NCBI RefSeq assembly: GCF_900168195.1
Contig: NZ_FUYX01000001.1
Location: 496,001 to 560,000 of the forward strand
Length of the DNA: 64,000 nt
Source of the DNA: Allobosea thiooxidans
GTDB taxonomy: Bacteria > Pseudomonadota > Alphaproteobacteria > Rhizobiales > Beijerinckiaceae
Direction of reading: 5' to 3'
Below the pieces are notes generated by a model. The model saw only the letters and a list, made by a program, of their open reading frames with translations. It had not been told where the DNA came from and made no database searches. The position numbers were made by a program, and so were the translations under genes. Below, piece after piece: positions 1 through 64,000 of the stretch (its first letter is position 1; the number at the start of each line of letters is the position of its first letter).

Positions 1-2
1 GC

Positions 3-1148
3 GGCCGGCTGGGCGCGGCGCTCGCCGGCTGCCTCGCCTGCCGTATCGGCGGCGACGAATTCGCCGTGCTGGTACCGGACTGCACGGAGCCGGCCCGCCT
101 GCGCCGCCTGGCCTCCGCTGCGCTCGGCGCGATCGCGGCCCCGATCGAGCATGACGGCCACAGCATCCAGCCCAGCGCCACGATCGGCGCCGCCATCGCC
201 GGCGAGGATGGCGGAGACAGCGTGACCCTGCGCCAGAACGCGGATCTCGCGCTGTACCACGCCAAGGAAACCCGCCGCGGCCGCTATGTCCGTTTCCGCA
301 GCCGGCTGCGCAGCGCGATGATGCGCCGCATCCGCGTCAGGAAGGAGGTCGATGGCGCGCTCGGCGACGAGCGGATCGTCCCTCACTACCAGCCGATCAT
401 CCGCCTCGACACGGCCGAGATCGTCGGCGTCGAGGCGCTGGCCCGGATGCGGCTCGCCGACGGCCGCCTCGTCGCGGCCGGGGACTTCCAGGACGCCCTT
501 CACGACCCCAAGATCGCCCATCGCATCACCTCCCTGATGCTGGCCGCAACCACCGCCGACATGGCGGGCTGGCAGGCGGAGGGACTGCATTTCCAGCATG
601 TCGGTCTCAACGTCACCTCAGCCGATTTCGAGAAGGGCGACCTCGTCCAGCGAGCCGCGAAGGCGCTCGAGAGAGCGGGCCTGCCGGCGCAGCAACTCGT
701 CATCGAGATCACCGAACAGGTATTCATGGGCGGGCGGCGGGATGGCGTAGCGCGGACCATGGAGGCGTTGCGGGCCTGCGGCATGCCGGTCGCCCTCGAC
801 GATTTCGGCACCGGCTTCGCCTCGTTGACCCATCTGCTCGACTTCCCGATCGACATCATCAAGATCGACCGGTCCTTCGTCGGTGCCATCGACAGCGGCG
901 CGCGCAGCGGCGCGATCGTCGAGTCGCTTCTGACGATGACGCGCCGTCTCGGCATGATGACCATCGCCGAGGGCATCGAGACTCCCGCCCAGGCCCGGCG
1001 CCTCGAGGAGATGGGCTGCCGCCTCGGCCAGGGCTTTCTCTATTCCCCGCCGGTCCCTGCCCCGGTCGTGCGGGAACTGCTCAAGCGCTTCGGCCCGGCC
1101 GCGCCGGCATCCGTCGACGACCGCCGCCTGGTCGCGAACGCCGCCTGA
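3..1148 (+). CDS. GGDEF-EAL cyclic-di-GMP protein (5' end outside window)
   Basis: This is the C-terminal part of a cyclic-di-GMP turnover protein; its N terminus lies left of the window. The frame open from base 3 reads an intact RIGGDEFAVL diguanylate cyclase signature at 42-71, followed by the tail of the GGDEF domain. A full EAL phosphodiesterase domain starts near base 385. The EAL domain keeps the family's metal and catalytic residues: GVEAL, the Asn of LNVTS, the Glu of VIEITEQ, DDFGTG, IKID, AEGIE and GQGF. It is therefore probably an active phosphodiesterase, and the cyclase half also has its core motif. Sensor domains cannot be seen. The next gene is rplY, after a hairpin, so it is probably not in one operon with it. 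Confidence 0.93.
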   Translation, partial: GRLGAALAGCLACRIGGDEFAVLVPDCTEPARLRRLASAALGAIAAPIEHDGHSIQPSATIGAAIAGEDGGDSVTLRQNADLALYHAKETRRGRYVRFRSRLRSAMMRRIRVRKEVDGALGDERIVPHYQPIIRLDTAEIVGVEALARMRLADGRLVAAGDFQDALHDPKIAHRITSLMLAATTADMAGWQAEGLHFQHVGLNVTSADFEKGDLVQRAAKALERAGLPAQQLVIEITEQVFMGGRRDGVARTMEALRACGMPVALDDFGTGFASLTHLLDFPIDIIKIDRSFVGAIDSGARSGAIVESLLTMTRRLGMMTIAEGIETPAQARRLEEMGCRLGQGFLYSPPVPAPVVRELLKRFGPAAPASVDDRRLVANAA

Positions 1149-1239
1149 TCCGACGGGCTTGAGATTGCGGCGATTTTCGCCTATGAGCTGCCCCAGCGTC
1201 CCGCTGACACCCTTGGAGGCTCTGGACGCGAAACCCGAT

Positions 1240-1266
1240 GGCCGCCACCAGGCGGCCTTGTCATTT
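1240..1266 (+). terminator. Terminator-like hairpin between the GGDEF-EAL gene and rplY
   Basis: A perfect 7-bp stem (GGCCGCC at 1240-1246, GGCGGCC at 1251-1257) with an ACCA loop is followed by TTGTCATTT. It lies 92 bases after the upstream stop and 20 bases before the rplY start. It could terminate the GGDEF-EAL transcript, or it could be a structured leader of the ribosomal protein gene. The sequence does not decide between these. Confidence 0.45.
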
Positions 1267-1285
1267 GAACGTCAAGGACAACATC

Positions 1286-1906
1286 ATGACCGCCGTGAAG
1301 CAAATCGAGGCTTCGGCGCGCGCACAGGTCGGCAAGGGGGCCGCCCGTGCAGTTCGCCGCCAGGGCCAGACGCCTGCCGTGATCTATGGTGGGGGCGCCG
1401 CTCCCGAAGCCATCGCGCTCGACGCCAACAAGACCCGCCAGCTGATTTTCGGCGGCCACTTCCTGACCACGATCTTCGAGATCAGCGTCGCCGGCAAGAA
1501 GCAGCGGGTCATCCCGCGCGACTACCAGCTCGACCCGGTCAAGGATTTCCCGATCCACGTCGACTTCCTGCGCGTCGCCAAGGGCCAGACCGTCACGGTC
1601 CAGGTTCCGGTCCACGTCGTCGGCCAGGAGGCCAGCCCGGGCGTCAAGAGCGGCGGCCTCGTCCAGATCATCGAGCACTCGCTCGAAATCTCGGTCGAGC
1701 CCGACAACATCCCGGAAGCCTTCGAGGTCTCCGTCGCCGGCCTGAACATCGGTGACCAGATCGAAGCCAAGGCCATCAAGCTGCCGGCCGGCGCCAAGCT
1801 GACTGTCGGCTCCGACGCCACGATCGTCACGATCGCCCCGCCGACCGTCGAGGTCGAGACGGTGGAAGAGGCCGCCGCCGAGGCTCCGGCCGAAGCCAAG
1901 GCCTGA
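1286..1906 (+). CDS. rplY: 50S ribosomal protein L25/general stress protein Ctc
   Basis: Binds 5S rRNA in the large ribosomal subunit. The 206-residue protein has the two-domain Ctc form: an L25 RNA-binding N domain (about residues 5-95) and a TL5-type C-terminal beta domain (about 100-190). An acidic, Ala/Glu-rich tail follows, as in other alphaproteobacterial L25 proteins. The ATG at 1286 (MTAVKQIEASARAQVG) was chosen because AAGGA lies just upstream and homologues begin with this segment; the frame is open upstream to 1238. The following gene is pth, and rplY-pth-ychF is the usual order in this class. A strong terminator follows, so pth may have its own promoter. Confidence 0.96.
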   Translation: MTAVKQIEASARAQVGKGAARAVRRQGQTPAVIYGGGAAPEAIALDANKTRQLIFGGHFLTTIFEISVAGKKQRVIPRDYQLDPVKDFPIHVDFLRVAKGQTVTVQVPVHVVGQEASPGVKSGGLVQIIEHSLEISVEPDNIPEAFEVSVAGLNIGDQIEAKAIKLPAGAKLTVGSDATIVTIAPPTVEVETVEEAAAEAPAEAKA

Positions 1907-1951
1907 TGAAACGGCGCTACCCGGCGCCGCTTCCGCCTATCCAGTCTACCG

Positions 1952-1984
1952 AGACGGCCGGGTTCATCCCGGCCGTCTTGCTTT
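1952..1984 (+). terminator. Rho-independent terminator after rplY
   Basis: An 11-bp perfect stem (AGACGGCCGGG at 1952-1962, CCCGGCCGTCT at 1968-1978) with loop TTCAT is followed by a short T-rich run (TTGCTTT). It lies 46 bases after the rplY stop codon. Confidence 0.8.
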
Positions 1985-1990
1985 GGCGTC

Positions 1991-2031
1991 GGACCCAGAA
2001 GTGGAATCCACTTTCGGATGGATCCGATGCC
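1991..2031 (+). repeat. Degenerate copy of the palindromic GGATCATCC/AAGTGG repeat
   Basis: The segment carries AAGTGG-AAT-CCACTT at its centre (1999-2013) and a right arm CGGATGGATCCGATGC. This is a worn version of the palindrome at 8945-8993. It sits between the rplY terminator and the pth start. Confidence 0.5.
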
Positions 2032-2058
2032 GATCCCTGAGCCTGCCGGAGTTCCGCC

Positions 2059-2673
2059 ATGCTGATCTTTGCCGGCCTCGGCAATCCGGGCGCACGCTAT
2101 GCCCGCAACCGGCACAATATCGGTTTCATGGCCGTCGAGGAGATCGCGCGCCTGCACCGCGCCTCGCCCTGGCGCGCGCGCTTCCAGGCCGAATCCTGCG
2201 AGGCGACGATCGGGGCCGAGAAGGTGCTCCTGCTCAAGCCGCAGACCTATATGAACGAGTCCGGCCGCTCGATCGGCGAGGCCGCGCGCTTCTTCAAGGT
2301 CGCTCCGGCCGACGTCATCGTCTTCCATGACGAGCTCGACCTGCCGCCGGCCAAGCTCAGGGTCAAGCTCGGCGGCGGCAATGCCGGGCATAACGGCCTG
2401 CGCTCGACCACCGCGGCGATCGGCAACGACTACCGCCGCGTGCGGATGGGCATCGGCCATCCCGGCGACAAGGCGCTGGTGCACCCTTACGTGCTCAACG
2501 ATTTCGGCAAGGTCGAGCTGCCCTGGGTCGAGGATCTCTGCATCGCCTGCGCCGATCATGCGGCCCTGCTCGCAGCCCATGACGATGCCGCCTTCCAGAA
2601 CAAGGTGCATCTCTTCATGGAGGCGCGCGGCCACGGCGCCGTGAAGCGCCTCGGCGAGAAGAGCGAAGGCTGA
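2059..2673 (+). CDS. pth: Peptidyl-tRNA hydrolase
   Basis: Hydrolyses the ester bond of peptidyl-tRNAs that fall off the ribosome, recycling tRNA in the cytoplasm. The 204-residue protein is typical Pth: GLGNPG near the N terminus with Asn9, catalytic His19 in NRHNIGF, Asn66 in TYMN, Asp91 in FHDELDLP, and the [12 protein letters not shown] segment (residues 106-117). The ATG at 2059 gives the canonical [11 protein letters not shown] start. It follows rplY and precedes ychF, with one small opposite-strand gene between pth and ychF. Confidence 0.97.
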
Positions 2674-2699
2674 TTTCCGCCTGACGCGGAAACGCGTGG

Positions 2700-2732
2700 C
2701 ATCCCGGACGCAGCGAAGCGAAGGCCCGGGGA
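2700..2732. repeat. Short CCCGGA...CGAAGCGAAGG palindromic repeat remnant
   Basis: CATCCCGGACGCAGCGAAGC, continuing GAAGGCCCGGG, forms a CCCGG(N)CCGGG-type imperfect hairpin. It shares the AGCGAAGCG core with the composite repeats at 25398-25491 and 30485-30580. It lies between the convergent pth and 2752-3357 genes, where such elements often sit. Confidence 0.4.
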
Positions 2733-2751
2733 GACCTCGATGGTTCCGGAG

Positions 2752-3357
2752 CTAGAACGGCAGCTTCGCGCCCGCCTTGGCCACGGTGACGCGGCTCGTG
2801 CTGTAGCTGCCGTCGGCCTGCCGGCTCGCCGTCATCGCGACCTGCGCGCCGGGCTCGAGATCGCTCGCCACAGCCGGCGCCGCCATCAGGATGGCCGCCT
2901 CGGGGGTGATGACGACCTTCTGCTCGCCGCCGGGATAGCTCAGCACGAGATTCGCCCCGTCGACGCGCGAGACCGTCTCGGCCACCGTCGCGTTCGTCAT
3001 GGTCGCGTCCGGCAATACGCCCCAGGGGCGGTGCCCCTCCCCCGTGCCGCGCATCGCTTCCGGGAAGATGAAGATCTGCACGGCGAGCAGCGTCCCGTCC
3101 GGCTGCGGCCGGGCACCGACGCCGATGAAGCTGCCCTTGGCGATATCCGCCGCCTTCGCCGGCACGACCCCACCCACCGAGAAGCCAGGCGCGAGCGCGA
3201 TCTTGACCTCCCGCCCATCCGCCGCCTTGAGCGCGAGCGTGGCGCCCTCCCTGCGCTCGACCGTGCCGCGCAGCCGTGTCCCCGGCGTCTGCGCCAGCGC
3301 CGCGCCGCCGGCGAAGGCGAGCATCGACAGGGCGAACACGAGGCGGGACCGGTTCAT
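2752..3357 (-). CDS. Exported hypothetical protein
   Basis: Not recognised as a named family. The 201-residue product starts MNRSRLVFALSMLAFAGGAA with a clear Sec signal peptide ending in ALA-Q, so it should be periplasmic. The mature part (about residues 25-200) is beta-rich and has two related stretches built on small oxidising or binding-type folds: GTRLRGTVERREGATLALKA and TVSRVDGANLVLSYPGG. This suggests two OB/DUF5666-like beta units, an inference from pattern only. The start at 3357 was preferred over the longer reading to 3507 because it gives a proper signal peptide. It is a single gene inserted in the rplY-pth-ychF order, on the opposite strand. Confidence 0.8.
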   Translation of the reverse strand: MNRSRLVFALSMLAFAGGAALAQTPGTRLRGTVERREGATLALKAADGREVKIALAPGFSVGGVVPAKAADIAKGSFIGVGARPQPDGTLLAVQIFIFPEAMRGTGEGHRPWGVLPDATMTNATVAETVSRVDGANLVLSYPGGEQKVVITPEAAILMAAPAVASDLEPGAQVAMTASRQADGSYSTSRVTVAKAGAKLPF

Positions 3358-3566
3358 GGCGAGGCTCCGAAGGGCGCGGGCAACCAGCGCCGGGCGATCC
3401 AGCACCCGCGGAAGCCCTGCCGCCATGCACGTTCGCGTGAGCGGCACGGCGGCCATAAGGCGCGCGGCACTTGTCTTTATCGCGCGCGCCCCCCAATAAG
3501 GCCGCAACTTTCAGAAGCTTCACGCCCGGCAGCGGCCCCCCGCCGCGGGCAACGGAACAGGCGATC

Positions 3567-4664
3567 ATGGGTTTCAAATGCGGAATCGTCGGCCTGCCGA
3601 ATGTCGGCAAGTCGACCCTCTTCAACGCGCTGACGCAGACGGCGGCGGCACAGGCCGCGAACTATCCCTTCTGCACGATCGAGCCGAATGTCGGCGACGT
3701 CGCCGTGCCGGATGAGCGCCTGGACAAGCTTGCCGCCATCGCCGGCTCCAAGGATATCATCCCGACGCGGCTGACCTTCGTCGACATCGCCGGCCTGGTG
3801 CGCGGCGCCTCGAAGGGTGAGGGTCTCGGCAACCAGTTCCTCGCCAACATCCGCGAATGCGACGCCATCGCCCATGTCGTGCGCTGCTTCGAGGATGGCG
3901 ACATCACCCATGTCGAAGGCAAGGTCTCGCCGGTCGACGACATCGAGACGATCGAGACCGAGCTCATGCTCTCCGACCTGGAAAGCCTCGAGAAGCGCGT
4001 TCAGCCGCTGGAGAAGAAGGCCAAGGCCGGCGACAAGGAAGCCAAGGAAGCGGCCGATCTGATGAACCGCTGCCTGGCGCTGCTGCGCGACGGCAAGCCG
4101 GCACGCCTGGTCCAGCTTTCGCCCGAGGAACGTCGCCCCTTCGAGCTGCTCGGCCTGCTCTCCTCGAAGCCGGTGCTCTATGTCTGCAATGTCGAGGAGG
4201 CGAGCGCCGACAAGGGCAACGCCTTCTCCGAGCTGGTGAAGAAGCGCGCCGCCGAGGAAGGCGCCGTCGCGGTCGTGGTCTCCGCCAAGATCGAGAGCGA
4301 GATCGCGGTGCTGCCGGCCGAGGAGCAGACCGAGTATCTCGAAGCCGTCGGGCTGGCGGAGCCGGGTCTCAACCGCGTCATCCGCGCCGGCTACAGCCTG
4401 CTCAACCTCGTCACCTACTTCACCGTCGGCCCCAAGGAGGCCCGCGCCTGGACCATCGAGAAGGGCACCAAGGGGCCGCAGGCCGCCGGCGTGATCCATA
4501 CCGATTTCGAGAAGGGCTATATCCGGGCCGAAACCATCGCCTTTGACGATTACGTCACCCACAAGGGCGAGTCGGGCGCACGCGAAGCCGGCAAGTTCCG
4601 GCTCGAAGGCAAGGAATACGTCGTCGCCGACGGCGACGTCCTGCACTTCCGCTTCGCGACCTGA
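3567..4664 (+). CDS. ychF: Redox-regulated ribosome-binding ATPase YchF (OLA1 family)
   Basis: An Obg-related P-loop protein that binds ribosomes and, unusually, prefers ATP. The 365-residue length matches the family. Visible motifs are the P-loop GLPNVGKST (residues 8-16), [20 protein letters not shown] (G3 and switch II region), a helical insert around residues 135-200 and a C-terminal TGS domain (about 280-364) ending in the conserved [11 protein letters not shown]. The ATG at 3567 gives the standard [17 protein letters not shown] start; the frame is open further upstream but has no homologous extension. It follows pth as in many alphaproteobacteria. The next gene starts 14 bases downstream and may be co-transcribed. 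Confidence 0.96.
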
Positions 4665-4678
4665 GAAAGCCCGCGCCG

Positions 4679-5692
4679 ATGCTGCACTTCGAGGATTTCG
4701 TCCCCGGCGAGAGCGCCCGGTCGCACAGCATCGCCGTCTCGCAGGACGATATCGTCGCCTTCGCCTCACGCTATGACGCGCAGGACTTCCATGTCGACCC
4801 GGAGGCGGCCAAGGCGAGCTTCGTCGGCCGGCTGATCGGCTCCGGCTGGCACAGCTGCTCGCTGCTGATGCGGCTGATGGCGGAAAGCTTCCTGCTCGAT
4901 GCCACCAGCATGGGCGCGCCCGGCATCGACGAGGTGAAATGGCTGCGGCCGCTGCTGCCCGGCGACAGCGTCAGCGCGCGCCGCACCGTGCTGGAGAGCA
5001 AGCCGTCGCGCTCGCGCCCCGAGATGGGCCTCGTGCGCTTCCGGCTGGAACTGCTCAACCAGCGCGACGAGCCGGTGCTGGAACAGACCAACTGGATCAT
5101 GTTCGGCCGCAAGGGCTCCGGCATCGGACCCCTGCCCGGCGGGGACTGGCTCGCCCATGCGCCGCACTACCAACGGCCCGCCGCCGAGAGCCCGCTGGAA
5201 GCGCCGGCCGCCCTGCCGGAACCGCCCCGCTTCTTCGAGGAGCTGGACGCCGGCAGCCGCCACGAACTCGGCAGCTTCATCTTCACGGCCGAGGAGATCG
5301 TCGCCTTCGCCCGCAGCTTCGATCCACAGCCCTTCCACATGGACGAAGCTGCGGCCGCGGCGTCATCCTTCGGCCGGCTCGCCGCCTCCGGCTGGCACAC
5401 GGCGGCCGTCTGGATGGCGACGATGGTCTCGCACCGCAGGCGCCAGTTCGCGGTCGCGTCGGGCCGCCCTGCCCGCCTCGGCCCCTCCCCCGGCTTCAAG
5501 AACCTGCGCTGGACGAAGCCGGTCTTCGCCGGCGATCGCATCACCTATTTCTCGGAGGTGACGGCCAAGCGCGAGAGCGCCTCGCGCCCGCAATGGGGCC
5601 TCTACTTCCACCGCAACACCGGCCTCAACCAGAAGGGCGAGGAGGTGTTCAGCTTCGAAGGCTGCGTCTTCGTCGAGCGGAAGCCCGGCTGA
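4679..5692 (+). CDS. Tandem MaoC-like hot-dog dehydratase family protein
   Basis: A 337-residue protein made of two MaoC/(R)-hydratase-like halves. Half 1 (about residues 3-150) contains SRYDAQDFHVD and GRLIGSGWH; half 2 (about 178-335) contains RSFDPQPFHMD and GRLAASGWH. The D-x-Q-x-FH-x-D plus GR-(I/A)-(G/A)SGWH pattern is the hydratase-type catalytic region and is present in both halves, so both may be functional. MaoC proteins hydrate or dehydrate acyl-CoA thioesters, but the substrate cannot be deduced. It sits 14 bases after ychF and ends 3 bases before the stop of the opposite-strand aldolase gene. Confidence 0.88.
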   Translation: MLHFEDFVPGESARSHSIAVSQDDIVAFASRYDAQDFHVDPEAAKASFVGRLIGSGWHSCSLLMRLMAESFLLDATSMGAPGIDEVKWLRPLLPGDSVSARRTVLESKPSRSRPEMGLVRFRLELLNQRDEPVLEQTNWIMFGRKGSGIGPLPGGDWLAHAPHYQRPAAESPLEAPAALPEPPRFFEELDAGSRHELGSFIFTAEEIVAFARSFDPQPFHMDEAAAAASSFGRLAASGWHTAAVWMATMVSHRRRQFAVASGRPARLGPSPGFKNLRWTKPVFAGDRITYFSEVTAKRESASRPQWGLYFHRNTGLNQKGEEVFSFEGCVFVERKPG

Positions 5693-5695
5693 CCT

Positions 5696-6340
5696 TCAGC
5701 CGACCTTGCCGTAGCCGGCGAATTTGGCGCCGACGCGCTCCATCTCGGGACCGTCGAGGATGACCGGCTCGAGCCCGGCCGCCAGGATGTCGAGATACTG
5801 GCCGGCAAGGTTCTCCACCTCGGCGACGATGGTGTGCGCGCCCGCCAGCGTCTGGCCCAGCGCGATCACGCCGTGATTGGCGAGCAGCACCGCCTTGCGC
5901 CCCTCCAGCCCCTTCACCGCATTGGCAGCGAGCTCGGGCGTGCCGAAGGTGGCGTAGTCGGCGCAGCGCACATCGGCGCCGCCGCAGAGCGCGATCATGT
6001 AGTGGAAGGCCGGGATGCCGCGCCGGGTGCAGGACAGCGCCGTCGCCCGCGGCGAATGGGTATGCACGATCGCCTGCGCATCCGGCCGCGCCTTGTAGAT
6101 CTCGACATGGAACGGCCATTCCGAGGAGGGCTTGCGGACGCCGCTCAGCACCGTGCCGTCGAGCGCCAAATGGATCAGGTCTTCCGGCTTGGTCTGCGCG
6201 TAGGGAAGCCCTGACGGCGTGATCAGCAGCCCCTCGCCGAAGCGGGCCGAGACATTGCCCGATTTCGACGGACAGAAGCCCGCCTGGTCGATCGTCTGCG
6301 CGACCGCGACGATCTCCCGCCGCAGCTCCATCTCGTTCAT
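5696..6340 (-). CDS. Class II aldolase, probable 5-methylthioribulose-1-phosphate/5-deoxyribulose-1-phosphate aldolase (Ald2-type)
   Basis: A 214-residue zinc-dependent class II aldolase of the FucA/AraD family. It has the expected catalytic Glu74 (SSEWPFH) and metal ligands His93 and His95 (VHTHSPR) and His156 (ANHG), matching E73/H92/H94/H155 of fuculose-phosphate aldolase. Its start overlaps the mtnA stop by four bases (ATGA), and it is the last gene of a run with mtnP, apt and mtnA. That context points to the dihydroxyacetone-phosphate shunt. There MtnP and MtnA convert methylthioadenosine or 5'-deoxyadenosine to the ribulose-1-phosphate, and Ald2 splits it into DHAP plus methylthioacetaldehyde or acetaldehyde. 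The specific substrate is inferred from neighbours; a methylthioribulose-phosphate dehydratase (MtnB) belongs to the same superfamily and is the main alternative. Confidence 0.85.
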
Positions 6341-7446
6341 GCCGTCGCCCTGTTCGCCAGATCCGGAAAGAGATGCGCCAGCCCCGCGGCGCTCGCCGCG
6401 CAGACACCGCGCTCGGTGACGAGGCCGGTGACGAGCCGCGCCGGCGTCACGTCGAAGGCCGGATTGGCTGCGCCGCTGCCGGGCGCGACCACCCGAAAGG
6501 GCCTGACCTCGCCATCTTCCGCCAGCCCGGAGAGATGCGTCACCTCGCGCGCCGCACGCTCCTCGATCGGGATCTCCGCGAGACCGTCGCGGATGCTCCA
6601 GTCGATCGTCGGCGAGGGCAGCGCGACATAGAACGGCACGCCGTTGTCATGCGCCGCCAGCGCCTTGAGATAGGTGCCGATCTTGTTGGCGACATCGCCA
6701 TTGGCCGTCGTCCGGTCGGTGCCGACGATCACCATGTCGACCGCGCCGCGCTGCATCAGGTGGCCGCCGGCATTGTCGGTGATCACGGTATGCGGCACGC
6801 CATGGGCGCCGAGCTCATAGGCCGTCAGCGCCGCACCCTGGTTGCGCGGCCGCGTTTCGTCTACCCAGACATGGACGGGAATGCCGGCGTCATGCGCCAG
6901 GTAGATCGGCGCCAGCGCCGTGCCCCAATCCACCGTCGCGATCCAGCCGGCATTGCAATGGGTGAGGATGTTGACCGGCTGCCCGGCCGGCTTGCGTGTC
7001 GCGATCTCGCGGATCAGAGGCAGGCCATGCTCGCCGATGGCCCGGCACAGCGCCACGTCCTCGTCGCAGATCGCCGCCGCTTCGGCATAGGCCGCCTCGC
7101 TCCGGCGCTCGGCGGGCAGCGCCGCCAGCACCCGCCGCATCCGCTCCAGCGCCCAGCGCAGATTGACCGCCGTCGGCCGCGTCCCGCCGAGCAGCGCCAG
7201 CGCCGCCTCGAGCGCGGCGCCCGATGCGTCGGCGCGCATCGCCAGCGCCACGCCATAGGCTGCCGTCGCGCCGATCAGCGGCGCTCCGCGCACCACCATG
7301 GAGCGGATGGCGTCGGCGGCCTGCTCGGCCGATCCCAGCGCCACCGTCTCGAAGCGGAAGGGCAGCCGCGTCTGGTCGATCACGACGACCCGCCAGCCAT
7401 CCTGCGCAAGCCAGATCGTCCGATAGTGCTGGCCGTTGATCTTCAT
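6337..7446 (-). CDS. mtnA: S-methyl-5-thioribose-1-phosphate isomerase
   Basis: Isomerises 5-methylthioribose-1-phosphate to 5-methylthioribulose-1-phosphate. The 369-residue protein has the eIF2B-like fold signature, [16 protein letters not shown], catalytic Cys in [28 protein letters not shown], and catalytic Asp in [18 protein letters not shown]. The ATG at 7446 ([12 protein letters not shown]) matches the family start; the frame is open to 7725 but that part is antisense to apt. It lies four bases after apt and overlaps the aldolase by four bases, so the genes should be translated from one transcript. Confidence 0.95.
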
Positions 7447-7450
7447 GGGT

Positions 7451-7978
7451 TCACGCGTCTCGGAAGGACACCAGGGTCCGCACGGGCACGCCGAGCCTTC
7501 TGATCTTGTCGGCTCCGCCGAGATCGGGCAGGTCGACGATGAAACAGGCCGCCACCACCTCGGCGCCGAGCCCGCTGAGCAGATTGACCGCCGCTTCGGC
7601 CGTGCCGCCGGTCGCGATGAGATCGTCGACCAGCAGAACCCTCTCGCCCGGCAGCACCGCGTCGCGGTGGATCTCGATCTCGTCCGTGCCGTATTCGAGC
7701 GCAAAGGTCGCCCGCAGCGTCTCAAGCGGCAGCTTGCCCTTCTTGCGCACCGGGATGAAGCCGGCCGAAAGCTGATGCGCCACCGCGCCGCCGAGGATGA
7801 AGCCGCGCGCCTCGATCCCGGCGATCTTGGCGATCTTCAGCCCGGCGAAGGGCTGGACCAGCTCGTCGACGGCGCGGCGGAAGGCCCGCGCATCGCCGAG
7901 CAGCGTTGTGATGTCGCGGAAGACGATGCCCGGCCGGGGATAGTCCGGGATCGCACGGATGCTGTCGGCAAGGTTCAT
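7451..7978 (-). CDS. apt: Adenine phosphoribosyltransferase
   Basis: Converts adenine plus PRPP to AMP. Here it recycles the adenine released by MtnP. The PRPP-binding motif [13 protein letters not shown] is intact, as are [16 protein letters not shown] and [10 protein letters not shown]. The ATG at 7978 gives the usual [17 protein letters not shown] start and a 175-residue protein. An in-frame ATG at 8053 directly abuts the mtnP stop and would add 25 Ala/Pro/Lys-rich residues; coupling to mtnP makes that start possible too. The gene is third from the end in the mtnP-apt-mtnA-aldolase run. Confidence 0.95.
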
Positions 7979-8053
7979 GAGCGTCTTCTCGGGCGTGGCG
8001 GCGGACGCCTTGGTCGGACGCCGGGCCGGCTTCGTCAAGGGCGCAGCCATCAT

Positions 8054-8929
<876 letters not shown>

Positions 8930-8944
8930 GATCGATTCCTCAAA

Positions 8945-8993
8945 CATCGGATCATCCCGAAAAGTGGCAGTCACATTTCGGGATGATCCGATG
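8945..8993. repeat. Palindromic intergenic repeat (18-bp arms)
   Basis: An exact inverted repeat: CATCGGATCATCCCGAAA (8945-8962) and its complement at 8976-8993, around a 13-base centre AGTGGCAGTCACA. It begins 16 bases upstream of the mtnP start. Worn relatives occur at 1991-2031 and 50872-50907. Elements of this sequence type are widespread between genes in Hyphomicrobiales genomes (general knowledge). It could fold in RNA in the mtnP leader. Confidence 0.85.
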
Positions 8994-9148
8994 CGATAAC
9001 GAATATGCAGACCGCCGTGACCGCGTCCGGCAGGACGCGCGGCGATCTGGTGCGGGCGCGGAAGGGACCATCTTTCGATGACGGTCGCAATACGGTCGGC
9101 CGCAATGGCGATCGGCGCGCCTCGCGGCGCAGCGCGACAGCGCGCATG

Positions 9149-9175
9149 AAAAAGGCCCCGTTTCCGGGGCCTTTT
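9149..9175 (-). terminator. Rho-independent terminator of the petABC operon
   Basis: An 11-bp stem (AAAAGGCCCCG at 9150-9160, CGGGGCCTTTT at 9165-9175) with loop TTTC, read on the minus strand, ends in a U run. It lies 19 bases past the petC stop. The symmetry means it could also act on plus-strand transcripts. Confidence 0.85.
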
Positions 9176-9193
9176 CTGGGATATCGTTGCTGC

Positions 9194-10072
9194 TCAGTGA
9201 GCCGGCGAACCGTCCGGCATGCGCGACCACACCTTCTTCTTGGTGTAGTAGAGCAGCCCCGCGAAGATCACCAGGAACAGCATGACCTGCATGCCCAGGC
9301 GCTTGCGCGCTTCCAGATGCGGCTCCGCCATCCAGACCATGAAGGCGGCGACGTCGCGAGCGTACTGATCCGCCGTCTCCGGGACCGGCGACTTGCCGTC
9401 CGCGCCCTTCGGATACTCGACCTGCCCGTCGGACAGCGGGTTCGGCATCGCGATCAGATGGCCGGGCATGAACTCGTTGTAGTTCTGCCCCGGCAGCAGG
9501 GTGACGCCCGCGGGCGGCTCCTTGTAGCCGGTCAGCAGGGCGTGGATATAGTCCGGCCCCTGCTCCTGATACTGGGTGAAGATGTCGAAGATGAAGGTCG
9601 GGAAGCCGCGGGTGTAGGTGCGGGCCTTCGCCAGGACCGAGAAGTCCGGCGGGTAGGCGCCGCCCTGGGCCGCGCGCGCCGCCTGCTCGTTCGGGAACGG
9701 CGACGGGAAGGCGTCGGCCGGCCGGCCCGGCCGCTCGAACATCTCGCCCTGGTCGTTCGGGCCGTCCTTGATCTGGTAGGTCGCGGCGAGCGCGGCGACC
9801 TGACCGGCCGAGAATTCCGGGCCGCCGGGCTGCGACAGGTTGCGGAAACGCACCAGGCTGGCGCCGTGGCAGGCCGCGCAGACTTCCTTGTAGACCTTGA
9901 AGCCGCGCTGCAGCTGGGCCCGATCGAAGGTGCCGAACGGACCGGCGAAGGACCAGCTAAGCGCCGGCGGCTTCGGGGCACCCTCGGCGGCCTGGGCTGC
10001 CGGCTGGAAGAGCGCCAGCGACAGGCCGGCGGCGAGCCCGGTCAGGGCGAGACGAAACGAGGTTCTGCTCAT
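9194..10072 (-). CDS. petC: Cytochrome c1 subunit of the bc1 complex
   Basis: Passes electrons from the Rieske protein to soluble cytochrome c in the quinol:cytochrome c oxidoreductase (complex III). The 292-residue protein has a signal peptide (MSRTSFRLALTGLAAG... cleaved near AQA-AEG), the haem c motif CAACH (EVCAACHGASLVRFRNL), the axial-Met region MPGHLIAMPNPL, and a C-terminal membrane anchor (VMLFLVIFAGLLYY). The ATG at 10072 was chosen because it gives the signal peptide; the frame runs on into petB. It is encoded as a stand-alone cytochrome c1, not as a petB-petC fusion as in Bradyrhizobium FbcH. The terminator follows directly. Confidence 0.96.
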   Translation of the reverse strand: MSRTSFRLALTGLAAGLSLALFQPAAQAAEGAPKPPALSWSFAGPFGTFDRAQLQRGFKVYKEVCAACHGASLVRFRNLSQPGGPEFSAGQVAALAATYQIKDGPNDQGEMFERPGRPADAFPSPFPNEQAARAAQGGAYPPDFSVLAKARTYTRGFPTFIFDIFTQYQEQGPDYIHALLTGYKEPPAGVTLLPGQNYNEFMPGHLIAMPNPLSDGQVEYPKGADGKSPVPETADQYARDVAAFMVWMAEPHLEARKRLGMQVMLFLVIFAGLLYYTKKKVWSRMPDGSPAH

Positions 10073-10079
10073 GGTTCCG

Positions 10080-11366
10080 TCAGCCCTTGACGTTCGGTTC
10101 GGCAGCGGTGGCGGCCGCCATGCGGGCCGCCGAGCCGTTCTTGGCGGAAGCGGCCAGTACCGCATCGGCGATCGAGGTCGGCAGCGCCTTCGGCCGCTCG
10201 AACAGGCCGACGACGAACAGCGCCACGAAGAAGCCGAAATACAGCACGGTGAAGATCTGCGAGGCGATGACGTAGCCACCCTCGGCCGGCATGGCGCCGA
10301 GATAGCCCAGGCCGATGCAGACCGCGAGGAAGGCCCAGAAGAGCTGGCGCGCGATCGGCCGGTAGCTCATCGACTTGACCTTGGAGGTGTCGATCCAGGG
10401 CAGGAAGGCGAGCACGACGATCGCCGAGCCCATGGCCAGCACGCCGCCGAGCTTGTCGGGGATGGCGCGCAGGATCGCGTAGAATGGCAGGAAGTACCAT
10501 TCCGGGACGATGTGCGCCGGCGTCGCAGCCGGGTTCGCAACGATGTAGTTGTCCGCATGCCCCATGTAGTTCGGCTGGTAGAACACGAACCAGGCGAACA
10601 CGATCATGAACACGACCATGCCGAAGATGTCCTTCACCGTCGCATAGGGCGTGAAGGGCACGGTGTCCTTCTCGACGTTCTTCACCTCGACGCCGGTCGG
10701 GTTGTTCTGGCCGACATGGTGCAGCGCCCAGACGTGCAGCACGACGACGCCGAAGATCATGAACGGCAGCAGGTAGTGCAGCGAGAAGAAGCGGTTCAGC
10801 GTCGGGTTGTCGACCGAGTAGCCGCCCCACAGGAAGGTCACGATCGTCTCGCCGATCACGGGCAGCGCCGAGAACAGGTTGGTGATGACGGTCGCGCCCC
10901 AGAAGGACATCTGGCCCCAGGGCAGGACGTAGCCCATGAAGGCGGTCGCCATCATCAGCAGGAAGATCACCACGCCGAGGATCCAGAGCACCTCGCGCGG
11001 CGCCTTGTACGACCCGTAGTAGAGCCCGCGGAAGATGTGGACGTAGACGGCGACGAAGAACATCGAGGCGCCGTTGGAGTGCAGGTAGCGCAGCAGCCAG
11101 CCGTAGTTCACGTCGCGCATGATGTGCTCGACGGAGTTGAACGCCATCGTCGCATGCGGGGTGTAGTGCATCACCAGGATGATGCCGGTGACGATCTGCG
11201 CCACCAGCATGAACACGAGGATGCCGCCGAAGGTCCAGAGATAGTTGAGGTTGCGCGGCACCGGGTAGGACACCGCCGAATCATGCGCGAGCCGGACGAT
11301 CGGCAGACGGGCATCAAGCCAGCGTTCGATGCCGGTCTTCGGAACGTAGGAACTGTGACCACTCAT
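10080..11366 (-). CDS. petB: Cytochrome b subunit of the bc1 complex
   Basis: Integral membrane subunit that carries haems bL and bH and the Qo and Qi quinone sites. At 428 residues it is full length. It shows the expected helices and haem-ligand histidines ([20 protein letters not shown] region, [21 protein letters not shown]) and the Qo-site [16 protein letters not shown] with its PEW(Y) motif. Seven bases separate it from petC and 53 bases from petA, consistent with one operon. Confidence 0.97.
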
Positions 11367-11419
11367 GAAGAATGCCTCAAGGCTGTCTCATCTTGGCGGG
11401 AAAGCGTCGAGCGCATTGC

Positions 11420-11968
11420 TCAGCCGATCTTGATCTTGGTGTCCGCGGTGAAGGCATAGGGCGGAACCGGCAGGTTGAGCGGTGCCGGGCCCTTGCGGAT
11501 GCGGCCGGAGGAATCGTAGTGCGAGCCGTGGCAGGGGCAGAACCAGCCATCATAGTCGCCCTTCGGCTCGCCGGGAGCGTTGCCGAGCGGCACGCAGCCA
11601 AGATGGGTGCAGTTGCCGTAGACGATGAGGAAGCGCTCATGGCCGGCCTTGGTGCGCTGCTGGTCGGTCTGCGGGTCGCGCAGCGTGGCGATATCGACCG
11701 CGAGAGCCTCGTCGACCTCCTTCTTGGTGCGGTGGCGCACGAAGATCAGCTTGCCGCGCCAGAACAGCTTGATGGCCTGGCCTTCGGCGACGGGCGAGAG
11801 GTCGAGATCGATCGGGGCGCCGGCGGCGACGGTCTGCGCGTCGGGAGCAAGCTGGCTGATCAGCGGGACGACGACGGCACCGATGCCGACGGCGCCGGCG
11901 GCGCCGGTCGCGAGCATCAGGAAATCGCGGCGGGTTGTTCCGGTCGATGTATCGGTCGCGTGCGCCAC
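11420..11968 (-). CDS. petA: Rieske iron-sulfur subunit of the bc1 complex
   Basis: Carries the [2Fe-2S] cluster that takes electrons from quinol at the Qo site. Cluster-binding motifs CTHLGC and CPCHGSHYD are intact. A twin-arginine signal [17 protein letters not shown] doubles as the N-terminal membrane anchor. The GTG at 11968 is chosen because GAGAGGG sits a few bases upstream and it yields a 182-residue protein of normal size; the frame continues upstream to 12073 with no better start codon. It is the first gene of petA-petB-petC. The 192 bases upstream should hold the operon promoter, but no clear -35/-10 pair is visible on this strand. Confidence 0.95.
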
Positions 11969-12160
11969 GATCCAATCCCTCTCACACTTCTCGCGAGCTG
12001 GAACAGCTCGAAATTGTCGTCTGTCGCCCTCATAGGGGCGCGCCGCTTCCGCCGCAATGCGGCGGTGCGTCACCGTGGGCTCTTTGACATGCAGATTGGA
12101 CGAAGTCTACTGTCGCGAACGCCCCAGCCATGCATGGCGCACAGTCCGCCGACGAGGGCG

Positions 12161-14026
<1,866 letters not shown>

Positions 14027-14140
14027 GTCTGCCCTCCTCTGGATCGGCATGACGACGGATTCGAGGCAGGATATGGCCCTCGCCCCGGCGAATGGCCACC
14101 CTGCTTGACGCATATCCGGGCGTCACCGCATGACAGGGTC

Positions 14141-14638
14141 ATGCTGCGCCTCGCCCTGTTCCAGCCGGACATCCCGCAGAACGCCGGCACGATGATCCGG
14201 ATGGCGGCCTGCCTCGGCATTGCCGTCGACATCGTCGAGCCCGCGGCCTTCGACGTGTCGGACCGGCATTTCCGCCGCTCGGGCATGGACTATCTCGAGC
14301 GCGCCGCCGTGATGCGCCACGATTCCTTCGCGGCTTTCGAGCGCTGGCGCCACGACCATGGGCACCGCCTCGTCCTTGCGGAGACCGATGGCACGACCCC
14401 ATTATCTGATTTCGTCTTCCGGCCCGACGACATCGTACTGGTGGGACGCGAGTCGGCCGGCGTCACGCCCGCAGTGCAGGCCGCGGCCGAGGCCAGCCTC
14501 CACATTCCGATGCGGGCGGGATTGCGTTCGCTCAATGTCGCATTGGCCGCGGCGATGGTAATGGGCGAGGCGTTGCGACAGACAGGCGGCTTTCCGGGCC
14601 GCGACGGAAACGACCATGGACACCCCGAAGCCAGCTGA
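14141..14638 (+). CDS. trmL: tRNA (cytidine(34)-2'-O)-methyltransferase TrmL
   Basis: A SPOUT-class methyltransferase that 2'-O-methylates the wobble base of certain leucine tRNAs. The 165-residue protein shows the family pattern: [20 protein letters not shown] at the N terminus, then [11 protein letters not shown] and [19 protein letters not shown] of the SAM-binding trefoil knot. The ATG at 14141 gives the standard [14 protein letters not shown] start. Its 3' end overlaps the start of hemF by 23 bases, so the two are probably co-transcribed. Confidence 0.94.
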
Positions 14639-15542
14639 TGCTCCCCCGGCCGATCCCGCCCTCGTCGAGGCGCTGAAACCACGCGCCAGCGCCTGGTTCG
14701 AGAATCTGCGCGACCGCATCTGCGCCGCCTTCGAGGCGATCGAGGACGAGGCGGCCGGCCCCTTCCCGGCCGAGACGGACGAGCCCGGCCGTTTCGCCCG
14801 CACGCCCTGGCAACGGACCAACCATGACGGCACGCCCGGCGGCGGCGGCGTGATGTCGATCATGAAGGGCCGGGTCTTCGAGAAGGTCGGCGTCCATGTC
14901 TCGACCGTGCATGGCAGCTTCCATCCCGATTTCGCCGGCCAGATTCCCGGCGCCGCCGAGGATCCGCGCTTCCACGCCACGGGCATCTCGCTGATCGCCC
15001 ATCCCTGGAACCCGCACGCGCCGACCGTGCACATGAACACCCGCCTCGTGGTCACGACGAAGCCCTGGTTCGGCGGCGGCGCCGACCTGACGCCGGTGCT
15101 GATGGCGCGGCGCAGCCAGGACGACCCGGATTCGCGGGATTTCCACGGCGCGATGCGCCGCCCCTGCGAGCACTTCCCGGCCGTGGCCGACTATCCGCGC
15201 TTCAAGCGCTGGTGTGACGACTACTTCTTCCTGAAGCACCGCAACGAGCCGCGCGGCATTGGCGGCATCTTCTACGACTATGTCTGGACCGGCGATGTCG
15301 AGGCCGATTTCGCCTTCACCCGGGCGGTGGGCGAAGCCTTCCTCGACATCTATCCCAGCATCCTCTGCCGCAATATCGGCAAGCCCTGGAGCGAGGCCGA
15401 ACGGCACGAGCAGCAGGTGCGCCGCGGCCGCTATGTCGAGTTCAACCTGCTCTATGATCGCGGCACGATCTTCGGGCTGAAGACCGGCGGCAACGTCGAT
15501 TCGATCCTGTCCTCGATGCCGCCGACGGTGCGCTGGCCCTAG
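14616..15542 (+). CDS. hemF: Oxygen-dependent coproporphyrinogen III oxidase
   Basis: Converts coproporphyrinogen III to protoporphyrinogen IX using O2, in haem synthesis. The 308-residue protein has the HemF signature [19 protein letters not shown] and the DLTP and [14 protein letters not shown] segments, plus GGIFYDY and the C-terminal [15 protein letters not shown] and FGLKTGGN. It overlaps trmL at its start. Its stop overlaps by four bases the stop of the opposite-strand cca gene. An aerobic enzyme fits the bc1-based respiration seen nearby. Confidence 0.96.
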
Positions 15543-16768
15543 AGCCGGCTCGCGGCATCGAGCAGCGCGAGCTGCGCCTCCCGATCGGCCGGGCAGCCGG
15601 CCTCGATCCAGAGCCGGCGCGCCTCCGCGAGGACCTGCCCCACCCGCTCGCCTTTCGGCACGCCGCGCGCCAGCACGTCCTGCCCGCGCGGCAGGAAGGC
15701 GGGCGTCGCGCCGAGCTGGCCGATGAGCTTCTGGACCTGCCTTCCGGTCTCGGCGTCGGTCGAGCCTGTCAGCAGCACGAGGGCAGCCGCCGCCGCATCG
15801 CTCCCGGCGCGGTCGGCGACGATGCGCAGCAGGACCAGCGACGGCGGCTCGGCCCGCCCGCCGAGGCCTTCCAGCGCCTGCGCGATCCGGTCGATCCGGT
15901 CGAACTCCTCGTTGGACAGCCGCAGCCGCTGGCGCAGCCGCGGCGCGTCCTCCCGCACCGACACCGCCAGGGCCGCCAGCCGGAAGGCCGGATAGACGCC
16001 GTCACCGCCCGCGCCCGCCACCGCGGCGAAGCGGGAAAGATGCGGCACGGCGCCGATCACCGGCATCAACAGCCCCGCCCCCGCCATCGCGTCGAGCGTG
16101 GCGGCCGCGCCCGGCGCGGCCAGGAGCTTCATCAGCTCCGCCCGGACGCGCTCCCGCGAAAGACCGGCGAGCCCGGCCCGCCCGGCGATGCAGGCGCGCA
16201 GCCCCTCGCCATCGGGAGCGCCCACGCCGTAGCGGGCATGGAAGCGGAAGAAGCGGAGGATGCGCAGGTAATCCTCGCGGATGCGCGCCTCGGCCTGGCC
16301 GATGAAGCGCACGCGCCGCTGCGCGAGATCGGCGAGGCCGTCGCTGTAGTCGTGGAGCGCGCCGCTCCGATCGAGCCCCAGCGCGTTGATCGTGAAGTCG
16401 CGCCGCAGCGCATCGGCGGCGAAATCGCGGCCGAAGACGACCTTGGCCCGGCGCCCGTCGGTTTCGACGTCGCGCCTGAGCGTCGTCACCTCGAAGCTCG
16501 CGCGCCCCGAGACCAGCGTCACCGTGCCGTGCTCGATCCCCGTCGGGACGGCCTTGAACCCGGCTTTCCGGCCGCGGCGGATCGTCTCAGCGGGCAAGGC
16601 CGTGGTGGCGAGGTCGACATCGTTCGCCGCCTCGCCGAGCAGGAGATTGCGCACCGCGCCGCCAACGATGCGGGTTTCCTCGCCCTCGCCGTTCAGCGCC
16701 TCGAGCAGGCGCGCCAGGAGGGGCTCCGCGAGGAAACGCGCGACCGCCTCCGCACGCTCCCGGCTCAT
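15539..16768 (-). CDS. cca: CCA tRNA nucleotidyltransferase (class II poly(A) polymerase family)
   Basis: Adds or repairs the 3' CCA end of tRNAs. The 409-residue protein carries the nucleotidyltransferase core [21 protein letters not shown] (residues about 33-53, with the DxD-type pair in NDVDLAT), the [12 protein letters not shown] motif that binds and selects nucleotides, and the RNA-binding helical C half. Its start codon overlaps the stop of the DUF6111 gene (ATGA), making it the last gene of the minus-strand DUF1285 - CoA pyrophosphatase - DUF6111 - cca run. Confidence 0.94.
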
Positions 16769-17022
16769 TTGAACCGGCCGGGCACGAGCACCCCGTTCTC
16801 CATATGCGGCGGCTCGTAGGCGCCCTGGCTGCGCGGGGCGATGAAACCGGTGTAGGTGAGCACGCCGATCGCCAGAAGCAGCCCGGCGACGGCCAGCCAG
16901 AAGGCGTGGCGGCTCCAGTGCTCGACGTCGAAGGGATTGCGCCGCCGCACGACGAGATAGGCCGCGAAGAGGCAGAAGGGCAGGACGAAGAGCAGAATCT
17001 CTTCGATGATCGCGCGCAGCAT
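16765..17022 (-). CDS. DUF6111-like small membrane protein
   Basis: An 85-residue protein with two predicted membrane helices (IIEEILLFVLPFCLFAAYLV and FWLAVAGLLLAIGVLTYTGF) and a conserved-looking tail with the segment [11 protein letters not shown]. It matches the pattern I know as DUF6111 in Hyphomicrobiales, where it sits beside cca as here. The function is unknown. Its stop overlaps the cca start, and it begins 43 bases after the CoA pyrophosphatase stop. Confidence 0.85.
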   Translation of the reverse strand: MLRAIIEEILLFVLPFCLFAAYLVVRRRNPFDVEHWSRHAFWLAVAGLLLAIGVLTYTGFIAPRSQGAYEPPHMENGVLVPGRFK

Positions 17023-17065
17023 CGGTCTCGTCGTTCCCCGGCGCGCACTTCGCGCAAAGACAAGC

Positions 17066-17722
17066 TCAACCGGCCAGACGTTCGTAGAGGTTACGGATCA
17101 TGCCGGCGGTCGCCCCCCAGATATAGCGACCCTCGAACGGCATCGCATAGTATGTGCGGAAATGTCCCTGCCACTCCCGTCCCTCGCGCTTGTGGTTGGT
17201 CGGATCGAGCAGGAAGGAGAGCGGGGTCTCGAAAGTCTCGTCGACCTCGTGATGGTTGATCGTCAGCGAGAAGGGCGGCTCGATCAGCGCCACCACCGGC
17301 ACGATGCGGTAGCCGGTCCCCGTCAGATAGGCGTCGAGGAAGCCGAGCGTCCGGATATGCCGGCGCGACAGGCCGATCTCCTCCTCGGTCTCGCGCAGCG
17401 CCGTGACGACCGGCGAGCCATCGGTGGCGTCGACCCTCCCGCCGGGAAAGGCGACCTGGGCCGAGTGACTGCGCAGCGCCGCCGCCCGCTGCGTCAGCAG
17501 CATGGTCGGCCCCGAGGCGCGCGGCACGATGCCGATCAGCACCGCGGCCGGCACTGCCCGCTTCTCGTCGGGGATCGGCACGGACTGGGGCTGGTTCTCA
17601 TGGTCGCCGCGCGGGCGGGCGATGAGGTCGCCCAGCGCCGGCGGCTCGGGGCGCAGCCGGGCACGCGCCAGTTCCGCGAAGGTCTCGGTGCTGAGATTCA
17701 GGGCCTGGCCAATGATGGTCAC
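17066..17722 (-). CDS. CoA pyrophosphatase (Nudix hydrolase)
   Basis: Hydrolyses CoA or its derivatives to 3',5'-ADP and phosphopantetheine. The CoA-specific motif LLTQRAAALRSHSAQVAFPG precedes a Nudix box reading GGRVDATDGSPVVTALRETE followed by EEIGL. The first Glu of the generic box is not conserved, as in many members of this subfamily. The GTG at 17722 is chosen because it overlaps the DUF1285 stop in the form GTGA. It gives a 218-residue protein of normal size. The frame is open upstream, but that region is antisense or out of frame to DUF1285. Confidence 0.9.
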   Translation of the reverse strand: MTIIGQALNLSTETFAELARARLRPEPPALGDLIARPRGDHENQPQSVPIPDEKRAVPAAVLIGIVPRASGPTMLLTQRAAALRSHSAQVAFPGGRVDATDGSPVVTALRETEEEIGLSRRHIRTLGFLDAYLTGTGYRIVPVVALIEPPFSLTINHHEVDETFETPLSFLLDPTNHKREGREWQGHFRTYYAMPFEGRYIWGATAGMIRNLYERLAG

Positions 17723-18345
17723 GTCTCGATGCCTTCGATCTCGCTTGCCGGCAGCGCCGGGTAGAACTGCCCCGCCGCGGCGATGCCGAACATCGCCTGC
17801 CCATCGACCTCGCGCACCTCGCCGAGCGCCAGCAGGTCGTAGGTCAGCGCCCGCGTCAGCCGCGCCCAAAGGCCGCGCCTCACATGCACATAGGGCTTCA
17901 GCCCATCCTGCGCAGCCCGCTCGAAACGCAAGGGATGCTCCGGGCCGACGCAGAGCAGGTTGTCGACATGGGTCCGGAAAGCGATGCTGCGGCCGCCGTC
18001 CTCCCCGTCGACCTGCATCTCGACCGCCTGGAAGGGCGCATCCTCGACCTTGAGGCCGACCTTTTCGACCGGGGTCACGAGAAAGTAATCGTCGCCCTCG
18101 CGCTTCAGCACCGAGGAGAAGAGCTTCACCAGGGCCGGCCGGCCGATCGGCGTCCCCAGATAGAACCAGGTGCCGTCGGCGGCGATGCGCATGTCGAGAT
18201 CGCCGCAGAATGGCGGATTCCAGCGCTCGACCGGCGGCAATCCGCGCCCTTTGGCGCCGCCCAGCGCCGCCATCAGCCGATCCATCGCATTGCCCGGAGC
18301 CGTCATCGGAAGACCTGTCGCCGCCCGCTGCGGCATTGGTTGCAT
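17719..18345 (-). CDS. DUF1285 domain-containing protein
   Basis: A 208-residue protein of the DUF1285 family: PPVERWNPPFCGDLDMRI, then DGTWFYLGTPIGRPALVKLF, DDYFLVTPVEKVGLKVED and a second lobe with LRFERAAQDGLKPYVHVR. The family is known structurally, but I know of no assigned activity. The ATG at 18345 has AGGCGGA eight bases upstream; a later ATG would remove only the variable N terminus. It is the first gene of the minus-strand run that ends in cca. It is divergent from the MoxR operon, with which DUF1285 is often adjacent in this order. Confidence 0.88.
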   Translation of the reverse strand: MQPMPQRAATGLPMTAPGNAMDRLMAALGGAKGRGLPPVERWNPPFCGDLDMRIAADGTWFYLGTPIGRPALVKLFSSVLKREGDDYFLVTPVEKVGLKVEDAPFQAVEMQVDGEDGGRSIAFRTHVDNLLCVGPEHPLRFERAAQDGLKPYVHVRRGLWARLTRALTYDLLALGEVREVDGQAMFGIAAAGQFYPALPASEIEGIET

Positions 18346-18503
18346 CGCGTTTCCGCCTTGAACTCCACATAATCGTGAAGCCGAGATGTGTGTAGCGTCC
18401 CACTCGGTGCTTGAGCCAGGGGAGAGGCCCGTCCACATTGAAGGGTGGAGTCTCCCGGCTGGACCGGGAGGCGGCGCGCGGCATGAGAGTGAAGGAGACC
18501 GAT

Positions 18504-19526
18504 ATGGCGGAGCAAGCCCGGTCAGGCGAGAGCAATTCCCCGATCGATCTCGACAGCAGCGTCGTCGAGGCGGCCGAAGCCGCGCTCGGCGCCATCGGCT
18601 CGGCGCGCAAGGAAATCGGCCAGGTCATCTTCGGCCAGCAGAAGGTCGTCGACCTCTCGCTCGTCACCCTGCTTGCCGGCGGCCATGGGCTGCTCGTCGG
18701 CGTGCCCGGCCTCGCCAAGACCAAGCTCGTCGAGGCCATGGGCACCGTGCTCGGCCTCGCCGCCCGGCGCGTCCAGTTCACGCCGGACCTGATGCCGTCC
18801 GACATCCTCGGCTCCGAGGTGCTCGACGAGAGCGCCGACGGCAAACGTCATTTCCGCTTCATCAAGGGCCCGGTCTTCGCCCAGCTCCTGATGGCGGACG
18901 AGATCAACCGCGCCTCGCCCCGCACCCAGTCCGCGCTGCTGCAGGCGATGCAGGAGCACCACGTCACCGTGGCCGGCGAGCGCTACGACCTGCCGGCGCC
19001 CTTCCACGTGCTGGCTACGCAGAACCCGATCGAGCAGGAAGGCACCTATCCCCTTCCCGAGGCCCAGCTCGACCGCTTCCTGCTCGAGATCGACGTCGAC
19101 TATCCCGACCGCGAGGCGGAGCGGCGCATCCTGCTCGAGACCACCGGCGCCAAGGAATACAGGCCGGCACAGGCGATGGCCGCCGAGACGCTGATGTCGA
19201 TCCAGCGCCTCGTCCGCCGCCTGCCGGTGGGCGAAGCGGTGGTGGATGCGATTCTCGACCTCGTCCGTTCGGCGCGCCCCGGCGAGGGCGATGCCTCCGT
19301 CACCAGCAAGCTCGCCTGGGGCCCCGGCCCGCGCGCCAGCCAGTCGCTGACGCTCGCCGTGCGCGCTCGCGCCCTCGTCGAGGGCCGGCTCGCCCCCTCC
19401 GTGGACGATGTCGCCGCGCTTGCCCTGCCCGTCCTGAAACACCGCGTCGCGCTGACCTTCGCCGCCCGCGCCGATGGCGAGACCGTCGAAGCCGTGGTCG
19501 GCAAGCTCGTGGAACGGCTGGGATAG
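18504..19526 (+). CDS. MoxR-family AAA+ ATPase
   Basis: A 340-residue AAA+ chaperone-like ATPase. Visible are Walker A ([11 protein letters not shown]), Walker B with downstream residues ([20 protein letters not shown]), sensor 1 ([12 protein letters not shown]) and the arginine-finger region ([10 protein letters not shown]). MoxR proteins act with von Willebrand-type and membrane partners to mature or insert other proteins. The start at 18504 follows GAAGGAGA. It is the first of four genes with DUF58, a BatA/DUF4159 protein and a large membrane protein, all on one strand with gaps of at most 10 bases. Confidence 0.94.
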
Positions 19527-19530
19527 GCCG

Positions 19531-20445
19531 ATGCTGCGCATGCGCGTCCTGAGTCCGAGCGAGCGGAAACCCGCCAAGCCGATTCTCACCGAATCGCTCG
19601 ACCTTGCCGCGCGCCTGCCGCGCCTCATCCTCGAGGCCCGCCGCGTCTCGGCCAGCATCCACGGTATCCATGGCCGGCGCCGCTCCGGCCCGGGCGAGAC
19701 CTTCTGGCAGTATCGCCCGCTGGTCGCCGGCGAATCCGCCTCGCGCATCGACTGGCGCCGCTCGGCCCGGGACGGCCATCTCTTCGTGCGCGAGCGCGAA
19801 TGGGAAGCCTCGCATTCGATCTGGCTCTGGATCGACCGGTCGCCCTCGATGGGCTTCGCATCCTCGCTGGCGATGGCGCCCAAGGTCGACCGTGCGCTGG
19901 TGGCCGGCTTCGCCCTGGCCGAGACGATGGTCGATGGCGGCGAACGCGTCGGCCATCTCGGCCTGACGCGGGCGCTGGCCTCACGCCGGATCGTCGAGGT
20001 GCTCGCCCAGGCCCTCATCGCCGACAGCCGCAGCGAGGCCGACCTCCCGCCGGGCGAGCCGCTGCCGCGGCTGGCCGACGCCATCCTCATCACCGACGGG
20101 CTCTCGCCCGCCAGCGCTCTGGCGCAGCGCATCGCGACCATGGCGTCGTCGGGCGCGCGCGGGCATCTCCTGCTGATCGCCGACCCGATCGAGGAGACCT
20201 TCCCCTTCACCGGCCAGGCCGAGCTCTTCGACCTCGAGGACGGCCTCAGCCTGCGCGTCGGCGACGCCGGCGCCTGGGGCGAAGCCTATCGCCAGCGCCT
20301 GGCCGCGCATCGCGACGCGATCGCCGAATCCTGTCGCAAGGCAGGCTGGACCCTGACGCTGCACCGGACCGACCGGCCGGCCAGCGAGGCGGTCCTGCGC
20401 ATCGCCAGCCTCGTCGCCGCCTCGCGCGGCGCGGCGCCTTTCTGA
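19531..20445 (+). CDS. DUF58 domain-containing protein
   Basis: A 304-residue member of the DUF58 (VWA-related) family. It has the family core with [40 protein letters not shown] and [11 protein letters not shown]. The last holds the DxSxS-like start of a MIDAS metal site, here DRSPS. DUF58 proteins are the usual direct partner of MoxR ATPases. It starts four bases after the moxR stop and is followed by the BatA-like gene after 10 bases. Confidence 0.92.
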
Positions 20446-20455
20446 GGGGCCTGCC

Positions 20456-23284
20456 ATGTTCAGCGCCCTCCCCTTGAGCTTCACCGCCCCGCTCGCACTG
20501 GCGGCGCTCGCTCTGCTGCCGGCGCTCTGGCTGATCCTGCGGGTGACGCCGCCGCGCCCGCGCCGGGTCGACTTCCCGCCGCTCAAGATCATGGCCGACC
20601 TCGTCGCCAAGCGGGAAATGCCGGCGCACACGCCCTGGTGGCTGCTGGCCATGCGGATGGCCACCGCCGCCCTCGCCATCCTGGCGGTCGCCGGCCCGAT
20701 CTGGAACCCGGCGCGCGAAGGCGCCCCGCTGCGCGGCCCGGTTCTCCTTCTCGTCGACAACGGCTTCGGCGCCGCCTCCGACTGGCCGGACCGCGTCGCC
20801 GTCGCCGAATCGCGCATCGCCGCCGCGACGCGCGAGGGCCGCCCCGTCGCGGTCGTCGGCCTCGCGGAGGCGCCCGCGGCCATCGCGCTGGCGGAGCCGC
20901 GCGCGGCGCTCGACCGGCTGCGCGCGCTCGCCCTGCAGCCTCATGCGCCGGATCGCGCTGCGCATCTGCCGCGGATCGAGAGCTTCCTGCAGACCGCGCC
21001 CGAGGCCGAGATCGTCTGGATTGCGGACGGCCTCGGCGTTTCCGACGACGGCAGCTTCCAGGCGCGGCTGAAACAGCTCGCCGATGCGCGGCGCCTCTCG
21101 ATCCATGCCGGTCCGCCGAACCAGCTCGCGCTCGCCGCGCCCGAGAACCTCGCCGGAGCGCTCAGCGTGAAGATCCTGCGTCCGACCGCAAGCGCACCGG
21201 CGACCGGGCAGGTCCGCGCCCTCGACCTGAAGGGCCTGCCGCTCGGGGACGCGCCCTTCATCTTCGAGGGCTCCGGCCTGGAGACGACGGCGCGCCTGAC
21301 CCTGCCGATCGAGGTCCGCAACGCCGTCTCGCGGCTGGAGATCGTCGGGGCCGACAGCGCCGGCGCCGTCGCCCTGCTCGACGACCGGGCCAAGCGGCGC
21401 CGAATCGGCATCGTCTCGGGGTCTACCGCCGACACCGCGCAGCCGCTGCTGTCGCCGACCTACTACATCTCCCGCGCGCTCCAGCCTTTCGCCGAGGTGC
21501 GCGAGCCGCGCCAGGGCTCGACCGACCCGGTCGGCGAGCTGCTCGCGCAGAACCTCTCCGTGCTCGTCCTGGCCGATATCGGCGCACTCGACCGCGAGAC
21601 CAGCGCCAAGGTTTCGGATTTCGTCGCCCGCGGCGGCGTGCTGCTGCGCTTCGCCGGGGCGCGCCTCGCCGCCTCCTCCGACGATCTGACGCCGGTCCGC
21701 CTGCGCCGCGGCGGCCGGACGCTCGGCGGCGGCCTCTCCTGGGAGACGCCGCGCAGGCTGGCGCCGTTCACCCGCGAGAGCCCCTTCTACGGGCTGACGA
21801 TCAGCGACGATATCCGCGTCAACCGCCAGATCCTCGCCGAGCCGGAAGCCGAGCTCTCGCGCAAGACCTGGGCGGCACTGGAAGACGGCACCCCGGTCGT
21901 CACCGGGGAGCGCCGCGGCGACGGCCTGATCGCCATGGTCCATGTCACCGCCGACACCACCTGGTCGAACCTGCCGCTCTCCGGCCTCTTCGTCGAGATG
22001 CTGCGCAAGGTCGTCAATCTGGCCGGCACGGGCCCCGCGGCTGACACGCAAAGCGACGAGGCCCGCGTCGAAACACTGCCGCCGACGCGGGTGCTGGATG
22101 GCAATGGCCGCTTCCGCACGCCGCCGGCGACGAGCCAGCCCGTCGCGCGCAACCATGCCGGGCGCGCCACGCTCGCCCACCCGCCGGGCCTCTACGGACC
22201 GGCCGACGGCTCGCTCGCGGTTAATGCCTTGACCCCGAACGACAGGCTCGCGGCGCTGGATCTCGCAGGTCTCGGCGCGCCGATACTGCCGATCGACGAG
22301 CCGGTCGCGCGCGATGCCCGGCCGCCCCTGCTGGTATTGGCCTTGCTGCTGCTGATCGCCGACACCCTGGCGACGCTGTGGCTCGGCGGCCGCCTCGGCT
22401 TCGGCCGCGCCCGCAAGGCGGCGGCGCCGGCCGCCATCCTGATCGCCCTCGCCCTGGCCGGAATCCTCCAGCCGGATTCGGCCCGTGCCCAGCCGGTGCC
22501 GAAGCCGCCAGAGGCGGAGGCGCCGCGCCCGCCGATTCCGCGCGCGCTCCTCGCCAATGGCGCAGTGACGCGGCTCGCCTATGTCGTGACCGGCGACAAG
22601 GCCGTCGACGACATGTCGAAGGAAGGCCTCGCCGGCCTCAACACCGTCCTCGGCGCACGCACGGCGCTGGAGCCGGGCGATGCCGTCGGCGTCAATGTCG
22701 AGCGTGACGAGCTCGCCTTCTTCCCGGTGCTCTACTGGCCCGTGGTCGCCGGCCGGCCGCTTCCGACGGCAGAGACCCTGCGAAAGCTCGAAGCCTATAT
22801 GAAGGGCGGCGGGCTGGTGATCTTCGACACGCGCGACGCGATGAGCGTGCGCCCCGGCGGCGGCACGACGCCGGAGGGCGACCAGCTCAAGCGCATGCTG
22901 CAGACGCTCGACATCCCCGAGCTCGAGCCGCTGCCGCGCGACCACGTCCTGACCAAGACCTTCTATATCCTCGACGAGCTCGTCGGCCGCTACGACACCG
23001 GCACGACCTGGGTCGAGACACTGCCGCCCGCCGACAGCGACGGCCGCCGCCCGGCCCGCGCCGGCGACAATGTCTCGCCGATCATCATCACCGCCAATGA
23101 CCTCGCCGCCGCCTGGGCCATCGACCGGCGCGGCGAAGGCCGGGTGCCGCTCTCGGGCTCCGACCCGCGCCAGCGCGAGATGGCCCTGCGCGGCGGCATC
23201 AACCTCGTGATGTATGCCCTGACCGGCAACTACAAGGCCGACCAGGTCCATGTCCCGGCCCTGCTCGAACGCCTGGGGCAATGA
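20456..23284 (+). CDS. BatA N-terminal and DUF4159 domain membrane protein
   Basis: A 942-residue protein. The N terminus carries two membrane helices in the aerotolerance BatA/TIGR02226 arrangement (FTAPLALAALALLPALWLIL, then a helix near residues 60-85). A large soluble, glutamine-amidotransferase-like region follows. A further helix lies near residues 620-640 and another near 655-670. The last roughly 210 residues form DUF4159 (RLAYVVTGDKAVDDMSKEGL, VFFPVLYWPV-like segment, GGGLVIFDTRDA). The role is unproven; it should work with MoxR and DUF58. It overlaps the next gene by four bases (ATGA). Confidence 0.9.
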   Translation: MFSALPLSFTAPLALAALALLPALWLILRVTPPRPRRVDFPPLKIMADLVAKREMPAHTPWWLLAMRMATAALAILAVAGPIWNPAREGAPLRGPVLLLVDNGFGAASDWPDRVAVAESRIAAATREGRPVAVVGLAEAPAAIALAEPRAALDRLRALALQPHAPDRAAHLPRIESFLQTAPEAEIVWIADGLGVSDDGSFQARLKQLADARRLSIHAGPPNQLALAAPENLAGALSVKILRPTASAPATGQVRALDLKGLPLGDAPFIFEGSGLETTARLTLPIEVRNAVSRLEIVGADSAGAVALLDDRAKRRRIGIVSGSTADTAQPLLSPTYYISRALQPFAEVREPRQGSTDPVGELLAQNLSVLVLADIGALDRETSAKVSDFVARGGVLLRFAGARLAASSDDLTPVRLRRGGRTLGGGLSWETPRRLAPFTRESPFYGLTISDDIRVNRQILAEPEAELSRKTWAALEDGTPVVTGERRGDGLIAMVHVTADTTWSNLPLSGLFVEMLRKVVNLAGTGPAADTQSDEARVETLPPTRVLDGNGRFRTPPATSQPVARNHAGRATLAHPPGLYGPADGSLAVNALTPNDRLAALDLAGLGAPILPIDEPVARDARPPLLVLALLLLIADTLATLWLGGRLGFGRARKAAAPAAILIALALAGILQPDSARAQPVPKPPEAEAPRPPIPRALLANGAVTRLAYVVTGDKAVDDMSKEGLAGLNTVLGARTALEPGDAVGVNVERDELAFFPVLYWPVVAGRPLPTAETLRKLEAYMKGGGLVIFDTRDAMSVRPGGGTTPEGDQLKRMLQTLDIPELEPLPRDHVLTKTFYILDELVGRYDTGTTWVETLPPADSDGRRPARAGDNVSPIIITANDLAAAWAIDRRGEGRVPLSGSDPRQREMALRGGINLVMYALTGNYKADQVHVPALLERLGQ

Positions 23285-25377
23285 CCATGTGGAGCCTCTC
23301 CTTCGCCCCGCTGGTGCCGCTGCCGCTGCTGATCGGGCTCGCCGTGCTCGCGGCGCTCGCCGCCGGCGCCGCCCTGGTTCTCGCTGGCCGCGGCGCCATC
23401 CTGCGGGCGCTGGCGCTGGTCGTCCTGACCGTCGCGCTCGCCGACCCCTCGCTGGTCTTCGAGGAGCGCGAGCCGGTCAAGGACGTCGTTCCCGTGGTGG
23501 TCGACCGTTCGGCCTCGAACCGCCTCGCCGACCGCTCCGCCCAGACCGACGCCGCCGTGGCCGAGGTCGAGCGGCAATTGAACGGCATCCCCAATGTCGA
23601 ACCGCGGATAGTCGAGCTGCGCGACGCCCAGGGCGCAAGCGACGGCACCCGCCTGTTCGAGACGCTGTCGTCGAGCCTCGCCGACGTTCCCTCCGAGCGC
23701 GTCGCCGGCGCCATCGCCATCACCGACGGCCTCGCCCATGACACGCCCGCCAATGCCGAGGCGCTCGGCCTGCGCGCGCCGCTCCATGTGCTGACCACCG
23801 GCCGCAATGCCGAGATCGACCGCCGCATCATGCTGGTCGATTCGCCGCGCTTCGGCATCGTCGGCAAGGATCAGGTCATCCGCCTGCGCGTCATCGACAA
23901 GAACGGTTCCAGCCGTGCCGGCCTCACCATCCGCCGCGACGGCGAGATCGTCGCCCGCCGCGACGTCGCGACCGGCCAGATCGTGCAGGTGCCGGTGCGC
24001 ATCGACCGCGGCGGCCCGAACGTCGTCGAGATCGAGGCCGCGCCGCTCGACCGCGAGCTGACGCTCGCCAACAACCGCGCGGTCATTACAATTGAAGGAG
24101 TCAGGGACAAGCTGCGCGTGCTGCTGGTCTCGGGCGAGCCGCATCCGGGCGAGCGGACCTGGCGCAACCTGCTCAAGGCCGACGCCAATGTCGATCTCGT
24201 CCATTTCACCATCCTCAGGCCACCGGAGAAGCAGGACGGCACGCCGATCAACGAGCTCTCGCTGATCGCCTTCCCGACGCGCGAGCTGTTCCAGGTCAAG
24301 ATCAAGGAATTCGACCTGATCATCTTCGACCGCTACGCCAACCAGTCGATCCTGCCGCTGCTCTATTTCGAGAACATCGTCCGCTATGTCCGCGACGGTG
24401 GCGCGCTGCTGGTCGCGGCCGGGCCCGAATATGCGGGATCGCAAACGCTGGCGCGCACGCCCCTCGGCCAGATCCTGCCGGCCGTGCCGGACGGCAGCGT
24501 CGTCGACGAGGCCTATCGCGCCCAGGTCAGCGAGCCCGGCAAGCGCCATCCCGTGACCCGCGACCTGCCAGGCTCGGAAGTCTCGCCGCCGCGCTGGGGC
24601 GAATGGCTGCGCATGGTCGGCGCGCAGGCACGTGCCGGCGCCTCCCCCGTCATGACCGGCCCCGGCGAACGTCCGCTGCTGATGCTCGCCCGCGAGCAGA
24701 AGGGGCGCGTCGCCCTCTTCCTCTCCGACCATGCCTGGCTCTGGGCCCGCGGCTTCCGCGACGGCGGCCCCTATCTCGACCTGCTGCGGCGCCTGAGCCA
24801 CTGGCTGATGAAGGAGCCGGAGCTCGAGGAGGAGGCCCTGCGCGCCACTGCTCGCGGCGGCACCGTCGAGGTCGAACGCCAGACGCTGGGCGACAATCCC
24901 GCCCCCGTCACCATCACCGGCCCTGACGGCCAGTCCCGGACGGTGCCGTTCGAGCCGGGCCGCCCTGGCCTGTTCACCGCCCGGATCCCCGCCGGCGAGC
25001 AGGGGCTCTACAGGCTGACGGCCGACAATCTCACCGCCTTCGCCAATGTCGGCCCCGAGAACCCGCGCGAGCTGATGGAGGTGGTGAGCGATCCGGCCGC
25101 GCTCCAGTCTCTGGCGCAGGCTACCGGCGGCTCGTCCCGGCGCATCGGCCATGAGAGCGGCTCGGCCGTCAGCGTGCCGCGCATCGTGCCCGTGCGGTCC
25201 GGCAGCCAGTTCGCCGGCAATGACTGGATCGGCCTCAGGATCAGCGATTCCGGCATCGTGCGCGGGGTGCAGATCTCGCCGCTCTTCGTCGGGCTGCTCG
25301 GGCTCGCGATCCTGTTCGGCGCCCTCGTCGCCGGCTGGCTGGGCGAAAGCGGCCGCCGCTTCAGGCGTCAGGCGTGA
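23281..25377 (+). CDS. Large membrane protein of the MoxR-DUF58 operon
   Basis: A 698-residue protein. Two N-terminal helices (about residues 8-60) precede a VWA-like stretch with VVVDRSASNRLADRS. A large periplasmic or cytoplasmic middle region resembles glutamine-amidotransferase-like folds (VLLVSGEPHPGERTWRNLLK; DGGALLVAAGPEYAG), and a C-terminal helix lies at about 660-685 (LFVGLLGLAILFGALVAGWL). It belongs with the conserved last gene of MoxR-DUF58-DUF4159 operons in alphaproteobacteria. No enzymatic residues can be assigned with confidence. Confidence 0.88.
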   Translation: MTMWSLSFAPLVPLPLLIGLAVLAALAAGAALVLAGRGAILRALALVVLTVALADPSLVFEEREPVKDVVPVVVDRSASNRLADRSAQTDAAVAEVERQLNGIPNVEPRIVELRDAQGASDGTRLFETLSSSLADVPSERVAGAIAITDGLAHDTPANAEALGLRAPLHVLTTGRNAEIDRRIMLVDSPRFGIVGKDQVIRLRVIDKNGSSRAGLTIRRDGEIVARRDVATGQIVQVPVRIDRGGPNVVEIEAAPLDRELTLANNRAVITIEGVRDKLRVLLVSGEPHPGERTWRNLLKADANVDLVHFTILRPPEKQDGTPINELSLIAFPTRELFQVKIKEFDLIIFDRYANQSILPLLYFENIVRYVRDGGALLVAAGPEYAGSQTLARTPLGQILPAVPDGSVVDEAYRAQVSEPGKRHPVTRDLPGSEVSPPRWGEWLRMVGAQARAGASPVMTGPGERPLLMLAREQKGRVALFLSDHAWLWARGFRDGGPYLDLLRRLSHWLMKEPELEEEALRATARGGTVEVERQTLGDNPAPVTITGPDGQSRTVPFEPGRPGLFTARIPAGEQGLYRLTADNLTAFANVGPENPRELMEVVSDPAALQSLAQATGGSSRRIGHESGSAVSVPRIVPVRSGSQFAGNDWIGLRISDSGIVRGVQISPLFVGLLGLAILFGALVAGWLGESGRRFRRQA

Positions 25378-25397
25378 TCCGGCCCCGCAGATACCGG

Positions 25398-25491
25398 CGT
25401 CATTCTCGGGCGAAGCGAAGCGCAGACCCGAGAATCTCAAGACCAGAGAAAGCTGGTTTCCGCGATGCTCGGGTCAAGCCCGAGCATGACG
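25398..25491. repeat. Composite palindromic repeat, two hairpins
   Basis: Two linked hairpins. The first is ATTCTCGGG (25402-25410) with CCCGAGAAT (25427-25435) around GCGAAGCGAAGCGCAG-like sequence. The second is ATGCTCGGG-TCAAG-CCCGAGCAT (about 25465-25487), a 9-bp perfect stem. The same two-part order recurs at 30485-30580. It fills most of the gap between the convergent membrane-protein and GNAT genes and could act as a bidirectional terminator. Confidence 0.85.
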
Positions 25492-25506
25492 GCAGGGCGG
25501 CCTTAT

Positions 25507-26016
25507 TCAGCCCGCCGCCCGCGCCGACGTCACGGCACCGCGCCGCTGCTGCAGCACGCCTTCGACCAGCTCCAGCGCGAGGAAGCGCGCCGGATCGGCC
25601 GGCCCGGGCAGCACCAACTGGCCCGGCGGCAGCATCCTGAAGCCGAAACGCGCATAGTAGGGCTCGTCCCCGACCAGCATGATCAGGTCATGCCCGGCGT
25701 CCCGCGCCGCCTCGATCGAACGGTTCATCAGAGCGGACCCGATGCCGCGGCCGTCGAAGGCAGGATCGACCGTCAGCGGCCCGAGCATCAGCGCCCGATG
25801 GCCACCGGCGAGGACCGGCGTCACCTTGATCGACCCGACCAGGAAGGTGCCGACATGGGCGGCGAAGGACAGCGCCGGATCGGGTGGCACGCCCTCACGC
25901 AGGCGGAAGGCAGTGCGGGCGAAGCGGCCGGGGCCGAAGGCGCGCTCGTGCAGGCGTTCGATGGCGGCGGCGTCCACGGGCAATTCGTGGCGGATGGTCA
26001 GCGGCAGGGATGTCAT
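25507..26016 (-). CDS. GNAT family N-acetyltransferase
   Basis: A 169-residue acetyltransferase of the YhbS-like GNAT subgroup. The acetyl-CoA pyrophosphate-binding motif (Q/R)xxGxG/A appears as AFDGRGIGSALMN. It is preceded by ALMLGPLTVDPAF and followed by LIMLVGDEPYYARFGFRML, which is typical of YhbS. The acceptor substrate is unknown. The ATG at 26016 (MTSLPLTIRHELPVDAAAI) was preferred because upstream sequence is unlike the family. Confidence 0.88.
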   Translation of the reverse strand: MTSLPLTIRHELPVDAAAIERLHERAFGPGRFARTAFRLREGVPPDPALSFAAHVGTFLVGSIKVTPVLAGGHRALMLGPLTVDPAFDGRGIGSALMNRSIEAARDAGHDLIMLVGDEPYYARFGFRMLPPGQLVLPGPADPARFLALELVEGVLQQRRGAVTSARAAG

Positions 26017-26319
26017 GACGATAACGCGAGGCAGGAAGCAGATCGGCGGAGCGAGGGCAGGCGCGTTCGGGCGCAATGCCGGGCAGGCGCATTCAGCGCG
26101 CCGGTCGTCGCAGGTCTCGCAGGTCGTGCCCAATCGTCATGTCAGCGCCTCTAGCAGAGCTTCCGATCGCCGTCCATCCGTCTTCCGTCGCGCCGACCGA
26201 TGCTTGTCGCCGGCGGTGTATTGGTCTCAACTCCGCGGTTCCGGAGCGCCGGAGAACCCGCGCTCGGGGCGACGCCGAGGCGCCGGACGCGGCGCTGCCT
26301 TTCGAAACGGAGGGAACCG
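26017..26319. other. 303-base divergent intergenic region
   Basis: This region lies between the divergent GNAT and argininosuccinate-lyase-like genes and must hold both promoters. I see a tandem pair TCGCAGGTC-TCGCAGGTC (about 26107-26124) and an imperfect inverted repeat near 26232-26262 (TTCCGG...CCGGAGAA). No convincing -35/-10 pair or gene is visible. CGGAGGG just before 26320 is the ribosome-binding site of the downstream gene. Confidence 0.4.
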
Positions 26320-27843
26320 ATGTCCAAGCTCCCGTTGCGGGCCGCCGCCCTCGCTTTGGCGATCGGCGCCCTGCCCGCCCATGCCCAGCAGCCGACGCCG
26401 CCGAAGGAACCGGTCCGGGACGAGTTCTTCTGGCTCGGCGAGATCAACAAGGCGAGCACGGTGATCAATGCCGAGCAGGGCCTGCTCGACCGCGCGCTGG
26501 CGCCGAAGCTGGCGCAGGGTATCGCCAAGGTCATCGAGGCCGGCAACCAGCCCGGCGCGAAGCGGCCCTCGACCGTGATCACCTTCGAGCCGCTGATGAT
26601 CGAGCAGGCCGGGGTCGAGGTCACGCTGATCCATGCCGGCCGTTCCAGCCAGGACATGCACGCGACCTACCGCGCCACGATCATGCGCGACCGCCTGCTG
26701 GCGCTCGCCGACCAGCTCAACCGGACGACGCGGACACTGGTGGAGCTTGCCGCCACGCATAAGGAGACCGTCGTCCCCAACTACACCAACGGCGTGGCCG
26801 CCCAGCCCAACAGCTACGGGCACTACCTCCTCGGCTTCGCCGCGGGCCTGGACCGGGACGCCCAGCGCATCCGCGAGATCTATGCCCGCCTCGACCGCTC
26901 ACCCATGGGCACGACCGTGCTCAACGGCACGAGCTCGCCCCTCGATCGCCGGCGCATGGCGGATTATCTCGGCTTCGCCGCCCTCGTCGACAATGCCTAT
27001 GACGCCTCGCAGATCGCCGCGGCCGACCTGCCGGTCGAAGCCGGCGGGATCGTCACCGGCATCGCGCTCCATGTCGGCGGCTTTGTCGAGGACGTGATGA
27101 CGCAATACGCTCAGTCGCGGCCCTGGATCCTGCTGCGCGAGGGCGGCGGCAACACCTATGTCTCGAGCGCCATGCCACAGAAGCGCAATCCCGGCCTGCT
27201 GAACGGCACGCGCGAGGATGCCTCGACGGCGCTGTCGCTGGCGATGGGGCCGGTCTTCAGGGCGCACAACATCCCGCCTGGCATGCCCGACGCCAAGGAT
27301 GCCAAGGCCAACGGCGCCATGATCGAGGGCGCGGGCAAGGCTCTGCACGGGCTCGACCGCATCCTGAAGGCGCTGGTCATCGACCCCGAGCGGGCCCTGG
27401 CGGAGCTCAACAGCGACTGGACAGCATCGCAGGAGCTCGCCGACGTATTGATGCGCAAATATGGGCTTCCCTTCCGCGCCGGCCACCATTTCGCATCGGA
27501 AATCGTCGACCACGCCAAGCTCAACGACATCAGGCCGACCGATTTCCCCTATGCGCAGGCGCAGGCGATCTATCGCAAGACGGCTGCGGAGATGCGCCTC
27601 TCCGCGGCAGAGCTGCCGATGAGCGAGGCCGAGTTCCGCGCGACGCTGGATCCGGTGGCGATCGTCAGGAACCGGGCCACCGCCGGAGGCCCCCAGCCCG
27701 CCGAGATGGACCGGATGCTCGCCGAGGCCCGCCAGCGCCTTGCCCAGCAGGATGGCTGGATCAAGGACAGGCGCGGGGCGATCGCGGCAGCGTTGGCGAA
27801 GCTCGACGCCGATTTCGGCAAGTTGGCGAAGGGCGCCAACTGA
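26320..27843 (+). CDS. Exported argininosuccinate-lyase/fumarase-superfamily protein
   Basis: A 507-residue protein of the aspartase/fumarase superfamily, closest to argininosuccinate lyase by motifs: GRSSQDMHATY (ASL GRSRNDQ region), GTSSPLDR, and the signature SSAMPQKRNPGLLNG near residues 282-296 with the flexible-loop serines. Residues 1-22 form a clean Sec signal peptide ending AHA-Q, so the protein should be periplasmic, unlike ArgH. The catalytic His of the ASL YTHLQRAQP motif is replaced: here YTNGVAAQP, with Asn157. It therefore probably is not a normal ArgH and may have another lyase activity or a binding role. CGGAGGG precedes the ATG at 26320. No arginine gene is nearby. Confidence 0.88.
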   Translation: MSKLPLRAAALALAIGALPAHAQQPTPPKEPVRDEFFWLGEINKASTVINAEQGLLDRALAPKLAQGIAKVIEAGNQPGAKRPSTVITFEPLMIEQAGVEVTLIHAGRSSQDMHATYRATIMRDRLLALADQLNRTTRTLVELAATHKETVVPNYTNGVAAQPNSYGHYLLGFAAGLDRDAQRIREIYARLDRSPMGTTVLNGTSSPLDRRRMADYLGFAALVDNAYDASQIAAADLPVEAGGIVTGIALHVGGFVEDVMTQYAQSRPWILLREGGGNTYVSSAMPQKRNPGLLNGTREDASTALSLAMGPVFRAHNIPPGMPDAKDAKANGAMIEGAGKALHGLDRILKALVIDPERALAELNSDWTASQELADVLMRKYGLPFRAGHHFASEIVDHAKLNDIRPTDFPYAQAQAIYRKTAAEMRLSAAELPMSEAEFRATLDPVAIVRNRATAGGPQPAEMDRMLAEARQRLAQQDGWIKDRRGAIAAALAKLDADFGKLAKGAN

Positions 27844-27864
27844 GGCGCAAGGCCGTCGCGGACG

Positions 27865-28374
27865 TCACCACTCCGCGGCGGCGGGCTTCCCGGCGATGAT
27901 CTCGTCGAGCCTGCGCCGCGTCGCCGGCGTCGTTCCCTCGGGCAGGCGGTCCAAGGGGAAGAAGCCGGTTTCGGCGATCTCGCGATCCGGCTGCCTCACG
28001 CCCTCCACGACGAAGGAGCGGATGACGAAGACCGCGACATGGTCGCGACGCGAGATCCGGCCGTTGAAGAAGATGCCGTGCAGGATCGCAGGGCCCTTGA
28101 TCGCGATATTGCCCTCCTCCGCCAGCTCGCGTTCCAGGGCGTCCCACATCGTCTCGCCGACCTCGACGCCGCCGCCCGGCAGGTACCAGCCGGGAATATA
28201 GCCGTGGCGGACGAGGAAGACCTCGTTGCGCTCGTTTAGCACCGCGGCGCGAACGCCGAAGGTCAGGCCGCGCACCAGCCGGAAATAGAGATGCAGCAGC
28301 CCACCGAGCAATCGCTGGCCGAAGGGGCGGCCTTCCTCATGGCCGGGAGTCTCGGGTCGGCTCTGGGATTGCAT
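27865..28374 (-). CDS. Nudix hydrolase
   Basis: A 169-residue Nudix-fold hydrolase with the box GGGVEVGETMWDALERELAE followed by EGNI, whose Glu residues for Mg2+ binding are intact. The N-terminal part has a membrane-like or amphipathic segment (RLLGGLLHLYFRLVRGLTFG). The substrate cannot be predicted from the sequence. The ATG at 28374 is used; a TTG at 28389 in frame would add five residues. Confidence 0.88.
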   Translation of the reverse strand: MQSQSRPETPGHEEGRPFGQRLLGGLLHLYFRLVRGLTFGVRAAVLNERNEVFLVRHGYIPGWYLPGGGVEVGETMWDALERELAEEGNIAIKGPAILHGIFFNGRISRRDHVAVFVIRSFVVEGVRQPDREIAETGFFPLDRLPEGTTPATRRRLDEIIAGKPAAAEW

Positions 28375-28706
28375 CTGAAGGACTCTCAAGGCCAGGTTAA
28401 TTGTCTATGCAAAAAGCGCATGACGGACCGTCAACCAAGTCGCTTGCTCCATCACAAACGCACCCCAAATAGAGCGCATACAACAGCCGTACCCGCTGGG
28501 ACCGATCAACATGCTGCTCTCTTTCATCATCGCCCGCCTGAGGGCCAAGCCGGCCTATGTCTGGAAGCCCGCCGTCACGCTGACCGATTCGCGTATCGTG
28601 TCCGAGCTGACCGGCGCTGCCAACTGAGCTCCTGAACACATCCGCTACCCAGGCGCGCCATCGGCGCGCTTGACGGCTGCCCTCTCGCGAGGGCAAGCGC
28701 TGGAGC
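28375..28706 (+). other. 332-base intergenic region with one candidate micro-gene
   Basis: This region lies between the Nudix gene (minus) and the phosphoesterase gene (plus). The first 120 bases are locally richer in A+T than the surroundings, as promoters are here, but no clean -35/-10 pair is seen. A 38-codon frame lies at 28511-28627. After it, GCGCGCC-ATC-GGCGCGC and GCCCTC-TCGC-GAGGGC form two small hairpins just before the phosphoesterase start. Confidence 0.35.
28511..28627 (+). CDS. Possible 38-residue small protein
   Basis: An ATG frame encodes MLLSFIIARLRAKPAYVWKP followed by 18 more residues ending LTGAAN. The first third is hydrophobic, then basic and mixed. Upstream GGGACC is only a weak ribosome-binding site. 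An A+T-richer stretch precedes it and two hairpins follow, which would fit a short independent transcript. I do not recognise the product, and it could be chance. Confidence 0.3.
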   Translation: MLLSFIIARLRAKPAYVWKPAVTLTDSRIVSELTGAAN

Positions 28707-29600
28707 GTGTTCAAGCTCGCGCATCTGTCCGACCCGCATCTCGGCCCGCTCGCCGGGTTCTCGCTGCATCAGCTCTTCGGCAAGCGTGCGACCGGCTATG
28801 TCAACTGGCGCCGCAAGCGCCGGCACGCCCATGACATGGAGATCCTGGCGCGCATCGTCGCCGATATCCATGCGCAGCGGCCGGACCATATCGCCTGCAC
28901 CGGCGATGTCGCCCATATCGGCCTGCCGGACGAGTTCAAGACCGCCATCGCCTTCCTGGACACGCTCGGGTCGCGCGACACGGTCAGCTTCGTGCCGGGC
29001 AATCACGATGCCTATGCCCGCTCCTCGCTGAAACCCCTGGCCGGATTGCTCGCCCCCTGGATCGCCGGGGACGAGGGCCGCGCCGGCTATCCCTGGTATC
29101 GCCGCCGCGGGCCGGTGGCGCTGATCGGCGTCAACAGCGGCGTGCCGACCCTGCCGCTGATGGCCACGGGCCGCGTCGGCAGCGAGCAGATGGGCCGGAT
29201 CGAGACGCTGCTCGACCGCGCCCGCGACGAAGGCCTCATCCGCATCGTGCTGATCCACCACCCGCCCTATGTCGGCGGCGCCAAGCGCGGCCGCGAGCTG
29301 GTCGACGCCGCCGCCTTCGAGGCCATGCTGAAGCGCAAGGGCGCCGACCTCGTCCTCCACGGCCATAATCACAGCTTCTCGCTGGCCTGGCGCCCCGGCC
29401 CCGGCCATGACGTGCCGATCGTCGGCGTGCCCTCGGCCTCGCTCGGCCCGCTCGGGCATGGCGAGCTCGGCACCTGGCACCTGTTCCGCATCGAAGGCGA
29501 TGCGGCCACCCCGCGGATCACGCTGGAGCAGCGCGGCTTCGAGCCTGACGGCACGGTGATCCGCCGCCAGGAAATCGCGCTCCTGGGCGAGCGCGTCTGA
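28707..29600 (+). CDS. Metallophosphoesterase (calcineurin-like)
   Basis: A 297-residue member of the calcineurin-like/Icc family. The five metal-binding motifs are visible: LSDPHLG (D-x-H), CTGDVAH (GD), PGNHDAY (GNHD), LIHHPPY and LHGHNHS (GH-x-H). The family includes 3',5'-cyclic-AMP phosphodiesterases and many phosphohydrolases; the substrate is not known here. The GTG start at 28707 gives MFKLAHLSDPHLG with the first motif at the normal distance; no ATG lies near. A 10-bp hairpin follows the stop directly. Confidence 0.9.
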   Translation: MFKLAHLSDPHLGPLAGFSLHQLFGKRATGYVNWRRKRRHAHDMEILARIVADIHAQRPDHIACTGDVAHIGLPDEFKTAIAFLDTLGSRDTVSFVPGNHDAYARSSLKPLAGLLAPWIAGDEGRAGYPWYRRRGPVALIGVNSGVPTLPLMATGRVGSEQMGRIETLLDRARDEGLIRIVLIHHPPYVGGAKRGRELVDAAAFEAMLKRKGADLVLHGHNHSFSLAWRPGPGHDVPIVGVPSASLGPLGHGELGTWHLFRIEGDAATPRITLEQRGFEPDGTVIRRQEIALLGERV

Positions 29601-29625
29601 ACGGCCTGGGGCAAGCCCAGGCCGT
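29601..29625. terminator. Hairpin between convergent genes
   Basis: A perfect 10-bp stem ACGGCCTGGG (29601-29610) and CCCAGGCCGT (29616-29625) with loop GCAAG starts on the base after the phosphoesterase stop. It lies 10 bases before the end of the convergent SDR gene. There is no T run, so it may be a Rho-independent-like bidirectional stop or an RNA-end-protecting stem. Confidence 0.55.
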
Positions 29626-29635
29626 ATGCGCTGGC

Positions 29636-30382
29636 TTAGACGCAGCGACCGCCGTCGACGGCCAGCACCGAGCCCGTCACCATGTCGGCCTCGTCGGAGC
29701 AGAGGAACAGCGCCGCATTGGCGATGTCCTGCGGTGTCGAGAAGCGGCCCCACGGAATCGTCGAGGTGAAGGCCTTGCGCCGCTCGGGCGTATCCTCGCC
29801 CATGAAGGTCGCGAGCAGCGGCGTCTCGCCGGCGACCGGCGCGATCGCGTTGACGCGGATCTTGTCGGGCGCGAGCTCCACCGCCATCGACTGCGAGATC
29901 AGGTTCGCAGCGCCTTTGGAACCGTTGTACCAGGTCAGGCCCGGGCGCGGCCGCAGGCCCGCCGTCGAGCCGATGTTCAGGATCACGCCGCCGCCATGCT
30001 CGCGGAAATGCGGCACGGTCGCCCGCGCCATCAAGTAGATCGACTTCACGTTGACCGCGAAGATCCGGTCGAACTCCTCCTCGGTCACCTCGGTCATCGG
30101 CTTGTTGCGATGGGTGGTGCCGGCATTGTTCACGACGATGTCGAGCCGCCCGAACTTGGCGATGATCTTCTCGACCGCCTTGTCGACGCTCTTCGCCTTG
30201 CCGACGTCGCAGGTCACCGCGAAGGCCTTGCGGCCGATCGCCTTGGCGGCCTCCTTGGCCTTGTCGCCATTGATGTCCAGCACCGCGACGCGAGCGCCTT
30301 CGCGCACGAAGGTCTCGGCAATGCCGAAGCCGAATCCCTGCGCCGCGCCAGTCACCAGCGCCGTCTTGCCCTTCAGTCTCAT
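29636..30382 (-). CDS. Short-chain dehydrogenase/reductase (SDR) family oxidoreductase
   Basis: A 248-residue classical SDR. The cofactor site TGAAQGFGFG, the NNAG motif, the catalytic Ser (NIGSTAG) and YNGSK (Tyr-x-x-x-Lys) are intact. The Asp after the second beta strand (VLDI) suggests NAD(H) preference. The C-terminal GSVLAVDGGRCV is typical. The substrate cannot be told from motifs (3-oxoacyl, sugar or alcohol type). The ATG at 30382 has AGGA upstream and is preferred to the ATG 12 bases earlier. Confidence 0.9.
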   Translation of the reverse strand: MRLKGKTALVTGAAQGFGFGIAETFVREGARVAVLDINGDKAKEAAKAIGRKAFAVTCDVGKAKSVDKAVEKIIAKFGRLDIVVNNAGTTHRNKPMTEVTEEEFDRIFAVNVKSIYLMARATVPHFREHGGGVILNIGSTAGLRPRPGLTWYNGSKGAANLISQSMAVELAPDKIRVNAIAPVAGETPLLATFMGEDTPERRKAFTSTIPWGRFSTPQDIANAALFLCSDEADMVTGSVLAVDGGRCV

Positions 30383-30484
30383 GCTTGTCCTCATGCTTTG
30401 CGGTTGCGCGATGTTTGGAGCGATCGCGCGCGGCCGTAAATGCGCTTTTGCGCGCAGGCGGATATGAAAATTGGATGGCTCGAC

Positions 30485-30580
30485 GTCATTCTCGGGCAGC
30501 GCGAAGCGCAGACCCGAGAATCTCTTGCCGAAACAAGGGCGCGGACTTCCGAGATGCTCGGGTCAAGCCCGAGCATGACG
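30485..30580. repeat. Composite palindromic repeat, second copy
   Basis: The same two-hairpin arrangement as at 25398-25491. GTCATTCTCGGG pairs with CCCGAGAATC around an AGCGCGAAGCGCAGA core, followed after a spacer by GATGCTCGGG-TCAA-GCCCGAGCATGACG. It lies between the divergent-side SDR start and the end of the ABC-F gene. Confidence 0.85.
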
Positions 30581-30588
30581 CCGGCGGT

Positions 30589-32394
30589 TCACGCCCCGAT
30601 CTCCTCGCGCAGCATCTCCAGCTCCAGCCAGCGCTCCTCGGCCTCGCCGATCTCGCGCGTCACCTCATCGAGCCGCGTCGTCGCCTTGGCGAAGAGTTTT
30701 GGATCGCGCGTATAGAGATCGCCGGCCACCGCGGCATTGAGCTTGGCAGCCTCGACCTGCAGAGCCTCGATCTTCTTGGGCAGGGTTTCGAGCGCATGCT
30801 TCTCGTTGAAGGAGAGCTTGCGCTTCGATGCGGATGCCGCCGGGGCGCTCGCGGGCTTCGGCGCCGCCACGGGCGCCTTCTCGACCGGCCGCGCCTTGGC
30901 GCCGACACCGCGGCCGCGCTGCGCCAGCATGTCGGAATAGCCGCCGGCGAACTCGGTCCAGACCCCGTCGCCATCCGAGATCAAGACGGAGGAGACGACC
31001 CGGTCGATGAAGTCGCGGTCATGGCTGACCAGCAGAACCGTGCCCTGATAGTCGGCCAGCAGTTCCTGCAGCAGGTCGAGCGTCTCGAGGTCGAGATCGT
31101 TGGTCGGCTCGTCCAGCACGAGCAGGTTCGAGGGCTTCGCCAGGGCGCGGGCCAGCATCAGGCGCCCGCGCTCACCGCCCGAGAGGGCGCCGACCGGCGT
31201 GCCGCGCTGGATCGGCTGGAACAGGAAGTCCTTCATGTAGGAGACGACATGGCGCGGCTGCCCGCCGACCATCACCTGGTCGGAGCCGCCCCCGGTCAGG
31301 ACGTCGCCGAGCGGCGTTTCCGGATCGAGGCTTTCGCGGCGCTGGTCGAGCGTCACCATCTCCAGCGCGGTGCCGAGCTTCACCTTGCCGCTGTCAGGCG
31401 CAAGCGCCCCGGTCAGCAGGTTGATCAGCGTGGTCTTGCCGGCGCCGTTCGGCCCGACGATGCCGATCCGGTCGCCACGCGCCACCCGCAGCGACAGGTT
31501 CTTGACGATGACGTTGTCGCCATAGGCCTTGGCGACGTCGATGGCCTCGATGACGAGCTTGCCGGAGGTCTGCGCTTCGGAAACCTCGAGCCGGACATTG
31601 CCCTGCGCGGCGCGGGCGTTGCGGCGCTGGTCGCGCAAAGCGTGAAGCTCGCCGAGCCGGCGCTGGTTGCGGGTGCGCCGGGCGCTGACGCCGTAGCGCA
31701 GCCAGTCCTCCTCGCGCGCGATCTTGCGGTCCAGCTTGTGGCGCTCCAGCTCTTCCTGCGCCAGCACCTCGTCGCGCCAGGCCTCGAAGTCGCCAAAACC
31801 CTTCTCCATCCGGCGCGTCACGCCGCGATCGAGCCAGATCGTCGCGCGCGACAGCGACGTCAGGAAGCGCCTGTCGTGGCTGATCAGCACCATAGCCGAG
31901 CGCAGCGACTTCAGCTCCTGTTCCAGCCACTCGATGACCGGCAGATCGAGATGGTTGGTCGGCTCGTCGAGCAGCAGGATGTCGGGCTCCGGCGCCAGAA
32001 CCCGCGCCAGCGCGGCGCGGCGCCCCTCCCCGCCCGACATCGAGGCCGGGTTCTCCTGCCCTGTCAGGCCGAGCTCGGTCAGAAGATACTGCGCACGATA
32101 GGCGTCGTCGCCTGGCCCCAGCCCCGCCTCGACATAGGCGAGCGACGTGGCGAAACCGGTGAAGTCCGGCTCTTGCGGCAGGTAGCGGATCGTGGAACCC
32201 GGCTGGACGAAGCGCTCGGCATGATCGGGCTCGACGAGGCCGGCCGCGATCTTGAGCAGGGTCGACTTGCCCGAGCCGTTGCGCCCGACGAGACAGACGC
32301 GCTCGCCGGCCGAGACCGCGATCTCGGCAGCTTCGAGCAAGGGCTGTCCGCCGAAGGTGAGCGCGACATCGCGCAGATGCAGCAAGGGGGCCAT
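30589..32394 (-). CDS. ABC-F family ATPase, Uup-like
   Basis: A 601-residue soluble protein with two ATP-binding cassettes and no membrane domain. ABC1 has GRNGSGKST and signature MSGGEGRRAALARVLA; ABC2 has GPNGAGKTT and LSGGERGRLMLARALA. Walker B segments ILLLDEPTNHLDL and LLVLDEPTNDLDL lie in each. A linker between domains and a C-terminal coiled coil (about residues 525-600, SFNEKHALETLPKKIEALQV onward) match Uup, which binds ribosomes or DNA branch structures. ABC-F proteins regulate translation. The ATG at 32394 gives the usual start MAPLLHLRDVALTFGGQP. Confidence 0.93.
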   Translation of the reverse strand: MAPLLHLRDVALTFGGQPLLEAAEIAVSAGERVCLVGRNGSGKSTLLKIAAGLVEPDHAERFVQPGSTIRYLPQEPDFTGFATSLAYVEAGLGPGDDAYRAQYLLTELGLTGQENPASMSGGEGRRAALARVLAPEPDILLLDEPTNHLDLPVIEWLEQELKSLRSAMVLISHDRRFLTSLSRATIWLDRGVTRRMEKGFGDFEAWRDEVLAQEELERHKLDRKIAREEDWLRYGVSARRTRNQRRLGELHALRDQRRNARAAQGNVRLEVSEAQTSGKLVIEAIDVAKAYGDNVIVKNLSLRVARGDRIGIVGPNGAGKTTLINLLTGALAPDSGKVKLGTALEMVTLDQRRESLDPETPLGDVLTGGGSDQVMVGGQPRHVVSYMKDFLFQPIQRGTPVGALSGGERGRLMLARALAKPSNLLVLDEPTNDLDLETLDLLQELLADYQGTVLLVSHDRDFIDRVVSSVLISDGDGVWTEFAGGYSDMLAQRGRGVGAKARPVEKAPVAAPKPASAPAASASKRKLSFNEKHALETLPKKIEALQVEAAKLNAAVAGDLYTRDPKLFAKATTRLDEVTREIGEAEERWLELEMLREEIGA

Positions 32395-32516
32395 GGTCCA
32401 TCCTGTTGGTCGGCCTGCGGGATAGACCGCCGCAGCCGCCCTGTCACGTCTGCAGGCGGTGGCACGGCGCTTGCCAGAGGGATTTCGCCCCTTATCGTGA
32501 TCGGCGAGACGGCCTG

Positions 32517-32870
32517 ATGAGTCCCAGAGCAATGCCCGGCGAGCGCCCCATCGGAATCGGCCATAATGGCGGCCCGCCGCTGAAGGAGCGCAAGCGCCGC
32601 GCGGCCACGGGATCCGGCAATATCGGCCGCTATTTTGACTGGCGCTTCGCCCATCGCAAGGCCTGGAAGAAGCCGCGCGAGATCGCGCTGCGGCGCGAGG
32701 AGAAGGCTTCGGCGCTTGGCCTGACCTATGAGGAATATTCCCTCGAGATCATGGAGCGCGGCTATTACCCGCAGCCCGAGCATGTCGCGACGATCAAGTC
32801 CAAGCGGGCGCAGCGCCGCAAGGACGGCGGCGTGGTCGGCCAGTCGCTGAAGGGCATGAAGCTGAGCTGA
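32517..32870 (+). CDS. Conserved hypothetical protein with IGHNGGPPL motif
   Basis: A 117-residue, basic, soluble protein. It begins MSPRAMPGERPIGIGHNGGP and continues with RAATGSGNIGRYFDWRFAHR and a helical, lysine/arginine-rich C half (REIALRREEKASALGLTYEE). The (I)GHNGGPPL motif is found near the N termini of many alphaproteobacterial proteins of unknown role, including phage and DNA-related ones (general knowledge). The start at 32517 is the best ATG; one five codons later (32532) is also possible. It is divergent from the Uup-like gene. Confidence 0.75.
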   Translation: MSPRAMPGERPIGIGHNGGPPLKERKRRAATGSGNIGRYFDWRFAHRKAWKKPREIALRREEKASALGLTYEEYSLEIMERGYYPQPEHVATIKSKRAQRRKDGGVVGQSLKGMKLS

Positions 32871-32907
32871 GGTCGCGGTGCTGCCGACGTCGCGCGCTGC
32901 CCTTTCC

Positions 32908-32999
32908 GTCATGGTCGGGCTTGCCCCGACCATCCACGTCTTCACTGGTCCAAGGTCGTGTTCGAGACGTGGATGCTCGCCACAGGGGCGAGCACGACG
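32908..32999. repeat. Composite palindromic repeat, divergent third copy
   Basis: GTCATGGTCGGG-CTTGC-CCCGACCATCC forms a first hairpin; later, TGCTCGCC-ACAG-GGGCGAGCA forms a second. Outer segments CCACGTC and GACGTGG can also pair. It has the same two-part plan as the elements at 25398 and 30485 but different stems. It lies between the convergent hypothetical and acyltransferase genes. Confidence 0.7.
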
Positions 33000-33004
33000 C
33001 AGGG

Positions 33005-34051
33005 TCAACCTCTAAGCCAGCGGCGCACGAGCCGCGTCGCCGGCTTCTCGAAGAATCGGTAGAGCAGCAGCGCCGCGACGACGGAGCCGGCCAGCGCCAG
33101 CACCATGTAGGGCAGCGGGGCATAGAGTCCGATCCGCAGCGCGGCCTCGCGCATCCCCCGGATCACGAAGGGGTGGACGAGGTAGAGCGCGTAGGAGGCG
33201 TCACCAACCGCCGCGAGCGCCTTGACCGGAGCGGCCGGCACAATGCCCTCGCGGCCGCAGCCGGCGGCGAGCATCAGCAGCACCGCCGCCCCGCCCCGCC
33301 AGAGCACGCTATTCCATGAGCCTTCGGTGCCAGGCTGATCCGCCGCCGCAAGCAGCACCGCGACGCCGGCCGCCGCGACCGCGATGCGCAACAGGCCATG
33401 CAGGCGAAGGCCCTTCTGCCTGAGGACGGCGATGCCCATGCCGGCGGCGAATTCGAGCACGATCGGCTGCCCCCAGAATCCGAAGGGCAGTGCGAGCGGG
33501 CCGTTCAGGCTCTCCGCCCCGACCAGCACGGCCAGCAGCAGCGCGACGGCGGGCAGCGTCCAGCGTTTCGGCAGCAGCAGTCCGGCGGCGAAGAGCAGGT
33601 AGAACAGCATCTCGTAGTTCAGCGTCCAGCCCAGCGAATAGACCGGTTGGACGAAGCCCTGCGTCGAGACCACCGGCCAGAACAGGTAGGAGCCGAGAAT
33701 CTGCGCCGGATTCGGCGCGCTGGAATTGAGCGTCGCCGGAACGGCGAGGCCGACCAGCAGGAACAGCGTCGTCGTCGCCCAGTAGAGCGGCACGATGCGG
33801 GCGAGCCGGCGCTTCAGGAAGATCGCCGGAGCGCCTTGCCGGCCGAACAGGTCCTGCGAGGCGTGGACCATGATGAAGCCGGAGACGACGAAGAAGATGT
33901 CGACGCCGGCCATCCAGGGCAGCACGTCGCTACGGACGAAGGCGATGCCCGCCCGCTCGGCCAGCACCGCAGCGTCCGGCTGGACGTGGTGGACCGCGAC
34001 CATGAAGGCTGCGAGCGCGCGCAGGACCTGGATCGAATGGATGGGCTGCAC
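33005..34051 (-). CDS. Acyltransferase 3 family membrane protein
   Basis: A 348-residue integral membrane protein of the acyltransferase-3 (OafA/NodX/ExoZ) family. Such proteins O-acetylate or otherwise acylate surface sugars, glucans or lipids. Motifs include RALAAFMVAVHHVQPDA (catalytic His region), AGVDIFFVVSGFIMV and a C-terminal DASYALYLVHPFVI. About ten helices are apparent. The GTG at 34051 (VQPIHSIQVLRALAA) is used; an upstream TTG at 34093 would overlap the glk stop. It is directly downstream of glk on the same strand, 34 bases after its stop. Confidence 0.9.
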   Translation of the reverse strand: MQPIHSIQVLRALAAFMVAVHHVQPDAAVLAERAGIAFVRSDVLPWMAGVDIFFVVSGFIMVHASQDLFGRQGAPAIFLKRRLARIVPLYWATTTLFLLVGLAVPATLNSSAPNPAQILGSYLFWPVVSTQGFVQPVYSLGWTLNYEMLFYLLFAAGLLLPKRWTLPAVALLLAVLVGAESLNGPLALPFGFWGQPIVLEFAAGMGIAVLRQKGLRLHGLLRIAVAAAGVAVLLAAADQPGTEGSWNSVLWRGGAAVLLMLAAGCGREGIVPAAPVKALAAVGDASYALYLVHPFVIRGMREAALRIGLYAPLPYMVLALAGSVVAALLLYRFFEKPATRLVRRWLRG

Positions 34052-34085
34052 GCGTACCTGTGGGAAGCAGTGAGCGGGACGTCGC

Positions 34086-35090
34086 TCAGCCAAACCATAG
34101 CCGCTTCGGGTCGTCGAGCCCGAAACGGTGGAGATTGGCGGCGATCGCGGTCAGCCCCTGCTCGGCCGCGTCGGTGCTCTTGATCACATGCAGCGCGAAG
34201 CGCCCGGCCAGTGCTTCCATCGGCGGCTTGCCGGCAAAGGCCGTGCGAACCGCGGCCCTGTCCGCGAGCGGCAGAAGATGCGGCGCGATGCCGCCGGCGA
34301 TGAAGACGCCGCCCGTCGCCTTGAAGGTGAGGGCGAGATCGCCAGCAACCCGGGCCAGCAGGCGCCAGAAGCAGACCACCGCCATCAGCGCCGCCGGATC
34401 GCCGTCATGGGCGAGCCGGGAGACATCGGCCGCGCTGACCTCCGCCTCGAGCATGCCGGAAGCCCGCGCCACCGCCTTGTGCAGGCGCACCAGGCCGTCG
34501 CCACTGAGAAGGTGCTCGACGGTCAGCCGCGGAATGCCCTCGGCCAGCAGCGGCCAGATCCGCTCCTCGGTCTGGTGCTCGGGGCCGATGCCGATATGGC
34601 CTGCCTCGGTCGGGATCAGCATGCCGCGTTCGCCGCGCGTCAACAGCGCCGCCGCGCCGAAGCCGGTGCCGGGACCGAGCACCAGGCGCACGCCCTCCGG
34701 TTCCGGCTGACCTTCCACCAGCGTGACGAGATCCGCCGGACCCAGCACGGCGAGCGAAGCCGCCAGGGCCTCGAAATCATTGACCAGCAGGCCCTGCCCC
34801 AGGCCGAGCGCGCCCGCGATCCGCGGCCCGTCGAGATTCCAGACGGCATTTGTCAGCTGCGCCTGCCGGCCGTCGAGCGGACCGGCCACGGCGAGCACGG
34901 CCGAGCGCGGTTTCTCCTCCACCCCGGCCAGCACCTCGGAGAACGCGGCTTCCGCCGTCGGGTAGCTGCCCGTGCCGATCCGTGCCAGCGGCCGGTGCGG
35001 GCTGTCCGGCTCGGGCACCAGCGAGAGGCGGCAATTCGTGCCGCCGATATCGGCGACCAGCACCGGATAGGATATCGACGGCGGGCGCAT
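34086..35090 (-). CDS. glk: Glucokinase
   Basis: Phosphorylates glucose with ATP at C6. The 334-residue protein is of the bacterial Glk (ROK-independent) type. It shows VADIGGTNCRLSLV (phosphate-1 loop), AVAGPLDG and LLVNDFEALAASL (sugar-binding Asp), LGPGTGFGAAALL, and TEAGHIGIGP near the third quarter. It follows the hyi-like gene with a one-base overlap (ATG of glk on the last base of the upstream stop), so these two are co-translated. No sugar transporter is near. Confidence 0.95.
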   Translation of the reverse strand: MRPPSISYPVLVADIGGTNCRLSLVPEPDSPHRPLARIGTGSYPTAEAAFSEVLAGVEEKPRSAVLAVAGPLDGRQAQLTNAVWNLDGPRIAGALGLGQGLLVNDFEALAASLAVLGPADLVTLVEGQPEPEGVRLVLGPGTGFGAAALLTRGERGMLIPTEAGHIGIGPEHQTEERIWPLLAEGIPRLTVEHLLSGDGLVRLHKAVARASGMLEAEVSAADVSRLAHDGDPAALMAVVCFWRLLARVAGDLALTFKATGGVFIAGGIAPHLLPLADRAAVRTAFAGKPPMEALAGRFALHVIKSTDAAEQGLTAIAANLHRFGLDDPKRLWFG

Positions 35091-35869
35091 CAGAGCGGCT
35101 TCCGCCAGGGCGCGAACCAGCCGAGGCCTTCGAGCGTGCCGCGCTCCGGCCGGTACTCGCAGCCGACGAAGCCGTCATAGCCCAGTGCGTCGAGCTCGGC
35201 GAAGAGCTTCGGATAGTCCGGCCCCGAGGCGTCCGGTTCATGGCGGCCGGCGGCACGCGCGATCTGGACATGGCCGACGAGCGGATAGAGCACCTCGAGC
35301 CGTGCCGAGACGTCGCCATGGATCAGCTCGCAATGATACATGTCGAATTGCAGCCGGACATTCGGCCGGCCGGATTCGCGGACATAGGCAGCGGCCTGGT
35401 CGAAATCGTTGAGGAAATAGCCCGGCATGTCCTTGCCGTTGATCGGCTCGAGCAGGAGGTCGATGCCCTGCTCGCCCAGCCGATCGGCGGCATAGGCCAG
35501 CGAGGCGCGATAGGTCTTCTGCGCGGCCGGATCGTTCGGATCGGCGAGCCCGGCCATCATGTGCAGGCGCTTGACGCCGGTCTCGTGGACATAGGCGAGC
35601 GCCTTGTCGACCGAGGCCTTGAACTCGTCCTCGCGCCCGGCGAGGGCGGCGATGCCGCGCTCGCCCTTGGCGAAATCGCCCGGCGGCAGGTTGAACAGCG
35701 CCTGCGTCAGCTCCCCGCCGGTCAGCGCGAGCCCGATCTGCTCGGGGTGGTGTTCATAGGGGAACAGGAACTCGACCGCCTCGAAACCGGCCTCCGCAGC
35801 CGCCTTGAAGCGGTCGAGGAAATCCCATTCGGTGAACATCATCGAAAGATTGGCGGCAAAACGCGGCAT
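35090..35869 (-). CDS. hyi: Hydroxypyruvate isomerase / 2-oxo-tetronate isomerase-like TIM-barrel protein
   Basis: A 259-residue xylose-isomerase-like TIM barrel of the Hyi/OtnI group: MPRFAANLSMMFTEWDFLDR, metal ligands in LLLEPINGKDMPGYFLNDF (Glu), QFDMYHCELIHGDV (Asp/His), VGHVQIARAAGRHEPD (His) and VGCEYRP (Glu). Hyi interconverts hydroxypyruvate and tartronate semialdehyde; OtnI isomerises 2-oxo-tetronate. The two cannot be separated without neighbours such as gcl, glxR or otnK, which are absent here. Coupled to glk by overlap. Confidence 0.82.
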   Translation of the reverse strand: MPRFAANLSMMFTEWDFLDRFKAAAEAGFEAVEFLFPYEHHPEQIGLALTGGELTQALFNLPPGDFAKGERGIAALAGREDEFKASVDKALAYVHETGVKRLHMMAGLADPNDPAAQKTYRASLAYAADRLGEQGIDLLLEPINGKDMPGYFLNDFDQAAAYVRESGRPNVRLQFDMYHCELIHGDVSARLEVLYPLVGHVQIARAAGRHEPDASGPDYPKLFAELDALGYDGFVGCEYRPERGTLEGLGWFAPWRKPL

Positions 35870-35985
35870 GAAGATCTCTGCAGGCTAAGCGGTAGCGGTC
35901 GCGGCAAGCTAGCGCGCCAGTCTGGCCGCGTCATGGCCAAACGCGACACGGAGGGGATGCGTTCCCGGGCGGAGCCCTCCCGACC

Positions 35986-36050
35986 ATGGCGAGGAGCAAA
36001 GCGACGAGGCGATCCAGAGGGGCTGGGCTGCCTCGCCGCGCCCGCAACGA
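35986..36050. repeat. Repeat of the GCGAGGAGC(G/A)AAGCGACGA...ATCCAG type
   Basis: ATGGCGAGGAGCAAAGCGAC continues to GAGGCGATCCAGAGGGGCTG. It closely resembles the widespread Bradyrhizobium-type repeat with core GCGAGGAGCGAAGCGACGAA followed by GCAATCCAG. GAGCCCTCC/GGAGGGCTC-like arms lie just upstream. It occupies the gap between the hyi-like gene and the exported protein gene. Confidence 0.6.
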
Positions 36051-36059
36051 CGCCTAGCG

Positions 36060-37040
36060 CTACTTCTTCTCCGGCTTCGGCGGCGGATTCGGGTCGGCCG
36101 AGAAATGCCGGAACACCATGTCGGGCGAAGAGGTGTTGTGGCGCGAATGGGTGGTGCGGCCCATCCAGATGTCGGTCGCATTGCCGCCCTGGAACGGCAT
36201 CAGCTTCTCCTCGCGCCAGCCCTTGGCGCCAGGCTCGCGCACGGCGATGCGGGCGACGTCGTTGTTGAATTCGGTGACGTACATCGAGCGCAGCGCGACG
36301 AAGGCCTTGCCGCCCGTGACCGGCTTGTCGAGCACCGCATCGAGCACCATCCGGTTCTCGTCGACGCTGTCGAGCCTCAGGCTGCCCGCCGAGCCGTCCT
36401 TGAAGTTCAGCTTGAAGGTCAGCGTCTTCGGATCGAAGTCGATCTCCTTGATATTCACCACCGGGCGGCCGTCCTGTTCGATCGGCCCGAACAGGAAGGA
36501 GGAACCATAGGAGGAGAAGCCGAGATGCTGCGGCGGCATCGGCCGGGCGCGCCAGTAGCCGTCCTGCGGATAGACGACGAGCACCTCGTAGGACTTGTCC
36601 TTGCCGAGCTTCCAGAGCTGGACGAGATGCAGGCCCTTCTCGACCCGGTCGCCGACGCGGAAGGTCGTGTCGGCCGGGCGCCAGAAGGTCGGGAAGGTGT
36701 AGCCGACCAGCCAGTATTCGGTCGTTTCCCAGAAGGTGATGCGGCGCGGCGGCGTCGGCGCCGCGAAGGACGGGTCGCCCTTCATGTCGCAATTGGCCCA
36801 GTCCGCGTCCCAGTTGTCGCGCACGAGCCCGGCGATATAGGCCGGGTGCGCCGCCTCGATCTGGAAGCGCCGCACCTCCGGCGAGATCGCCTTGATCGTG
36901 ACGTTGTCCTTCTCGGCGCAGAGCACGGGCTCGGACTCGTTCTTCACCTCGACGGCAAGGTCGCCGGCGGCCAGCGCCGGACCGGCGAGGCAGGAGAGGA
37001 AGGCGACGAAGGCGGCGGCGCGCAGGCGCGGAAACATCAT
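36060..37040 (-). CDS. Exported hypothetical protein downstream of opgH-FkbM
   Basis: A 326-residue protein with a Sec signal peptide (FPRLRAAAFVAFLSCLAGPA, cleavage after ALA). The mature part has many aromatics (FWETTEYWLVGYTFPTFWRP; SSYGSSFLFGPIEQ) and looks like an all-beta periplasmic fold. I do not recognise the family. Cys59 and Cys101 (approximate) could form a disulfide. It lies 16 bases after the FkbM gene on the same strand, so it is probably in one operon with opgH. Two adjacent ATG codons (37040, 37037) are both possible starts. Confidence 0.75.
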   Translation of the reverse strand: MMFPRLRAAAFVAFLSCLAGPALAAGDLAVEVKNESEPVLCAEKDNVTIKAISPEVRRFQIEAAHPAYIAGLVRDNWDADWANCDMKGDPSFAAPTPPRRITFWETTEYWLVGYTFPTFWRPADTTFRVGDRVEKGLHLVQLWKLGKDKSYEVLVVYPQDGYWRARPMPPQHLGFSSYGSSFLFGPIEQDGRPVVNIKEIDFDPKTLTFKLNFKDGSAGSLRLDSVDENRMVLDAVLDKPVTGGKAFVALRSMYVTEFNNDVARIAVREPGAKGWREEKLMPFQGGNATDIWMGRTTHSRHNTSSPDMVFRHFSADPNPPPKPEKK

Positions 37041-37056
37041 GAGGCTTCGGTCTCGT

Positions 37057-37815
37057 TCAGCTCTGGAGGATGGCGTAGACATCGCCCGAGTTGGCGTCGT
37101 GAGGCAACCCGCGCAGATAATCGCCCATCGCCTCGGCGCTCGCCGGCGCGGCGAGCTCGAGCCTCTGGCTCTCTCCGATCGCGACGTTGAAGCGGTAGGG
37201 GCCGAGCGTCTCCAGCACGGCGAGGCAGGCTTCCGCAACCTCGCGCTGGATCGTGGTGAACTCGAAGGAGATCACCGGCACCGCCCGGGTCAGCCCGGCC
37301 AGCACATGCGCCTCGAAGCCTTCGACGTCGATCTTCAGCAGCTTGGGCAAGCCATGGCGCATGATCAGCCGGTCGAGCGTGGTGCAGGGCACGATGATCT
37401 CATGGTCCCAGACCTGCCCCTCCCAGCCGGCGGCCCCGGCCGCCGCCCCGATGAAGGCGGCCGACGCCGTCGAGACCGTGGGGTTGGCGCTGTTGATCCT
37501 GAGTGCGATCGATCCCTCATGGTCGCCGCAGGCCGCCTCGATCAGCGTCACCAGCGGATCGCGCCGGTGGATCAGGCGGATGATGCGGGCCGGCCCCGGC
37601 TGCGGCTCCAGCGCGACAACGCGCGCGCCGAGGCGCCGGAAGGACGTGACCCGGTCGCCGACATGGGCTCCGATGTCGAAGGCGAGATCGCCCGGTGCGA
37701 GGAAGGCGCCGTAGAGCCGGTCCATCGCCGCGTTGCGCTGCTTGTCGCCGTGATAGATGCGCAAGGAGCGCGAAAGCGCCTTCACCGTTCCCTTCGGATA
37801 GGCGATGGCGTTCAT
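37057..37815 (-). CDS. FkbM family SAM-dependent methyltransferase
   Basis: A 252-residue methyltransferase of the FkbM family. SAM-binding motif I reads LAFDIGAHVGDRVTSF, followed by VVALEPQPGPARII and the acidic loop LLKIDVEGFEAHVLAGL typical of FkbM. Such enzymes O-methylate sugars or polyketides. Its ATG overlaps the opgH stop by four bases, so it is translationally coupled to the glucan synthase gene. A role in methylating the glucan product or another envelope sugar is an inference from this coupling. Confidence 0.88.
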   Translation of the reverse strand: MNAIAYPKGTVKALSRSLRIYHGDKQRNAAMDRLYGAFLAPGDLAFDIGAHVGDRVTSFRRLGARVVALEPQPGPARIIRLIHRRDPLVTLIEAACGDHEGSIALRINSANPTVSTASAAFIGAAAGAAGWEGQVWDHEIIVPCTTLDRLIMRHGLPKLLKIDVEGFEAHVLAGLTRAVPVISFEFTTIQREVAEACLAVLETLGPYRFNVAIGESQRLELAAPASAEAMGDYLRGLPHDANSGDVYAILQS

Positions 37816-39641
37816 GCCCTCTCCCCGTCGCGGATGGCGGCCAGCACCGGCGGCATGTCGAAATCCTCTGGAATGCCGCACAGCCCGTGACGGACGAGCC
37901 AGGCGCCCGCGGCCGGCCAGGCCGTCAGCATCGCGAAAGGAATCGCCAGCACGTAGCCCGCCGTCAAGGGCAGCGACCAGAGCAGCACCGCCGGCGCCAG
38001 CATGCCGAGCGCGGTGAACAGATAGCTCCCGAACAGGAAATGCGGCCACAAACCCGCAAAGGCAGTGGCGAAGGACAGGGCATGGGCGTCGCGCGCCTGG
38101 CCGTTCCAGCCGATCCGCGCCTTCCCGAACAGCAGGCCGACCATGAACAAGGTGGTGCGGAAACTCGAGACTGCGCCTTGCAGGAAGGCGAACAGCACCT
38201 CGATCGCGGCCGAGAGCAGGAAACGCCCCGCCCCGCCATAGCGCCTGACGCCGCCGCGCGTCAGGAGGATGTCGGCGAAGCCGGCGAGCTTGGGCGAGAG
38301 ATACATCGCCAGGAACAGCAAATAGAGGCACGCTGCAGCCACCGTCGGATAGTCCGCGATCGCCCGGGCCTCGACAACCTCGAGCGGCAGCAGCGCGATC
38401 ATCAGTGTCCAGGCCGGCAGGCCGAGGAACATCAGGATCGCCCAGACGAGCTGGAAGCGGCTCATCGGCTTGAGATCGGGCAGGTCGAGCAACTTGAGAT
38501 ATTGCAGGTTGCCGAGGCACCAGCGCAGGTCGCGCTTGGCGAAATCGAGCATGGTCGGCGGATTTTCCTCCCAGCTCCCACCCTCGACCGGCAGCACGCG
38601 CACCTCGTAGCCGGCGCGGCGCATCAGCGTCGCCTCGACCTGGTCATGGCTCATCACCGCCCCGCCCAGCGGGGGTTTGCCAGGCAGGACAGGAAGGTGA
38701 CAGCAGTCGCGGAACGGCGCGATCCGCACCAGCGCATTGTGGCCCCAGAACGGGCCGCAATCGCCGCCCCACCAGGCCGAGCCCATCGTGTAGGGGCGCA
38801 TGCCGTGGCGCATGCCGAACTGGAAGATGCGGGCGAAGGCCGAGCGGCTGGGCATGCCGACGACGAGGCTTTGCAGGATGCCGAGCCGCGGATGCGCCTG
38901 CATCATCCGGGCCATGCCCAGGATCGTCTCGCCCGCCATCACGCTGTCGGCGTCGAGCGGCAGCATCAACTCGTAGCGCTCGCCCCAGCGCTCGCAGAAA
39001 TCGCGGAGATTGCCGGCCTTGAAGCCGGCATTGTCGCTGCGGCGTCGATAGGTCAGGCGCGCCGGCTCGCCGATTTCGCGAGCCCAGCGCTCGGCCAGGG
39101 CCTCTTCCGCCGCCGCCACGACGGGATCGCTGGTGTCGGACAGGACGAAATAGTCGAACCAGACGCCCTCCCCGGTTACGTCGAGGCTATCCTTCACCAC
39201 CCTGAGCCGGCGGAAGGCACGCTCCGGATCCTCGTTCCGGAGCGTCATCAGCACGGCGGTGCGCAGGACGAGCGGCGTCGCCCGCTCGCCGGCCAGGGCG
39301 AAGGGCGCGACCTGCTTCAGCCCCTCCCGGCGACCATGCAGCAACCAGAGCCCGATCACGGCGTTCCAGAAACCCAGCACGGTCCAGGGCGCGCCGAAGA
39401 GAAAGGCGACGAAGATCGCCACATCCGCCGCGCTCCAGCCCCCGGCCCCGAGCACATGGGCGAGCCCGCCCAGCAGCAGGGCGAGCGTCGCGAGGTTGAG
39501 CGCGAGAACGAAGAGACGCCGACGCCGCAGGCCGGCTTCGTTCTGCAGCCCGGCCGGAGTGAAGCCGATCGGTGCTCCCTCTTGCGCCGCCGGCCGGAAC
39601 GTGGTCGGAGCGGGGCGCTGGTTCATGGCGGTTTCTGTCAT
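37812..39641 (-). CDS. opgH: Glucans biosynthesis glucosyltransferase OpgH/MdoH
   Basis: A 609-residue inner-membrane glycosyltransferase (GT2) that makes the beta-1,2-linked osmoregulated periplasmic glucan chain from UDP-glucose. Visible are two N-terminal helices, the GT2 core with DTSD (residues about 150-160), MLPLDADSVM (DxD-like), GDCGPFWGHNALVR and the acceptor-site motif KRDLRWCLGNLQY, and at least four further C-terminal helices. A partner opgG is not adjacent; instead an FkbM methyltransferase overlaps the 3' end. Two starts exist (39641 MTETAMNQ, 39626 MNQRP). Only 37 bases separate 39641 from the divergent dehydrogenase start, leaving little promoter space. Confidence 0.92.
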   Translation of the reverse strand: MTETAMNQRPAPTTFRPAAQEGAPIGFTPAGLQNEAGLRRRRLFVLALNLATLALLLGGLAHVLGAGGWSAADVAIFVAFLFGAPWTVLGFWNAVIGLWLLHGRREGLKQVAPFALAGERATPLVLRTAVLMTLRNEDPERAFRRLRVVKDSLDVTGEGVWFDYFVLSDTSDPVVAAAEEALAERWAREIGEPARLTYRRRSDNAGFKAGNLRDFCERWGERYELMLPLDADSVMAGETILGMARMMQAHPRLGILQSLVVGMPSRSAFARIFQFGMRHGMRPYTMGSAWWGGDCGPFWGHNALVRIAPFRDCCHLPVLPGKPPLGGAVMSHDQVEATLMRRAGYEVRVLPVEGGSWEENPPTMLDFAKRDLRWCLGNLQYLKLLDLPDLKPMSRFQLVWAILMFLGLPAWTLMIALLPLEVVEARAIADYPTVAAACLYLLFLAMYLSPKLAGFADILLTRGGVRRYGGAGRFLLSAAIEVLFAFLQGAVSSFRTTLFMVGLLFGKARIGWNGQARDAHALSFATAFAGLWPHFLFGSYLFTALGMLAPAVLLWSLPLTAGYVLAIPFAMLTAWPAAGAWLVRHGLCGIPEDFDMPPVLAAIRDGERA

Positions 39642-39678
39642 GGAGGCAGACAGGCTCGGACGAACGGGATCGGACACG

Positions 39679-40698
39679 ATGGCGCGGGAGCTAAAGCCTG
39701 CAACGACCGTTGACGCAAGGGCAAAGGCTCTTGCTCTTTGGTATGCCGCTCCCCGTGAATGCAGCCTGAATGAGGTTCCGCTGCCGGTGCCGGCCGGGGA
39801 CGACTGCCTGGTCACGACACTGTGGAGCGGCCTCAGCCGCGGCACGGAGCGGCTGGTCTTCGAAGGGCGCGTACCGGCTTCCGAACATGAGCGCATGCGC
39901 GCGCCGTTCCAGGAAGGCCAGTTTCCGTTCCCGGTGAAATACGGCTACTGCGCCGTCGGCCGCGTCGACGCCGGCCCGCCGGAGATGCTGGGACGCATCG
40001 TCTTCTGCCTCCACCCGCATCAGGACCGTTTCATCGTGCCGCTTCGCAGCCTGACGCCGGTGCCGGACGCCGTGCCGGCCCGGCGGGCGATCCTGGCCGC
40101 CAACATGGAAACCGCCCTGAACGCGCATTGGGACGCCGGTTCCGGCCCGGCCGACCGGATCGTCGTGGTCGGAGGCGGCGTCCTCGGGCTGCTCGTCGCC
40201 TGGCTCGCCGCGCGCCTGCCGGGCAGCGAGGTGACGCTCGTCGATATCGAGCCCGGCCGCGCCGCCCTGGCGACGGCGCTCGGCTTCGCCTTCGCCACGC
40301 CTGACGCGGCACCGCGGGATGCCGATCTCGTCTTCCATGCGAGCGCCACCGCCGCCGGCCTCGCGACGGCCGTCGCCGCGGCCGGCACCGAGGCCCGGAT
40401 CGTCGAATTGAGCTGGTATGGCGAGGGTGCGGTCCCGGCCCCGCTTGGCGGCGCCTTCCACGCACGTCGCCTCCAGCTCATCTCCTCGCAGGTCGGCATG
40501 ATCGCCGGCTCGCGCCGGGTGCGCTGGGACCATGCGCGCCGCGCGCTGGCCGCCATGGCGCTTCTCGCCGACGACCGTCTCGACGCCCTGATCACCGACG
40601 AGATCGCCTTCCGCGACGCTGACCGGCGCGTCCCCGAGCTGCTCGCCGCCGGCGCTGCTGGCCTGACTGCAGCGATTTGCTATGAAACGCGGCCATGA
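39679..40698 (+). CDS. Medium-chain dehydrogenase/reductase, BchC-like, lacking zinc ligands
   Basis: A 339-residue MDR-fold protein. The catalytic-domain segment reads TTLWSGLSRGTERLVFEGRV, as in BchC-type dehydrogenases. The usual zinc ligands (Cys of CGICGSD, GHE) are not seen, so it is probably a zinc-independent oxidoreductase. The Rossmann motif is VVVGGGVLGLLVAWLAARL, with Asp at the strand end (LVDIEPGR) suggesting NAD(H). It starts the operon MDR - pterin-synthase-like - GT4 - methyltransferase. Its start at 39679 is only 37 bases from the divergent opgH start. Confidence 0.88.
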   Translation: MARELKPATTVDARAKALALWYAAPRECSLNEVPLPVPAGDDCLVTTLWSGLSRGTERLVFEGRVPASEHERMRAPFQEGQFPFPVKYGYCAVGRVDAGPPEMLGRIVFCLHPHQDRFIVPLRSLTPVPDAVPARRAILAANMETALNAHWDAGSGPADRIVVVGGGVLGLLVAWLAARLPGSEVTLVDIEPGRAALATALGFAFATPDAAPRDADLVFHASATAAGLATAVAAAGTEARIVELSWYGEGAVPAPLGGAFHARRLQLISSQVGMIAGSRRVRWDHARRALAAMALLADDRLDALITDEIAFRDADRRVPELLAAGAAGLTAAICYETRP

Positions 40699-40731
40699 CG
40701 GCGCCGCCCCTCGCGCCAACCGGGAGATCGC

Positions 40732-41133
40732 ATGTTTTCCGTCGAAGTCCGTGACCGCATCATGATCGGCCATTCCCTGCCCGATCCCTTCTTCGGCCCG
40801 GCGCAGGCCATGCACGGCGCGACCTTCGTCGTCGATGTCGCCTTCTTCCGCGAAACGCTGAACCGCCAGAACGTCGTCGTCGACATCGGCGCCGCGCTCG
40901 ACGTGCTGTCGCGGACCCTGAAGCCGCTGAACTACCAGAATCTCGATGCCCTGCCGCAATTCGCCGGCGTGCTGACCACCACCGAATTCCTGTGCAAGCA
41001 CATCTTCGACGCGATGGCCGCCGCCGCGAAATCCGGCGCGCTGGGTGCCGATGGCACCGGGCTCGCGAAGATCCGCGTGACATTGCACGAGACCGACCTC
41101 GCCCGCGCCAGCTATGAGGGCGCGCTGGCGTGA
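40732..41133 (+). CDS. 6-pyruvoyl/6-carboxytetrahydropterin synthase-like protein, catalytic residues replaced
   Basis: A 133-residue protein of the PTPS/QueD fold. Aligning by eye to E. coli QueD: zinc-ligand His16 is kept (His14, IMIGHSL) and His31 is kept (His28), but His33 is Ala30 (HGATFVV instead of HGHSF). The nucleophile Cys27 is lost (Ala24). The LDHHYLN segment reads LNYQNLD, replacing Asp70 and His71 by Asn67 and Tyr68. Glu110 is kept (Glu120 in LHETD). A normal Zn-dependent pterin synthase reaction is therefore unlikely; it may bind a pterin or catalyse something new. GGGAG precedes the ATG. It overlaps the GT4 gene by four bases. Confidence 0.85.
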   Translation: MFSVEVRDRIMIGHSLPDPFFGPAQAMHGATFVVDVAFFRETLNRQNVVVDIGAALDVLSRTLKPLNYQNLDALPQFAGVLTTTEFLCKHIFDAMAAAAKSGALGADGTGLAKIRVTLHETDLARASYEGALA

Positions 41134-42194
41134 GCGGTATCGTCTTCGCCATTCCCGGCGATATCGATGCCCCGACCGGCGGCTATGGCTATGACCGCCA
41201 GCTGCTGCGGGAATGGCGCGAGACGGGCACCGAGGCACGCCATCTCGCGCTGCCCGGGTCCTTCCCCTTTCCGACGGCGGAGGACCTGGCGACGACCGAA
41301 CGCCTCCTGGCAGAAACCGCTTCCGACGAGGTGCTGCTGATCGACGGCCTCGCCTTCGGCGCCTTCCCCGAAGCGCTCGCCGCACGCTTCGCCGACCGCC
41401 TCGTCGCGCTCGTCCATCATCCGCTGGCGCTGGAGACCGGCCTCGCCCCGGACGAGGCTGCCTTCCTGCGCCACAACGAAAGAGCGGCCCTCGGCCATGC
41501 ACGGGCCGTCGTCGTGACCGGCCCGGCCACGCGCGACCTGCTCGCGGAAAACTATGCCGTTCGGCGCGACGCCATCACCGTTGCCGTTCCGGGCACCGAA
41601 CCGGCGATCCGCGCGACGCGGGCAAGCATCGGCGCCACGGTGCGCCTGCTTGCCGTCGGCTCGATCATCCCCCGGAAGGGCTACGACGTCCTCGTCGAGG
41701 CACTCGCGGCCATCCGGGATCGGCCATGGACCATGACGATCGCCGGTTCGCCCGATTATGCCCCCCGCACCGTCGCACTCCTGCACGACCGGATCGCCAG
41801 GGCCGGGTTGGCGGATCGGATCTCGCCTGTGGGCAGCGTGGACTCGGGCGCGCTATGGCGGCTCTATGACGGGGCCGATATCTTCGTCATGCCATCGCTC
41901 TACGAAGGCTACGGCATGGTGCTGACGGAAGCGCTGGCGCGCGGCCTGCCCATCGTCACGACGCTGAGCGGGGCCGGGGCCGCGGCCCTGCCCGATGCCG
42001 CCGCCCTCAAGGTGCCGCCCGGCGACACCATGGCACTTGCCAAGGCCCTCGCCAGGCTGATTGATGCGCCGGCCGACCGCCGGCAGCGGGCCGACGCCGC
42101 ATGGGCGGCAGCCGGCGCCCTGCCGCGCTGGCAGGACACCGCGCGCATCGTCGCGCGGGCCTGCCTGGGCGACGGCAGCCGAGAGGTGGGGTAA
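41130..42194 (+). CDS. Glycosyltransferase family 4 protein
   Basis: A 354-residue GT-B fold enzyme. The N half starts with IVFAIPGDIDAPTGGYGYD (acceptor-side GG loop). The C half has LAVGSIIPRKGYDVLVEAL and the donor-binding E-x7-E motif FVMPSLYEGYGMVLTEALAR, as in retaining GT4 enzymes. Its ATG overlaps the stop of the pterin-synthase-like gene (ATGA) and its stop overlaps the methyltransferase start (TAATG). The tight coupling suggests it glycosylates the product of this pathway rather than a cell-surface polymer. Confidence 0.9.
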   Translation: MSGIVFAIPGDIDAPTGGYGYDRQLLREWRETGTEARHLALPGSFPFPTAEDLATTERLLAETASDEVLLIDGLAFGAFPEALAARFADRLVALVHHPLALETGLAPDEAAFLRHNERAALGHARAVVVTGPATRDLLAENYAVRRDAITVAVPGTEPAIRATRASIGATVRLLAVGSIIPRKGYDVLVEALAAIRDRPWTMTIAGSPDYAPRTVALLHDRIARAGLADRISPVGSVDSGALWRLYDGADIFVMPSLYEGYGMVLTEALARGLPIVTTLSGAGAAALPDAAALKVPPGDTMALAKALARLIDAPADRRQRADAAWAAAGALPRWQDTARIVARACLGDGSREVG

Positions 42195-43033
42195 TGGCTG
42201 GTTTCTCTCCCGAATGGCTCGCCTTGCGCGAGCCCGCGGATCACGCGGCGCGCAATCCGCAGGTGCTCGCCGCGGTCGGCGCGCATTTTTCCGGCAGGCC
42301 GTCGCTGTCCGTGGTGGATCTCGGCTGCGGTGGCGGCTCCAATCTGCGCGGTTCCTACGCTGCACTGCCCGACCGCCAGCATTGGACCCTGATCGATCAC
42401 GATCCCGCGCTGCTCGACCATGCCCGCGCCCGCCTCGCCGAATGGGCGGACGAGGCGCGCGAGCAGGGCGAGGAGCTCGTCCTCACCAAGGACGAGAAGC
42501 TGATCACCGTCGATGCGCGCCGGGTCGATCTCGACCGGGACCTCGAATGGGTGCTGGGCTGGCAGCCCGATCTCGTCACGGCCGCCGCGCTCTTCGACCT
42601 GACGTCGCGGCGCTGGATCGAACGTTTCGTCGCGGCGCTCGCGAGCCAGCGCCTGCCGCTCTACGCGGTCCTGACCTATGACGGCCGCGAGGACTGGCAG
42701 CCGCCGCACCCAGCCGATGCCGGCACGCAGGCGGCCTTTGCCGACCATCAGCGCGGCGACAAGGGTTTCGGCCCAGCCGCCGGTCCCGATGCCTGCGAGG
42801 TCATGGCCGAGGCGTTCCGCAAGACCGGGTTCGCAGTCTCGACCGGCGACAGCAGCTGGCTGATCGACGATGACCGGGCCGCACTGCGTGCGGCGCTGGC
42901 GGAGGGCATCGCCGATGCGGTGCGCGAGACCGGGCGCCTCGACCCGGCGGAATTGAGCGACTGGCTCTCGGCCCGCCGGAGCGCACGATCGGCCCGGATC
43001 GGCCATCAGGATCTCTGGGCGCGCCCCGTCTGA
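42194..43033 (+). CDS. Class I SAM-dependent methyltransferase
   Basis: A 279-residue methyltransferase. Motif I VVDLGCGGGSNLRGS, then TLIDHDPALLDHARARL (ribose-binding acidic residue), and LVTAAALFDLTSRRWIERFV mark the Rossmann SAM domain. It is the last gene of the MDR - PTPS-like - GT4 - methyltransferase operon and is overlapped at the first base by the GT4 stop. GAGAGGTGGGG is its ribosome-binding site. The substrate is unknown; co-action with the GT4 on one small molecule is inferred. Confidence 0.9.
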   Translation: MAGFSPEWLALREPADHAARNPQVLAAVGAHFSGRPSLSVVDLGCGGGSNLRGSYAALPDRQHWTLIDHDPALLDHARARLAEWADEAREQGEELVLTKDEKLITVDARRVDLDRDLEWVLGWQPDLVTAAALFDLTSRRWIERFVAALASQRLPLYAVLTYDGREDWQPPHPADAGTQAAFADHQRGDKGFGPAAGPDACEVMAEAFRKTGFAVSTGDSSWLIDDDRAALRAALAEGIADAVRETGRLDPAELSDWLSARRSARSARIGHQDLWARPV

Positions 43034-43039
43034 AGCCGC

Positions 43040-43603
43040 CTAGCCGGCCCCCGGCCACATCCGGCGCAGGACCCCATCCTTGCGGACGAACCGGTGATAC
43101 AGCGCCGCCGCGATGTGCAGGGCGACGAGCGCGCCGAAGGTCAGCGCAAGCTTGCCGTGGATGCCGAGCACGCGCTTCGCCGCCTCCTCGTCGGGCTTGG
43201 CCAAGGCCGGCAGATCGAACAGGTCGAAGATCGTCAGGGCCGGGAACAGCGAGACGCCGGTCCAGCCCAGGAACGGCACGACGAGCAGAAGCCCGTAGAG
43301 CAGCCAGTGAACGAGATGCGAGACGACCTTCTGCCATCGCTCCAGCGTCGGCTCGTCCGGCGGGGCGCCGTGCAGCAGGCGGTAGATCAGCCGCCCTGCC
43401 GTCAGCCACAGCAACAGGAAACCGGTGAGCTTGTGCGCGCTGTAGAGGCCGTTGGTCAGCCCGTCCCACAGGTTCAGGACATTGCCGCGATAGCTCATGG
43501 TGAGGCCGACGGGGATCATGACGAAGACCGCGACGACCGTGATCCAGTGCAGCGTGCGGGCGACCGGGCTGTAGACCGCGGCTGGCGGCATCTCCTTCGG
43601 CAT
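43040..43603 (-). CDS. Cytochrome b561 family protein
   Basis: A 187-residue four-helix membrane cytochrome b of the bacterial b561 (CybB-like) family. It mediates quinol-linked electron transfer. Candidate haem ligands lie in RTLHWITVV, YSAHKLTGF, LVHWLLYG and GIHGKLALTF or VALHIAAALY. The start at 43603 follows a good AGGAGG. It runs opposite to, and separates, the methyltransferase operon and the GTP cyclohydrolase gene; its stop is 6 bases from the methyltransferase stop. Confidence 0.92.
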   Translation of the reverse strand: MPKEMPPAAVYSPVARTLHWITVVAVFVMIPVGLTMSYRGNVLNLWDGLTNGLYSAHKLTGFLLLWLTAGRLIYRLLHGAPPDEPTLERWQKVVSHLVHWLLYGLLLVVPFLGWTGVSLFPALTIFDLFDLPALAKPDEEAAKRVLGIHGKLALTFGALVALHIAAALYHRFVRKDGVLRRMWPGAG

Positions 43604-43843
43604 GGCCGGCCTCCTCATCCTGCCGCTGGGGAAGGCATTCATCTCACGTTCAAGCGCTACAGCCTATACGGTGCAGCCCCGGCCGGGTTCCCGACGCCCC
43701 GCTTCCGCATGTCCCTTGCGGCGCGGAACCGTGCCGCGTCGGGAACGTTGCTGGAAGGGCGGGCCAAGACGCCCTATATCGATCCTCGATGGTGCCTCTG
43801 ATGCTCCTCGGCCGCTCGCCGGCCCAATCTGACGGACTTCCCG

Positions 43844-44971
43844 ATGCCTGAGTCGCGTACGCTCTTCGGCCGCTCCCTCGAAACTTCTCTCGTGAAGGTG
43901 GACCGCGCGATCGCCGAGTTCCGCGCCGGCCGTCCGGTGCTGCTGCGGGACGCGGACCGGCTCGCGCTCACGCTCTCGGCCGAGCTAGCCGACGAGGCGC
44001 TGGTGCGCGGCCTGGACGCGCTCGCGCGCGGCGGCGGCCACCTCGTCCTCAGCGCGGCGCGCCTGCGCCGCCTGGGTGCCAAGGGCCGCGCCGAAAGCGG
44101 CATCTTCGCCCTGCCCGCGATCGATCTCGGCCGTATCGAGACGCTCGCGCTGAAGATCGACGCGCGGATGGACGCGCCGACCGCACCGGCCTCCGCCGTC
44201 GACGAGGCCGCGCTGGAGCTCGCCCGCCTGTCGCTCGTCCTGCCGGCCGTCATTGTCATCCCGGTCGCCGAAGCGGACATCGCCGGCGAGCCGCTGGTCG
44301 AGGTCGCGATCGAAGCTATCAACGGCTATCGCGCCGAGCAGGCGGCCTCGCTCAGGATCGTCGGTCGTGCGCCGGTACCGCTCGAAGGGGCGCCGGAGAC
44401 CGAATTCGTCGTCTTCCGCGGCGGCGAAGGCCTGCGCGACCAGGTCGCGATCGTGGTCGGCAAGCCGAATCTGGATTCGGCAGTGCCCGTGCGGCTGCAT
44501 TCCGCCTGCCTCACCGGCGATCTCTTCGGCTCGCTGAAATGTGATTGCGGCGACCAGCTGCGCGAGACGGTGCAATGGATGGCCGAGAATGGCGGCGGGG
44601 TCCTGCTCTATCTGGACCAGGAGGGCCGCGGCAACGGCATCTCCAACAAGATGCGCGCCTACAAGCTGCAGAGCCAGGGCTGGGACACCTATGACGCCGA
44701 CGAGGTGCTCGGCTTCGACCTCGACCAGCGCCATTTCGACTTCGCCGCGACGATGCTGAAGCAGCTCGGCGTTTCCAGCGTGGTCGCCCTGACCAACAAC
44801 CCTCAGAAGATCGGCGCGATCGAGGCCGCGGGGCTCGAGGTCGCCGCGAGCCAGCGCGTGCTCGGCCGCCCCAACGCGCACAATGTCCGTTATCTCGCCT
44901 CCAAGCGCGACCGTGCCGGCCATTTCATCGACATGGACGCGCTGATGGCGCGCGCGGCTCCGACGGATTGA
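43844..44971 (+). CDS. ribA: GTP cyclohydrolase II with degenerate RibB-like N-terminal domain
   Basis: A 375-residue protein. The C-terminal GCHII domain (about 178-370) is intact: zinc Cys222, Cys233 and Cys235 (RLHSACLTGDLFGSLKCDCG), LDQEGRGNGI, and Tyr273 in RAYKLQ. It should open the imidazole ring of GTP. The N-terminal ~175 residues resemble 3,4-dihydroxy-2-butanone-4-phosphate synthase, but the metal-site motif DDRENEGD is replaced by RDADRLALTLSAEL, so that activity is lost. QEGRGNGI is also unlike the usual QEGRGIGL. It may supply riboflavin, or, by context, the adjacent pterin-like pathway. Confidence 0.88.
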   Translation: MPESRTLFGRSLETSLVKVDRAIAEFRAGRPVLLRDADRLALTLSAELADEALVRGLDALARGGGHLVLSAARLRRLGAKGRAESGIFALPAIDLGRIETLALKIDARMDAPTAPASAVDEAALELARLSLVLPAVIVIPVAEADIAGEPLVEVAIEAINGYRAEQAASLRIVGRAPVPLEGAPETEFVVFRGGEGLRDQVAIVVGKPNLDSAVPVRLHSACLTGDLFGSLKCDCGDQLRETVQWMAENGGGVLLYLDQEGRGNGISNKMRAYKLQSQGWDTYDADEVLGFDLDQRHFDFAATMLKQLGVSSVVALTNNPQKIGAIEAAGLEVAASQRVLGRPNAHNVRYLASKRDRAGHFIDMDALMARAAPTD

Positions 44972-45002
44972 GCGCCCCGGCGACCACGATCAGGCCAGGC
45001 TG

Positions 45003-47348
45003 ATGCCCGTGCCCGGGAACACCACCTCCGACGCTCGACAGCCACGCTGGCCGCTCGCCAGCGTGGTCGGCATCGTCTGCCTGTCCTGGCTCGCCTTGTC
45101 CTGGCCCTGGCTCTCGGGCGCCGTCACCATCCCCTGGGACGCGAAGGCCCATTTCCATCCCCAGCTGCAGTTCCTCGCCGATAGCTGGCATCGCGGCCTC
45201 TCGCCCTTCTGGACGCCTTACGTCTTCTCCGGCTCGCCGCAGGTGGCCGATCCGCAATCGCTGATCTTCTCGCCCTCCTTCGCGCTGATCGCGGCACTGA
45301 ACCCCGCGCCCGACTTCCGCTGGAGCGACGGCGCCGTGCTCGGCACGCTTCTCCTCGGCGCGCTGTCGTTCGTCCTGATCTTCCGGGACCGCGGCTGGCA
45401 TCCGGCCGGCGCGGTCGTCGCGGCCCTCGCCTTCGCCTTCGGCGCGGCCGCCGCCTGGCGCATCCAGCATGTCGGGCAGGTGCTGAGCCTCGGCTATTTC
45501 GCGGTCACCCTCTTCCTGCTCTCCCGCGCGCTTGAGCGGGGCTCGCTCGGCTACGGCTTCGCCGCCGGGCTCGCCTCCGGCTTCATGGTGCTGGGGCGCG
45601 ACCAGGTCGCGCTGATCGGCGTCTATGTCCTCGCCGGGCTGGTGATCGCGGCCATCCTGATGGCCAGCAGCCCGTGGCGCGCCTTCCGCACCAGCCTGCC
45701 GCCGCTGCTGGCGGGCACGCTCGGCGCCATTCTCGTCGCCACCGTTCCGATTCTGCTGACGGCCTTCATCGCGCAGGAATCGAACCGCCCCGCGATCGAC
45801 TTCGTCGAGGCCGGCAAGGGCTCCCTGCACCCGGCCGCCCTGCTGACCGGTCTGATCGCCAATCTCTATGGCGCCGCCGGGCCGCTCGCGGATTTCTGGG
45901 GCGCGCCGAGCCCGGCCTGGGAAGCCCGCTTCGGTCCGCTCGGGCTCTATCTCGCCCGCAATATGAGCCAGCTTTATCTCGGCCTGGTGCCGATGGGACT
46001 GATCCTCACCATCGGCATCATCCGCGGCGCGCTCTGGCGGCGCGAGATCGTCGCGCTCAGCGTCGCGGCGCTCATCGTGCTGCTCTATGCGCTCGGCCGC
46101 TACACCCCGGCCTTCCGGCTGCTGTTCGAGCTTCCCGGCGTCAGCTTCTATCGCCGCCCGGCCGATGCGCTCTTCATCCTCGGCGCCCTTCTGGCCCTGC
46201 TCGGCGGCTACCTGACCCATCTGGTCATGACCGGTGCGGCGCCGCGCGCGCGGCCTTGGCAGCTCGCCCTGGAAGGGCTGATCTTCGCGGGCGCGCTCGC
46301 GCTCGCCCTGTGGCTCGCCTGGACGGTCGGGCGCATCCCCGTCGCCACCACGCCGCTCGTCGTCGCGGTGCTCTGCGCCATCGTCTCGCTGGGCGGCCTG
46401 GTCGCCGCCCGCGGCCTGGCCCGGCGCGATGCCGCGCTCGCAGCCACTTTCGTCGTTGCGGCGACGCTCGTCATGGACCTCTCGGTTAACAACGGCCCGA
46501 GCGAATCCACCGCCCTGCCGCCGCAGATGTACGAGGTGCTGCGCAAGGACAGCGGCAACGAAACCATCGCGCTGCTCAAGCGCGAGACCGCCCGCACGGC
46601 GGCTCCCGACCGGCGCGACCGCATCGAGCTGGCGGCGATCGACTTCCACTGGCCGAACGCCAGCCTCGTCCACGAGCTCGACAACACCCTGGGCTACAAT
46701 CCGCTCCGGCTCGGCCTCTACAGCAAGGCGACCGGCGCCGGAGACCACGTCGCCCTGCCCGACCAGCGGAGTTTCTCAGCCCTGATGCCGGGCTACCGCT
46801 CCCTGCTCGCCGACATGCTCGGCCTGCGCTTCATCGCGACCGGCGTGCCGGTCGAGCAGATCGACAAAGGGCTGAAGCCCGGCGACCTCAAGCAGATCGC
46901 CCGGACCCGCGATGCCTATGTCTACGAGAATCCGCGTGCCCTGCCGCGCCTCCTGCTCGTCACCGAGGCGCAAAAGGCCGATTTCGGCGCCATCCTGTCG
47001 AGCGGCCAATGGCCACCCGGCTTCGATCCGCGCCGGACGGTGCTGCTCGACCGCGAACCGCCACCGCTCCCCACCGGCGCGATCGGCCAGGGGATGGCGA
47101 CGATCCGCGACTACGGCACGACGACGGTGACGCTCGCTGTCGACGCACCGCGCGGCGGCTATCTCGTCCTCAACGATGTCTGGCACCATTGGTGGCAGGT
47201 CGAGATCGACGACAGGCCGGCCGAACTGCTGCGCGCCAATGTCCTATTCCGCGCTGTCGTCGTCCCACCGGGCAAGTCGACCGTGCGCTTCGTCTTCCGC
47301 CCGCTCGAAGGGCTGTACGCGGACATCGTCGCGCGGCTGCGCGGCTGA
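45003..47348 (+). CDS. YfhO-like polytopic membrane protein
   Basis: A 781-residue membrane protein with about a dozen helices in the first 500 residues and a soluble C-terminal domain, as in the YfhO/GT-C glycosyltransferase family (lipid-linked sugar to envelope acceptor). The N terminus has the WDAKAHFHPQLQFLAD loop with acidic residue(s) after helix 1, the usual place for a GT-C catalytic Asp. The C-terminal part ends with GGYLVLNDVWHHWWQVEIDD, typical of YfhO-like proteins. Donor and acceptor are unknown. No other glycan gene is directly adjacent except the cluster upstream. Confidence 0.82.
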   Translation: MPVPGNTTSDARQPRWPLASVVGIVCLSWLALSWPWLSGAVTIPWDAKAHFHPQLQFLADSWHRGLSPFWTPYVFSGSPQVADPQSLIFSPSFALIAALNPAPDFRWSDGAVLGTLLLGALSFVLIFRDRGWHPAGAVVAALAFAFGAAAAWRIQHVGQVLSLGYFAVTLFLLSRALERGSLGYGFAAGLASGFMVLGRDQVALIGVYVLAGLVIAAILMASSPWRAFRTSLPPLLAGTLGAILVATVPILLTAFIAQESNRPAIDFVEAGKGSLHPAALLTGLIANLYGAAGPLADFWGAPSPAWEARFGPLGLYLARNMSQLYLGLVPMGLILTIGIIRGALWRREIVALSVAALIVLLYALGRYTPAFRLLFELPGVSFYRRPADALFILGALLALLGGYLTHLVMTGAAPRARPWQLALEGLIFAGALALALWLAWTVGRIPVATTPLVVAVLCAIVSLGGLVAARGLARRDAALAATFVVAATLVMDLSVNNGPSESTALPPQMYEVLRKDSGNETIALLKRETARTAAPDRRDRIELAAIDFHWPNASLVHELDNTLGYNPLRLGLYSKATGAGDHVALPDQRSFSALMPGYRSLLADMLGLRFIATGVPVEQIDKGLKPGDLKQIARTRDAYVYENPRALPRLLLVTEAQKADFGAILSSGQWPPGFDPRRTVLLDREPPPLPTGAIGQGMATIRDYGTTTVTLAVDAPRGGYLVLNDVWHHWWQVEIDDRPAELLRANVLFRAVVVPPGKSTVRFVFRPLEGLYADIVARLRG

Positions 47349-47474
47349 ATGGCAGCGCCGCAGGGATAACGGTCGGGCCGGCAGGGCGGAGGGCCGGATT
47401 GCCCGCTCCTGCCAGATTCGGCCGCACTGCCATGGCAAAGGCCCGGCCCGGACACCAAGGACTGCGAGCAAATC

Positions 47475-49001
47475 ATGACGGCGGTACCCGCACAGGGCGT
47501 GAGGAAGGCGACGCGCCGCGAGTGGCTCGGCCTGCTCGCGATCGCCCTGCCCTGCATGATCTACTCGATGGATCTCACCGTGCTGAACCTCGCGGTGCCG
47601 ACGCTGACGCGCGACCTCAAGCCGAGCGCGAGCCAGCTGCTCTGGATCATCGACATCTACGGTTTCATGGTCGCGGGCTTCCTGATGACCATGGGCACGC
47701 TCGGCGATCGCATCGGCCGTCGCCGGCTGCTGATGATCGGCGCCGCCTTCTTCGGCGTCGCCTCGACCGTCGCGACCTTCTCCGACAGCGCCGAGATGCT
47801 GATCGCCATGCGCGCCGTGCTCGGCATCGCCGGGGCGACGCTCGCCCCCTCCACCTTGTCGCTGATCACGGTGATGTTCACCGACGAGAAGGAGCGCACC
47901 TTCGCGATCTCGATGTGGATCGCCAGCTTCTCGGTCGGCGCCATCTTCGGCCCGGTCGTCGGCGGTTTCCTGATCGAGTATTTCTGGTGGGGTTCTGCCT
48001 TCCTTATCGCCGTGCCGCCGATGCTGCTGCTGCTCGTCATCGGCCCGATCCTGCTGCCGGAATACCGCGCGCCCGAGGCCGGCCGCATCGATCTCCTGAG
48101 CGCGCTGCTCTCCCTCGCCTCGGTGCTCGCGCTGATCTACGGCATCAAGCACTGGGCCGCCGATGGCTTCGACTGGCAGGCCGCCGCCGCGATCCTGGTC
48201 GGGCTCGGCTTCGTCCTCGTCTTCCTGCGGCGTCAGGCGCGGCTCGCCGACCCGATGGTCGACCTCGCCATGTTCCGCATCCCGGCCTTCCGCGCGGCGC
48301 TCGCGATCAACCTCGCCGGCATCCTCTTCATGTTCGGCAGCTTCATCTTCCTGGCGCAGTACTTCCAGCTGGTCGCCGGGCTCACGCCGTTGCAGGCCGG
48401 GCTCTGGTCTCTGCCCTCGGCGATCGCCTTCACGCTCGCCTCCTTCGTGACGCCGGCCCTCGTCGGCCGCTACAGGCCCGCGACGCTGATGGCGGGCGGC
48501 ATGGTGATATCGGCGCTCGGCTTCGCCTGGCTCGTCTTCGCGCCAAGCCTCGTGCAGGTCGTCGCCGCCTCGGTGTTCTTCTCCATCGGCTTCACGCCGG
48601 TGATCACGCTGACGACCGGCATCGTCGTCGGCTCCGCCCCGCCCGAGCGCACCGGCGCGGCCTCGGCCATGTCGGAAACGTCAGCCGAACTCGGCGGCGC
48701 GCTCGGCGTCGCCGTGCTCGGCAGCCTGGGCGCCGCGCTCTATCGCAGTCGCATGGCGGATGTCGCGGTGCCCGGAATCAGCGCCGAGGCGCTCGCCCCG
48801 GCCCGTTCCACGCTCGGCGGCGCGCTGGCCTTCGCGACGGAGCTCGCGCCCGATCAGGCCGGGCCGATGCTGGCACGGGCGAGCGAAGCCTTCATGCTCG
48901 GCTTCCGCGCCGCCGCGATCCTGTCGATCGTCGGCATGCTGTTCTGTATCGCCGTCACGCTGACGACGCTGCGCGACGCCCGGACGGGCGAAGCGCACTG
49001 A
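47475..49001 (+). CDS. DHA2-type MFS drug/metabolite exporter
   Basis: A 508-residue major-facilitator exporter of the 14-helix DHA2 group. It starts LAIALPCMIYSMDLTVLNLA (helix 1 with Asp33-type motif D1) and has LGDRIGRRRLLMIGAAFFGV (motif A between helices 2 and 3) and SFSVGAIFGPVVGGFLI (motif C of exporters). It resembles SmvA/QacA-type transporters of cationic compounds, though the substrate here is unknown. It is 126 bases after the YfhO-like gene, on the same strand. Confidence 0.92.
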   Translation: MTAVPAQGVRKATRREWLGLLAIALPCMIYSMDLTVLNLAVPTLTRDLKPSASQLLWIIDIYGFMVAGFLMTMGTLGDRIGRRRLLMIGAAFFGVASTVATFSDSAEMLIAMRAVLGIAGATLAPSTLSLITVMFTDEKERTFAISMWIASFSVGAIFGPVVGGFLIEYFWWGSAFLIAVPPMLLLLVIGPILLPEYRAPEAGRIDLLSALLSLASVLALIYGIKHWAADGFDWQAAAAILVGLGFVLVFLRRQARLADPMVDLAMFRIPAFRAALAINLAGILFMFGSFIFLAQYFQLVAGLTPLQAGLWSLPSAIAFTLASFVTPALVGRYRPATLMAGGMVISALGFAWLVFAPSLVQVVAASVFFSIGFTPVITLTTGIVVGSAPPERTGAASAMSETSAELGGALGVAVLGSLGAALYRSRMADVAVPGISAEALAPARSTLGGALAFATELAPDQAGPMLARASEAFMLGFRAAAILSIVGMLFCIAVTLTTLRDARTGEAH

Positions 49002-49023
49002 GCCGCGCCACGGCAGCGGAACG

Positions 49024-49884
49024 TCAGGCCAGGGCGCCCATCGCCGCGATCGGCCGGACCGGCAACCCGTCCAGCACCCTGGCGAGCCCGGCCGGATCGA
49101 CCTCGCCGCCGCGCATGGTCTCGTCGCGGTGGATGCCGCCGGCGATGAACAGGCTGTCGAAGCCCATCAGGCGGGCCCCGGCCAGATCGGTCCTGACCGC
49201 ATCGCCGATCACCAGCACCTTGCCCGGCTCGACCGGGCGGCCGCCGCGCGCCTCGGCCGCGGCCGCGAGCGCTAGGTCATAGGCCGGGCGATAGGGCTTG
49301 CCGGCCCAGGCGACCGTACCGCCCAGCTCCTCGTAGATCGTGGCGAGCGAGCCGGCACAGGGCAGCAGATCCTCGCCGACATGCACGACGAGGTCGGGAT
49401 TGCCGCAGATGAAGGGCAGGCCGCGCCCGGCGAAGCGCTCGAGCAGCGGCCGGTACTGCTCCGGCGTCTCGGTGCGGTAGTCGTTGAGCTCGGTCGCGAC
49501 GACGATGTCGGCCCGCGCCTCGTCGGTGAGCTCGACATCGAGCCCGTCGAAGACCGCCCGGTCGCTCTGCCAGCCGATATGATAGACGAGCCGATGATGG
49601 CTCTGCGCGACCAATGCGCGCGTCACGTCGCCGGAGGTGACGAGCCGGTCCCAGGCTTCGCGTGGCACGCGCTTGGCGTCGAGCAGCCCCGCGACCTGCT
49701 GCGACGGTCCCGGCGCGTTCGACAGCAGCGCGACCGTGCCGCCGCGCGCACGGAAGGCCATCAGCGCCTCGCAGGCCGGCTCCAGTGCCCAGAGCCCGTC
49801 ATGGACGACGCCCCAGACGTCGCTGATCAGCACGTCGTAGCGGGCGAGCAGGTCGCCGGCATGCTTCAGAACGGGAACGGACAT
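49024..49884 (-). CDS. HAD-superfamily sugar phosphatase, TIGR01459 type
   Basis: A 286-residue HAD phosphatase of the type IIA (NagD-like) group known as TIGR01459. It shows ISDVWGVVHDGL (the DxxGV motif with Asp nucleophile; the second Asp of DxD is replaced by W/G as the subfamily pattern allows), ALLSNAPGPSQQV (motif II Ser/Asn), and VIGDAVRTDLAGARLMGFD (motif IV). Substrate unknown. Its ATG overlaps the kinase stop by one base, so the kinase and phosphatase are co-translated. Confidence 0.85.
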   Translation of the reverse strand: MSVPVLKHAGDLLARYDVLISDVWGVVHDGLWALEPACEALMAFRARGGTVALLSNAPGPSQQVAGLLDAKRVPREAWDRLVTSGDVTRALVAQSHHRLVYHIGWQSDRAVFDGLDVELTDEARADIVVATELNDYRTETPEQYRPLLERFAGRGLPFICGNPDLVVHVGEDLLPCAGSLATIYEELGGTVAWAGKPYRPAYDLALAAAAEARGGRPVEPGKVLVIGDAVRTDLAGARLMGFDSLFIAGGIHRDETMRGGEVDPAGLARVLDGLPVRPIAAMGALA

Positions 49885-50834
49885 CAGAGTTTTGCCTCGG
49901 CGGCGATGCGCGCCTCGACCTCGGCCCGGCGCGGCAGCGGCGCGACCGCGCCGTAGCCCTGCGTCGAGAGCGCCGCCGCGACATTGGCATAGGCGCCAGC
50001 GGCGAAGGCGTCGCCGGTGCGCAGATATTCGGCGAGGAAGGCGCCGTCGTAGCAATCGCCCGCGCCGGTCGCGTCGATTGCATTCACCTTGATCGGCCGG
50101 AAGCGGTCGCGCCGGACCGGCGTCGCCACCAGCGAGCCCTCATGGCCGAGCGTCAGCGCCACGACGCGCGCACCGAGCCTGAGGTAGAAATCGGCGATGG
50201 CGTCCGGATCGTTGAGCCCGGTGAGCTGCGTCGCATCGTCGAGGCCGGGCAGCACGATGTCGGCCATGGCGCAGGCGGCATGGATGATCGCCCTCGCGCG
50301 CGTCAGCGGCCAGAGCTTGAGCCGCAGATTGGTGTCGTAGGCGGTCATCACGCCGGCCTTGCGCGCCGTCTCGAAGGCCTCGAACACCGCGTCGCAGGCA
50401 CCGGCCGAGATCGCCTGGCTGATGCCCGAAGCCTGGACGATACGGGCCGAACGGATGAGATCGCGCGGCAGGTCTCGCGGGCCGTAGAGGCTCGCGGCCG
50501 AGCCGGCGCGCAGATAGGAGAAGACATGGCCCGAGGGGCCGTGGTCGACGAAGTAGAGTCCCGTCGGAGCGCTCGGATGCGTCGACACCTGGCTGTCGTT
50601 CACGCCCTCGCGCTTCCACAGCGCACGGATCGAGTGACCGGCGCTGTCGTCGCCGAGCGCGCCGATATAGCCGACCGACATGCCCTGCCGCGCCGCCGCC
50701 ACGGCGCAGTTCGACGTGTCGCCGCCATGTCCGAAGAGGAAGGCCCCGGCCTCGCCCCGGGTCGCGTTGAACTCCCCGAGCGGCTCGCCCAGGCAAAGGA
50801 GGTCGATATGGCTGTCGGTCACGTCTGGAACCAT
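49884..50834 (-). CDS. PfkB-family carbohydrate kinase
   Basis: A 316-residue ribokinase-fold kinase. It has the N-terminal PfkB pattern FLFGHGGDTSNCAVAAARQG (GGD...N...A) and the C-terminal catalytic motif AIDATGAGDCYDGAFLAEYL with the base Asp. It resembles 2-keto-3-deoxygluconate kinases (KdgK); the substrate is not proven. It is the first gene of a two-gene unit with the HAD phosphatase. Confidence 0.9.
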   Translation of the reverse strand: MVPDVTDSHIDLLCLGEPLGEFNATRGEAGAFLFGHGGDTSNCAVAAARQGMSVGYIGALGDDSAGHSIRALWKREGVNDSQVSTHPSAPTGLYFVDHGPSGHVFSYLRAGSAASLYGPRDLPRDLIRSARIVQASGISQAISAGACDAVFEAFETARKAGVMTAYDTNLRLKLWPLTRARAIIHAACAMADIVLPGLDDATQLTGLNDPDAIADFYLRLGARVVALTLGHEGSLVATPVRRDRFRPIKVNAIDATGAGDCYDGAFLAEYLRTGDAFAAGAYANVAAALSTQGYGAVAPLPRRAEVEARIAAEAKL

Positions 50835-50871
50835 GCAGGAGGCGCGGGCGCGCCGGAAAGCTCCGCCTTCC

Positions 50872-50907
50872 TAGAGCATCGAATCGAAAAGGGGAAACCG
50901 GTTTTGG
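50872..50907. repeat. Worn copy of the palindromic AGAGCAT...GAAACCGGTTTT repeat
   Basis: TAGAGCATCGAATCGAAAAG continues as GGGAAACCGGTTTTGG. It is a decayed form of the Hyphomicrobiales intergenic palindrome GAAAAGTGG...CCGGTTTTC. The AAACCGGTTT centre is itself a palindrome. It lies between the kinase start (minus) and the end of the coiled-coil gene (minus). Confidence 0.5.
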
Positions 50908-50952
50908 CCAGCCCCGGCAGCGCGAGGCGGCGGCAAGGCGGTGCGGCCGGCG

Positions 50953-52200
50953 CTATTCGGCGGCTTCGCGGCTCGGCGCCAGTGACATTAGCCGGTCGGC
51001 CAGCCGGGTGATTTCCTGGCGCAGGGCGGCGTTGGATCCCCCCGCTCCCGCGGCGGCGCGGCGCAGGCCCGACATCTCGTCGAGGAGCTGGTCGCGGTCC
51101 TCCCGCGCCTGGCTCAGCGCGCCTTCGAGCGTCCGAAGTTCGGCACGCAGCATCTCGACCTGGCTCTCGCGCTCGCGCTGGGCATTCTGCAAGACGACGA
51201 TCTCTTCCTTGTTGGCGCGACGGAGCTCGGCCAGCTCGGCCTGCGCCGCGGCGAGGGCCTGTTCGAGCGACTGCGCCTTGTCCTGCACGGCCGCGTGATC
51301 GGCCTGCGCCTGCAACAGCCGCGCCTCCAGCTGCCCGGCCGCGACGGCGGCAGTGCCAGCGCGCGCATCGGCCGCGGCCAGCCCGGCCTCCGCCTGCGCG
51401 GCCCGTGCATCGAAGGCGCCGGCCCGGACCCGTTCGCCGTCGCGTTCGGCCGTCATCTTCTTCAGCCCCGCGTCGAGCTCGGCAAGCCGCTCCTCGCTCG
51501 CGGCGAGCCGGCCGGCGAGCTCGTCGCGCTTGGCCTGCAATATCATGATCTGCGTCCGGTCCTCGACCTGCGCCACCCGCAGCCTCTCGTGCTCGCTGCG
51601 CAGCGTCGCCAGCTCCTGCTCGCGCTCGACGAGCAGGGCCTCGATGCGCCCGACCGTCTCGCGCTCGCGCCCCAGCTCGTCATTGCGCGCGCTGAGATCG
51701 GCCCCGGTGCCACTGAGCGCCTGCCGGGTCTCGGCGAGGTTCTGTTCCAGGCTCGCGAGATCGGCGAGCCGCTTGTCGAGCGTCGCGGCGGTCTCGCCAT
51801 GCCCCGCCCGCTCCTGTTCGAGCGAGGTCCTCGTTTCGTCGCGGTCGCGCCGGGTGGCAGCGAGCTCATCCTCCAGCGTCGCGATCCGGGCGCTGCGCTC
51901 GGCGCTCTCGCGCTCCAGCCGGCCGATCGTCATATCGCGCCGGCCGAGCTCCTGCATCGCGCCGGCCTTGGCCGCGAAGCCGCGTTCGGCCTCCTGCTCC
52001 GTCGCCCGCATCCGCAGCGCGAGCTCGGCGCGCAGATGGTCGCGATCGGCGGCGATCTCGGCCAGGGACAAGGGAAAGGCGGCCTCGGCTCGCTTGCGCG
52101 CCAGGCGGTCGGCGCGCCGCGACAGGGCAGGCACGGCGGCCAGCGCGAGCAGCCCCGCGCAGAGGAAGCCGAGCGCGAACAGCATGGCGGCTTCGATCAA
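50953..52200 (-). CDS. Coiled-coil membrane-anchored protein
   Basis: A 415-residue protein. One N-terminal membrane helix (MLFALGFLCAGLLALAAVPAL, residues about 6-26) is followed by a basic stretch and then almost unbroken Ala/Glu/Arg/Leu-rich heptads from about residue 40 to 400: a single long parallel coiled coil on the cytoplasmic side. No enzymatic motif is seen. The name and partner are unknown. Similar anchored coiled-coil proteins are common in Hyphomicrobiales. It is followed by eipA-like and upstream of the kinase unit on the same strand. Confidence 0.82.
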   Translation of the reverse strand: MIEAAMLFALGFLCAGLLALAAVPALSRRADRLARKRAEAAFPLSLAEIAADRDHLRAELALRMRATEQEAERGFAAKAGAMQELGRRDMTIGRLERESAERSARIATLEDELAATRRDRDETRTSLEQERAGHGETAATLDKRLADLASLEQNLAETRQALSGTGADLSARNDELGRERETVGRIEALLVEREQELATLRSEHERLRVAQVEDRTQIMILQAKRDELAGRLAASEERLAELDAGLKKMTAERDGERVRAGAFDARAAQAEAGLAAADARAGTAAVAAGQLEARLLQAQADHAAVQDKAQSLEQALAAAQAELAELRRANKEEIVVLQNAQRERESQVEMLRAELRTLEGALSQAREDRDQLLDEMSGLRRAAAGAGGSNAALRQEITRLADRLMSLAPSREAAE

Positions 52201-52267
52201 GACTTACGGCTCCTGCTCCGAACTGTCTTGCCGCGAACCTGCCACGCCCTTCCCGGCAAGGACAACC

Positions 52268-52861
52268 CTAGAATGGATTCCACGTCGCCTGGGGGGTGAA
52301 CTTGAGATAGCCGAGATTGACGCCGAGCCGCCAGCCGACGCCGGTCCGGATCGGAACCACGGTGATTCCCTCGGCGGTCAACGCGGTGAAGCCGAAGCCG
52401 CCGATGAAATAGGCCGAGCCGTCGACGCCGGCGAAGCGCTGGTAGAGCGCATCGACCGCCGGCAGGTTGTAGACCAGCATCATCGTGCGGGCGCCCTCGC
52501 CGCCGAAGTCGAAGCCGATCGACGGGCCCTGCCAGAACACGCGGCGGTCGCCGGCATTGCGGGTGTAGAGCTGCCCCTCGCCATAGCGCAGCCCGCCGAC
52601 GAAGGCGCCCGACGCCTCCTGGCCGAGCACGTAGCCATTGGGCTCGCCCCAGCGCCGGACCGCCTCTTCGATGGCGAGCGCGAGCCCCCGCGAGACGTTG
52701 CCGAAGAACTTGTGGCCGGACGAGACGAGTTCGTTCTGGGAGAACGAGCGCTGATCGCCATAGTTCTGCTGCTGCGCGAGGGCCGGGACGGATAGGCCGG
52801 TGAGGCCCGTGCCGGCAACGGCGAGGCCGCCTTTGATGAGACTGCGGCGGGTCTGGTTCAT
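52268..52861 (-). CDS. eipA: EipA-like DUF1134 periplasmic protein
   Basis: A 197-residue exported protein of the DUF1134 family. The Brucella homologue, EipA, is a small periplasmic beta-barrel protein needed for envelope integrity. A signal MNQTRRSLIKGGLAVAGTGL has a twin-arginine-like pair and cleaves near ALA-Q. The mature part has FFGNVSRGLALAIEEAVRRW, GQEASGAFVGGLRYGEG and FWQGPSIGFDFGGEGARTMM, typical of DUF1134. The ATG at 52861 was chosen because it gives the signal. The gene stands upstream of the coiled-coil gene on the same strand with a 67-base gap. Confidence 0.85.
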   Translation of the reverse strand: MNQTRRSLIKGGLAVAGTGLTGLSVPALAQQQNYGDQRSFSQNELVSSGHKFFGNVSRGLALAIEEAVRRWGEPNGYVLGQEASGAFVGGLRYGEGQLYTRNAGDRRVFWQGPSIGFDFGGEGARTMMLVYNLPAVDALYQRFAGVDGSAYFIGGFGFTALTAEGITVVPIRTGVGWRLGVNLGYLKFTPQATWNPF

Positions 52862-53152
52862 GAGCAAGCTCTCCGGGCAATGGGTCCGGGCAGGCCGGAC
52901 GCCAGGGCGGTTTGATCGCCCGGCCGCTGAGCGCCGGTCCGGGTTGCGGTGCAACCTGCGCCGGACGGATGCGATGCGGGCCGGAAGGCGGGCCGATCCT
53001 GGGCTGTCCGCCGTTCGCACGGTCGTCGCAAGGCGACATCCGGCGAATTCGAATCAATTCGGTAACGGATTTGATACGCCGTAAATCTATCCAAGGCGTG
53101 AAGATTCCGGAGAGCCGAACGGCCCGGGGCGGGACATCAAGGATTTGATGCG

Positions 53153-53704
53153 ATGAAGGCCGCAACAAGGCGACGCTCGCGCTCGCTCGCCGCCGGGCTG
53201 GCCCTGATGGTCCTTGCGCCCGGCGCCGGCGCGGGCGCGCCCGCCTCCGCACCGGCAGCGACCGGGCCCGCCGCACCGGCCCTGCCTGCGGGCCTTCCGG
53301 ACCTGCCGGCGCTGGGCGAGATCATGCAGCGCGACCTGCGCACGGGGCTCGCGATCAACGGCTTCGATCCGGTCTCCTATCGGCTCGCGGGCAGGCCTGC
53401 GGCCGGCCACCCCGAGCATGAGCTGATCCATGACGGCGTCGTCTGGCGCTTCGCTTCGCGAGCCAATCTGGAAGCTTTCCGGGACGCGCCGGAGATCTAC
53501 GCGCCCGCCTTCGGCGGCTTCGATCCGACCGGCGTGGCCGGCGGCGTCGCCGTCGACAGCGACCCCGCCTTCTTCGCCGTCGTCGGCTCCCGGCTCTTCC
53601 TGTTCCGCTCGGCCGAGAACCGCCGCCGGTTCCTGCGGGACGCGCAGATGCTCGCCCTCGCCGAGGAGCACTGGCCCGCGGTGCTGCGCTCCGTCGCCCG
53701 CTGA
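53153..53704 (+). CDS. Secreted YHS-domain protein
   Basis: A 183-residue protein with a signal peptide (RSLAAGLALMVLAPGAGAGA) and a proline/alanine-rich linker, then one YHS-like domain (about residues 60-135): LAINGFDPVSYRLAGRPAAG and WRFASRANLEAFRDAPEIYA. The Cys often found after GG(Y/F) in this domain is not present (GGFDPTGVAGG). YHS domains bind metal or short peptides in some proteins; the role here is unknown. AAGGA precedes the ATG. Confidence 0.82.
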   Translation: MKAATRRRSRSLAAGLALMVLAPGAGAGAPASAPAATGPAAPALPAGLPDLPALGEIMQRDLRTGLAINGFDPVSYRLAGRPAAGHPEHELIHDGVVWRFASRANLEAFRDAPEIYAPAFGGFDPTGVAGGVAVDSDPAFFAVVGSRLFLFRSAENRRRFLRDAQMLALAEEHWPAVLRSVAR

Positions 53705-53711
53705 AGCGGGC

Positions 53712-54548
53712 TCAGCAGCCGGGATCGCCCGCGATCGCCCGCCGGGCCAGCGCCTCGCTGGAAGCCGCCACGAAGGGCGGGTTGCGGAACTGGCGCTCGG
53801 ACACTCCGTAGCGCGGCCGGGCTCCGTCGAGGGTCAGGACGATTCCTCCGGCCGCCGAGAGGATGGCGTCGCCGGCAGCAATGTCCCATTCCATGGTCTG
53901 GCCGCAGCGCACATGCAGATCGGCTTCGCCCGAGGCGATCAGGCCGAACTTCACCGCCGACGAGACCGGAATGCCCTCGCTGCAGCACATCGTCGCGGCG
54001 ATGCCGTCGCTGCGGGTATCGCCGTGGAAGCGGCTGACCAGCGCCACGGGGCCTGCCGCGGGAAGATCGCGGACGCTGGCCGGGCGCGGCTCGCCGGTCG
54101 CCGCACCGTCGCTGCCGAAATCCTGGGTGAAGGCATGGGTCCCGGCGAACCAGAGCCGCCGCATGGCCGGTGCCGCGATGGCTCCTGCGATCGGCCGGCC
54201 GTCGCGCACGACGGCGATCGCGACGCAATAGCTGTCGCCGCCGGCGAGGAATTCGCGGGTGCCGTCCAGCGGATCGAGCAGGATGAAGATGGCACCGGAG
54301 CTCGCGCCGTCATCGGCCGTCTCCTCGCTGATCACCGGGAAGCCGGGCAGCAGCCGCGCCAGCGCTCCCTTGGCCGCGTGGTCCGCGGCGAGGTCGGCCG
54401 CACAGACCGGCGAGCCGTCGCGCTTGAGCTTGACGTCGGGCTCCGCGCGCTTCGCCAGCAGGACGGCGGCGCTGATGCGGGCGGCTTCCGCAAGCTTCCG
54501 CGCCAGCCCGTCGCGATCGCTGAGGCGCGGATCGTCATGGCCGATCAT
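53712..54548 (-). CDS. cysQ: 3'(2'),5'-bisphosphate nucleotidase CysQ / inositol monophosphatase family
   Basis: A 278-residue enzyme with the FIG-superfamily metal motifs: ISEETADDG (Glu for Mg), LDPLDGTREFLAGG (DPxDGT) and MEWDIAAGDAIL (WDxxAG). REFLAGGDSYCVAIAVV fits CysQ, which recycles 3'-phosphoadenosine-5'-phosphate from sulfate assimilation. Its stop lies 7 bases after the YHS gene stop (convergent). The ATG at 54548 (MIGHDDPRLSD) was preferred to the upstream open reading, which overlaps chpT's region. Confidence 0.88.
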   Translation of the reverse strand: MIGHDDPRLSDRDGLARKLAEAARISAAVLLAKRAEPDVKLKRDGSPVCAADLAADHAAKGALARLLPGFPVISEETADDGASSGAIFILLDPLDGTREFLAGGDSYCVAIAVVRDGRPIAGAIAAPAMRRLWFAGTHAFTQDFGSDGAATGEPRPASVRDLPAAGPVALVSRFHGDTRSDGIAATMCCSEGIPVSSAVKFGLIASGEADLHVRCGQTMEWDIAAGDAILSAAGGIVLTLDGARPRYGVSERQFRNPPFVAASSEALARRAIAGDPGC

Positions 54549-54676
54549 CTGCGGCCCTTCCTTTGAATCTTCGTCCCGGACATGGCGATTAACCACATGA
54601 AAACCAAGATGACAGCATATCTGGCGGCAATGGCGCCCTTCTTCCGGCGCATCGCTGCTTCCAGGAATCCGCCTCC

Positions 54677-55318
54677 ATGAACGCCATCTCGCTCGACTCG
54701 CTCGATCTGGCCGCACTTCTGTGCAGCCGCGTCTGCCACGACGTGATCAGCCCCGTCGGTGCGATTGTCAACGCGCTGGAGGTGCTCGAGGAAGACGATC
54801 CCTCGATGCGCGACTTCGCGCTCGAGCTGATCAAGAAGAGCGCCCGCAACGCCTCGGCCCGCCTGCAGTTCGCGCGCCTGGCCTTCGGCGCCGCCGGCTC
54901 GGCCGGCGCGATGATCGATCTCGGCGACGCCGGCAACGTCGCCAACGGCTTCCTCAACGACGAGAAACTCTCGCTCGACTGGGACGCCCCCCGCGCCCTG
55001 CTGCCGAAGAACCAGGTCAAGCTGCTGCTGAACCTGCTGGTCATCGCCGCGCAGGCCGTGCCGCGCGGCGGCAAGCTGGTCTCGCGCGCCACCGTGGAAG
55101 GCGAGCAGGGCAGCTTCGAGATCACCGCCTCCGGCTCGCATGCCCGGATTCCGGCCCATGTCGAAGAGCTGCTCGCCGGCAACGCGCCCGGTGGCGCGAT
55201 CGACGCCCATGCCGTCCAGCCGGTCTATACCGGCATGGTCGCCCGTGCCGCCGGCATGGAGATTTCGGTCTCGATCGAGGGCGAAACAGTGACCATCAAG
55301 GCCGCTCGTCCGGCCTGA
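54677..55318 (+). CDS. chpT: Histidine phosphotransferase ChpT
   Basis: Passes phosphate from CckA to CtrA (and CpdR) in the alphaproteobacterial cell-cycle relay. The 213-residue protein is a pseudo-histidine-kinase dimer fold. The phosphorylated His is His21 in LLCSRVCHDVISPVGAIVNA, followed by the helical hairpin RDFALELIKKSARNASARLQ and a degenerate ATPase-like domain. It is directly upstream of cheA, as in many alphaproteobacteria. The convergent ctrA gene lies 6 kb away at the far end of the che cluster. Confidence 0.93.
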   Translation: MNAISLDSLDLAALLCSRVCHDVISPVGAIVNALEVLEEDDPSMRDFALELIKKSARNASARLQFARLAFGAAGSAGAMIDLGDAGNVANGFLNDEKLSLDWDAPRALLPKNQVKLLLNLLVIAAQAVPRGGKLVSRATVEGEQGSFEITASGSHARIPAHVEELLAGNAPGGAIDAHAVQPVYTGMVARAAGMEISVSIEGETVTIKAARPA

Positions 55319-55408
55319 TCCAGACCTCTCGAAGGGCGATCTCAACCGATCATAAACCCTTCTCCTGCTTTAGTTCCGGCAGCGTATCGCGTTGAGTGAT
55401 GTTCCTGC

Positions 55409-58018
55409 ATGGACGAGCTGCTGCAAGAGTTCCTGACGGAGACCGGCGAGAATCTCGACACGGTCGATCGGGAACTCGTCCGCTTCGAGCAGGACCCGAA
55501 CGACCGCGACATCCTGCGCAACATTTTTAGGCTGGTCCACACCGTCAAGGGCACTTGCGGCTTCATCGGCCTGCCGCGCCTCGAGGCGCTGACCCACGCC
55601 GCGGAATCCGTGATGGGGCAGTTCCGCGACGGGGCGACGGTGAAGCCCATCGCCGTCACCGCGATCCTCGAGACCATCGATCGCATCAAGGACATCCTGG
55701 CCGAGCTCGCAGAGAAAGGGCAGGAGCCGGAAGGCAACGACGAGACCCTGATCGGAGAGCTTCTGGCCCTGGCCGATCAGGCCCGAGGCGAGATCGCCCC
55801 CGCCCCGCCTCCGCCGGCCCCCATGGACCCCGTCGCGGCCTATCTCGCCCGCCATGGCCAGGCGACGGCGCAGTCCGCCGCCGAGGACATCGTCTTCCGC
55901 AGCGCGCCGAGCCCTCAGCGCGGGCGCGACGGCCGCATCGAACCTGGCGAGCAGCCGGTCCATGCCGAGGAGAGCCACGGCGCCGCCCGCGCCAGCGGCC
56001 CGGCCACGCTGCGCGTCAATGTCGACACGATCGAGCATCTGATGACCATGGTCTCGGAGCTCGTGCTCACCCGCAACCAGCTGCTCGAGGTCTCGCGCCG
56101 CCAGGAGGATCCCGGCCTGAAGGCGCCGCTCCAGCGCCTCTCCCTGATCACCGCAGAGCTGCAGGACGGCGTCATGAAGACGCGCATGCAGCCGATCGGC
56201 AACGCCTGGTCGAAGCTCCCGCGCATCGTCCGCGATCTCAGCGGCGAGCTCGGCAAGCGCATCGAGCTCGTCACCGAGGGCGCCGAGACCGAACTCGACC
56301 GCCAGATCCTCGACCTGATCAAGGATCCGCTCATCCACATGGTGCGCAACTGCGCCGACCATGCGATCGAGCTCCCGGCCGACCGGCGCGCCGCCGGCAA
56401 GCCGGAACAGGGCACGATCCGGCTCGCCGCCTATCACGAGGGCGGATCGGTCACCATCTCCGTCACCGATGACGGTCGCGGGCTCGACATCGAGCGCATT
56501 CGCGGAAAGGCCATCGCCCGGGGGCTCACCACGGAGGCCGAGCTCGAGAAGCTGAGCGACGCGCAGATCGGCCGCTTCATCTTCCAGCCCGGCTTCTCGA
56601 CCGCCGAGAACGTCACCGCAGTGTCCGGCCGCGGCGTCGGGATGGACGTCGTCAAGGCCAATGTGGATTCCATCGGCGGCACGGTCGACATCTCCAGCCG
56701 CCCCGGCCTCGGCACCGCGATCACGATCAAGATCCCGCTCACGCTGGCGATCATCTCGGCCCTGATCGTCGTCGCCGGAGCAGACCGCTATGCGATCCCG
56801 CAGACGGCGGTGCGCGAGCTGGTGCGCGTCAAGGCGGGGGATGACAACCGCATCGAGCAGATCAACGGCGCGCCCGTGCTTCGGCTGCGCGGGCGCCTGC
56901 TGCCGATCATCTCGCTGTCCGAGCTGATGGGCACGCCGAGAGCAGCGGCCGGCGAAGGTTTCATCGTCGTCACCCAGATCGGCGAGCGGCAATTCGGCAT
57001 CCTCGTGGACAGCGTCTTCCACACCGAGGAAATCGTGGTGAAGCCGATGTCGAGCAAGCTTCGCCACATCCCGCTCTTTTCCGGCAACACCATCCTCGGC
57101 GACGGCGCGGTCGTCCTGATCGTGGACCCGAACGGCGTCGCCAGCCTTGTCGGCGCGGCCCTGTCGAACGAGGCGGAGGCGGAGCCGCAGGCCAGCCACG
57201 ACCATGTCCAGAACGGCGAGCGCACCACGATGCTCGTCTTCCGGACCGGTGCCGGCGGCTTGCAGGCCCTGCCGCTCTCGCTGGTCACCCGGCTCGAGGA
57301 GGTCGAGGCCCAGGCGTTCGAGCGCGGCGGCGGCCGCACCCTGCTGCACTATCGCAACCGCCTCGTGCCGGTGACCGCGATCGCCGACACGCAGCTCCGC
57401 AACCAGGGCATCCAGCCCCTCGTCATCGTCTCGGATGGCGACCTGACGCTGGCCCTCGCGGTCGAGGCGATCGTCGACATCGTCGAGGAGACCTTCGACC
57501 TCGAAATGGCCGATCCCGACGAGCGCGGCGTCATCGGCTCGGCCGTGATCCGCGGCCGCACCACCGACATCGTCGATCTGGCCCACTACCTCCCGACTGG
57601 CGGAGCCGGCTGGCTGGGCGCGGCGCGCGGCGCCGTCGCCGCCAAGCGGGTGCTTCTCGTCGAGCCCTCCGATTTCCTGCGCGAGATGCTCAGCCCGGTG
57701 CTGAAGGCCTCGGGCCAAAACCTCACCATGATCGCCGACTTCGCCGCCGCGGCTGCCGCGATCGCCGAGGAGAGCTTCGCAACCGTGCTGCTCGACCTGG
57801 ACCGCGACGCGGAAGCCGCCTTCGCCTTCGCCGCCGCATGCCAGGAGAAGCCGCGTGGCGAACGCCCGCGCCTGCTCGGCCTGACCGCCTGCGCCACGCC
57901 CGATCTCCACCTGCGCGCGGCCCAGGCCGGGCTCGACGACATCGTCGGAAAGTTCGACCGCCGCGCCCTGCTGACCGAGCTCAATGCCGGCGGCGCCGAG
58001 GCGAGGCACGCGGCATGA
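55409..58018 (+). CDS. cheA: Chemotaxis histidine kinase CheA with extra CheW-like and REC domains
   Basis: An 869-residue kinase that phosphorylates CheY and CheB in response to receptor arrays. Domains in order: HPt (about 1-105, phospho-His44 in LVHTVKGTCGF), linker, dimerisation (about 200-265), HATPase (N box NCADHAIE at 315-322, DDGRGLD at 354-360, GRGVGMD at 407-413), CheW domain (about 450-585), a second CheW-like stretch (about 605-730, TTMLVFRTGAGGLQALPLSL) and a C-terminal REC-like domain (about 746-860). In that REC domain the acidic pair is replaced by Glu752-Pro753, while Asp796 and Lys848 remain. It overlaps cheW by four bases. Confidence 0.95.
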   Translation: MDELLQEFLTETGENLDTVDRELVRFEQDPNDRDILRNIFRLVHTVKGTCGFIGLPRLEALTHAAESVMGQFRDGATVKPIAVTAILETIDRIKDILAELAEKGQEPEGNDETLIGELLALADQARGEIAPAPPPPAPMDPVAAYLARHGQATAQSAAEDIVFRSAPSPQRGRDGRIEPGEQPVHAEESHGAARASGPATLRVNVDTIEHLMTMVSELVLTRNQLLEVSRRQEDPGLKAPLQRLSLITAELQDGVMKTRMQPIGNAWSKLPRIVRDLSGELGKRIELVTEGAETELDRQILDLIKDPLIHMVRNCADHAIELPADRRAAGKPEQGTIRLAAYHEGGSVTISVTDDGRGLDIERIRGKAIARGLTTEAELEKLSDAQIGRFIFQPGFSTAENVTAVSGRGVGMDVVKANVDSIGGTVDISSRPGLGTAITIKIPLTLAIISALIVVAGADRYAIPQTAVRELVRVKAGDDNRIEQINGAPVLRLRGRLLPIISLSELMGTPRAAAGEGFIVVTQIGERQFGILVDSVFHTEEIVVKPMSSKLRHIPLFSGNTILGDGAVVLIVDPNGVASLVGAALSNEAEAEPQASHDHVQNGERTTMLVFRTGAGGLQALPLSLVTRLEEVEAQAFERGGGRTLLHYRNRLVPVTAIADTQLRNQGIQPLVIVSDGDLTLALAVEAIVDIVEETFDLEMADPDERGVIGSAVIRGRTTDIVDLAHYLPTGGAGWLGAARGAVAAKRVLLVEPSDFLREMLSPVLKASGQNLTMIADFAAAAAAIAEESFATVLLDLDRDAEAAFAFAAACQEKPRGERPRLLGLTACATPDLHLRAAQAGLDDIVGKFDRRALLTELNAGGAEARHAA

Positions 58019-58521
58019 GCGCCCTCTCTCCCCAAGACGCCGCTTCCGCGACCGCGCCCGGCTTCGGGAATTCGCTGGACTACGTGACCATCCGCGTTGG
58101 CGACCAGCTGCTCGGCCTGCCGATCGGGCGCGTCCAGGATGTCTTCATCGCCAATCGCATCACCGTGGTGCCGCGCGCGCCGGACGAGATCGTCGGCCTG
58201 CTCAATCTGCGCGGCCGCATCGTCACCGCGATCTGCCTGCGGCGGCGTCTCGGCAGGTCGGTCACGCTCGCGCCGGACGCCCAGGGGCTCATCGAGCTGA
58301 CGGCGATCGGCATCGATCACGGCGGCGAATCCTACGCGCTGATCGTGGACGCCGTCGGCGAGGTGGTCCGGCTCGACCGCTCCACCCTCGAGCCCCTGCC
58401 CGTCCATCTCGACCGGGTCTGGGCAGCACTGGCAACCGGCGTTCATCGCCTCGCCGACGAGCTTCTCGTCGTGCTGGATCTCGATGCCGTCCTCGACCTC
58501 GATCTCGACACGGCCGCCTGA
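58015..58521 (+). CDS. cheW: Chemotaxis coupling protein CheW
   Basis: A 168-residue adaptor that links CheA to chemoreceptors. It has the CheW fold: YVTIRVGDQLLGLPIGRVQD and the NLRG motif in IVGLLNLRGRIVTAICLRRR, then ALIVDAVGEVVRL. A slightly longer, acidic C terminus is present (VVLDLDAVLDLDLDTAA). Its ATG overlaps the cheA stop (ATGA). cheY follows after 30 bases. Confidence 0.94.
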   Translation: MSALSPQDAASATAPGFGNSLDYVTIRVGDQLLGLPIGRVQDVFIANRITVVPRAPDEIVGLLNLRGRIVTAICLRRRLGRSVTLAPDAQGLIELTAIGIDHGGESYALIVDAVGEVVRLDRSTLEPLPVHLDRVWAALATGVHRLADELLVVLDLDAVLDLDLDTAA

Positions 58522-58551
58522 CCGGCGGCGGCGAAACTTTGGAGACCGACC

Positions 58552-58917
58552 ATGAAATACTGTCTCGTCGTCGATGACTCAGCCGTGATCCGGAAGGTCG
58601 CGCGGCGCATTCTCGAGGGGCTGCAGTTCCGCATCGCCGAGGCCGAGGACGGCGCGCGCGCCATCGACGCCTGCAAGGGCGAGATGCCGGATGCCGTGCT
58701 GCTGGACTGGAACATGCCGATCATGGACGGCTACGAGTTCCTGCGCACGCTGCGTCAGATGCCCGGCGGGAAGCGGCCGAAGGTGGTCTTCTGCACCACC
58801 GAGAACGACATCGCCCATATCGCGCGTGCCATGCACGCCGGCGCCGACGAATACATCATGAAGCCGTTCGACAAGGAGATCGTGGCCTCGAAATTCCATC
58901 AGGTCGGCCTGCTCTGA
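58552..58917 (+). CDS. cheY: Chemotaxis response regulator CheY
   Basis: A 121-residue stand-alone receiver domain. Acidic pair Asp8-Asp9 (LVVDDSA), phospho-Asp52 (VLLDWNMPIMDGY), Thr82-Thr83 region (FCTTEND) and Lys104 (IMKPF) are all present. It should bind the flagellar switch when phosphorylated, although the phosphate could also go to a second CheY elsewhere. Confidence 0.94.
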   Translation: MKYCLVVDDSAVIRKVARRILEGLQFRIAEAEDGARAIDACKGEMPDAVLLDWNMPIMDGYEFLRTLRQMPGGKRPKVVFCTTENDIAHIARAMHAGADEYIMKPFDKEIVASKFHQVGLL

Positions 58918-58947
58918 GCGGGATCGGCCCCGACTGGCGATAGCGGC

Positions 58948-60063
58948 ATGATGGCCTCCCGCGTCCTCGTTCCCGGCCCGTTGCGGCACAAGACGGTCGT
59001 CATCGCCGACGACTCCGTCGTCGTGCGCGGCCTTTTCGCGCGCTGGCTGGGGGAAGCGGGGCATTTCCACGTCGTCGCGGTCGCCGGCGACGGCGAGACC
59101 GCGGTCGCGCATGCCACACGCTACAAGCCCGACGTCATGGTGCTGGACCTCGACATGCCGGGCGTCGACGGCGCCGCCGCCCTGCCCCAGATCCTGCGGG
59201 AAAGCCCGAGAACCGGCGTGCTGCTCGCCGCCACGCTGAACGAGCGCAACACCCGCATCGCGCTCGAATGCATGACCAAGGGCGCCATGGACGTCGTCTC
59301 GAAGCCGGACAGCCGCAGCGGCATGACACTGTCGCTCGACTTCCGCAGCGAGTTCCTGCTCAAGCTCGGCAACATCGCCCAGGCTGCGGTAAAGCCTGGG
59401 TCCCTGCCGCCGGAGGTCGACCTGGTGGATCTGCCGCCGGCCGGCCCGGTCAATCTGCGCCCGCTGGTCTCGGTGATGCCGCGCTATCTCGTGATCGGCG
59501 CCTCTACCGGTGGGCCGCGCGCCGTCGCCAAGGTGCTGTTCGACATCGGCGAGGGCCTGCATGACCTGGCGACGCTGGTCGTCCAGCACATGCCGCCGCT
59601 CTTCACCGCCTCCTTCGCCGAGCAGGTCGCAGCCCATATCGGCGTGCCGGCGCGCGAGCCCTTCGACGGCGAGCGCCTGATGCGTGGCACGGTCTATATC
59701 GCGCCGGGGGGCCGCCATCTCGGCATCGACCGCCGCCTCGGGCACATCGTCGCGCGCATCGGCGACGAGGCGCCGGTGAATTTCTGCCGGCCCGCCGTCG
59801 ACGTGCTGTTCGGCGATGCCGCCCGCCATCTCGGCGCGGCCGCGCTCGGCCTCGTGCTCACCGGCATGGGCAGCGACGGCACCGAAGGCGCCGGCGCCCT
59901 TCGCCAGGCCGGTGCCGCCGTCATTGCCCAGGACGAGCCGAGCAGCACGATCTGGGGCATGCCGGGCTCCGTGGTCCGGGCGCAGCATGCCAGCAGGGTC
60001 ATCGCCCTCGACGAGATCGGGGCCTCGATCCGCTGCCTCGTCCGCGGGGTGCAGCCGGCATGA
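58948..60063 (+). CDS. cheB: Chemotaxis protein-glutamate methylesterase CheB
   Basis: A 371-residue enzyme that removes receptor methyl groups when phosphorylated. N-terminal REC: Asp21-Asp22 (IADDSVV) and Asp67 (VMVLDLDMPG). C-terminal methylesterase triad: Ser186 (IGASTGGPRA), His213 (VVQHMPPLF) and Asp310 (LTGMGSDGTEG), plus DEPSSTIWGMPG. A second ATG at 58951 would also serve. It overlaps cheR by four bases. Confidence 0.95.
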   Translation: MMASRVLVPGPLRHKTVVIADDSVVVRGLFARWLGEAGHFHVVAVAGDGETAVAHATRYKPDVMVLDLDMPGVDGAAALPQILRESPRTGVLLAATLNERNTRIALECMTKGAMDVVSKPDSRSGMTLSLDFRSEFLLKLGNIAQAAVKPGSLPPEVDLVDLPPAGPVNLRPLVSVMPRYLVIGASTGGPRAVAKVLFDIGEGLHDLATLVVQHMPPLFTASFAEQVAAHIGVPAREPFDGERLMRGTVYIAPGGRHLGIDRRLGHIVARIGDEAPVNFCRPAVDVLFGDAARHLGAAALGLVLTGMGSDGTEGAGALRQAGAAVIAQDEPSSTIWGMPGSVVRAQHASRVIALDEIGASIRCLVRGVQPA

Positions 60064-60950
60064 CCGAGGCGGACTTCACCTTCCTGCGCCTGCTTCTGCA
60101 GCAGCGCTCCGGCCTGTCGCTGACGGCCGACAAGCAGTACCTCGCCGAAAGCCGCCTCGGCATCCTCTGCCGCCGGCGCGGCATCGCCGACATCACGACA
60201 CTGATCGCACGCTTGCGGTCGGCGCGCGAGCCGGCGCTCGAGAACGCCGTCGTTGACGCCATGACGACGAACGAGACGCTGTTCTTCCGCGACCGGACGC
60301 CGTTCGACCTGTTCCGCGACGTCATCCTGCCGGAGCGCCTGGCCGCCAACGCCGCCACCCGCTCGCTGCGGATCTGGTGCGCGGCGGTGTCGAGCGGCCA
60401 GGAGGCCTACTCGCTGGCGATGCTGATCGACGAGGCCGCCGCCCGCCTGCAGGGCTGGAAGATCGACATCGTCGGGACCGACATCTCGTCGGAGATCCTG
60501 GAGAAGGCGCGCTCGGGCAGCTACAGCCAGTTCGAGATCCAGCGCGGCCTGCCGATCCAGATGCTGTTGAAGCATTTCGAGCAGCGCGGCGACAAATGGC
60601 AGGTGTCGGAGCGGCTGCGACGCATGGTCGAGTTCCGCCGGCACAATCTGCTCGAGCGGAACGACCATCTCGGCCGCTTCGACGTGATCTTCTGCCGCAA
60701 CGTGCTGATCTATTTCGACGTGCCGACCAAGGTGAAGGCGCTGGAGCTGCTGGCGCCGCGCCTCGCGCCGGACGGAGCGCTGCTGCTCGGCGCCGCCGAA
60801 ACCGTCCTCGGGCTGGCGACCAGCTTCGCCTGCGACCCCGAGCATCGCGGCCTGTATCGGCTGCCGGGCCCTGCCCTGCGCGCCCGTCCGGCCGCCTCGC
60901 CGCCGGACGGGCTCGCGCGCAAGGAACGCCTCGCCGGCTGGAGCGCCTGA
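60060..60950 (+). CDS. cheR: Chemotaxis protein methyltransferase CheR
   Basis: A 296-residue SAM-dependent enzyme that methylates receptor glutamates. It shows the N-terminal helical domain with MTTNETLFFRD, the SAM site LRIWCAAVSSGQEAYSLAML, VGTDISSEILEKARSG and FDVIFCRNVLIYFD. No pentapeptide-receptor-binding beta insertion is apparent, though the region near ISGxGSY-like SGSYSQFEI is normal. It is the last gene of the che run; the ATG overlaps the cheB stop. Confidence 0.95.
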   Translation: MTEADFTFLRLLLQQRSGLSLTADKQYLAESRLGILCRRRGIADITTLIARLRSAREPALENAVVDAMTTNETLFFRDRTPFDLFRDVILPERLAANAATRSLRIWCAAVSSGQEAYSLAMLIDEAAARLQGWKIDIVGTDISSEILEKARSGSYSQFEIQRGLPIQMLLKHFEQRGDKWQVSERLRRMVEFRRHNLLERNDHLGRFDVIFCRNVLIYFDVPTKVKALELLAPRLAPDGALLLGAAETVLGLATSFACDPEHRGLYRLPGPALRARPAASPPDGLARKERLAGWSA

Positions 60951-60970
60951 ACGCCCGCAGCGCCGGCCCC

Positions 60971-60998
60971 AAAACAAAAACCCCGCCTCGCGGCGGGG
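60971..60998 (-). terminator. Rho-independent terminator of ctrA
   Basis: Read on the minus strand, a 7-bp GC stem (CCCCGCC at 60981-60987 with GGCGGGG at 60992-60998, loop TCGC) is followed by a run TTTTTGTTTT. It lies 96 bases past the ctrA stop and 20 bases past the convergent cheR stop. It has no U run for the cheR direction. Confidence 0.82.
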
Positions 60999-61093
60999 TC
61001 CCGTCGACCTGTCGTGTACATCCGACGATCAGATCAAAAGCTTTATGCCGTCGCTTCATGACCGCCCGATGACGGGCGGGCGACGGGAATACG

Positions 61094-61795
61094 TCAAGCC
61101 GGGATGCGCTCCTCGGCGTCGGACGGCTCGCGCAGCACGTAACCGCGGCCCCAGACGGTCTCGATGTAGTTCTTGCCGTCGGACGCGTTCGCCAGCTTCT
61201 TGCGCAGCTTGCAGATGAAGACGTCGATGATCTTGAGCTCGGGCTCGTCCATGCCGCCATAGAGATGATTGAGGAACATCTCCTTGGTCAGCGTCGTGCC
61301 CTTGCGGAGCGAGAGCAGCTCCAGCATCTGGTATTCCTTGCCGGTGAGGTGGACGCGGGCGGCGTCGACTTCCACGGTCTTGGTGTCGAGGTTCACGACC
61401 AGGTCGCCGGTGGTGATGACCGACTGGGCATGGCCCTTCGAGCGGCGCACGATCGCATGGATGCGGGCGACCAGCTCGTCCTTGTGGAACGGCTTGGTGA
61501 GGTAGTCGTCGGCGCCGAAGCCGAGGCCCTTCACCTTGTCCTCGATGCCGGCGAGGCCGGAGAGGATCAGGATCGGTGTCTTGACCTTGGCGACGCGCAG
61601 CGACCGGAGCACCTCGTAGCCCGACATGTCCGGCAGGTTCAGGTCGAGCAGGATGATGTCGTAGTCGTAGAGCTTGCCGAGATCGACGCCCTCTTCGCCG
61701 AGATCCGTAGTGTAGACGTTGAAGCTCTCGGATTTGAGCATGAGCTCGATGCTTTGAGCGGTCGCGCTATCGTCCTCGATCAGCAGAACCCGCAT
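61094..61795 (-). CDS. ctrA: Cell-cycle response regulator CtrA
   Basis: A 233-residue OmpR-type master regulator of the alphaproteobacterial cell cycle and flagellar genes. The receiver domain has Asp8-Asp9 (LIEDDSA), Asp51 ([14 protein letters not shown]) and Lys101 (YLTKPFHKD); the winged-helix domain has [34 protein letters not shown] and VWGRGYVL. It should receive phosphate from CckA through ChpT. The start at 61795 ([15 protein letters not shown]) is the family start; the frame continues upstream without homology. The C terminus ends AEERIPA, as is typical for a proteolysis tail. Confidence 0.95.
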
Positions 61796-62226
61796 GTCCA
61801 CGTCCCCAATTTCGCCCGCAGGGCAGGTTTGACCGTTGTTTCCGCCCGAGCCTTCCCGGCCCCTGACGACGACGCACTTGCCCAATGAAACGCCACGCGA
61901 CACGCTACGAGGAAACTGGTTAACAAACCGTGATTCCCGAGCGCAAGCGCTTCCTCGGAGAAAGTGAACGATCCTTGTCGATGTGAGTCGAATTTGACAC
62001 GGATCTGTGAACTCTCAACCGCGAAAACGCCCTTTCGCGGAGGGTTGCCTCGCGAAACAGGGCCGAAAAACCCTGAAACACACGACGCGCCTCGACCCGC
62101 AGTGTTAATCACAGAGCTTAATGGAAGGTAAATGCGCGCAACTTGTTAGGAATCCTTACCAGTCTTCCACAGGCGCGGCCGCCGGCTTATCCGGGCCTTG
62201 CCGACGCCGGAGATAGAACACGCTTC
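61796..62226. promoter_or_regulatory. ctrA/fliI divergent regulatory region with GANTC sites and a CtrA-like box
   Basis: This 431-base region has no convincing gene. It is clearly less GC-rich than its surroundings. GANTC sites for CcrM methylation lie at 61932-61936 (GATTC), 61985-61989 (GAGTC) and 62150-62154 (GAATC). A near-consensus CtrA box TTAA-N7-TAAA lies at 62118-62132, 94 bases before fliI. A GTTAACCAG half-site is seen on the minus strand near 61916-61924, toward ctrA. In Caulobacter and several Hyphomicrobiales ctrA is controlled by CcrM methylation and CtrA itself, so this arrangement is expected; the individual sites are unproven. Confidence 0.6.
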
Positions 62227-63573
62227 ATGACCGCTCCCTCCCATGGTTCCGACCGCCTCTCCGCCCTCGCTTCGGCCATCGAGCAGCTGGACGGACTGAG
62301 CGTCTATGGCCGCGTCATCGGCGTGCGCGGCCTGCTCGTCGAGGTGGCCGGCCCGATCGGCGCGATGAGCCTGGGCGGGCGTGTCGGCATCGAGATCGCC
62401 CCCGACACGCGCGTGCCCTGCGAGGTCGTCGGCTTTTCCGGCGAGAAGGCCCTGGTCATGCCCTTCGGCGGGCTCGACGGCGTGCGCCGGGGCTGCCCGG
62501 TCCATGTCGATCGCGCCCAGCCGGGCCTCAAGCCCACGGCGGCGTGGCTCGGCCGCGTCGTCGATGCCCTCGGCCGGCCCGTCGATGGCGGGCCGCCGCT
62601 GCCGCAGGGCGACACGCTCTACGCCTTTCGCAACGATCCCCCGCCCGCCCATGCCCGCCGCCGCGTCGGCAAGCCGCTGGACCTCGGCGTGCGCGCGCTC
62701 AATACGTTCCTGACCTGCTGCGTCGGCCAGCGCATGGGCATCTTCGCCGGCTCGGGCGTCGGCAAGTCGGTGCTGCTCTCGATGCTCGCCCGCTATGCGC
62801 AGGCCGACGTCAACATCATCGGCCTCGTCGGCGAGCGCGGCCGCGAGGTGCAGGAGTTCCTCCAGGAGGATCTCGGGCCGCAGGGCCTCGCCCGCTCGAT
62901 CGTCGTCGTCGCCACCTCGGACGAGCCAGCCCTGATGCGCAAGCAGGCGGCCTTGACCACGCTGGCGCTGGCCGAGTTCTTCCGCGATCGTGGCCTGCAG
63001 GTGATGTGCCTGATGGATTCGGTGACGCGCTTCGCCATGGCGATGCGTGAGATCGGCCTGGCCGCGGGCGAGCCGCCGACCACCAAGGGCTATACGCCGA
63101 CCGTCTTCGCCGAGCTGCCGCGCCTGCTGGAGCGTGCCGGCCCCGGCACGAGCGACGGCGCCATCACCGGGCTGTTCACCGTGCTGGTCGATGGCGGCGA
63201 CCATGACGAGCCGGTCGCGGACGCCGTGCGCGGCATCCTCGACGGCCATATCGTCATGGAGCGCTCCATCGCCGAGCGCGGACGCTATCCGGCGGTCAAC
63301 ATCCTGAAATCGGTCTCGCGCACGATGCCGCGCTCCTGCGACCCCGCCTATTACCCGGTCGTGCAGAAGGCACGGTCCACGCTCGCGACCTATGCCGACA
63401 TGGAGGAACTGATCCGCCTCGGCGCCTATCGCCAGGGCGCCTCGGCGGAGGTGGACGAGGCGATCCGCCTGCATCCGGCGCTGGAAGCCTTTCTCAAGCA
63501 GGCCAAGGACGACGCGACCCCGCTGCCGGAATGCTATCAGCGCCTGGCCGCGATCATGAACGAAAGCGTCTGA
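62227..63573 (+). CDS. fliI: Flagellar export ATPase FliI
   Basis: A 448-residue F1-like ATPase that powers flagellar protein export. Walker A is [13 protein letters not shown] (about residues 172-184), Walker B region [20 protein letters not shown], and further [20 protein letters not shown] and [11 protein letters not shown] fit the family. The ATG at 62227 gives the usual N terminus; the frame is open upstream to 62143 in the regulatory region. It is divergent from ctrA. fliJ does not follow, since the next gene is on the other strand. Confidence 0.95.
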
Positions 63574-63600
63574 GCGCACCGCCCGCCGCAGGGTGGACGG

Positions 63601-64000
63601 TCAGGCCCGGGCCAGCATCCGCACCAGCGCCAGCATCGCCGCGAAGCCGATCGCCTGGATCGCGGCGGAAACGATCAGCGTCGCATCCGCCCCGAACCGC
63701 TCGACCAGGACCGCGAAGAGCAGCGGCGCCGCCGCGAAGGTGATGTTCTGCGGCACGGTCAACCTGCCGAGCATGGCGGCGAAGCCGTTGCGGCCGAAAA
63801 GCGCGAGCGGCAGCGTCGCCCGCGCCACCGAGATGACGCCGAGGGCCGCGCTGAACAGGAGGACGAAGGCCGCCGCCGCCATGGTCGTCATCGGCACCAG
63901 CGGCAGGGCCAGGCACATGACCGGGCCGAGCAGGAGGCCGAACAGCGCCACCTTCTCCGCCGGCAGCCGCTCGCCGGCCATGGCGTCGACGGCGCGCGCC
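63601..64000 (-). CDS. MFS-type membrane transporter, C-terminal part (cut by the window end)
   Basis: The last roughly 130 residues of a polytopic membrane protein whose 5' part lies beyond base 64000. Four hydrophobic segments are visible (GLLLGPVMCLALPLVPMTTM, AAAAFVLLFSAALGVISVA, NITFAAAPLLFAVLVERF, and AIQAIGFAAMLALVRMLA). The spacing and the RxxLPLALFGRNGFAAMLGRL loop fit helices 9-12 of an MFS transporter. Substrate unknown. It is convergent with fliI, with 27 bases between the stops. Confidence 0.75.
   Translation of the reverse strand, partial: ARAVDAMAGERLPAEKVALFGLLLGPVMCLALPLVPMTTMAAAAFVLLFSAALGVISVARATLPLALFGRNGFAAMLGRLTVPQNITFAAAPLLFAVLVERFGADATLIVSAAIQAIGFAAMLALVRMLARA

Follow-up and report, generated by a model that had tools for sequence, protein, structure and literature searches.

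The window, the whole 64,000-nucleotide stretch of Allobosea thiooxidans (hereafter Bosea) DNA that was analysed, contains a plus-strand operon of four genes. The first (39679..40698), called from its open reading frame, family searches and co-occurrence with its neighbour, encodes a distantly BchC-like dehydrogenase of the MDR family. It is followed, after an intergenic gap of 33 bp, by a gene for a SCO6650-type protein with the PTPS fold (T-fold; 40732..41133), identified from its open reading frame, PF01242 and a residue alignment. The remaining two genes, supported by their open reading frames and by PF13692 and a fold search, respectively, encode a GT4 glycosyltransferase with an EGYGMVLTE (E-x7-E) motif (41130..42194; matched in 72 of 80 loci compared) and a class I SAM-dependent methyltransferase for which every family model scored below threshold (42194..43033). 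The PTPS and GT4 genes overlap by four bases, GTGA, in which GTG is the GT4 start codon, and the GT4 and methyltransferase genes share one base (TAATG). A minus-strand gene for a cytochrome b561 family membrane protein (43040..43642; 41 of 80 loci) separates the operon from a plus-strand GTP cyclohydrolase II gene (GCHII, NF006456 type; 43844..44971), whose product joins a dead N-terminal RibB-fold domain to a C-terminal GCHII domain. These coordinates and family searches bear out the operon and nearby GCHII described in a first-pass annotation, together with its overlaps of at most four bases among the last three genes and its TAATG junction; the ATGA it also reported is actually the GTGA between PTPS and GT4.

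Divergent to the operon, on the minus strand, lies a gene for the membrane glucosyltransferase MdoH (37812..39653; NF003963 equivalog, 935.1 bits against a cut-off of 884), which was matched in 51 of 80 loci. Downstream of it on the same strand are genes for an FkbM-family methyltransferase (37057..37815, start inferred from the frame), matched in 27 of 80 loci with a query lacking its first 13 residues, and for a protein with no Pfam match at E 0.001 (36060..37190; 24 of 80 loci).

The PTPS-fold protein scored 71.2 bits against PF01242 (cut-off 22.4). With QueD and 6-pyruvoyl-tetrahydropterin synthase (COG0720) it shares this fold and a C-terminal Glu, which we take to be the pterin-binding residue. 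Unlike those enzymes, it keeps only two of the three zinc His and has lost the triad His, carries Gln or Gly where the aligned QueD/PTPS site is Cys, and falls below the cut-offs of QueD-type models (TIGR03367, 29.5 of 89.25 bits; TIGR00039, 23.8 of 125.5 bits). The lost catalytic residues and low scores rule out a housekeeping QueD, and because PTPS/QueD catalytic residues are missing, ordinary pterin-synthase chemistry cannot be assumed. E120, E85, H14 and H28 were invariant in all 102 matched loci (of 103), and HGH was replaced by HGA and the triad His by Tyr in 100 of the 102, the exceptions being haloarchaeal L128 and L137; the pattern of three zinc His plus LDH was not found. The window protein matched SCO6650 of Streptomyces coelicolor (PDB 3d7j) over its full length, at 136 bits as a single sequence and 215 bits as a profile that includes SCO6650 itself, and this similarity and the shared residue pattern place it in the SCO6650 subfamily. 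The 3d7j entry is labelled uncharacterised, and a 2008 structure paper reportedly found neither zinc nor PTPS activity in SCO6650. A Streptomyces fungicidicus orthologue of SCO6650 (91.7%) resides in a gene set similar to that of Bosea, and solo SCO6650-type PTPS genes occur on three Streptomyces plasmids that lack the other cluster genes, with cupin and sigma-factor genes nearby and MEKHLA-domain genes in two of the three.

For the MDR protein, the nearest named NCBIfam relative was the bacteriochlorophyllide dehydrogenase BchC (TIGR01202), but only distantly: at 59.8 of 291.25 bits, an identity as BchC was rejected. Polyol dehydrogenases were among the top matches of an MDR profile search. 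Read by eye, the zinc-ligand positions of zinc-dependent MDRs are not conserved in the cluster protein, so its dehydrogenase activity is only putative. GT4 scored 97.5 bits against PF13692 (cut-off 27). The methyltransferase domain reached 24.6 of 30 bits, and its fold search returned generic class I enzymes only (best 3mgg_B, Z 19.9, rmsd 3.3, 235 aligned residues), which gives no hint of a substrate.

The window GCHII scored above cut-off for both PF00925 (163.2 bits, cut-off 23.3) and the NF006456 (PRK08815) equivalog (493.9 bits, cut-off 464), and retains all three zinc Cys (HSACLTGDLFGSLKCDC). Its switch site, which presumably corresponds to E. coli position 105, where we take Tyr to allow release of 2,5-diamino-6-ribosylamino-pyrimidinone phosphate (APy) and Met to mark the FAPy type, is Tyr (Y273). 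Tyr was found in 43 of 45 cluster GCHIIs, and on this residue the window enzyme and those 43 are predicted to release APy. In a predicted model (mean pLDDT 87.3), residues 10-169 superposed on RibB structures (for 7uez_B, 147 residues aligned with Z 16.1 and rmsd 3.0), and the motif DDDDRENEGDL of the genome's other RibBA reads RDADRLALTLS, with RENEGD absent, which confirms the suspected dead RibB-like domain. The zinc Cys are missing from the Bosea RibBA, and the window protein combines a dead RibB with a complete GCHII site. Since it alone among the three GCHIIs of the genome carries the canonical CxxGD...CDC zinc motif, the window enzyme may also serve riboflavin synthesis.

Four other loci of the order (L032, L033, L034 and L036) share the gene arrangement, at protein identities of 36-58%, and it is widely kept across the 80 named loci; the L036 stretch lacks GCHII, and locus counts are not fully independent, as some loci are the same genome drawn twice (L033 and L118). 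Across 297 genomes of the order, "drawn evenly", PTPS (E 1e-15) and MDR were present in the identical 89 genomes and jointly absent from all 208 others, with MDR called at E 2.7e-99 or better; of 102 genomes, 13 whose best E ranged from 3.4e-76 to 1.7e-58 were set aside as having a different MDR. The two genes lay no more than 3 kb apart in 85 of the 89, and at least seven families had both PTPS-positive and PTPS-negative members. The methyltransferase occurred in 82 of 89 PTPS-positive versus 3 of 208 PTPS-negative genomes, a dedicated RibD-type reductase (RibD_C) in 66 versus 1, and full-length GCHII in 46 versus 7, full length meaning a query start of at most 20 and E of at most 5e-50, with G207 (match start 116, E 4e-65) added by hand. 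Fisher p-values for these associations are inflated by kinship. Of the 46 GCHII genes, 19 lay within 20 kb of PTPS and 7 farther away on its contig, and the remaining 20 were on different contigs; in five further PTPS-positive genomes, a short GCHII lay no more than 20 kb from PTPS. RibD_C was within 5 kb of full-length GCHII in 27 of 35 cases. Among the 89 PTPS-positive genomes, 43 lacked full-length GCHII, 23 lacked dedicated RibD_C and 12 lacked both. The co-occurrence and the other loci confirm that the five families are found together elsewhere and that their grouping goes beyond chance, and they support the conclusion that the cluster genes form a functional unit. Similar gene sets also occur in beta- and gammaproteobacteria, actinobacteria and haloarchaea; the set recurs within Hyphomicrobiales, where the first-pass annotation had placed it, but its distribution is wider.

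The first enzyme of the set varies. In some haloarchaea, an unrelated GTP cyclohydrolase III (GCH III) takes the place of GCHII directly upstream of MDR (PF05165, 272.6 bits). In the two GCHIIs seen in Streptomyces clusters, the switch residue is Met instead of the Tyr of the window enzyme, and each gene adjoins a creatininase-family gene; the reaction of such SCO6655-type GCHIIs is said to halt at FAPy. Creatininases of the Streptomyces and Haloarcula clusters matched PF02633 at the family level, with 37.0 and 21.2 of 180 bits against ArfB (NF033501) and a best, sub-cut-off match to MftE, so an identity as ArfB proper is unsupported. A precedent is BrbF, a creatininase-family protein that is a demonstrated FAPy formamidase of Rhizobiales riboflavin synthesis (PMC9478397). 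It acts after a FAPy-forming step, as the Streptomyces clusters suggest for theirs, but serves riboflavin, whereas the cluster creatininases adjoin PTPS sets. The presence of GCHII on varying sides and strands and its replacement by a non-homologous enzyme argue that GTP ring opening is part of the unit, as had been proposed, and that the conserved chemistry is GTP to a diaminopyrimidine.

Dedicated RibD_C is a further partner that is absent from the Bosea genome and thus invisible in the window. A RibD_C profile (13 rows, with Bosea's own RibD included) was closest to the stand-alone reductases 6p8c and 2azn. Proteins from other genomes scored 112.7 and 108.5 of 186.45 bits against the archaeal-type reductase model TIGR01508, and two that were tested had no deaminase domain match. 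The top family model was the general ribD_Cterm and the depositors label 2azn a uracil reductase, so action of RibD_C before deamination is uncertain.

From these gene sets, associations, residues and the swap of the first enzyme, we infer a pathway, down to the individual reactions, the sequence in which they occur, and the identity and site of the product. It would depart from the riboflavin route at the initial step and convert GTP into a pterin-like compound that carries a methyl group and often a sugar (probability about 0.58). Opening of GTP to APy would fall to GCHII, to GCH III, or to a GCHII of the FAPy type working together with a deformylase of the creatininase family. The dedicated reductase would then, in the majority of the order's lineages, convert the ribosyl to a ribityl chain while retaining the 2-amino group; in Bosea, either housekeeping RibD would do so or the step would be skipped. 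Using its invariant Glu, the PTPS-fold protein would bind the 2-amino-4-oxo ring and, acting together with the MDR, which resembles polyol dehydrogenases, modify or cyclise it, with a pterin as the probable result. The methyltransferase would add a methyl group and GT4, where present, a sugar, and MdoH, in some cases alongside a glucan ABC exporter, would probably anchor the product to the envelope or export it there; elsewhere this role would probably fall to a CDP-alcohol transferase accompanied by flippase-like and sulfatase-like proteins.

We count in favour of the GTP-to-pterin pathway the PTPS-MDR coupling (89/89), the association with methyltransferase, RibD_C and GCHII, GCH III before MDR, the Streptomyces Met-switch GCHII with its creatininase, the BrbF precedent, the likeness of RibD_C to 6p8c and 2azn, the invariant PTPS residues and the polyol-dehydrogenase matches. 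Against it we count the lack of dedicated RibD_C in Bosea, the 43, 23 and 12 of 89 genomes lacking full-length GCHII, the reductase and both, respectively, the seven PTPS-negative genomes with GCHII, two genomes with the methyltransferase but no PTPS, the solo Streptomyces PTPS, the apparent loss of MDR zinc ligands, the sub-ArfB creatininase scores, the ribD_Cterm best match and the possible riboflavin duty of the window GCHII. Of the original proposal of a glycosylated, methylated pterin-like product, the gene unit and GTP opening are supported, and the product itself is a prediction. A deazaflavin-like product, also proposed, is unsupported: among the recurrent partners listed, none was recognised as an F0-synthase gene. 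The literature searched gave no assigned product for the gene set. Limipterin and cyanopterin, glycosylated pterins, are the kind of product expected, but arise from dihydroneopterin triphosphate via GCH I and a true PTPS; no GCH I stood out among the genes of these clusters.

The main rival, which we consider unlikely and which matches the envelope-sugar alternative named in the first-pass annotation, is an envelope glycan cluster. On this view, a glucan or glycolipid would be assembled, decorated or exported by GT4, the methyltransferase, FkbM, MdoH and a glucan exporter, PTPS and MDR would have a sugar or lipid as substrate, and GCHII would be a riboflavin gene that travels with the cluster. 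The frequency of MdoH points this way and against a pterin, as do glucan exporters: an ABC transporter cluster (c15) occurs in 8 of 80 loci, and the one member tested (L095) scored 813.9 bits against the glucan ABC transporter model NF010178, above its cut-off of 733. Flippase-like and sulfatase-like genes lie in other loci, and in PTPS-negative genomes the methyltransferase adjoins a glucan exporter gene (G037, 811.3 of 733 bits) or lies near a sulfatase-like gene (G046). Two of four sulfatase-like proteins tested scored 23.1 and 24.1 of 25 bits against Pfam Sulfatase, the other two had no Pfam match, and none of the tested proteins matched in NCBIfam or PDB; an "LTA-synthase-like" label was dropped. 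However, GCHII and RibD_C track PTPS across genomes even when unlinked, GCH III substitutes for GCHII in haloarchaea, the PTPS Glu is invariant, and the core persists without MdoH in 19 of 58 loci, 9 of them with a CDP-alcohol transferase.

Quite improbable, in our estimate, is a GTP-cyclohydrolase-I-independent pterin route in which the RibD-type enzyme would reduce APy to the ribityl form, MDR would oxidise C2' of the ribityl chain, and the PTPS-fold protein would complete the ring by joining the 5-amino group to the ketone so formed. This would give 7,8-dihydroneopterin phosphate, with reduction and re-oxidation in place of an Amadori rearrangement. After methylation, glycosylation in some cases and attachment to the membrane, the result would be an envelope-located pterin common to bacteria and haloarchaea.

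Poorer still are the prospects of a riboflavin supply or secretion module, which would raise flavin or lumazine output, with PTPS, MDR, GT4 and methyltransferase modifying the flavin or lumazine. GCHII and RibD_C are riboflavin-type enzymes, and the Bosea RibBA and window GCHII form a complementary pair. However, no RibB, RibH or RibE was recognised among the recurrent partners listed, and the tested RibD_C proteins lack a deaminase match. In a set of relatives, all 19 PTPS-negative genomes lacked full-length GCHII at E 1e-20, three having partial C-terminal matches. In 14 of the 17 checked for zinc Cys (G045 and G052 were left out), the fetched GCHII-domain match lacked them, and in 13 of these it was the sole PF00925 match; G037 and G041 had the canonical motif, and G059 reads HSECLTGEAF, outside the motif pattern. 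Such genomes seemingly manage without this GCHII, in agreement with the BrbF riboflavin route (PMC9478397), which weakens the view of GCHII as merely the order's riboflavin enzyme. Least probable is that the PTPS-fold protein acts as a sensor or carrier for a pterin of other origin while its neighbours make a separate sugar compound: the lost catalytic residues and the gene neighbours of the solo Streptomyces copies would fit, but the retained residues are active-site residues, PTPS-MDR coupling is perfect in the sample, and there is gene overlap within the operon.

The GTP-to-pterin pathway would be marked by PTPS in 89 of 297 genomes of one order, and also in other phyla and archaea. If it is real, it would give a role to a solved but uncharacterised structure (3d7j), explain the extra GTP cyclohydrolase in some organisms, and offer a short list of genes, each of whose deletion would be expected to remove one metabolite.

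In the window, a BchC-like dehydrogenase gene (MDR, 39679-40698) lies 33 bp before a PTPS-fold gene on the same strand (40732-41133), which is followed on that strand by genes for a GT4 glycosyltransferase (41130-42194; -4 bp junction) and a class I methyltransferase (MT, 42194-43033; -1 bp junction), the last of the four core genes. An opposite-strand cytochrome b561 gene (43040-43642) separates MT from a GTP cyclohydrolase II gene (GCHII, 43844-44971). Upstream and divergent is a gene for the glucosyltransferase MdoH (935.1 bits, threshold 884), with an FkbM methyltransferase as the next gene past it. A protein beside these two (36060-37190) had no Pfam match; a relative occurs in 24 of the best 80 of at least 570 confirmed stretches.

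We propose that this gene set encodes a route from GTP to a methylated, often glycosylated pterin-like compound. GCHII is predicted to convert GTP to 2,5-diamino-6-ribosylamino-pyrimidinone phosphate (APy), and a dedicated RibD C-terminal-type reductase (RibD_C) to convert APy to its ribityl form. The PTPS-fold protein and MDR would bind and convert the ribityl compound, which MT would methylate and GT4, where present, would glycosylate. The nearest solved relatives of RibD_C are the stand-alone reductases 6p8c (named for diaminopyrimidine) and 2azn (named for uracil), and two RibD_C proteins tested had no deaminase-domain match. The first solved MDR relatives include butanediol, galactitol-phosphate, iditol, and sorbitol dehydrogenases, aligned mainly via the nucleotide-binding part. 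Because its zinc-ligand positions, judged by eye, read S-G-L-S-R-G-T-E and Y-G-Y, MDR may work without zinc. A literature search, with subscription papers mostly outside its coverage, turned up no paper that could be recognised as dealing with these genes.

Among 61 relatives, full-length GCHII was present in 41 of 42 genomes with an SCO6650-type PTPS and in 0 of 19 without it. In a sample of the order (297 genomes, 123 genera), PTPS was present in 89 genomes, and the cluster-type MDR occurred in exactly the same 89 and in 0/208 others (Fisher p 3.5e-78, ignoring kinship). MT (82/89 versus 3/208), RibD_C (66/89 versus 1/208, the latter in G159, which is 56% complete), and full-length GCHII (46/89 versus 7/208) were strongly associated with PTPS. 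Since at least seven families (f1, f2, f11, f24, f29, f31, and f35) contain genomes of both states, the match between PTPS and its partners is not one inherited block, although the p-values ignore kinship. Against the proposed route, RibD_C is absent from the Bosea genome, neither RibD_C nor full-length GCHII occurs in 12/89 PTPS-containing genomes, and GCHII occurs without PTPS in seven genomes, five of them from a single genus (g36). GCHII lies within 20 kb of PTPS in 19/46 genomes, farther away on the same contig in 7, and on other contigs in 20. In nine genomes GCHII and RibD_C lie together but not within 10 kb of PTPS (five on the same contig, four on another); a supply module and a tailoring module can be separate.

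Searching the best 80 of at least 570 confirmed stretches fetched by PTPS, several truncated by contig ends, we found tblastn matches to MT in 77, GT4 in 72, MDR in 72, MdoH in 51, cytochrome b in 41, GCHII in 35, and FkbM in 27; ORF clustering added RibD_C as a partner in 43. When only loci spanning 18 kb or more are counted (58), all four core genes were found in 48, three or more in all 58, and GCHII or RibD_C in 41. In Bosea the GCHII gene comes downstream. Rhizobiaceae have it upstream on the opposite strand, and several Rhodobacteraceae have it upstream too, but on the same strand. This variation in side and strand argues for selection, rather than inherited gene order, behind its association with the core.

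The named relatives at 88-92% PTPS identity to the window protein are Bosea. The window protein is the sole PF01242 match in its genome, and therefore no ordinary QueD was found there. The one close relative with a solved structure is Streptomyces coelicolor SCO6650 (3d7j), which reportedly lacks zinc and PTPS activity yet could bind a pterin. Compared with true PTPS and QueD, the window type keeps H14, H28, E85, and the C-terminal E120, presumably the pterin-binding Glu, in 102/102 matched loci of 103 searched; the one locus unmatched by the window query, L136, has the same residues in alignment. The third zinc His is instead Ala and the triad His is Tyr in 100/102; the two loci that differ, L128 and L137, come from haloarchaea and retain a His at the zinc site.

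All three zinc Cys are present in the window GCHII, which also passes the NF006456 threshold. In its predicted structure, the GCHII domain aligns with 2bz0_B (Z 23.7, rmsd 1.7, 173 aligned) and a RibB-fold domain with 7uez_B (Z 16.1, rmsd 3.0, 147 aligned). The dead RibB-like domain proposed in the first-pass annotation was borne out: the fold is present and the active-site motif is gone. The same genome has two further PF00925 proteins, a RibBA on contig C15 (L125) with an intact RibB motif and no zinc Cys, which forms a complementary pair with the window protein, and one with a variant motif, a protein that looks PRK07198-like by eye. In 14 PTPS-less genomes of the order (L141-L154), the fetched PF00925 match lacks the three zinc Cys; such genomes may make riboflavin by the BrbF route. 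The switch residue is Tyr in 43/45 cluster GCHIIs, with one Met and one Leu (L094, about 14057-14443, differing from the other 44).

An alternative is that the core belongs to an envelope-glucan cluster with MdoH. Membrane modules are nearly exclusive in the 58 loci (MdoH 39, CDP-alcohol transferase 10, both 1, neither 10), and the CDP-alcohol transferase is accompanied by flippase-like (PF03706) and sulfatase-like genes. In Betaproteobacteria, MT, MdoH, and a glucan ABC exporter are grouped beside the core (L095 exporter, NF010178, 813.9 bits, threshold 733). These membrane partners suggest that the product is attached at or exported to the envelope, which keeps the glucan alternative alive. 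MT also persists without PTPS, adjoining a glucan exporter gene in G037 (811.3 bits, threshold 733) and near a sulfatase-like gene in G046, favouring an envelope role for MT. One such pair is at L165, from a PTPS-less genome, where a cluster-type MT (6634-7479) adjoins a glucan ABC exporter gene (7498-9270).

The proposed GTP route also draws on loci beyond the order. Streptomyces fungicidicus and S. globisporus plasmid records carry the four core genes with CDP-alcohol transferase, creatininase, and GCHII, plus RibD_C in S. globisporus; Microbacterium and Thiodictyon plasmids carry the core with RibD_C. Within the order, the core is plasmid-borne in Agrobacterium, Rhizobium, and Methylosinus. 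A Rhodobacteraceae SC52 plasmid carries the core without GT4, and an Arthrobacter plasmid has MDR, PTPS, and GT4 alone. Counter-examples are a solo PTPS on three Streptomyces plasmids and Nonomuraea with a distant MDR only. The solo paralogues (L131, L132, L140) neighbour cupin, sigma-factor, and BTAD-regulator genes, with a MEKHLA-domain gene near those of L131 and L132.

Both Streptomyces cluster GCHIIs have Met in place of E. coli Tyr105 (read from sequence in S. globisporus), and in SCO6655 this Met reportedly makes GCHII stop at the formylated product, FAPy. A creatininase-family gene adjoins GCHII in both clusters; among proteobacterial loci, only L073 and L034 have a creatininase match (28-34% identity). 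These clusters may thus pair a FAPy-type GCHII with creatininase-family deformylation, a subtler pointer to GTP opening; the deformylation is only putative because the creatininases score under the ArfB and MftE cut-offs. PMC9478397 describes the creatininase-family BrbF as a demonstrated FAPy formamidase and GCHIII of the BrbF riboflavin route as still undiscovered. PMC2853524 places SCO6655 among S. coelicolor genes anticorrelated with predicted flux, mostly upregulated in stationary phase.

MDR, PTPS, and MT also occur in the haloarchaea Haloarcula, Halomicrococcus, Natronorubrum, Haladaptatus, and Halobellus, with GT4 between them in 5/8 such records examined. In H. sinaiiensis and H. marismortui, a creatininase-family gene is present about 5-6 kb upstream, and the stretches examined hold no GCH IIa. 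PTPS was not found at a Natrarchaeobaculum locus (L167, 7240-10458) that has GCH IIa and MDR; a hypothetical gene and an IS5 transposase come after these two, at the expected PTPS site. A GCH III/IIa gene immediately precedes MDR in Haloarcula GH36 (PF05165, 272.6 bits) and H. pelagica, and is likewise annotated directly before MDR in H. halophila. GTP is opened by GCH III as well as by GCHII, two proteins unrelated to each other. Selection for the GTP-opening reaction best explains why one replaces the other at the same place.
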